This document shows positions 1 to 23,079 of a stretch of 23,079 nucleotides of DNA, piece after piece. Numbering within the stretch: position 1 is the stretch's first letter; each line of letters opens with the position of its first letter. Made by a program: the position numbers and the translations under genes. The stretch is from a virus, in the IMG/VR virus record IMGVR_UViG_3300023284_000114, positions 1 to 23,079 of that record; one strand, written 5' to 3'. The notes beneath the pieces are model-generated. The model was not told the DNA's origin. It did not search any database and saw nothing but the letters and a program-made list of their open reading frames with translations.

Positions 1-159
1 AAAGATTATGCGTGTTAGATATTGGAAATCATCCCAACGACCAACACCGCGCTTCAAGGCGTCCTTCACAGTTTCGGCTAATTCACTACCTGTCCAGTGC
101 GTATAAAGACATACTTGCTCACCACTACTTTTAATTATTACGTTTGCTCTATCGCCCAT
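1..159 (-). CDS. Conserved hypothetical protein, C-terminus cut off by window edge
   Basis: Reading leftward from ATG at 159 gives 53 codons that stay open to the window edge. The protein begins MGDRANVIIK and continues with EQVCLYTHWTGSELAETV and a GRWDD segment. I recognise this as a widespread conserved family of bacteria and phages with the pattern GDRANV...CLYTHW.G.EL...V...L.RG..RWDD. Its function is not known to me. An AAGGA ribosome binding site lies 8 bases before the ATG. The gene is divergent from the serine recombinase and shares a 153-base intergenic region with it. The family match is from memory of the motif; the reading frame and start are seen directly. Confidence 0.85.
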   Translation of the reverse strand, partial: MGDRANVIIKSSGEQVCLYTHWTGSELAETVKDALKRGVGRWDDFQYLTRIIF

Positions 160-237
160 ATTCTTATCCTTTATGTTGTTGCCCGTATTAGTGATGGGCG
201 TTTGTTGATTAATTTCCACAAACCTATTACACTTCTC

Positions 238-266
238 TTGACATGTCAACACTAATGTTTTACACT
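238..266 (+). promoter_or_regulatory. Candidate sigma70 promoter for the serine recombinase operon, with -35 palindrome
   Basis: A consensus -35 box TTGACA (238-243) is separated by 17 bases from a -10-like TACACT (261-266), about 45 bases upstream of the recombinase GTG. The -35 is half of a perfect 12-base palindrome, TTGACATGTCAA (238-249). The other strand therefore also carries TTGACA pointing toward the leftward gene, although no good leftward -10 is visible. The palindrome could be an operator or a recombinase site. The rest of 160-312 shows nothing else I can name. Confidence 0.55.
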
Positions 267-312
267 CCTAAAAATAAGGCGATTTCAAAACTCTCATATA
301 AGGACTAAACAA

Positions 313-936
313 GTGCAAATTGGATACGCAAGAACCTCAAGAGAAGACCAACGGCTAGACCTTCAGCTTAACGCAATGAAGGCCGCTGGCATTGAAGATA
401 ACTTTATATTTAAAGAGCAAGTTTCAGCTTTGGCAAAGAAAAGACCACAGTTTGACCTTGCTTTAAAACGGTGCCGCGCTGGTGATACTCTTGTTGTATG
501 GAAGCTTGACCGCTTAGGTCGTTCTGTCATGCAACTTATTACCACTGTGAATGATTTAAAAGCGCGTGGTGTCCATTTCAAAAGCCTTACAGAAGGTTTT
601 GATACTAATACGTCAATGGGTAGGATGATCTTTCATATAATGGCTGCTATGGCTGAATTAGAGCTTAGTCACACATCTGAAAGAACGGCTGCTGGTATTG
701 AGGCCGCTAAGGAACGTGATAGCTACACAACAAGGTCGTTATCATTCACAGAGAAGGAGTGGGAAGCTGCTATCGAATACTTTAAGGCTGATGACACTTT
801 AAATGTCGTCAAAGCATCTAAGGCCAGTGGAATGAAGAGTGCAACTGTTTATAGAAACAAAGAAGATTTAGTGGCGGGTATTCCGTTTCACACCCGTTTT
901 CCATTTGAGAAAAACAGAGGAAAGGCAAGCAAATGA
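313..936 (+). CDS. Small serine recombinase (resolvase/invertase family)
   Basis: This 207-residue protein has the resolvase/invertase catalytic domain in residues 1-135. The nucleophile is Ser9 in YARTSREDQ. The conserved DRLGRS motif is at 66-71, and the E-helix begins near AELELSHTSERTAAGIEAA. A weak helix-turn-helix candidate lies near 145-185. In the family, Ser9 cleaves DNA and forms a phosphoserine link at a two-base crossover. The size matches resolvases and invertases (about 180-210 residues), not large serine integrases, so integration is not implied. The start is GTG at 313, with AAGGA 8 bases upstream. It heads a rightward operon and its stop overlaps the next gene by ATGA. It could be a phage resolvase, an inversion switch or a regulatory remnant. 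No partner crossover site was found. Confidence 0.9.
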   Translation: MQIGYARTSREDQRLDLQLNAMKAAGIEDNFIFKEQVSALAKKRPQFDLALKRCRAGDTLVVWKLDRLGRSVMQLITTVNDLKARGVHFKSLTEGFDTNTSMGRMIFHIMAAMAELELSHTSERTAAGIEAAKERDSYTTRSLSFTEKEWEAAIEYFKADDTLNVVKASKASGMKSATVYRNKEDLVAGIPFHTRFPFEKNRGKASK

Positions 937-1154
937 TCTTATCAAACGCGGACCGCTTAGGACGTTGTAACGTTGAGGATGGGCCTTTTGAAGTTGTTTA
1001 TGATGCCAAGTGGGATAAAACGCTTCCTTGGTGTGTCATGAATAATAAAGATGAAGTTGTTAATCATTTTCAAGGCAAAGAATACGCTGACAAATACGAG
1101 AAATGGTTAAATTCAAAAAGAGCTGATGCAGACGCAAGGGAGTACAACAAATGA
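933..1154 (+). CDS. Hypothetical protein, 73 aa
   Basis: The 73-residue reading frame overlaps the recombinase stop (ATGA) and the next gene (ATGA), the coupling used throughout this operon. The protein is hydrophilic and Lys/Asp/Glu-rich, has two Trp-containing patches (AKWDKTLPW near 25-33 and YEKWLNS near 55-61), and has no signal or membrane segment. I do not recognise the family. It is the only one of the 16 small genes here that neither starts ATGAGY nor carries the ACGAGC motif described below. Reality is supported by its overlaps and uninterrupted frame. Confidence 0.75.
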   Translation: MILSNADRLGRCNVEDGPFEVVYDAKWDKTLPWCVMNNKDEVVNHFQGKEYADKYEKWLNSKRADADAREYNK

Positions 1155-1456
1155 GTGGCACATATAAAAAAGTAGAAACAACGGTAAACACTTTGATTGT
1201 TGCGAATAGTGAAAGTGACCCTATTGCGGAATGCTTCACTATAAAAAATGCTGATCTTGTTGTTGATGCTTTAAATCGGAATGAAATACTTAAGGGGGTT
1301 GAAAATATTCTTTTTATTGTTCGCAGTGCAGTAAACAAAATTGAAATTGAAAAGATGCGTGGTGCTGATTATCGACATTCTCAAGTTGATGCATTGCTAG
1401 AACAAAATGATGAAATTAGCACCTTGATTTCAAAACTACGGGAGTCACGAAGATGA
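1151..1456 (+). CDS. Hypothetical protein, 101 aa
   Basis: This 101-residue protein starts MSGTYKKVE and overlaps both neighbours by ATGA. Residues 8-50 look like an alpha/beta segment (TTVNTLIVANSES, then FTIKNADLVVDALN). Residues 60-101 look helical and end in a probable short coiled coil (VDALLEQNDEISTLISKLRESRR region). It has no membrane segment, Cys cluster or catalytic motif I can name. It is translationally coupled within the recombinase operon. Function unknown. Confidence 0.78.
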   Translation: MSGTYKKVETTVNTLIVANSESDPIAECFTIKNADLVVDALNRNEILKGVENILFIVRSAVNKIEIEKMRGADYRHSQVDALLEQNDEISTLISKLRESRR

Positions 1457-1659
1457 GCATTGAGATTAAAGATATGACTGCTACGCAATTGTACCGTGAT
1501 GCTAAACATATTGTCCGTATTGATAGGAAGGCAAGTACAGCGTATTTTCAAAGAAAACTTAAAGTTAATTGGGAAACAGCACATGCTTTACTGGTCACAC
1601 TTGAAAATAATAAAGTGATTGGAAAATGTAGTGCGTGTGGAAAAAGGGAAATATTCTAA
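1453..1659 (+). CDS. Stand-alone FtsK-gamma-like winged-helix DNA-binding protein
   Basis: The whole 68-residue protein resembles the gamma domain of FtsK/SpoIIIE translocases. It shows an LYRDAKHIV helix near 13-21, the signature KASTAYFQRKLKV at 26-38, a recognition-helix region NWETAHALLVTLENNKVIG at 39-57, and a GKREIF end at 63-68 that parallels the NGNREVL end of FtsK. In FtsK this winged helix reads KOPS sequences and touches XerD. Here there is no motor domain, so the protein can only bind DNA or a partner. The CSAC motif near 59-62 has only two Cys residues. It overlaps the next gene by one base (TAATG). The family call is by motif recall. Confidence 0.7.
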   Translation: MSIEIKDMTATQLYRDAKHIVRIDRKASTAYFQRKLKVNWETAHALLVTLENNKVIGKCSACGKREIF

Positions 1660-1922
1660 TGAGTTATTTAGGCCCATCATTTTGCGTTACTTGTTTGAAA
1701 TTCACAAAAAACTGTAAGTGTCCAGAACGCTGCGAGAAGTGCGGATTATGGAACCATCATTATAATAAAAACCCTGATCTACATTTTGAATGTAATCATG
1801 TTGGTGACTACGATAAAACAACAGGGTTAGGAAGGACTTTAGAAAAAGAAGAATTTGATAGAAGAAAAGCATTAAGACCTAATGAGCCAAAATCAGAATG
1901 GAAGGAAATTGCAGATGTCTAA
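1659..1922 (+). CDS. Cys/His-rich putative zinc-binding protein, 87 aa
   Basis: I chose ATG 1659 because it overlaps the previous stop (TAATG) and has an AGGG-type site before it; an upstream in-frame ATG at 1635 lies inside the previous gene. The protein has Cys and His pairs arranged as FCVTC, NCKC, ERCEKCG, NHH and HFECNH within residues 8-47, followed by a charged tail rich in Lys and Glu. This suggests one or two zinc ribbons, probably for nucleic-acid or protein binding. Exact family unknown. Its end overlaps the next gene by 8 bases. Confidence 0.75.
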   Translation: MSYLGPSFCVTCLKFTKNCKCPERCEKCGLWNHHYNKNPDLHFECNHVGDYDKTTGLGRTLEKEEFDRRKALRPNEPKSEWKEIADV

Positions 1923-2124
1923 TAATAAACAAACGAGCAGTGAAGGACCATTGAACGCTAGAGACTTAATGGTAATTGTGGACGCTTTAAGGTCTGTGGT
2001 TACTGTCCAAAATCTAGGTACTTATCACAACACCGCTTATAAAACAGCGTGGGCGAAGGTGTTTAATTTATTAGATGAAATGGAAGTTCCATCTTCTTTA
2101 ATTTCAAAACTAGAGGACAATTAA
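1915..2124 (+). CDS. Hypothetical protein, 69 aa, with N-terminal KQTS motif
   Basis: The start is ATG 1915, 8 bases after AAGGA and overlapping the previous stop; an upstream ATG at 1882 would intrude deep into the preceding gene. The N-terminus MSNNKQTSSEGP contains the KQTS motif shared by five genes in this operon. The rest (LNARDLMVIVDALRSVV, then NTAYKTAWAKVFNLLDEMEV) looks like an all-helical domain of about 50 residues. It has no membrane segment or catalytic motif. Function unknown. Confidence 0.75.
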   Translation: MSNNKQTSSEGPLNARDLMVIVDALRSVVTVQNLGTYHNTAYKTAWAKVFNLLDEMEVPSSLISKLEDN

Positions 2125-2125
2125 G

Positions 2126-2356
2126 ATGAGCAATAAAACAAAAAGAAGAAAAACAACTGTGCTTAAAAGCCTAATAAGGCATAACAACTGGTTTTATAGA
2201 AACTCCCAACTCTATGTTTATGGGGATTGGTATTATTATGCAAAACAGACTTTAACGGTAAAGGAAATTATCAGTTATTGTTTTGGATACCCTAAGGCGT
2301 TGGTAATATTTTTATGGTTGTCGCGTACAGACATTTCAAATGGAAAGGGTATTTAG
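2126..2356 (+). CDS. Hypothetical basic, aromatic-rich protein, 76 aa
   Basis: ATG 2126 follows AGAGGA by a normal gap and lies one base after the previous stop. The N-terminus is strongly basic (NKTKRRKTT), and the middle has nine Tyr or Trp residues between positions 22 and 39. A hydrophobic stretch near 55-66 (YPKALVIFLWLS) may be a short membrane-contact segment, but it is too short to be a convincing transmembrane helix. I do not recognise the family. A charged N-terminus and aromatic core would suit nucleic-acid or membrane association; this is inference only. Confidence 0.7.
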   Translation: MSNKTKRRKTTVLKSLIRHNNWFYRNSQLYVYGDWYYYAKQTLTVKEIISYCFGYPKALVIFLWLSRTDISNGKGI

Positions 2357-2650
2357 ATGAGCCTAAAATGGGAAGATGTAGACGGTTATTTAATGATGGA
2401 ACGTGCCGTTAAAAATGGGTTTACTTATATCAGGTGGTACGGGACAGATTGGAACCGTTACTACGTGGATATTTATAAAGGTGTTCATGATTACGATAGT
2501 GTAAAAATGGCCCATATGGAAAAACATGATTGGAACTTTTCTGGAGACAGAAACTACGGAAGTGACAATATGTATGAATATGCTGAAAAACACGCAAGAC
2601 GAAACCGTTTTCCTTGGCTCGCAAAATTAATGGAGTATTTCAAATGGTAG
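2357..2650 (+). CDS. Hypothetical aromatic-rich protein, 97 aa
   Basis: The 97-residue protein starts ATGAGC directly after the previous stop, with AAGGG upstream. It has many Tyr, Trp, Asp and Met residues (for example FTYIRWYGTDWNRYYVDIY near 22-40), giving a beta-like central segment followed by helices with EYAEKHARRNRFPWLAKL near the end. No known motif was found. Its stop overlaps the next gene (ATGGTAG). It is soluble by composition. Function unknown. Confidence 0.75.
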   Translation: MSLKWEDVDGYLMMERAVKNGFTYIRWYGTDWNRYYVDIYKGVHDYDSVKMAHMEKHDWNFSGDRNYGSDNMYEYAEKHARRNRFPWLAKLMEYFKW

Positions 2651-2910
2651 ATAATACGAAGACGAGCGATGGTGGGTTAATACAAGACCGGTTGCGCGGC
2701 CACTACGTCACAGGGATAAATGGCAGACGTGATTTTTCTCCATATGTTCCACCTATATCTATTGAAGCGGCTGATAGGATTGATGCCTTAGAAGACCTAA
2801 TTAAAGTTTGTCAGATATATAGTGGTTATCCAAACTGCGGATATAACAAGATGAACGATGATGCTCAAAGAGCCTTATATGATGAAATTTTAAATAGAGA
2901 AGTGGAATAA
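2644..2910 (+). CDS. Hypothetical protein, 88 aa, with degenerate KQTS-type N-terminus
   Basis: I place the start at ATG 2644 (MVDNTKTSDGG) rather than an in-frame ATG at 2614, because 2644 overlaps the previous stop like its neighbours and matches the shared N-terminal motif. The NTKTSD segment is the degenerate fifth copy of that motif (ACGAAGACGAGC at 2656-2667). The remainder includes ISIEAADRIDALEDLIKVCQ, a probable amphipathic helix, and a CGYNKM segment. No known family. Confidence 0.75.
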   Translation: MVDNTKTSDGGLIQDRLRGHYVTGINGRRDFSPYVPPISIEAADRIDALEDLIKVCQIYSGYPNCGYNKMNDDAQRALYDEILNREVE

Positions 2911-2914
2911 ACTA

Positions 2915-3172
2915 ATGAGCGTGTTGGATTGGAATAGCTTTGGCAGTGCTGACGGTTTGCAAAACACTTATCACGTAAGCACAGATGCAGAAGGTGGCGT
3001 ATGGTGGCGATATGGTCGTAATCTTGGAGTATATGGCTGTGCAGGAAACATAGGTGAGGCAAAACAGATTTGCCAAGACCATCACAACACTAAAATAAGA
3101 GAAAAAGAACATGCAGACAGTGTTCAAAAAGACCTTGAAAATATGATTAAATGGGTAGGAGAAACATTTTGA
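2915..3172 (+). CDS. Hypothetical protein, 85 aa
   Basis: ATG 2915 lies four bases after the previous stop and begins Met-Ser like most genes here. The first half is Gly- and aromatic-rich (GGVWWRYGRNLGVYGCAGN near 27-45), suggesting a small beta sheet. The second half is a charged helix (EAKQICQDHH through QKDLENMIKWVGE). It ends TTTTGA, overlapping the TTG start of the next gene. I do not recognise it. Confidence 0.75.
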   Translation: MSVLDWNSFGSADGLQNTYHVSTDAEGGVWWRYGRNLGVYGCAGNIGEAKQICQDHHNTKIREKEHADSVQKDLENMIKWVGETF

Positions 3173-3333
3173 CCGATAATAAACAAACGAGCGATGAAGA
3201 TTTAAAGACTTTGTATAAAGTATTCAGTTATATGCTTAAACACGCTTATGACAAAGTTGATACGGTCGGTTATGAGGAAATTGTAGAAACAACAAACGAC
3301 TTTGAAAAAATAATTGAAAGGCAAAACAAATGA
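3169..3333 (+). CDS. Hypothetical protein, 54 aa, TTG start, KQTS motif
   Basis: The better start is TTG at 3169, giving a product that opens MTDNKQTSDEDL. It overlaps the previous stop as TTGA, has AGGAG 8 bases upstream, and restores the KQTS N-terminus shared with other genes. The in-frame ATG at 3151 lies inside the preceding gene and has no such spacing. The remaining 40 residues are helical and charged, with LYKVFSYMLKHAYDKV and an acidic/Lys-rich end. It overlaps the next gene by ATGA. Function unknown. Confidence 0.72.
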   Translation: MTDNKQTSDEDLKTLYKVFSYMLKHAYDKVDTVGYEEIVETTNDFEKIIERQNK

Positions 3334-3560
3334 GCCTCTCATTAGAACTGCGCCTTGAAGCAAGAAGAAACGGAAGGCTGGATGCTCCTTGTGTTACTTT
3401 ATTAGAAAAAGCAGCTAAGGAAATTGAACTGCTTGATGAAGAGAATAAAAAGCTTCACAAAGCCTTGGATAGTGCAAACGCCTGTCTATCTGGCAAGTTT
3501 ATTTTAACAAACTGGTTCTGCGCTGCTGCAATCGGTTTCATAATAGGGAGTGTTTTCTAA
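3330..3560 (+). CDS. Small protein with coiled coil and C-terminal membrane anchor, 76 aa
   Basis: Residues 20-50 form a probable coiled coil (LLEKAAKEIELLDEENKKLH), and residues 57-75 are hydrophobic (LTNWFCAAAIGFIIGSVF), consistent with a C-terminal tail anchor that leaves the coiled coil in the cytoplasm. The overall layout resembles small phage membrane proteins such as spanin or holin accessory subunits, but no lysis gene lies nearby, so I do not assign that role. The start ATG lies within AAACAAATGAGC (3324-3335). The stop overlaps the next ATG by one base. Confidence 0.75.
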   Translation: MSLSLELRLEARRNGRLDAPCVTLLEKAAKEIELLDEENKKLHKALDSANACLSGKFILTNWFCAAAIGFIIGSVF

Positions 3561-3787
3561 TGAGCCAAGAGAAGTATAAAATTATTTACCTGCAAAACGA
3601 AGATGATGGTGGCGATGGTCGTCAGTGGTGTGCAGATAAGATATGGCAACCAGAAGAGTGCGAAGAATATATTCGTGCTGATGTTGTCATGGATTTAATC
3701 AAAAACCAGCCAGTTATGTCTGATTTTCCAATGTCTCAAGAAACCAGCAATGCGCTAATTGCAAAACTATGGAGTGTTTTCAAATGA
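3560..3787 (+). CDS. Hypothetical protein, 75 aa
   Basis: ATG 3560 overlaps the previous stop (TAATG), with GGGAG upstream. The protein begins MSQEKYKIIYLQ, followed by an acidic turn NEDDGGDGRQWC. The segment KIWQPEECEEYIRADVVMDLI resembles a common phage small-protein ending in which a query region is followed by EYIRAD; many such proteins of unknown role are known. No membrane segment. The stop overlaps a 9-codon frame (3784) by ATGA. Confidence 0.75.
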   Translation: MSQEKYKIIYLQNEDDGGDGRQWCADKIWQPEECEEYIRADVVMDLIKNQPVMSDFPMSQETSNALIAKLWSVFK

Positions 3788-3813
3788 GCAAGAAGAAGGG
3801 AATTATAGAATGA
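3784..3813 (+). CDS. Possible 9-codon micro-frame or coupling bridge (MSKKKGIIE)
   Basis: A nine-residue frame begins ATGAGC at 3784, overlaps the previous stop as ATGA, and ends TGA at 3811-3813, overlapping the ATG of the next gene at 3810. Both junctions use the coupling pattern of the real genes. The peptide is too short to claim a function. It may simply carry ribosomes across the 22 bases between neighbours, or be the remnant of a lost gene. Chance remains plausible. Confidence 0.25.
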   Translation: MSKKKGIIE

Positions 3814-4049
3814 GTGGTCCTGATTTTAATGACTATGATGCCATGCTTGAAAATGGACGTAAATTTAAACACCCTAAGGATATTAATTATTTAATAAAGT
3901 TCCAGTTTGGTGTTCTTAAATCAATGAGAAAGGTTCACCAAGGGTTAAGAGCTTGTGGTGATAAATCAGCAAACGATTATGATAAGAAGCTGCAAAACCA
4001 GAAAACAACAATTCGTTGTCTGATAGATATAAAGGACATAAACCAATGA
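3810..4049 (+). CDS. Hypothetical protein, 79 aa
   Basis: The start is ATG 3810 (ATGAGT), preceded by AAGGGAATTATAG. An in-frame ATG at 3759 would lie inside the previous gene. The protein begins MSGPDFNDYDAMLENG, then has a Lys-rich, mainly helical body (NYLIKFQFGVLKSMRKVHQG) and a DKKLQNQKTTIRCL tail. No recognisable motif or membrane segment. Its stop overlaps the next ATG by ATGA. Confidence 0.72.
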   Translation: MSGPDFNDYDAMLENGRKFKHPKDINYLIKFQFGVLKSMRKVHQGLRACGDKSANDYDKKLQNQKTTIRCLIDIKDINQ

Positions 4050-4234
4050 CAAAACAAACGAGCGAATTTGACAAATCATCACTGGTTCCTGAAAGCCCAA
4101 AGAATTGGACTGAGGATTTCCATTTAGAAAACGGCCTTTATCAAAATATTTGCCTTGTATGTAAGGAGTTTTTCAACGGACACAAACGCAGACATATCTG
4201 CAAGGAGTGTCATAACTCGGAGCAAAACAAATGA
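4046..4234 (+). CDS. Putative zinc-finger protein, 62 aa, KQTS motif
   Basis: ATG 4046 overlaps the previous stop (ATGA), with AAAGGACAT upstream. The N-terminus is MTKQTSEFDK, a copy of the shared KQTS motif. Residues 35-58 contain CLVC and, 15 residues on, CKEC, with HKRRH between them. This is a four-cysteine treble-clef or zinc-ribbon pattern, suited to nucleic-acid binding or to stabilising a small fold. No family could be named. The stop overlaps the next gene in the same AAACAAATGAGC element (4225-4236). Confidence 0.75.
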   Translation: MTKQTSEFDKSSLVPESPKNWTEDFHLENGLYQNICLVCKEFFNGHKRRHICKECHNSEQNK

Positions 4235-4638
4235 GCCGTAAAGTCATAGTCTTAGACACACCAGAAGCCCGTATGATGGACATGCTTAGGAAGTCTATGG
4301 ATGAAAAATTTGAAAGCTTATTCATGGGTACTTCTGCTAAACCAGAACCTCAAGATCCTTTAACGTGGGATAAATTAAAAGATGCTGTGGAGAAAATAGG
4401 TGAACCTGTTGAGCGCGAAATATTACCTTGGCCCATGAAAATTAAAATGGAACCAGAGATTAAACCCCAAAAGATACCTTTCTTGGTTTATGGCGCACCT
4501 ATGGTTATGCAGCCTATTACAAACTCAAGAATTCCTTATTCGCGGCACAGGTCGAAACGGATTTGGAAGAAATTAAGAAAGCGTTATGGTCGCCAAGATA
4601 TGCCTTTTGGTATTATTTTAAACAGCGTAACAGCATAG
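4231..4638 (+). CDS. Hypothetical protein, 135 aa, basic C-terminus
   Basis: This is the longest of the small genes in the operon. It begins MSRKVIVLDTPEARMM, followed by a helical region (MLRKSMDEKFESLFMG), a Pro/Lys/Glu-rich middle, and a strongly basic stretch near 103-122 (YSRHRSKRIWKKLRKRYGRQ) that could bind nucleic acid. No known domain. It uses the AAACAAATGAGC start element. A nine-base gap follows before the next gene. Confidence 0.75.
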   Translation: MSRKVIVLDTPEARMMDMLRKSMDEKFESLFMGTSAKPEPQDPLTWDKLKDAVEKIGEPVEREILPWPMKIKMEPEIKPQKIPFLVYGAPMVMQPITNSRIPYSRHRSKRIWKKLRKRYGRQDMPFGIILNSVTA

Positions 4639-4647
4639 GAATTTCAA

Positions 4648-4866
4648 ATGACACATAAAAAACAAACGAGCATAGCAGATGTAGTAATCCCGATAGATTA
4701 TAGTTTTATATTCATTTGGATAGCCGCAATTATTCTCGGTTGTTTCATGGGTGGCATATACACATACATCAAGACCATAAAAGAAGATGTAAAACGCACA
4801 GCAGATGCCCTTGATCAATTGAATTATAACTTTGAAGTTTTCACTGTGGAATGGAGAAACAGATGA
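4648..4866 (+). CDS. Single-pass membrane protein, 72 aa, KQTS motif
   Basis: The N-terminus MTHKKQTSIADVV carries the shared KQTS motif. Residues 20-42 (FIFIWIAAIILGCFMGGIYT region) form one clear transmembrane helix, followed by a Lys-rich cytoplasmic helix (KTIKEDVKRTADALDQL). A short soluble head before the helix and basic residues after it suggest an N-out orientation. AGGA precedes the ATG. It is the last gene of the rightward operon and faces the leftward recombination operon tail to tail, only four bases away. No clear terminator is visible between them. Confidence 0.78.
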   Translation: MTHKKQTSIADVVIPIDYSFIFIWIAAIILGCFMGGIYTYIKTIKEDVKRTADALDQLNYNFEVFTVEWRNR

Positions 4867-4870
4867 GCGA

Positions 4871-5263
4871 TTACCTGGCGTGAACATCTTCGGGTTTAGA
4901 TAAAAATATACCCATAGTTCCAGCCCATGTATAAACCTTGTCCATGTATTCGGACATTTCCCTGACCTTCAATTTAGTTATTGAGGGTCTTCTTTCTTTA
5001 ACTGTTCCATCTAATCCAGTGTATTCAATAGGTATCATATGGGCCTCTTTTAACTCTTCGTGCATTTCATCTTTAAAATAACCAAGATGATTTCCTATAT
5101 CGTTAACCCACTTCCAGTATTGCCTACGTTGAGCAGCGGATATGCCCCCGTCGTGTTTTGCGACCTCAATGTCCCAACCATGCTTTTCAAAGCTTAAATC
5201 AGCCTGTAATAGCCTATCAAGGAAAGCGTCAAGATCGCTTGGACTTCTAACTGTTGTTTTCAT
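4871..5263 (-). CDS. Probable NinB-like recombination accessory protein
   Basis: The 130-residue leftward protein contains AAQRRQYWKWVNDIGNHLGY near 43-62 followed by an acidic helix with EMHEELKEAH. A C-terminal segment reads MSEYMDKVYTWAGTMGIFLSKPED. This layout (a Q/R-rich helix with YW, a G-Y turn, then a Y...W..GI.L.. end) matches the NinB/Orf family of phage recombination mediators, which bind single-stranded DNA and assist annealing or RecA loading. It is the last gene of an operon with SSB and Erf, which supports the role. Start ATG 5263 overlaps the upstream gene by 17 bases. The family call is by pattern, not alignment. Confidence 0.6.
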   Translation of the reverse strand: MKTTVRSPSDLDAFLDRLLQADLSFEKHGWDIEVAKHDGGISAAQRRQYWKWVNDIGNHLGYFKDEMHEELKEAHMIPIEYTGLDGTVKERRPSITKLKVREMSEYMDKVYTWAGTMGIFLSKPEDVHAR

Positions 5264-5582
5264 ATTCTTTCCTTAATTTTAACGCTATCTCGTACAGGTC
5301 TACACCATGCTTAATATTGAATAATTGGTTTTTGGTCAATCTCTGGCCTTTTAATTCTTCTGGTATATCTACCTCGCGCTCACTGATAAAATGTATTGAA
5401 TCATTTAATTCATTGTGTAATGGAGGCCATATAGGAACCGCTATATTATCATTCTTCATAATCCGACCTATCTCATTCCCTACAATGATGTGATGAAGCA
5501 CAACGTCAAAAAACCCTGTGGCAACACAAGGTAAACTTCTGAGATATTCAATATATTTAGGATTGGTTAATTCTTTGCGCAT
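5247..5582 (-). CDS. HNH-like (YbcO/DUF968-type) putative nuclease, Cys pair incomplete
   Basis: The 111-residue leftward protein shows YLRSLPCVATG at 13-23, HH at 30-31, a GRIMKND turn near 39-45, VPIWPPLHNELND near 49-61, then helices. Phage recombination loci often hold a small HNH-type nuclease with LPC..CG, an HH, K.D...VPLC..CH and a helix; this protein keeps LPC, HH and the final His56 but lacks the second Cys of each pair. It may be a zinc-free variant or an inactive relative. Start ATG 5582 has GGAG 6 bases upstream. It lies between SSB and the NinB-like gene. Confidence 0.6.
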   Translation of the reverse strand: MRKELTNPKYIEYLRSLPCVATGFFDVVLHHIIVGNEIGRIMKNDNIAVPIWPPLHNELNDSIHFISEREVDIPEELKGQRLTKNQLFNIKHGVDLYEIALKLRKEYENNS

Positions 5583-5598
5583 ATCATCTCCAAGGTTG

Positions 5599-5637
5599 CC
5601 CCGCCGCCAAGAAGGGAATTCTGGAGAAGCGGCGAGG
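5599..5637 (-). other. Intergenic GC-rich hairpin between ssb and the HNH-like gene
   Basis: CCCCGCCGC (5599-5607) pairs with GCGGCGAGG (5629-5637) over eight of nine positions (one C/A mismatch), with a 21-base loop. It stands in the 70-base gap of a leftward transcript and has no U-run, so it is not a standard terminator. It could be an RNA processing or stability element. The pairing is seen directly; the role is unknown. Confidence 0.5.
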
Positions 5638-5652
5638 ACTTGGTAAACTATT

Positions 5653-6090
5653 TTAGAACGGAATTTCCGATTCGTCTAAATCATCGGCTGGTGGTGGAGG
5701 GTTATTATTACTAGAACCACGATAACCATCATTATTTGATTCCTGTTTAGCATTGGGCAAGAGTGTCAATTCACCATTAAACCCTTGGATAACGCATTCA
5801 GTCGAATATTTCTTAATACCCTGCTGATCTTCCCATGAACGAGTTTGGAGGCTACCAACTAACCGTATTAAATCACCTTTCTTCACATATGACTTGATAA
5901 TCTTGTTAAGGTTTTCATTGAAACAGACCCACTTAGTCCATTCTGTGCGCTCTTTTTGCTCACCAGTTCCTTTGTCGCGCCATTTGTCAGTAACAGCAAC
6001 AGATAGATTACAAACTTCTTTACCATTTGTCATGGCGCGAAATTCTGCATCCTGACCAACTCGACCAATTACTTCAATTCTGTTCAGCAT
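5653..6090 (-). CDS. ssb: Single-stranded DNA-binding protein
   Basis: This 145-residue protein has the usual SSB order. The OB fold (about 1-105) opens MLNRIEVIGRVGQDAEFRA and contains VAVTDKWRDK and TEWTKWVCFNENLNKIIKSYVKKGD. A Gly/Asn/Pro-rich linker (about 110-135) follows, ending in an acidic tip DLDESEIPF. The tip is the docking peptide for host and phage repair proteins. SSB coats single-stranded DNA in phage replication and recombination and probably works here with the Erf annealing protein. The start overlaps the Erf stop by one base. Length is typical of phage SSBs, slightly shorter than the E. coli protein. Confidence 0.96.
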   Translation of the reverse strand: MLNRIEVIGRVGQDAEFRAMTNGKEVCNLSVAVTDKWRDKGTGEQKERTEWTKWVCFNENLNKIIKSYVKKGDLIRLVGSLQTRSWEDQQGIKKYSTECVIQGFNGELTLLPNAKQESNNDGYRGSSNNNPPPPADDLDESEIPF

Positions 6091-6764
6091 TATTTATTCT
6101 CCATATTGTTCATTTCTTCCACTTGTGTAAAGTGGTGGTGAAGCCGCTTAATATGACCACCTGTTGTTTCTCCTGATGTGCAGTCAGGGTTTGTAAGTTT
6201 AGCATCCTTCGGTGTGTCTAAGTTAATCTGGTCCCATACAGACTTGTTGTTATGTTTGCATATAGTAAACTCTTCCATACTCATGCACTGGCTAAGTTCT
6301 TTATTAAATTTAACAACAGCATCAGAGAATTTAGATCGTTGTATAGGACCGTTCCATTTAGGTTTTTCTTTTGGTGTGTCTTTTGATGTTGCGTTACCAT
6401 CGTCGTCTGCATCGGCAATTCTGTTACAAGCCATTGAAAGAGAATATCTTTTCCCGTATGTTGTAGAGGAACCTTTTTTCTGGTCATTCAATGTTTTATC
6501 AATAATATAGAACCCACCAGAGCCAACCTCTTTCAAGTCTTTATATACAATCTTCGTTATAATCCCCCACTCTCCCTCGACAAATCCATAAGATACAATA
6601 GGTGTTAGGTCATTATTCAAAAGCGCCTCCAAACAAGAAGCTGAAATAGCCCCAAGGTCTGCATACTTATTTTTATGAAATGGATTAACCGTATTAAAAA
6701 CAGGGGTAGTCATTTCTTTTTGAGCTTGAATAAAAGCTTCAATGTGATTTAATTCTTTAGTCAT
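6090..6764 (-). CDS. erf: Erf-family single-strand annealing recombinase
   Basis: The 224-residue protein has the three Erf marks: NPFHKNKYADL at 27-37, GSSTTYGKRYSL at 98-109, and acidic DADDDGN at 118-124. Erf (P22 essential recombination function) anneals complementary single strands and supports phage recombination and genome circularisation. The C-terminal third is less conserved and Lys/Asn-rich. I chose ATG 6764 (MTKELNH) because AAGGG stands at good spacing; an in-frame ATG 24 bases upstream lies inside the previous gene. It overlaps ssb by one base (TAATG), so the two are likely co-translated. Confidence 0.93.
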   Translation of the reverse strand: MTKELNHIEAFIQAQKEMTTPVFNTVNPFHKNKYADLGAISASCLEALLNNDLTPIVSYGFVEGEWGIITKIVYKDLKEVGSGGFYIIDKTLNDQKKGSSTTYGKRYSLSMACNRIADADDDGNATSKDTPKEKPKWNGPIQRSKFSDAVVKFNKELSQCMSMEEFTICKHNNKSVWDQINLDTPKDAKLTNPDCTSGETTGGHIKRLHHHFTQVEEMNNMENK

Positions 6765-6766
6765 AA

Positions 6767-6967
6767 TTAATCCCTTTGTTCTAACCAATGTTCGTAAGCA
6801 TCATCCCATGCTTCTTGTTCTGTGGCACAACACCCTATCCTATCATCTTCTGGACCATCATAATTAACATGTGTCCATACCCATTTATTTAAGAAACGAC
6901 TATCATCGAAACTCACTTTATAGTCACTTTCCCAATTAGGAAAATCATCATTAAATTCATTCGCCAT
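6767..6967 (-). CDS. Hypothetical acidic protein, 66 aa
   Basis: Start ATG 6967 overlaps the stop of an upstream 26-codon gene as TAATG, with GGATGATAAG before it. The protein begins MANEFNDDFPNWESDY and is very acidic and Trp-rich (NKWVWTHVNYDG, and EQEAWDDAYEHWLEQ at the end). A GCCATEQEAWDDA segment resembles small phage proteins of unknown role that end in ATEEEAW.DA. No membrane segment. Its stop is two bases from the Erf start, so it is coupled to the recombination genes. An earlier in-frame ATG at 7036 would overlap the 26-codon gene. Confidence 0.75.
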   Translation of the reverse strand: MANEFNDDFPNWESDYKVSFDDSRFLNKWVWTHVNYDGPEDDRIGCCATEQEAWDDAYEHWLEQRD

Positions 6968-7047
6968 TATCTTATCATCCAATAATATGCAGATACACAA
7001 AGTATTGTGATTAAAAATCCAAGTGCGTAATTCCAAAACTTATCCAT
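6967..7047 (-). CDS. 26-residue single-pass membrane micro-protein
   Basis: A 26-codon leftward frame begins ATG at 7047, overlapping the previous stop as TGATG, and ends TAA, overlapping the next ATG (TAATG). AAGGA lies 8 bases before the start. The peptide begins MDKFWNYALGFLITILCVSA and ends in YYWMIR: one hydrophobic helix of about 18 residues with a charged residue at each end. Double overlap plus a good ribosome site make it very likely real, although most gene finders would drop it. Function unknown; possibly a membrane partner or toxin-like peptide, which is speculation. Confidence 0.75.
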   Translation of the reverse strand: MDKFWNYALGFLITILCVSAYYWMIR

Positions 7048-7361
7048 CACACTATCCTTACATGATCACGACTAGGACCGTCTGCTGGTTCATTAGTGGC
7101 TTCCTCAAGATCTTCAATTAAATGATTAAGCTCTTTATCTTCGTCAAGAGCGCCAACATGTTTCTTTAACCCCTCGAAAGTATTTTCTGGAACCTCTAAA
7201 CTATCGGCGGCATACCCAAGCATTTCTTTAACCTGATATATTAACTTATCTAAAAGTTTAGCCTTGCGTAAATCACTAAGATCATCACCCGTTGGTTGTT
7301 TGGCTAATTCATGACCTATTTGTGACACCTTACATATTGTTTGCTTTAAATGCGCGCTCAT
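7047..7361 (-). CDS. Hypothetical protein, 104 aa, acidic C-terminus
   Basis: The leftward protein starts MSAHLKQTICKVSQIGHEL with AAGGGG upstream. It has helical segments (DLRKAKLLDKLIYQVKEML) and an acidic end (EDKELNHLIEDLEEATNE) before a basic tail ending DHVRIV. Nothing in it names a family. It lies between two small genes in the leftward early operon and overlaps both. Lys/Glu-rich helices suggest a soluble, probably oligomeric protein. Confidence 0.75.
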   Translation of the reverse strand: MSAHLKQTICKVSQIGHELAKQPTGDDLSDLRKAKLLDKLIYQVKEMLGYAADSLEVPENTFEGLKKHVGALDEDKELNHLIEDLEEATNEPADGPSRDHVRIV

Positions 7362-7488
7362 TATTTATCCCCTTCTTATATTCTTTTTCTGGAATTACCT
7401 GATAGCCTAAACACATAAGCTTATCGTATTCTTTGGGATCGTTTGTTTTAGCAAAATCATGTTCTTTTTTAAAGAATGCCATATACAT
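7330..7488 (-). CDS. Hypothetical protein, 52 aa, first gene of the leftward operon
   Basis: A 53-codon frame runs leftward from ATG 7488 (MYMAFFKKEHDF) to TAA at 7330, with GGAG about 8 bases upstream. It overlaps the next gene by 32 bases, longer than most overlaps here. The protein is Lys/Glu-rich, with a CLGYQVIPEKEYKKG segment. No motif is recognised. It is the first frame after the leftward promoter at 7606-7633. The overlap lowers confidence, but the ribosome site and position fit a gene. Confidence 0.6.
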   Translation of the reverse strand: MYMAFFKKEHDFAKTNDPKEYDKLMCLGYQVIPEKEYKKGINNERAFKANNM

Positions 7489-7605
7489 CGTTCGCTCCCT
7501 TCTAAAGTGCTGAGGGCCTGAGCCCCCATAACACCCATATAGTACCTGATCTGCTTACTCCTTCTAGATATACTAGCGGTTCGCGTCTTCGAGGTTTGTG
7601 CATTT

Positions 7606-7633
7606 AATCTAGCATAATAAAAAACATTGTCAA
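7606..7633 (-). promoter_or_regulatory. Candidate leftward early promoter
   Basis: On the minus strand, TTGACA (7633-7628) is followed after 16 bases by TAGATT (7611-7606). This would drive the leftward recombination operon, whose first ATG is about 120 bases on. The leader also holds a GGGC/GCCC hairpin near 7514-7525 and an imperfect palindrome CTAGATATACTAG (7564-7576) that could be an operator. The layout resembles the pL side of lambdoid phages. Confidence 0.55.
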
Positions 7634-7657
7634 ACTTTTAATTAATTTATTTTCCGT

Positions 7658-7686
7658 TTGCAAAATTTATACATATATATTAAGAT
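7658..7686 (+). promoter_or_regulatory. Candidate rightward early promoter
   Basis: TTGCAA (7658-7663) and TAAGAT (7681-7686) are 17 bases apart, about 25 bases before the ATG of the ribbon-helix-helix gene, which has AGGAG at good spacing. It lies back to back with the leftward promoter in the A+T-rich part of the 7489-7711 gap. Both hexamers are near-consensus. This is inference from sequence only. Confidence 0.5.
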
Positions 7687-7711
7687 ACACAAAATCAAAC
7701 AGGAGAGAACA

Positions 7712-7849
7712 ATGACTAAAGAAGATAAAAAAGGTGTTTCAAGTTACTACACCAAAGCTGAATATTCAAAAGTAAAGAAAGCCGCTAATAAGGACAATAG
7801 GACAGTATCATCATTTATAAAGCTGGCTGCATTGAAGTCTGCTAAATGA
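7712..7849 (+). CDS. Putative ribbon-helix-helix DNA-binding protein, 45 aa
   Basis: The start is ATG 7712, with AGGAG 7 bases upstream; an in-frame ATG at 7658 falls on the promoter. The 45-residue protein has the Arc/MetJ/CopG layout: a short beta strand (GVSSYYTKAEY), helix A (SKVKKAANKDN), a turn, then helix B (TVSSFIKLAALKSAK). Such proteins bind operators as dimers. Its position right after the divergent promoters suggests it represses one or both. Its stop overlaps the RusA start (ATGA). The fold call rests on pattern. Confidence 0.65.
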   Translation: MTKEDKKGVSSYYTKAEYSKVKKAANKDNRTVSSFIKLAALKSAK

Positions 7850-8190
7850 TTTATGAAGTAAACCCCAACACCAAACCGAGAATGACTAGGGCAGATAAGT
7901 GGAAGCAAAGACCTTGTGTAATGCAATACCGAGCTTTTAAAGATGAGGTTAGACTTCGCAGGGTTAAGTTTGAAGTAGGCCAATCAATTATATTTCATGT
8001 TCCTATGCCTAAATCCTGGAGTAAGAAGAAGAAAGTTGAAATGGACGGTAAGCCGCATGTACAGACCCCAGATATTGATAATTACCTTAAAGCACTTTTC
8101 GATAGCTTATACTTAGATGATAGCCATATCTGGCACGTTGGGGATTTAAAGAAACTCTGGGCCTATGAAGGTTCAATAGAAATAACATAA
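7846..8190 (+). CDS. rusA: RusA-type Holliday junction resolvase
   Basis: The 114-residue protein shows the RusA signature PDIDNYLKALFDSL at 75-88, with acidic residues D76 and D78, a further DD at 91-92, and a Lys-containing end (GDLKKLWAYEGSIEI). RusA enzymes are metal-dependent homodimers that cut Holliday junctions symmetrically and are common in lambdoid phages. The catalytic acidic triad appears intact. Length is typical (about 115-120). It overlaps the ribbon-helix-helix gene and lies in the rightward early operon. Confidence 0.92.
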   Translation: MIYEVNPNTKPRMTRADKWKQRPCVMQYRAFKDEVRLRRVKFEVGQSIIFHVPMPKSWSKKKKVEMDGKPHVQTPDIDNYLKALFDSLYLDDSHIWHVGDLKKLWAYEGSIEIT

Positions 8191-8199
8191 GGATATATA

Positions 8200-8625
8200 G
8201 TGAATACTAAGCAAGAAATATTTGACTATATTGAAAGTCGCTACTGCTTCACCTATGAGCAGCTTAAAACAAAATCTAAAACACGAAAGCTATGTAACGT
8301 TAGGCAAGTCGCCATGTTTTTACTTGTTGAAAGGTTGGGTTGGGGATTTTCAGAAGCGGGTAGGCTTTTTGGTTTAGATCATTCAACGGCTAGCCACGCA
8401 CATAATAAGGTTGTTGGTCTACTAAAAGATAAAAGAATAGACTTTAATGGAGTAGACATTTCCACAATAGATTTGAAATATAGGTCTAAAACTGTGGAAA
8501 AGTCCTTAAAAGATGCATATAAAATACACGAAGAAAAGTTCATGAGAGCCTTTGAAATAGACCCGTTTTTCATGATGATGGAAACAAATAAGGCTGCTGA
8601 AAAAGTATTAAATAGAAAGGATTAG
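8200..8625 (+). CDS. DnaA domain IV-like DNA-binding protein, 141 aa, GTG start
   Basis: Residues 34-71 read like the C-terminal DNA-binding domain of DnaA: VRQVAMFLLVERLGWGFSEA, then GRLFGLDHSTASHAHNKV. In DnaA the DHST loop and following helix read DnaA boxes. There is no AAA+ ATPase domain, so this is not a full initiator. It could recruit host replication proteins to a phage origin, or compete for DnaA boxes. The C-terminal 70 residues are helical and unrecognised. The start is GTG 8200 with AAGGA 7 bases upstream. It lies in the rightward operon after RusA. Confidence 0.85.
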   Translation: MNTKQEIFDYIESRYCFTYEQLKTKSKTRKLCNVRQVAMFLLVERLGWGFSEAGRLFGLDHSTASHAHNKVVGLLKDKRIDFNGVDISTIDLKYRSKTVEKSLKDAYKIHEEKFMRAFEIDPFFMMMETNKAAEKVLNRKD

Positions 8626-8627
8626 TT

Positions 8628-8876
8628 ATGAAGGATATGAACGCAATAGAGATAAGCGCACGACAACTTAGTGATGGAATGCTTCGTCGCCAAGTATCTC
8701 CCAAACAACTAGCTAGAGAGAAAGGCTTGTCTGAAAGTACAATACGTAAATGGATGGTTAAAGGTGTCCCCGCCAAACACGCGAACACAATAAAAGATGT
8801 TTTGATTGAGACCGAGAAAAAAGAATACGGCGGTGAGCATATCCAAATGTTTAAAACAGATGATGATGTACTATGA
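8628..8876 (+). CDS. Helix-turn-helix protein, 82 aa
   Basis: Residues 24-56 form a likely helix-turn-helix (SPKQLAREKGLSESTIRKWM, then VKGVPAKHANTIKDVL), close to the Cro/CI and XRE pattern in which a helix starting S..QLA is followed by GLS.STI..W and a GVP..H turn. It has an acidic tail. It follows the DnaA-like gene by two bases and overlaps the next gene by ATGA. It could be a regulator of early genes. Exact subfamily unknown. Confidence 0.75.
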   Translation: MKDMNAIEISARQLSDGMLRRQVSPKQLAREKGLSESTIRKWMVKGVPAKHANTIKDVLIETEKKEYGGEHIQMFKTDDDVL

Positions 8877-9577
8877 AAAACCCACCTGATTACAAAAAGA
8901 TAATTAAAGGTGATATTCCTTTGACTGTAGATTTATATATGAACTTTACAGGTAAGTTAATTGCTGAGGATGAAGCCGATAAGGTTAACAAAATGCTAGT
9001 GAGTGTTTTTAATTTTGGTGTGAATGGAGAGGTTAGCCCAGAACTTGAAGCGGATGCTATCGAATGTTACTCATACTTTATCAATAAGGTTAACCGCCCC
9101 AAATTCATAGTTGATTATATTAAAGCAAGAAACAGGGCTAGTAAAGAAGAAATCCAAGTAGGTGTTATACGACATAGACCTGAATGGATAAAAATGAGGA
9201 ACGAGAATAAACGATTAGGCCACGCAAAAGGTAAGGGCATCGTTCATCCTCGAACATTTATTAATGAAGATCGTTGGAATGACGGGGTTGAAGAATACTC
9301 ACCTATGGCGGCTAGAGAAGAAGTTAAAACTAAGGTTATCCTAACAACAGACATGATAATGAAGTCTATACAGGGGCAAACTGCCTTAGAGCAAGGCGTG
9401 GGTGCGTATTTGTTGGATTGGGTGAATGATCATAAGGAATTGCCAGGAAATGGAGCCTATAAAGATTTAAGGGACAAGGCTAGAATTCCGCCCACTGATA
9501 ATATTGGTGTATTATGTTTGGGAATTATGAAAGACAGAGAGATAGGTTTAAAACGAGATTATTTAAAGGATAAATAG
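8873..9577 (+). CDS. Hypothetical early protein, 234 aa
   Basis: This is the largest gene of the rightward early operon. It begins MKNPPDYKKIIKGDIPLTVD. A helical N-terminal region has YSYFINKVNRPKFIVDYIKARN near 65-87. The middle is basic (WIKMRNENKRLGHAKGKG), and the end has ELPGNGAYKDLRDKARIPP. No Walker or nuclease motif is visible. Position after a DnaA domain IV-like protein would suit a replication role, but I do not recognise the family. The end is Lys-rich and followed after one base by the next ATG. Confidence 0.75.
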   Translation: MKNPPDYKKIIKGDIPLTVDLYMNFTGKLIAEDEADKVNKMLVSVFNFGVNGEVSPELEADAIECYSYFINKVNRPKFIVDYIKARNRASKEEIQVGVIRHRPEWIKMRNENKRLGHAKGKGIVHPRTFINEDRWNDGVEEYSPMAAREEVKTKVILTTDMIMKSIQGQTALEQGVGAYLLDWVNDHKELPGNGAYKDLRDKARIPPTDNIGVLCLGIMKDREIGLKRDYLKDK

Positions 9578-9578
9578 G

Positions 9579-9848
9579 ATGAAAGTATTTGGACACCAAA
9601 TTAGTAAAAAAATTCAAGACAAATCTTTAAGGGCGATGTGGGAAGAAACTATTAGAAGTGGTGGATTTACACACCAGCAATTAATGGTTCATCTTGTGGT
9701 TGACCACGACGTACCCGGTAGAGACGACATTGCATGGAGAGCGTCTGATAGATTATTAAAGAAATGGAAGAAAGATTTTAAATTTGTTTTTAATAAAGAA
9801 CATAAAAAATGGGTATTTAAGACATTAACTAGAAAGGATGAGTTATGA
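9579..9848 (+). CDS. Hypothetical basic protein, 89 aa
   Basis: The 89-residue protein begins MKVFGHQISKKIQDKSLRAMW. It has a HQQLMVHLVVDHDVPG segment, then DIAWRASDRLLKKWKKDFKFVF and a basic end, consistent with a winged-helix fold and nucleic-acid binding; both points are inference. There is no membrane segment or Cys cluster. It starts one base after the previous stop and overlaps the next ATG. Function unknown. Confidence 0.75.
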   Translation: MKVFGHQISKKIQDKSLRAMWEETIRSGGFTHQQLMVHLVVDHDVPGRDDIAWRASDRLLKKWKKDFKFVFNKEHKKWVFKTLTRKDEL

Positions 9849-10126
9849 GCAGTGAAGAAAAGTTTTACATCGTGCCACAGCCAAAAGCAGCTTGTGATTT
9901 TATTAATGAACAGATTAAAAGCTTTGACCGAGGCATGAGTTATCTAAGAGATGCTGAAAAATTAGAAGGTGTTGATGAAGTAAAAGAGGCCGCTAGTGAT
10001 GCGGAGAATTGGCTTGGTGATATAGATTTTGAAGCACTTAGAACCCAATGTGAAAATATAAGAGAATGGGGCCAAGCGTGGAAAGATAAAGCTAAAGAAT
10101 TAAACCATGAACTATTGAAGGAATGA
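9845..10126 (+). CDS. Hypothetical acidic helical protein, 93 aa
   Basis: The protein begins MSSEEKFYIVPQPKAACDFI and is mostly helical and acidic, with three predicted helices (KSFDRGMSYLRDAEKLEG, VKEAASDAENWLG, and LRTQCENIREWGQAWKDKA). It overlaps the previous gene by ATGA. No motif, membrane segment or known family. Composition suggests a soluble, perhaps oligomeric, accessory protein. Confidence 0.73.
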   Translation: MSSEEKFYIVPQPKAACDFINEQIKSFDRGMSYLRDAEKLEGVDEVKEAASDAENWLGDIDFEALRTQCENIREWGQAWKDKAKELNHELLKE

Positions 10127-10129
10127 GTT

Positions 10130-10297
10130 ATGAAAGAGCAAGACGCAATTGAACAAATAAAGTCTCAATGCAACAACAGTTCAGATTATGAGGCTAATGG
10201 TTGCAATCTAGATAATATTATTAAAAAATTTTTAATGTCACAAGGGTTTAAAGAACTTGCTAATGAAATGGATAACGTAGAATGTTGGAGGGCTTAG
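10130..10297 (+). CDS. Hypothetical protein, 55 aa
   Basis: A 56-codon frame starts ATG 10130, three bases after the previous stop, with AAGGAATGAG upstream. It begins MKEQDAIEQIKSQCNNSSD and ends MDNVECWRA. It has three Cys residues but no CxxC motif. It is helical, acidic and soluble. Supported by its position in a coupled operon and by the start two bases after its stop of another short gene; otherwise unrecognised. Confidence 0.62.
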   Translation: MKEQDAIEQIKSQCNNSSDYEANGCNLDNIIKKFLMSQGFKELANEMDNVECWRA

Positions 10298-10299
10298 AT

Positions 10300-10440
10300 A
10301 TGAGGCTAAAATATAATCTTTATGTTCAAACTAGATTGCAATCAGGTCGCAAGTATTTATCATATGATTTATGGAAACAAGAATATGCAACAGACTACGA
10401 TTTACAAAGTGAATTAAAAGTTGACGAACAATCTAAATAG
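10300..10440 (+). CDS. Hypothetical protein, 46 aa, end of the rightward early operon
   Basis: A 47-codon frame runs from ATG 10300, two bases after the previous stop, with a GGAGGG site upstream. It begins MRLKYNLYVQTRLQSGRKYL and is basic and Tyr-rich at the start and acidic at the end (ELKVDEQSK). Its 3' end contains the promoter candidate of the large non-coding RNA. No known family. It is the last gene before 770 bases without a credible gene. Confidence 0.62.
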   Translation: MRLKYNLYVQTRLQSGRKYLSYDLWKQEYATDYDLQSELKVDEQSK

Positions 10441-10449
10441 GACTATTGT
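10421..10449 (+). promoter_or_regulatory. Candidate promoter of the large structured RNA
   Basis: TTGACG (10421-10426), a 17-base spacer and TATTGT (10444-10449) would place the transcription start near 10455-10457. The first strand of the first strong helix, GTGGTCAG, begins at 10456. The match in position is the main support; both boxes are imperfect. Confidence 0.45.
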
Positions 10450-10455
10450 ACTTGG

Positions 10456-11185
10456 GTGGTCAGGGCGACGTTTCGATGTCTTCCTTTCTGCCCAGCTTAG
10501 GAGTTTATGACTCTGACCACAAACTGGGCACTTATATAAACATTCAAAAGCCGGGCAGCTTAATGAAATTAAATGATAACATAACAGAACTATATTACCG
10601 GATTGATTTCGGTAGGCACGTGCCCTGTAGCTCAGTTGGTAGAGCATTCCCGTTCAGTAAGAGATTTGATGCTCTGAAAAGGGAGAGGTCATTGGTTCAA
10701 ATCCTTTCGGGGGGCGTGTCTTCCCAAGTTAATTCGTTGAAGCGACGTGATGCGAACCGTGATATGACACGGTGTAGGATTGCCCCGGCCTTAATTGTGC
10801 CCTTTCAATGGATAAATGCCGAGGTGGGCGGTAAGTATATTCCCACCAGTAATTACCCCAAAATATTACAATCTAAATTTCTCGCAAGGTTAGCGTGCAT
10901 GATTTCTATTGTATTGGGCGGTTTATTAGAAATGGTAGCCGATAAAACCATTCTACTGTTAGACAAAACAATAAAACACACAAAAATTCTATGCTCTGGT
11001 TTACCTTTCCATCATAGACCTATGGTAACATAGTAAGTCTCACATAGTTATTGTGGGATAAACTCCACGGTAAAGAATATGGACTATAAATAATATTCGG
11101 GGAATATGAGTACCTGCCAGAGATGGTTCCGTTAGTTACGGAGATGGAGGCTAAGGCTTACCATAGGGGAAAAGGGAGAGGTGTG
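10456..11185 (+). ncRNA. Candidate large ornate structured non-coding RNA (GOLLD/ROOL-like in scale)
   Basis: The 769 bases between genes at 10440 and 11210 hold many exact complementary helices. Seen directly: GTGGTCAG(GG) 10456-10465 with CTCTGACCAC 10511-10520; TGCCCAG 10489-10495 with CTGGGCA 10524-10530 (crossing, a pseudoknot); GCCGGGCA 10550-10557 with TGCCCCGGC 10781-10789 (one bulge), which encloses hairpin 10596-10614, a tRNA-like domain 10617-10718 and hairpin 10756-10773; GGTGGG 10823-10828 with CCCACC 10842-10847, crossed by GGTAA 10830-10834 with TTACC 10853-10857; CCAA 10858-10861 with TTGG 10914-10917 and ACAAT 10868-10872 with ATTGT 10908-10912; AATGGT 10931-10936 with ACCATT 10947-10952; and a 3' domain closed by CCTATGGTAA 11019-11028 with TTACCATAGG 11158-11167. 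Phages are known to carry very large RNAs such as GOLLD and ROOL, often near tRNAs. Family membership is inference. The 3' end is uncertain. Confidence 0.72.
10617..10718 (+). ncRNA. tRNA-like domain with expanded anticodon arm, embedded in the large RNA
   Basis: The geometry is that of a tRNA: acceptor strand TGCCCTG 10621-10627; T8-A9; D stem GCTC/GAGC with loop AGTTGGTA (10630-10645); anticodon stem TTCCC 10647-10651 with GGGAG 10681-10685; variable loop AGGTC 10686-10690; T arm with GGTTCAAATCC 10694-10704; acceptor strand CGGGGGG 10708-10714. Three things are abnormal. The anticodon loop is 29 bases instead of 7 and contains a TTCAG/CTGAA hairpin, so there is no decodable anticodon. The acceptor helix has a G/G mismatch and continues outward through CACG 10617-10620 with CGTG 10715-10718, leaving no free 3' end or CCA. 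The T stem has two T/T mismatches. It is therefore unlikely to work in translation and looks like a structural module of the surrounding RNA. Confidence 0.75.
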
Positions 11186-11209
11186 ACTGAAACATGAAAG
11201 GACGATAAG

Positions 11210-11476
11210 ATGGATACTGAGAAACAACTAAAAGAGTGGGTTAAAGGAAACTCAATGCACATGGAGGATCAATGTTGCCCTGATTTCTCGTGTTGTGGTG
11301 TAGAAATGGCAGATAAGCGCACCAGAGAGGTTTTCTATAAAGCACACACTGAGGGTGACGACGCAACCACAATGCAAATGCTTGGCATGTTTTTAGGTAA
11401 TGCCCTTGCGGGTGCCGAGGACGCGAACAAAGAGGTTTATATTGCTGGTGTTGATAGTGGCCTAACAAATAATTAA
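11210..11476 (+). CDS. Conserved phage protein with CCPDFSCC motif, 88 aa
   Basis: The protein starts with GAAAGGAC upstream and reads MDTEKQLKEWVKGNSMH, then QCCPDFSCCG at 21-30, followed by a helical region and an end with GMFLGNAL. I recall a widespread small phage and bacterial family with WVKGNS.H....CCPDFSCC and a C-terminal helix ending LG..LA. Four Cys in CCPDFSCC may bind metal. Function not known. It is the first gene after the large RNA and begins about 25 bases after its probable end. Confidence 0.82.
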   Translation: MDTEKQLKEWVKGNSMHMEDQCCPDFSCCGVEMADKRTREVFYKAHTEGDDATTMQMLGMFLGNALAGAEDANKEVYIAGVDSGLTNN

Positions 11477-11516
11477 TTTAACGGGTGGGACAACTGTAAC
11501 TAAAGAGGATAGTAGG

Positions 11517-11642
11517 ATGGAATGGTTAGGATGGGTTTTAGTTTTAATATTTGCGCACGCATGGTGTTACCCAAAACATTTTGGAAGAACAATTATTGCG
11601 CCTCTAGTCAATGGTTACAAAAAAGGAAGAGACAATGAATAA
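11517..11642 (+). CDS. Small membrane protein, 41 aa
   Basis: A 42-codon frame from ATG 11517, with GAGGATAGTAGG upstream, begins MEWLGWVLVLIFAHAWCY: one hydrophobic helix of about 16 residues at the N-terminus, followed by a basic segment (PKHFGRTIIAPLVNGYKKGRDNE). Its end overlaps the next start by 8 bases. This is a plausible inner-membrane micro-protein with its C-terminus in the cytoplasm (positive-inside rule). Unknown function; a holin role is not supported. Confidence 0.65.
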   Translation: MEWLGWVLVLIFAHAWCYPKHFGRTIIAPLVNGYKKGRDNE

Positions 11643-11850
11643 ACATGCTGAAACATTGATTAATTATGCGATTCAAATTGAACATGACATTGCACTTGAC
11701 ACATTCGCTGGTCATAGAGATACAACACCATTACCAGAAGTACCTGCTAATCTAAGGAAGGCTGCGGCTAAGATTGTAGAGCTTGAGGCTAGAATTGATA
11801 TTTTAAGGTTAGAAGTAGAAGATGCTTGGGATTCCACCACTGTAAATTAA
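11635..11850 (+). CDS. Hypothetical helical protein, 71 aa
   Basis: Start ATG 11635 has AGGAAGAG immediately upstream; an earlier in-frame ATG at 11611 lacks a site. The protein begins MNKHAETLINYAIQIEHDI and contains VPANLRKAAAKIVELEARI, then a coiled-coil-like DILRLEVEDAWDS. Such short phage proteins with one long coiled coil are common and unassigned. It is soluble. It overlaps the preceding membrane gene by 8 bases. Confidence 0.75.
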   Translation: MNKHAETLINYAIQIEHDIALDTFAGHRDTTPLPEVPANLRKAAAKIVELEARIDILRLEVEDAWDSTTVN

Positions 11851-11875
11851 TATAACAACATATAAAGGAAGTAGG

Positions 11876-12088
11876 ATGAATGTAGTAGAGTTCACAGGAA
11901 CAACAGTAGGAGATATAGACCCTGACAAGGTCATAGAAGCATCTAAGGGCCAGTTAGAGAGTGTTATCATCCTTGGTGTTGATAAAGAGACTGGTGACTA
12001 CTATTTTGTATCCAGCACAAAGAAAAACGAAACACTTTGGATTGTTGAGAAGTTTAAACAATATTTAATGGAGATAGACGAAGAGTAA
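11876..12088 (+). CDS. Conserved small phage protein, 70 aa
   Basis: The protein reads MNVVEFTGTTVGDIDPDKV, then LESVIILGVDKETGDYYFVS and ETLWIVEKFKQYL. I recall this pattern (V..F.G.T..DIDPD.VLE.A...L..V.VLG.D......YF.SS.......LW..E..K..L) as a widespread hypothetical family in phages and their proteobacterial hosts. Small alpha/beta fold, function unknown. A GGAAGTAGG site precedes the start. It is the last gene before the late promoter region. Confidence 0.82.
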   Translation: MNVVEFTGTTVGDIDPDKVIEASKGQLESVIILGVDKETGDYYFVSSTKKNETLWIVEKFKQYLMEIDEE

Positions 12089-12137
12089 CATAAAAACCAC
12101 ACGTTTATGAATTATTTGCTAAACATGACACAATCAA

Positions 12138-12165
12138 TTGCGATAAATTAAATATACTATATATT
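12138..12165 (+). promoter_or_regulatory. Candidate late promoter upstream of the virion module
   Basis: TTGCGA (12138-12143) and TATATT (12160-12165) are 16 bases apart in a very A+T-rich stretch. This is the only wide gap upstream of the structural genes apart from the ncRNA region. The -10 is near-consensus. The rest of 12089-12173 shows nothing else I can identify. Confidence 0.45.
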
Positions 12166-12173
12166 AAATATAT

Positions 12174-12209
12174 GGGAACTCGAAGGCTGATTAGTGGTCC
12201 AGAGTTCCC
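12174..12209 (+). promoter_or_regulatory. Perfect 8-bp inverted repeat in the 5' leader of the virion module
   Basis: GGGAACTC (12174-12181) pairs exactly with GAGTTCCC (12202-12209), with a 20-base loop. It begins 9 bases after the promoter -10 box, so it would lie at the extreme 5' end of the late mRNA, and it covers the GTG at 12194. It could be a 5' stabiliser or protein-binding site, or an operator. It also raises doubt about the GTG start of the next gene. Confidence 0.55.
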
Positions 12210-13015
12210 CAATTCCCCATTATGACGCCTTTGAGCTTTCCGCAACAGGAGAGCTTATGGATTTCACCGGACAAACATCAGCAGATTTTAACGTTAGGGT
12301 CTTTTTGGGCAACGAAGAGGGCTTCGAGCTTCGTAATATTGTTGGTGAAAAAAACAATGTAAATACCACTTTTCAAGATATCTCCCAAGTTGACGGTGTT
12401 CAAGTTCTCCCAACAGAGGGAAACCCTGAAGAGTGGGAGATTGTCTCAACCAGTACGGACGATGCTAACGGCGGTTCTGGCACTGAAACCGTATTAATAT
12501 CTTTTCTAGGGGATGGGTGGACAGAAGAAACACCTGTTATAGCAACCGTAACAGGAACAACACCTATTTTAATCCCTGGAGGAGCTAATAAATTCAGGGG
12601 TGTAAGTGCTGTCATTCTCACGCCGGATGGTGGCTGTAATGTTGGGGATTTAATAATTCGTGTCTCTAGTGGTGGTGCTGAAAGAATGAAAATCATGGCT
12701 GCTGAAGGTGTTAGCAAGGCCGCTTTTTATAGTACGCCTGTTGGTAAAACAGCGTTTGGTCAGTTTCTAATAGGTTTAACTGCAAAGAATCAAGATATTG
12801 AAATGAGATTAATGTCTCAAGTAGATGGAGGACCGGAGATAATAGGTGGAGTACTACCATCATATCAAGGTTTTGTTGCTTTCCCAATCATAGCTCCTTT
12901 TACTCTTTCTGAAAAAACAGATGTAAGGTTTCAAGTAAAAAGCACTAACACTGCCGTAACTGTAACAGCTTTCCTTGATCTTCTAATTGTGGATAATTCA
13001 AAGATAGCAAGTTAG
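12194..13015 (+). CDS. Putative virion structural or decoration protein, 273 aa
   Basis: From GTG 12194 the protein is 273 residues, beta-rich and Gly/Thr/Val-heavy, without Cys clusters, as usual in phage surface proteins. Segments such as TGQTSADFNVRVFLGNEEG, IRVSSGGAERMKIMAAEG and KTDVRFQVKSTNTAVTVTAFLDLL suggest one or two beta sandwiches. The start is uncertain. GTG 12194 has no clear ribosome site and sits in a hairpin, while ATG 12257 (MDFTGQTS) has AGGAG at ideal spacing; the coding sense between them still looks protein-like (PIPHYDAFELSATGE). Role is inferred from composition and from position at the head of the virion module. Confidence 0.7.
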   Translation: MVQSSPIPHYDAFELSATGELMDFTGQTSADFNVRVFLGNEEGFELRNIVGEKNNVNTTFQDISQVDGVQVLPTEGNPEEWEIVSTSTDDANGGSGTETVLISFLGDGWTEETPVIATVTGTTPILIPGGANKFRGVSAVILTPDGGCNVGDLIIRVSSGGAERMKIMAAEGVSKAAFYSTPVGKTAFGQFLIGLTAKNQDIEMRLMSQVDGGPEIIGGVLPSYQGFVAFPIIAPFTLSEKTDVRFQVKSTNTAVTVTAFLDLLIVDNSKIAS

Positions 13016-13023
13016 GACTTAAT

Positions 13024-13350
13024 ATGGTTAAAACAATAGGTAGAACCGCAAATACCAACAATGAGGCTACAATTACAGTAGTTGTTCTTAATTCGTCTAC
13101 AAGCACAGTTATTGCTGCTGCAAATGAAGATAGGGTATTTTTTCATGTGAATAACGGAATTGAGCCGGACAAAGCATGCTGGATAAAACTACATGCAGCC
13201 ATTATTGATAACACTAAGCATGGTATGGTTGTCCATGAAGGACAAAAAGGCACAGGGTTTTGGGAAATGCCATCAGATAATATATATACTGGTGAGATTA
13301 GCGCTATCGCAGAAGATACTCCTTGTACAGTTTATGTAACGGAGTATTAA
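13024..13350 (+). CDS. Putative virion protein, 108 aa
   Basis: The start has AGGACTTAAT upstream. The protein is beta-rich, with NEATITVVVLNSSTSTVIAA, NEDRVFFHVNNGIEPDKACW and an end EDTPCTVYVTEY. This resembles the small beta-sandwich proteins of phage heads in which a line like A..DR..F.V.N......WI.L is followed by a G.....WEMP.D..Y.G.I.AI segment; these are usually annotated hypothetical or decoration. It begins 8 bases after the preceding gene and ends 1 base before the next one. Confidence 0.7.
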   Translation: MVKTIGRTANTNNEATITVVVLNSSTSTVIAAANEDRVFFHVNNGIEPDKACWIKLHAAIIDNTKHGMVVHEGQKGTGFWEMPSDNIYTGEISAIAEDTPCTVYVTEY

Positions 13351-13351
13351 C

Positions 13352-13621
13352 ATGGCGAATGATGATTTTTATACAGTGACTTCAAATTGGACAGCAGTAG
13401 AAGCAAACGGCGTAGATATTACTAATGGAACCTTTAGTGTATTTAGTCAAAGCTCTAAACGTGTTGGGTTTATTAAATCGTCTGTTTTACCAACAGAGCA
13501 AAATGGTGTAGTATTCTTTAAGAACCCACAAGAAACTTTTAAATATACATTAGGCGCAAGTGAGAAGCTTTATGCTAAGACCAACACAGGAACCGCTAAC
13601 ATCGGGGTAATCCCCGCTTAA
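13352..13621 (+). CDS. Putative virion protein, 89 aa
   Basis: The protein begins MANDDFYTVTSNWTAVEANGVDI and is beta-rich throughout, with FSVFSQSSKRVGFIKSS and EKLYAKTNTGTANIGVIPA at the end. It looks like a companion of the previous 108-residue protein; both could bind the capsid surface. No named family. Start one base after the previous stop. Confidence 0.7.
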   Translation: MANDDFYTVTSNWTAVEANGVDITNGTFSVFSQSSKRVGFIKSSVLPTEQNGVVFFKNPQETFKYTLGASEKLYAKTNTGTANIGVIPA

Positions 13622-13632
13622 AGGAGTAGACG

Positions 13633-13722
13633 ATGCCAAAACACACACCAGCTAAAAGACGATTAAATCGAAAACTAAAAATGAAAATAAAAAAAGCTGT
13701 TTCAAAGAAGCGTAAAAAGTAA
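13633..13722 (+). CDS. Very basic 29-residue peptide
   Basis: A 30-codon frame starts ATG 13633, with GGAG 7 bases upstream, and ends 33 bases before a terminator. The peptide begins MPKHTPAKRRLNRKLKMKI and ends in a run of Lys and Arg; more than half its residues are basic. It could be a nucleic-acid-condensing peptide or a virion component packaged with DNA. No homologue is recalled with confidence. Position in the structural operon and the ribosome site support it. Confidence 0.65.
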   Translation: MPKHTPAKRRLNRKLKMKIKKAVSKKRKK

Positions 13723-13754
13723 TTGTCTAACAGTATTTGAAGTGCTAAACTAAT

Positions 13755-13779
13755 AAGGTCGTTTAATAGCGGCCTTTTT
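13755..13779 (+). terminator. Rho-independent terminator
   Basis: AAGGTCG (13755-13761) pairs with CGGCCTT (13770-13776) around an 8-base loop, and the run of T continues to 13779. This is a standard intrinsic terminator. It closes the group of possible decoration proteins and the basic peptide; the next gene, the zinc-ribbon protein, begins 15 bases later. Confidence 0.8.
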
Positions 13780-13793
13780 CTATGGGGGACATA

Positions 13794-13970
13794 ATGCCTA
13801 TTTATACTTACAAATGCCCAAGTTGCAGGGAACCGTCAGAAAGGCGCGTAAGTATCTCAGAGAGGAAATCCCAGGAATGTTTCAAGTGTGGTGAGTTATT
13901 AGAGCTTAAAATCACTGCTGCACGGGTTATAGGGGCTAACACAGGGGCTAGGAGTACGACATATGACTGA
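13794..13970 (+). CDS. FmdB-type zinc-ribbon protein, 58 aa
   Basis: I chose ATG 13794 (MPIYTYKCPSC) over an upstream in-frame ATG at 13782 because FmdB-family proteins start MP.Y.Y.C and a GGGGGAC site precedes it. CPSC (8-11) and CFKC (29-32) form the four-Cys zinc ribbon, with ERRVSISERKSQE between. The tail ends AARVIGANTGARSTTYD. The family is common in phages near head and terminase genes, function uncertain (putative transcription factor-like ribbon). It overlaps the next gene by 8 bases. Confidence 0.82.
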   Translation: MPIYTYKCPSCREPSERRVSISERKSQECFKCGELLELKITAARVIGANTGARSTTYD

Positions 13971-14121
13971 TTATGTGCGCTGTGAAATAACAATAGAAAA
14001 CGACGAGCACGGAACAACTATATTCTTTGATACAGAATTAGACACAGACACCCTTCAATTATTATTAATGACTGCATACAATCAGGTCAGTGAACCTCAT
14101 GAAAGGTTAACTTTGAATTGA
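13963..14121 (+). CDS. Hypothetical protein, 52 aa
   Basis: A 53-codon frame from ATG 13963, with AGGAGTACGAC upstream, overlaps the previous gene by 8 bases and the next by 4 (TTGA). It begins MTDYVRCEITIENDEHGTT and continues as an acidic beta-then-helix protein (DTDTLQLLLMTAYNQVSE). No known family. Both junctions follow the coupling style of this genome, so I consider it real. Confidence 0.65.
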   Translation: MTDYVRCEITIENDEHGTTIFFDTELDTDTLQLLLMTAYNQVSEPHERLTLN

Positions 14122-14594
14122 GGAAAATAGCTATAGTGGGGATGGCCGCTTTCACGGAGGAAATCCCAGAAGATCACGAGGTATGGGTAATAGCTTTATA
14201 CATTGGTCATTTCATGAGATACGACAGGGCTTTTGAATGCCACGAGCAACCACCAACTAAGGGAAGTGGCAAAGATTTTATTAACGATCCTTGGGTTCCA
14301 TTCTTCGCGCCGGAACATTTAATACACATATACCCAAAGGCCATACCAATGCAAACGGAACATATGGCGAAGAAATATCAAAGAAGTTTTGGATCAACTA
14401 TTTCCTATATGTTAGCACAGGCTATTTATGAGGAAGTTGACGAGATTACATTATTCGGGGCTACTTTAGATGCTAAGGATGAATACATACATCAGAAACC
14501 CTCAGCTTATTATTGGCTTGGAATCGCTAATGCTCTGGGTATCAAAACAACAGGCTTATTGACTGAGGAAATGTACGGTCTTAGACAAACATAA
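14118..14594 (+). CDS. Phage Rossmann-like protein, 158 aa, TTG start
   Basis: The TTG start overlaps the previous stop and gives RKIAIVGMAAFTEEIPEDHEVW, a Rossmann-like beta-alpha start. Starting at ATG 14142 would delete that strand. The C-terminal half has EVDEITLFGATLDAKDEYIHQ, then AYYWLGIANALGIKT. I recall a widespread phage family with this order: I.I.G...S.....P....W..W......R....FE.H; ....V.L.G......EY..Q.P...YWIG.A...GI. It is usually found near head genes and has no known activity. A nucleotide-sugar or glycosyl role is possible but unsupported. Confidence 0.75.
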   Translation: MRKIAIVGMAAFTEEIPEDHEVWVIALYIGHFMRYDRAFECHEQPPTKGSGKDFINDPWVPFFAPEHLIHIYPKAIPMQTEHMAKKYQRSFGSTISYMLAQAIYEEVDEITLFGATLDAKDEYIHQKPSAYYWLGIANALGIKTTGLLTEEMYGLRQT

Positions 14595-14610
14595 AACATT
14601 ATGCTAGACT
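14581..14610 (+). promoter_or_regulatory. Possible extended -10 promoter
   Basis: TTAGAC (14581-14586), an 18-base spacer, and TGCTAGACT (14602-14610), with the TGN extension typical of extended -10 promoters. It lies at the end of the previous gene and would drive the 151-residue protein. Weak evidence. Confidence 0.3.
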
Positions 14611-14630
14611 ATGCGCGGCAAACCTGCCCA

Positions 14631-14651
14631 GCAATAAGCAATAAGCAATAA
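14631..14651 (+). repeat. Tandem heptamer repeat, three copies of GCAATAA
   Basis: GCAATAA occurs three times without a break (14631-14651), followed by a related GCAAAAG (14652-14658) that overlaps the ribosome site AAAAGGA of the next gene. It sits in the 73-base gap before ATG 14668. Such short tandem repeats near a ribosome site can change expression by copy-number slippage. Copy variation itself cannot be judged here. Confidence 0.85.
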
Positions 14652-14667
14652 GCAAAAGGATACTAAA

Positions 14668-15123
14668 ATGACACGATCAATTATTGGAAGAGTTCTCCAA
14701 CAAAATAGTAAAAGTAATCAATTACAATCACGAGACATTGATATTTCACGCGCCGCTGTAGACGCATCAATTACGGTAAGCGCAGAGGGTGCGACAACTG
14801 CAAACACTAGAGACATTGTAGTTACGTTGTTAGATTCAGAGGGCGTAGCAATTTCAGAGGTAGAAGAAATTGAAGTACATATGTTCTTAGACGCCGCAAG
14901 ACTTGCATACGTGGTTACTGGTGGATCAACTGGTATTACATTAGGAGCCGCAGGAGATGGCGCGCTTTTAATCAACGTAGCAAAGAAAGCTTTTTACTGC
15001 ACGACTGAGGCAACAGGTATTCTTGACCTTGATTGGCTAGATACTGGAACAGAAGTAGCATTCTTGGGTGTTAAGTTGCCTAATGGTCGCTATGTAATGA
15101 GTAGCGCATTAACAAACGCATAA
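14668..15123 (+). CDS. Putative virion structural protein, 151 aa
   Basis: AAAAGGA lies 10 bases before ATG 14668. The protein begins MTRSIIGRVLQQNSKSNQLQ, then is beta-rich, with ASITVSAEGATTANTRDIVV, LLDSEGVAISEVEEIEVHMF and an end GVKLPNGRYVMSSALTNA. The phrase VTLLD..G.A.......V.VW...D has the look of phage head-decoration or tail proteins that carry an Ig-like sandwich. It is followed by a hairpin. Family not certain. Confidence 0.72.
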   Translation: MTRSIIGRVLQQNSKSNQLQSRDIDISRAAVDASITVSAEGATTANTRDIVVTLLDSEGVAISEVEEIEVHMFLDAARLAYVVTGGSTGITLGAAGDGALLINVAKKAFYCTTEATGILDLDWLDTGTEVAFLGVKLPNGRYVMSSALTNA

Positions 15124-15130
15124 GATAGGG

Positions 15131-15150
15131 TCGGGTGGTTCGCTGCCCGA
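15131..15150 (+). terminator. Strong stem-loop after the 151-aa gene, UUCG loop, weak terminator
   Basis: TCGGGTGG (15131-15138), loop TTCG, CTGCCCGA (15143-15150): eight pairs with two G/T wobbles and a very stable UUCG tetraloop. No T run follows (TTACTCCC), so it is either a weak terminator or an mRNA 3' stabiliser. It starts 7 bases after the stop of the previous gene. Confidence 0.5.
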
Positions 15151-15158
15151 TTACTCCC

Positions 15159-15233
15159 ATGATAGAATTTATAATTTGGTGGTTCGTAATAGGAATAACA
15201 CTAGCAGGATTAAGGGGATTGATAGATGTATAA
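15159..15233 (+). CDS. Possible 24-residue membrane micro-protein
   Basis: A 25-codon frame starts ATG 15159 and encodes MIEFIIWWFVIGITLAG followed by LRGLIDV: a single hydrophobic helix. It overlaps the next frame by 8 bases, in the style of this genome. No good ribosome site is seen, and the start lies 8 bases after a stable hairpin, so confidence is low. Confidence 0.4.
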   Translation: MIEFIIWWFVIGITLAGLRGLIDV

Positions 15234-15357
15234 TGATTTTCTAAGTCTTGGTGGTAAGCAGATTGTAACTGTGGCCTCAATACATTTGAGGTGGCAAATT
15301 AAAACTATAAAATTAATCAAAGACATATGTAAACAGGTGGTACATGGTAAAGCTTAA
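15226..15357 (+). CDS. Hypothetical basic protein, 43 aa
   Basis: The 44-codon frame starts ATG 15226 with AAGGGG 8 bases before it. It begins MYNDFLSLGGKQIVTVASIH and has a Lys-rich helix near the end (TIKLIKDICKQVVHGK). It overlaps the next gene by 14 bases. It is small, basic and unrecognised. Confidence 0.55.
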   Translation: MYNDFLSLGGKQIVTVASIHLRWQIKTIKLIKDICKQVVHGKA

Positions 15358-15532
15358 AAGAAAATATAAAAAACGCACTGTTGTCCAAGGATGGAAATTT
15401 AAACCTTTAGCTAAGTGTGGGTCTGAGCTAGTGGATTTGTACGATATGCCAGATTTAGGCATGCGCGATTTTATCATCAATTATACATTACCTGATCCGT
15501 CTGATTTAGTGGAACTCGCAAGGAATAAATAA
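15344..15532 (+). CDS. Hypothetical basic protein, 62 aa
   Basis: The protein begins with a basic stretch (MVKLKRKYKKRTVVQGWKFK) and continues KCGSELVDLYDMPDLGMRDF. ACAGGTGG precedes the ATG. Its stop shares one base with the next ATG (TAATG), so it is coupled to the probable small terminase. It could be a packaging accessory, but nothing in the sequence proves it. Confidence 0.7.
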   Translation: MVKLKRKYKKRTVVQGWKFKPLAKCGSELVDLYDMPDLGMRDFIINYTLPDPSDLVELARNK

Positions 15533-15810
15533 TGGCAGCACCTAAGAGAAATAGAACAAAGCCAGGAGACGCAGCCTTTGAGAAAACTCGTGCTAAAATA
15601 CAATCGAGTCAGCTTATAAATGCTTTGCAAGATCATATACTTGGTAAAAATAATCGGGGTGACATGAAACCATCGCAGATTACTGCTGCATTAGGGCTAT
15701 TAAAGAAAACATTACCTGATCTTTCCTCGACTGAATTAAGTGGCCCTGATGGGGGGGCTATCCAACAAAAGAAAACTGTTGAGTTTGTCAATGCTAAGGA
15801 CAAGACATAA
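15532..15810 (+). CDS. Probable terminase small subunit, 92 aa
   Basis: The protein has a basic start (MAAPKRNRTKPGDAAFEKTR) and a helical core with QLINALQDHILGKNN, then SQITAALGLLKKTLPDLSSTEL. The segment P.QI.AA..LLKK.LPDLS..EL is well known from small terminase-like proteins upstream of large terminases, including in podoviruses with P22-type portals. It would bind phage DNA and present it to the large subunit. At 92 residues it is short for a full TerS, so it may be the core only. It is immediately followed by the large subunit. Confidence 0.75.
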   Translation: MAAPKRNRTKPGDAAFEKTRAKIQSSQLINALQDHILGKNNRGDMKPSQITAALGLLKKTLPDLSSTELSGPDGGAIQQKKTVEFVNAKDKT

Positions 15811-17270
15811 CTAATCTTAGAATAAACGGTAAGCTGGAACGCTTCATGACAGTACATAAACCCATTAAGGTTATTTATGGTGGGCGTGGTTCTGGTAAGT
15901 CTATAGGGATTGCAGATATACAAATCTATTTCATGGATGTTGAAGGTAGTTCTATGATGGGGTTAAGGGAGTTTCAGAAATCTATTGAGGATAGTGTCCA
16001 TAATGTTTTAACTGAAAGCGTGACCAAAAGGCATAAGCTTGATGATTGGGACTTACAAGAGAAAAAGATAATTGCTCCTAATGGGGCAAAGACAGTTTAT
16101 ATCGGTGCTGCACGTAATCCTTCAAGTTTGCAATCAGTACATGGTTTTAAGCGTTCATGGTTTGAAGAGGCTCAGACTGCTAGTGAGAAGTCATTAGATA
16201 CATTAATCCCCACAGTAATTAGAACAGAAGGCGCGGAGTGTTGGTTTACAGGAAACCCACAAGCGTCTGGTGATCCATTCAGTAAGAGATTTATAGTTCC
16301 TTTCCTTAGAGAGTTAAATGAAAATGGATATTATGAAGATGATATGCATATGATACTAAAGCTTAACTGGCGTGATAATCCTTGGTGGGGAAAAGAACAA
16401 GAGCAATTAAGGCTCCATGATTTTAACACAATGCCTAGAGCTAAGTATAATTGGATTTGGGAAGGTGAATTTAATGACCAAGTTGAAGATAGTATTATAT
16501 TAGCTGAATGGTTTGATGCTGCTGTTGATGCCCACCTTGATCCAAAGATTAAAGACGCTTTTACCCCACATGGTGCCGTTGTTGTTGCCCACGATCCTTT
16601 CGATGATGGAGGAGATGCTGGTGGTTGCGCTGTAAGACACGGTAGTATAATTAAAGAGGTTAGGTCTAAGACTGAAGGAACTATTGATGAGGTGTGTGAT
16701 TGGGCTACTGATATAGCGATTAAAGCGAGTGCTGATTGGTTTGTGTGGGATGGTGATGGAATGGGTACGGGGTTACGTCGTCAAATCTCAGATAACTTTA
16801 GCGGCAAGAAAACTAAATATCATATGTTTAAAGGTAGCTTGTCCGGTAAAGGGCAAGACCACGCAGAAGAAACTTATTTACCTGTTGATGGTGATGATGA
16901 CACAGACACACCTAAAACCTACATGGATACATTTAAAAACAACAGGGCGCAGTATTACACAGAGCTTGCAAGAAAATTTGAGAATGTTTATAAATGCAGA
17001 ATTAAGGGTAAGTATATTGATCCTGCTGAGATGATAAGTTTGAGTTCTGAGGGAATTGATGATATGGTTGGGCTCAGATCACAGTTATGTAGGATACCAA
17101 GAAAGCCAAACGGCCAAGGTTTAGAGCAAATAATGAGTAAGCAAGACATGAAGAAGTTAGGCATTAATTCACCGAATGAAGGCGATAGTGTTATGATGTG
17201 TATGTTTATGCCTCCTACCAAAAAAGTAATTATAAGACCAACGAAACAAAGAGCGGTGTATGTACCATGA
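15807..17270 (+). CDS. terL: Terminase large subunit (apparent ATA start)
   Basis: Counting from the internal ATG at 15846, the Walker A GGRGSGKS is at 12-19, the Walker B-like SWFEEAQT near 104-111, the nuclease acidic residues in VVVAHDPFDDGGDAGG near 245-260, and FVWDGDGMG near 299-307. It is the motor that cuts and packages phage DNA through the portal. I place the start at 15807: the in-frame upstream residues TNLRINGKLERF are the family's usual N-terminus, and AAGGA lies 7 bases before codon 15807, which overlaps the previous stop. But codon 15807 reads ATA, not ATG. The first canonical start is ATG 15846, 13 codons on, with no ribosome site. From 15807 the protein is 487 residues; from 15846 it is 474. 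Confidence 0.93.
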   Translation: MTNLRINGKLERFMTVHKPIKVIYGGRGSGKSIGIADIQIYFMDVEGSSMMGLREFQKSIEDSVHNVLTESVTKRHKLDDWDLQEKKIIAPNGAKTVYIGAARNPSSLQSVHGFKRSWFEEAQTASEKSLDTLIPTVIRTEGAECWFTGNPQASGDPFSKRFIVPFLRELNENGYYEDDMHMILKLNWRDNPWWGKEQEQLRLHDFNTMPRAKYNWIWEGEFNDQVEDSIILAEWFDAAVDAHLDPKIKDAFTPHGAVVVAHDPFDDGGDAGGCAVRHGSIIKEVRSKTEGTIDEVCDWATDIAIKASADWFVWDGDGMGTGLRRQISDNFSGKKTKYHMFKGSLSGKGQDHAEETYLPVDGDDDTDTPKTYMDTFKNNRAQYYTELARKFENVYKCRIKGKYIDPAEMISLSSEGIDDMVGLRSQLCRIPRKPNGQGLEQIMSKQDMKKLGINSPNEGDSVMMCMFMPPTKKVIIRPTKQRAVYVP

Positions 17271-19468
17271 CAACAATATCAGACAGTGAGATTTTAAATT
17301 TAGTACGCGCAGAAGCAGCTAATACTATTGGTACTTCGGACAGTGATAGTCAGTTAGGGAAAGAGCGCGCAGATTCCATTAATTATTATCACGGCAAAAT
17401 GAACGATGCTCCTCATGATGCAGGGTGGTCAGGTGTGACAACTAGAGACGCATTCCTAACAGTTGAATCTGCCCTTCCAGATATTATTGAGATATTTGAA
17501 TCCAGTGAAGATATTATGGAGTTTCGCCCTGAAAGCGAAGAAGATGTAGATAAAGCGCGTCAAGAGACTGATGTTGTTAATTATATCTATAACGTAGACA
17601 ATAAAGGCTTCCTTAACACATATACATATTTCAAAGATGCGCTAATGGTTAAGAACGGCTTCATGATGGCCTCTTGGATTGATAGCGAAGAAGACACAGA
17701 AGAGCATTACTTCGATCAGTCAGACGATGACTTAGCTATGTTAGAAGCTGAAGAAGATATTGAAGTCATTGAGATTGAGACGGAAACCAAGACAATTGAA
17801 CTAGGCGAGGGTTTGCCTGATGTTCAAGTTAAAACTCACATGGTCATTGCTAAGAGAACTAAGGACACATCGAAAGTAGTTGTGCAAGCGTTACCTCCTG
17901 AAGAAGTTGCTGTAAGTCGAGATACTATAGACCTACAAAAAACTGCTTTAGTTAGACACGAGCCTAAAACAACCACAAGGTCAGACTTACTTGAGATGGG
18001 CATTAGCGCTGACAAGGTCGAAAGATTACGCAGGGTTGATGAGCAAGACAGTGAAGAAGATATTGCTAGGGACACATTAGATCAAGATGATATTAGAGAT
18101 AGCTCTACAAATACCTCAATGCAGAAGGTTGATATTGCCAATAACTTTATTCGTATGGATGCTCGGGGTAATGGACGCGCTGAACTATGGCAGGTAATGA
18201 CAGGGAATGATGATAGTATTTTATTGTTTAAGACTAGGCTTTCACGTGTTCCTATTTCCACAATCACACCAACACTTGAGCCGCACCAATTGTACGGTAT
18301 ATCTTTAATTGATCAGGTAATGGACTTGCAAAGGATTACAACATTCTTTACTCGTGCTGCTATTGATAACGCTGCTGCATTAAACAACCAAAGACCAATT
18401 GTTAGTATAGACCAGCTTGCAGATAGTACATTAGATGATATTCTAACTAACAGCCCAAGCGCTCCTATTTTAGTAGAGGGTAACGCGCAGACCGCTTTAA
18501 CGTATGCACCTAACAATATTATTGCGGGTGATATGATCGGATTGATTGGGTACTTCGATAAAGTACGTGAGGAAAGAACAGGTATACAACGCAGCGGTCA
18601 AGCTATGGACCCTGACGCTATTAGTAAAGATGTTACAGCCACAGAATTTGCCGGACAACGTGCAGATGCCTTGAAAGCCATTAAGCTAATCGCTCGTATC
18701 TTTGCAGAGACAGGCATGAAAGATGTTATGATTAACATTCACCATGCAGCACAGGCTCACTCAGGTAATAAAAAGCGTTCCTTTAGATTGAATGGTAAGT
18801 TTGTCCAGATTAACCCTAGAGAATGGAAAACCCGTAGTGACATGACTGTTAATGTTGGTTTAGGTACTGGCACGAAAGCGGAGCAAATCACACAATTAGG
18901 TAATATTCTCGCACAGCAAAAAGAAGCTTATGCGCTTCAAGGTAACCTAGATGTTCCTGGTGGGCTAGTAACGCTTTCAAAAATCGATCACACTCTGACT
19001 AGAATTATTGAATTGATGGGCTTTAAAGATGCCGAAGCTTTCTTTAATAAGATTGATGATGAACAGCAAGCGGAGAGAACTAAACTAGCAGGGGAGCAAG
19101 ACGAACCGCAAGACCCTGCGATGGCTAAAGTTATAGCTGATGCTGCTAATGATAAAGAGAAGAACCAAATCGAGCGTGAGAAGAATATTATGAACGCTCA
19201 GATTGAACAGAATGATAATGATTTAGATCGTCAACTTAAGATGTTCCAGATTGTTCAAGAGCTACAGTTAAAAGCTGACGGACAAAATGCAGAAATTGGC
19301 TTAAACACAGCGGCTCTAGCTCTTAAAACACAATTAGAAAATGATAAGTTAGATTTAGCTGCTGAAACCTCAGGTACTAAAATGGGTATTGATGCGGCTA
19401 GAGGTTTGGAAGATTTATCACTTGATGTAACACCAACGGTTAGAGTAGGAGGCGACATTGCCGGATAA
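17267..19468 (+). CDS. Portal protein (P22-type), 733 aa
   Basis: The start is ATG 17267, overlapping the terminase stop (ATGA); an in-frame ATG 69 bases upstream lies inside terL. The protein opens MTTISDSEILNLVRAEA and has the N-terminal pattern GWSGVTTRDAFLTVESALPD, an acidic insert near 150-190, and the core QLYGISLIDQVMDLQRITTF followed by NNQRPIV, typical of podovirus portals of about 700 residues. The C-terminal 120 residues are helical and Gln/Asp/Lys-rich, like the barrel region. Twelve copies form the DNA gate that holds terminase and later the tail. The next gene overlaps by 11 bases. Confidence 0.92.
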   Translation: MTTISDSEILNLVRAEAANTIGTSDSDSQLGKERADSINYYHGKMNDAPHDAGWSGVTTRDAFLTVESALPDIIEIFESSEDIMEFRPESEEDVDKARQETDVVNYIYNVDNKGFLNTYTYFKDALMVKNGFMMASWIDSEEDTEEHYFDQSDDDLAMLEAEEDIEVIEIETETKTIELGEGLPDVQVKTHMVIAKRTKDTSKVVVQALPPEEVAVSRDTIDLQKTALVRHEPKTTTRSDLLEMGISADKVERLRRVDEQDSEEDIARDTLDQDDIRDSSTNTSMQKVDIANNFIRMDARGNGRAELWQVMTGNDDSILLFKTRLSRVPISTITPTLEPHQLYGISLIDQVMDLQRITTFFTRAAIDNAAALNNQRPIVSIDQLADSTLDDILTNSPSAPILVEGNAQTALTYAPNNIIAGDMIGLIGYFDKVREERTGIQRSGQAMDPDAISKDVTATEFAGQRADALKAIKLIARIFAETGMKDVMINIHHAAQAHSGNKKRSFRLNGKFVQINPREWKTRSDMTVNVGLGTGTKAEQITQLGNILAQQKEAYALQGNLDVPGGLVTLSKIDHTLTRIIELMGFKDAEAFFNKIDDEQQAERTKLAGEQDEPQDPAMAKVIADAANDKEKNQIEREKNIMNAQIEQNDNDLDRQLKMFQIVQELQLKADGQNAEIGLNTAALALKTQLENDKLDLAAETSGTKMGIDAARGLEDLSLDVTPTVRVGGDIAG

Positions 19469-19745
19469 TGATGTATTTGAAAAAGGTAGAGAAGCTAATA
19501 GAGAGTTACCTATAGTTACCGAAAGAGTTGAAGAGTTCAAAGCGGGTGTAATGAAAAAGCTAGCTTCGCCTAAAACTAAGACAGACTTGGAAATTAGGAA
19601 TTTATGTCAAGCTTTACAAATTGCCGATATGGTAGTAGAATACCTCACATTGAATAAACAAGAGGCAAAACATGCGAACAATAAACTAGATGAAATCCAA
19701 AAAGTAGGAAAGAAATCTGGTATATTACAAGCGTTTAGACCTTAA
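19458..19745 (+). CDS. Conserved protein downstream of portal, 95 aa, TTG start
   Basis: The start is TTG 19458 with AGGAGG 6 bases upstream, a strong site that makes the TTG credible. The protein begins MPDNDVFEKGREANRELPIV, then has VEEFKAGVMKKLASPKTKTD, IRNLCQALQIADMVVEYL and a Lys-rich tail. A protein of this size and order (G.EA..L...P......F......L......D...R..L...L..L..V...L) commonly lies between portal and scaffold in such phages. Role unknown; it may assist assembly. Confidence 0.78.
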   Translation: MPDNDVFEKGREANRELPIVTERVEEFKAGVMKKLASPKTKTDLEIRNLCQALQIADMVVEYLTLNKQEAKHANNKLDEIQKVGKKSGILQAFRP

Positions 19746-19754
19746 GGAATTATA

Positions 19755-20669
19755 ATGAATACATTGATTCAGGACGCTGTAGATCAACTAACTGATCAAA
19801 TGGCCGCCCCAGAAGATCAAAACCCCGAAGCTGCTACAGAAGTCGAAGCAGTTACCGAAAATACCGAAGAATTAGATTTATCTAATGATAGCGGTGAGGT
19901 GATAGAAACGGATGACAGTCCCGCAATTGAAGCGCCTAGCTCATGGTCAAAAGATGATGTAGAACATTTCTCAACACTTCCGCTTGCAACACAAGAAAGA
20001 CTTGCAAAACAAGCACGTGATAGAGATTTAAACATTCGGCAAAATCAGGACCAGAACGCAGAAGAACGTAAGTCTTTAAAGGCTGATCGTGAATCTGTTA
20101 ACCAGCAGAAAGCAGATTTTCTGGAAAATTTGACGGTTTACGGACCTCAGAAACCTTCCATTGATATGTTAGATCAAGAATCTGAAGCATATGACCCTGA
20201 TGCTTATCATACTGCAAATAACAAGTATGAGAAGTCACAAGAGAAAGCGGATAAAGTCCGTAAAGAGTTAGATGCTGATGACGTTAATGCCCAAAATGAA
20301 TGGGCGGCTAATGAATCGACAACATATAAGAAAGTCTTGCCTGAGTTTGTAGACCCTAAAACAGGCCAAAAGTACCGAAATGAGTTAGCTGAGTACGGTG
20401 CAAAGGCGATGGGTATTACTGTTGAGGAGATTGCTAAAATCTTTCCAACTACTCCAGCAAGTCAAATGCTGATGATGGATAAGGCTAGGAAGTATGACGC
20501 CGCGATTGCTAAACAAAAAGCAGGTAAGACCACTCCAAAGCCTAAGACATTATCAGGTGGAAATTCTAATCCTTCTAAACCTGTTAAAAAGAACCTTAAT
20601 GACGCTGCTGCTAATTATAAGAAAAACCCAACAAAAGAAAATGCTAGTAAATTGTTTGGGATTAATTAG
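19755..20669 (+). CDS. Putative scaffolding (capsid assembly) protein, 304 aa
   Basis: The protein has no globular domain signature. Residues 15-65 are very acidic (Asp/Glu-rich), residues 85-190 are charged and helical with a likely coiled coil (AEERKSLKADRESVNQQKAD, and NKYEKSQEKADKVRKELDAD), and the last 50 residues are Lys/Asn/Pro-rich. This composition and its position between portal and coat are those of scaffolding proteins, which template prohead assembly and then leave. AAGGAATT precedes the ATG. The assignment is by composition and context. Confidence 0.78.
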   Translation: MNTLIQDAVDQLTDQMAAPEDQNPEAATEVEAVTENTEELDLSNDSGEVIETDDSPAIEAPSSWSKDDVEHFSTLPLATQERLAKQARDRDLNIRQNQDQNAEERKSLKADRESVNQQKADFLENLTVYGPQKPSIDMLDQESEAYDPDAYHTANNKYEKSQEKADKVRKELDADDVNAQNEWAANESTTYKKVLPEFVDPKTGQKYRNELAEYGAKAMGITVEEIAKIFPTTPASQMLMMDKARKYDAAIAKQKAGKTTPKPKTLSGGNSNPSKPVKKNLNDAAANYKKNPTKENASKLFGIN

Positions 20670-20680
20670 AGGCTAATACA

Positions 20681-21649
20681 ATGACTGTCGAATCAAACAC
20701 TAACTTAACCTTTTCCACAATTGGCATCAGGGAAGATTTAGCTGAGAAGATTTATCTTGTCGCCGCAGAAGATACTCCATTTACTTCAAATATCGGAACA
20801 ACTTCAGCAACCGCAACTTTCCACGAATGGCAAACTCATGCTTTAGCAAGCGCTATTGACACTAATGCTGTGTTAGAGGGTGATGATTCCACAATTGATG
20901 CTGCTACTCGCACAGTACGTGTAGGTAACCGCACACAGATTTCAGATAAAACTGCTTCTGTGTCAGGTACTAACCAGGCTGTAGATCAAGCAGGTCGTTC
21001 AAGTGAAATGGCTTTCCAACTTGTAACCAAAGGTACTGAGCTTGCTCGTGATATTGAGAAGCAAATGCTTTCTAATAAAGCGTCTGTTGCTGGCAACTCA
21101 ACTTTGGCCCGTCAATCCGCTGGTATGCTAGCTTGGTTAGAAACCAATACGGAACGTGGTGCAGGTGGTTCTGATGGTGGATTTAGTTCAGGTGTAGTTA
21201 GCGCTGCAACAAACGGTACACTACGCAACTTCACAGAAACATTATTGAAAGCTGCTCAACAATCAGCCTTTACTAATGGTGGTAAACCAACACAGCTTTA
21301 TATGGATGGTGCGCTAAAACAAACCTTCTCAGGCTTTGGTGGTATTTCCGCTACTCGTGTGAACACTACTATTGATGCAAACGCCCAATCATCTATCATT
21401 GGCGCTGCTGATGTATATGTAGGTGACTTTGGCACATTGACTGCAATTCCTCATCCTTACGGCACAACTGGCCGGGACGTGATTGGCGTTGATACATCAA
21501 TGGTTGCTAAATCTATTCTTCGCCCAATGGCTTCAATGGAGCTTGCTAAGAATGGTGATGCTGAGCGTCGCCTACTTAACGAAGAGTATTGCTTAGAAGT
21601 TAAAAACGAAGCTGCACACTTTGTTGTAGCTGATGTTCAAGCTGCCTAG
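20681..21649 (+). CDS. Major capsid protein (SU10-like, DUF5309)
   Basis: The N-terminus, with STIGIREDLAEKIYLVAAED, then TPFTSNIG and HEWQTHALA, matches the pattern of the SU10 major capsid protein / DUF5309 family: GIREDL...IY...P..TPF.S.IG.......HEWQTD.L....EGDD. The middle has GRSSEMAFQLVTKGTELARDI and a Gly-rich loop (GAGGSDGGFSSG). The C-terminus is a beta sheet with AHPYG-like and RLLNEEYCLEVKNE segments. In that family the protein adopts an HK97-like fold. It forms the head shell. Length 322 is typical. AGGCTAATACA precedes the ATG. It comes directly after scaffold. Confidence 0.88.
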   Translation: MTVESNTNLTFSTIGIREDLAEKIYLVAAEDTPFTSNIGTTSATATFHEWQTHALASAIDTNAVLEGDDSTIDAATRTVRVGNRTQISDKTASVSGTNQAVDQAGRSSEMAFQLVTKGTELARDIEKQMLSNKASVAGNSTLARQSAGMLAWLETNTERGAGGSDGGFSSGVVSAATNGTLRNFTETLLKAAQQSAFTNGGKPTQLYMDGALKQTFSGFGGISATRVNTTIDANAQSSIIGAADVYVGDFGTLTAIPHPYGTTGRDVIGVDTSMVAKSILRPMASMELAKNGDAERRLLNEEYCLEVKNEAAHFVVADVQAA

Positions 21650-21656
21650 TAATTGT

Positions 21657-21678
21657 GGGGCGGTTTAATCGCCGCCTC
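21657..21678 (+). terminator. GC-rich stem-loop after the coat gene, weak terminator or mRNA stabiliser
   Basis: GGGGCGG (21657-21663) pairs with CCGCCTC (21672-21678), with one G/T wobble and an 8-base loop. No U-run follows (ATTCCCTCCCC). A stem-loop after a highly expressed coat gene can partly terminate or stabilise its message. Confidence 0.5.
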
Positions 21679-21707
21679 ATTCCCTCCCCAACCTAAAGGA
21701 TAATATT

Positions 21708-21911
21708 ATGGCTAAAGAGCCAAAGAAAAAAGAAGCTAAAGAAGCGCCAGCAATGGTTATGGTTACGTGTATTTGTTCAAACGTTCATCTTGGCAACGGT
21801 CAAATATTGCGTGCTGAGCAAACAAAACAAGGTAATTGGATTAAAGGTGACAGTGCAGAAGTTCCTGTAGCTCTTGCTGAGAAGATGATTGAAGCTGGTC
21901 AGTGTAAATGA
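21708..21911 (+). CDS. Hypothetical protein, 67 aa
   Basis: After AAAGGATAATATT, the protein begins with a Lys/Glu-rich stretch (AKEPKKKEAKEAPAM), then a small beta-type domain: VMVTCICSNVHLGNGQI, KQGNWIKGDSAEVPVALAEK, and end MIEAGQCK. Such short proteins lie after coat in many phages (sometimes called head-tail or decoration) and resemble a small SH3-like barrel that ends A..L...G....; this is a loose impression. The stop overlaps the next ATG (ATGA). Confidence 0.7.
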   Translation: MAKEPKKKEAKEAPAMVMVTCICSNVHLGNGQILRAEQTKQGNWIKGDSAEVPVALAEKMIEAGQCK

Positions 21912-22234
21912 GTGAAACTCGCCTCATAAGACGAAGCAGAGGCATTGATACTTATATGACTGTTGATGGTGACACAACCACCATTACAAAGAAGCAAAAC
22001 ATTGAAGGCCATTTAGCGGTTAATAGGGCACTTGCTGCCGCTAATGGTAAAAGAATGAAGAGCGATTATGCTAATCACGTTGCTAGTATACCCGCTATTT
22101 TACAAGTTAAATGGTTAATTGAGGAAGGTTGGGATTGCACACACACACACGATCCTGATATTCAAAAAAAGCTAAAAGCTAAACTTAATTCAAATGATTA
22201 TCGTTATTTAAGAACAAGTGAGATTATTTTCTAA
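21908..22234 (+). CDS. Conserved phage protein between coat and adaptor, 108 aa
   Basis: The protein begins MSETRLIRRSRGIDTYMTVD and has KKQNIEGHLAVNRALAAANG, then HVASIPAILQVKWLIEEGWD and an end DYRYLRTSEI. I recall a family of head-region proteins in podoviruses of the T7 and SU10 types with VA.IP..V...W..EEG......D......L...LN.....LRT. No activity known. It overlaps both neighbours and is coupled to the adaptor. Confidence 0.75.
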   Translation: MSETRLIRRSRGIDTYMTVDGDTTTITKKQNIEGHLAVNRALAAANGKRMKSDYANHVASIPAILQVKWLIEEGWDCTHTHDPDIQKKLKAKLNSNDYRYLRTSEIIF

Positions 22235-22860
22235 TGGCCCAGATTACCAATCTAACAACATTAATTACAGAAGTTAAATCTTGGATCAATGATTCAGGAA
22301 CTTCTGATGATACCGTTAAGGGTTGGATACAATTAGCCGAAAGTCGTTTTCGTCGTGTTCTTGCTCAATTAGATAATGAGGTTACTATAACGTCTGTTCC
22401 CTCAAGTGAGCTTGATGCTTTACCTACTGGATTTAATGGTCTTAGAGAAGCTTATGTTGTTGGAAGCCCTAACAGGCCGCTAACATTGATTAGCCCCGCT
22501 CAAATGACTAGATATGGTGACCTAACAGGAAACCCTGTATTCTTCAGCATAGAAGCGGGTAATTTCAGATTTAACCCTACTGCTTCTGGTGAAACAGTCA
22601 CTTACACTTACTTTAGAAAGCTTGATGATCTGACAGTTGGATCACCAACTAATTATTTAATCCTTGAATACCCTGATGTTTATCTAGCGGGTACATTGAC
22701 TGTCGCACAAAAGTTCTTGAGGGATGATGTTGACGCTCAACAGTTTAAGAATATTGTTGATGAGTGGGTTGAGGAAATGGAAGACCAAGACAAGCGACGT
22801 AAGATTGCTGGTCAGAAAAAACGGGTAGGACAAAACCCTGCATTGGGGAACCTTAGATGA
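22234..22860 (+). CDS. Head-tail adaptor protein (SU10-adaptor/P22 gp4-like), 208 aa
   Basis: The protein opens MAQITNLTTLITEVKSWIND, then KGWIQLAESRFRRVLAQLDN, helices typical of phage adaptors. The beta section includes SSELDALPTGFNGLREAYVV, YGDLTGNPVFFSIEAGNFRF and VTYTYFRKLD, followed by a long helix (EWVEEMEDQDKRRKIAGQKK). The adaptor ring attaches beneath the portal after packaging and receives the tail. Length and order match the SU10 adaptor family. The stop overlaps the next ATG (ATGA). Its 3' part (22748-22844) is copied in inverse orientation at the window end. Confidence 0.82.
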   Translation: MAQITNLTTLITEVKSWINDSGTSDDTVKGWIQLAESRFRRVLAQLDNEVTITSVPSSELDALPTGFNGLREAYVVGSPNRPLTLISPAQMTRYGDLTGNPVFFSIEAGNFRFNPTASGETVTYTYFRKLDDLTVGSPTNYLILEYPDVYLAGTLTVAQKFLRDDVDAQQFKNIVDEWVEEMEDQDKRRKIAGQKKRVGQNPALGNLR

Positions 22861-23079
22861 TACCTTTTGGACCTTGGCTACCTGATAGACCTAACTTACA
22901 AAACCCAGGCGCGACTGTGGCTTTAAATGTTGTTCCTATGCCTGGTGGTTATGGACCGTTTCAAGGTGGTAATGTGGTTTCTAATGCAGGGTTTTGTCCT
23001 ACCCGTTTTTTCTGACCAGCAATCTTACGTCGCTTGTCTTGGTCTTCCATTTCCTCAACCCACTCATCAACAATATTCT
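22748..23079. repeat. 97-bp perfect inverted repeat at the window end (probable fold-back artefact)
   Basis: Bases 22983-23079 are the exact reverse complement of 22748-22844, without a mismatch, around a 138-base central part (22845-22982). The left arm is inside the adaptor gene; the right arm has no sense of its own and truncates the following gene. The position at the extreme end of the contig and perfect identity point to a chimeric molecule or an assembler joining a strand to its own complement, rather than to a natural element. Confidence 0.9.
22857..22982 (+). CDS. 5' part of a tail or head-completion gene, cut by the fold-back
   Basis: ATG 22857 overlaps the adaptor stop. The 42 reliable codons read MIPFGPWLPDRPNLQNPGAT, then ALNVVPMPGGYGPFQGGNVV. 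The pattern P.G.WLPD.P...NPGA..A.NV.P...GY.PF is the familiar N-terminus of a phage structural protein that often follows the adaptor in podoviruses (annotated as tail or packaged-DNA stabilisation protein). From 22983 the bases are an inverted copy of upstream sequence, so the apparent stop at 23015 is spurious. The true protein is certainly longer. Confidence 0.75.

Follow-up and report, generated by a model that had tools for sequence, protein, structure and literature searches.

A candidate structured non-coding RNA with a conserved 3′ domain and a tRNA-like element upstream of a gene run in an uncultured phage

Results

Layout of the locus

The window analysed here is the whole of a source record of 23,079 bases. 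It encodes an SU10-type portal and a major capsid protein, and the virus that carries it is a small uncultured virus of bacteria. The RNA locus is on the + strand, between a 46-codon open reading frame (ORF) ending at 10440 and a gene at 11210-11476, which is the first of a long run of genes on the same strand. A promoter-like site, TTGACG-17-TATTGT, is present at 10421-10449 (+ strand) as proposed in an earlier note on this DNA, as a consensus match only. Transcription from it would start near 10456, where the first helix begins. The whole candidate RNA, supported by fold and by non-coding evidence, comprises a 5′ module, a linker and a 3′ domain (10456-11187, + strand); its 5′ end is inferred from the promoter-like site and its 3′ end from the last conserved helix. 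The next gene has its ribosome-binding site and start codon at 11188-11212 (+ strand), and the 3′ domain ends 9 nt upstream of the Shine-Dalgarno sequence. A terminator was found neither between the RNA and the next gene nor elsewhere in the window.

Coding potential

The only long frame in the region is a TTG-initiated ORF of 195 codons (10446-11033). Its stop-free run is unusual, being matched by only 1 of 2000 shuffles. However, 24 other ORFs of the window have codon log-likelihoods between 0.15 and 0.49 while this frame reaches only −0.04, and GC content by codon position is flat along it. The two small ORFs just upstream of the RNA score within the coding range. The product of the TTG frame has no Pfam family and no relative among the viral contigs searched. 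In the sister phage G063 (see next section) tblastn aligns 62 residues at 39%, but this similarity coincides with the part conserved as RNA, and 1-nt indels within it and stops upstream break the frame. A protein gene at this place is thus extremely improbable. The earlier reading of the region as devoid of a credible gene is borne out, and the conserved protein frame that it named as evidence to the contrary was looked for and proved to be interrupted in G063.

A homologue in a sister phage

A search with a 16-base word taken from the 3′ domain retrieved 23 viral contigs, one of which, L157 (record G063, 39,130 bases), is a true homologue and matches window positions 10890-11210 at 83%. G063 is a sister phage, with a capsid protein 95% and a portal 90% identical, in which the terminase large subunit has been exchanged. 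Over the 3′ domain (10996-11190, + strand, 195 nt) 189 columns align, and 11 of them carry substitutions between the two phages. This is 94% identity, compared with 83-85% in the capsid genes and 64-76% in the genes around the RNA. The next genes downstream are unrelated between the two phages and belong to no Pfam family. The stretch 11188-11212, up to and including the ATG, is nevertheless unchanged (25/25 bases) though the gene that it opens differs. The 5′ half is absent from G063, whose own 5′ part could not be aligned beyond a weak stretch. The non-coding length from promoter to ATG is ~470 nt in G063 versus ~760 nt here, and the homologous RNA is ~455 nt. G063 has a promoter-like site of the same layout in the equivalent place, where its non-coding stretch begins, and with a better match (TTGACT-17-TATATT, L180:1249-1277).

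A second short block, AACGGGTGGGACAACTGTAA, is seen at 11480-11499 of the window, after the next gene. It is kept in G063 although the intervening gene is exchanged, and its GUGGGAC could pair with GUCUCAC of the 3′ domain.

Folding of the stretch

The 730-nt unit has a minimum free energy of −214.6 kcal/mol (z −2.5 and −3.5 in two separate estimates). In the second of these its z is the lowest among 32 window segments of 730 nt, though the energy gap is larger in one other segment. The z of the minus strand of the region is almost as low (−2.2). Strong helices are about as numerous as in shuffles (8 versus 8.1), and sliding 150-nt windows did not single out the region. Seven or more helices had been proposed along the whole stretch. 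The low z of the 730-nt unit agrees with that proposal; the ordinary helix count does not, nor does the absence of structure beyond chance in 10805-11000 (z −0.16). The linker (10805-10990, + strand) lies in this part and is 63-67% identical to G063 where it can be aligned.

Structure is best seen in the 3′ part, 10990-11190, where the fold z is −3.4 (1 of 200 shuffles). The tRNA-like part has a z of −2.0. It is enclosed, together with a hairpin at 10756-10773, by a helix at about 10550-10562/10777-10795 (feature 10550-10797, + strand; z −1.6), which is unconserved in G063. At the 5′ end, helix 10456-10465/10511-10520 is crossed by 10489-10495/10524-10530 (10456-10530, + strand). This pseudoknot is above shuffle expectation, being equalled by 3 of 200 shuffles, and was not found in G063. 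Of the two or more crossing pairs suggested earlier, it is the one that stands; the second candidate, 10994-11000/11116-11122, is broken in G063. The strongest local fold of the window lies elsewhere, in an intergenic stretch at 15156-15305 (+ strand, z −4.5).

Structure and covariation of the 3′ domain

The 3′ domain is closed by helices 11002-11010/11175-11183 and 11019-11028/11158-11167. These are followed inwards by hairpins at 11048-11057/11064-11073, 11075-11080/11093-11098 and 11128-11142, and by a GNRA hairpin with the loop GAGA around 11116-11127. In addition, 11030-11034 may form a 5-bp pseudoknot with the loop of the second hairpin. All 49 pairs of the seven-helix structure form in both phages, and none is broken by the 11 substitutions. 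Two pairs are compensated in G063 (A11050-U11071 to C-G, U11080-A11093 to C-G), and one A-U is changed to G-U besides. When the same number of substitutions was placed randomly in Monte-Carlo trials, only ~6e-5 of trials left every pair unbroken and at least two compensated. The fold z of the domain is −3.4 here and −3.3 in G063. Lack of covariation in homologues had been named in advance as evidence against an RNA; in the one homologue at hand, covariation is seen. Both sequences were used in drawing the structure and the covariation consists of two pairs from two sequences, so it is taken as support and not as proof. The column-shuffle control of the counting tool (108/500) is uninformative with two rows.

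A covariance model of the domain, R1, matched only this site and G063. A scan with it of 50 related records, and of 369 genomes that belong to one class, gave no second homologue.

The tRNA-like domain

The tRNA-like fold that the earlier note saw embedded in the stretch is confirmed. Its core, 10623-10712, scores 32.2 bits with the Rfam tRNA model (RF00005), over the gathering score of 29; ARAGORN calls no tRNA in the stretch. A D arm and a T loop are present as in tRNA. In contrast to tRNA, the anticodon arm is replaced by a longer stem-loop (a long insertion) with no anticodon loop, CCA is missing, the T stem has two U-U mismatches, and the acceptor stem is not free. A 7-nt anticodon loop, a paired T stem and a free acceptor end are thus all lacking. 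The acceptor stem instead continues in register, so that the domain extends over 10603-10732 (+ strand): 22 of 25 positions of 10603-10627 pair with 10708-10732. Beyond the tRNA stem proper, 16 of 18 pair (expected, 0.375 per position). A comparable extension is rare: of 38 further tRNA-like elements from phages whose anticodon arms are long, just one, on phage contig L120, has it. The in-register pairing and the rarity of such an extension indicate a tRNA-like domain built into the RNA, rather than a tRNA gene that happens to lie there. It is probably a decayed tRNA taken in as a structural domain in this phage. Neither a tRNA nor a tRNA-like domain was found in G063, and the domain is therefore not a defining part of the RNA.

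Several other elements were encountered during this survey. A pattern for tRNAs with long anticodon arms led to 47 phage loci (L082-L128) whose tRNA or tRNA-like elements have a greatly overlong anticodon arm or variable region. Anticodon loop and CCA are lacking in several of them, and L092, L098, L099, L103 and L105 share one such element; none of the 47 is homologous to the present RNA outside the tRNA. A phage of the same terminase group (G042) has a compact RNA of ~170 nt on the minus strand of L129 (1440-1620). Its tRNA-like tip is carried by a stem of ~29 pairs, and a T run comes next; the fold z is −4.8, the Rfam tRNA model gives 45.9 bits, and ARAGORN calls no tRNA. An apparent tRNA nested within another, tRNA-Leu-like gene is seen at about 1430-1640 of L141 (G048).

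Search for relatives

Membership of the GOLLD/ROOL class had been proposed for this RNA. Rfam models for GOLLD, ROOL, OLE, HEARO and group I and II introns gave no match up to E=5 in either the window or G063, which speaks against that assignment; the only scores in the scan came from degenerate tRNA. Distant blastn against phages and plasmids returned tRNA pieces or chance matches, and the one homologue came from the viral contigs through the word search. A 22-base pattern from the 3′ domain had no match. A 24-base match in L151 sits in a bacterial gene and was taken as chance. A search for related loci with the ORF, 12194 and 8873 proteins gave nothing, and one with three neighbouring proteins together gave two contigs, both without the RNA. 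The RNA was likewise not found in terminase relatives and a Thalassobium contig. In L004 and L010 the shared sequence proved to be the resolvase gene. The fold of the non-coding stretch of L005 is not beyond chance.

Discussion

The stretch is very probably a real structured RNA. As read from the sequences, it is non-coding, has a structured 3′ domain and a variable 5′ half, and is positioned directly ahead of a gene run. The RNA is probably new to Rfam and combines a 3′ module that is conserved with a 5′ module specific to the lineage. The family and this combination are new as far as tested; the kind, structured phage RNA, is already known. The earlier suggestion of a structured phage RNA, possibly of a new family, is supported by the lack of a matching Rfam family, and best in the 3′ domain, where one homologue and two compensatory pairs back it. 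That the RNA stands alone is not evident, since no terminator separates it from the next gene and the conserved block runs through that gene's ribosome-binding site.

The reading that we tentatively prefer is that of an undescribed RNA family with a role in cis, as the leader of the downstream operon. We infer that the RNA is made, and that its 3′ domain acts on the genes behind it. The RNA would be read from the promoter-like site at 10421-10449, and the 195-nt domain, directly before the ribosome-binding site of the first gene of the long same-strand run, would serve as the leader. The fast-changing 5′ half would in this phage have incorporated a decayed tRNA as a structural domain. Like HK022 put RNA, the 3′ domain might act on the polymerase as it passes; alternatively, it might switch ribosome access to the start site. 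In such a switch, the Shine-Dalgarno GAAAGG could be paired by CCUUUC at 11004-11009, which otherwise forms part of the 5′ strand of the closing helix. The fold model predicts an open Shine-Dalgarno in both phages, and the switch is therefore only a possibility. A leader is favoured because of the position of the domain and its unbroken conservation up to the start codon. Against it, regulators in cis as a rule keep to one gene, and the next genes are unrelated in the two phages. A length of 470-760 nt is also very long for a leader; put elements are far shorter.

Somewhat unlikely, yet next in weight, is an RNA acting in trans. It would be processed off the downstream message and self-assemble into a scaffold or cage as GOLLD and ROOL do, with the tRNA-like domain as cargo or decoration; the cage of GOLLD is made of 14 RNA copies. 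Its size, phage setting and dedicated promoter-like site resemble the description of GOLLD, in which a conserved 3′ region is joined to a variable 5′ region that may hold a tRNA (PMC12286853). The low folding z among window segments, the GNRA hairpin and the possible pseudoknots also fit a scaffold. The failure of the GOLLD and ROOL models to match, the conserved block that continues into the next ribosome-binding site with no terminator before it, and the shortness of the G063 homologue argue against it. A broader version is unlikely, in which the members of a new family of large phage RNAs share a conserved 3′ core, swap 5′ modules such as a tRNA turned structural domain, and serve as scaffolds in trans.

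It is improbable that the element is a tRNA mimic in the manner of bacterial Y RNAs, with a domain that is held out on a long stem and, as a decoy or tether, binds host proteins that handle tRNA. The extended acceptor stem, and the phage elements on L129 and L120 with stems of this kind, would be explained by it. However, G063 is without the domain, the YrlA model scores far below its cut-off, and the two T-stem mismatches look like decay. The Ro60 model PF05731 had no match in ten other phage records carrying similar tRNA-like elements, a set that does not include this phage (G000). A Pfam scan of ten window proteins gave no TROVE hit in what may be an incomplete record.

Low probability is also given to the absence of any RNA function. 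The stretch would then be a recombination junction in a genome of mosaic make-up, would hold a dead tRNA gene, and would have been swapped recently between the two phages. The flanking genes differ on both sides while the block stays, AACGGGTGGGACAACTGTAA closes the other side of the swapped gene, helix number is ordinary, and the 94% identity of the block may in part be due to recent exchange. A mere junction, however, would not account for compensatory substitutions with no broken pair, for a 3′-domain fold z beyond −3 in both phages, or for 470-760 non-coding bases retained in a gene-dense genome.

Few large RNAs are known from phages, and their purpose is a standing question. The 195-nt core is of a synthesisable length, and a close homologue with a different 5′ half allows comparison. 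The locus also offers a natural example of a tRNA built as a domain into a larger RNA. If it is a leader, it is a long phage leader of an undescribed kind; if it acts in trans, it gives another route to the question posed by GOLLD and ROOL.

Among known systems, GOLLD is likewise a phage RNA of several hundred nt, and the conserved 3′ and variable, tRNA-bearing 5′ parts seen here in two sequences only are in keeping with its description (PMC12286853). The likeness in layout may be read as a resemblance only: here there is no Rfam match in sequence or structure, the conserved part is ~195 nt, the homologue is ~455 nt, and the RNA abuts the next ribosome-binding site. ROOL is also a large structured phage-borne RNA and is often near tRNAs; the present RNA has no Rfam match to it and no tRNA island in the window. 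Bacterial Y RNA (YrlA) shares a tRNA-like fold with an acceptor stem that runs on into a long helix, but RF02553 gives 19.7 bits here against a cut-off of 69 (E 0.51), and the tRNA-like part is missing in G063. HK022 put RNA, an antitermination leader marked by read-through of terminators in cis, is much shorter than the present RNA. It is a precedent for a phage RNA with an effect in cis on early transcription (PMC9378689). The two are likened by layout, not by sequence: in each case a structured RNA just downstream of a promoter, here a candidate one, heads a run of phage genes.
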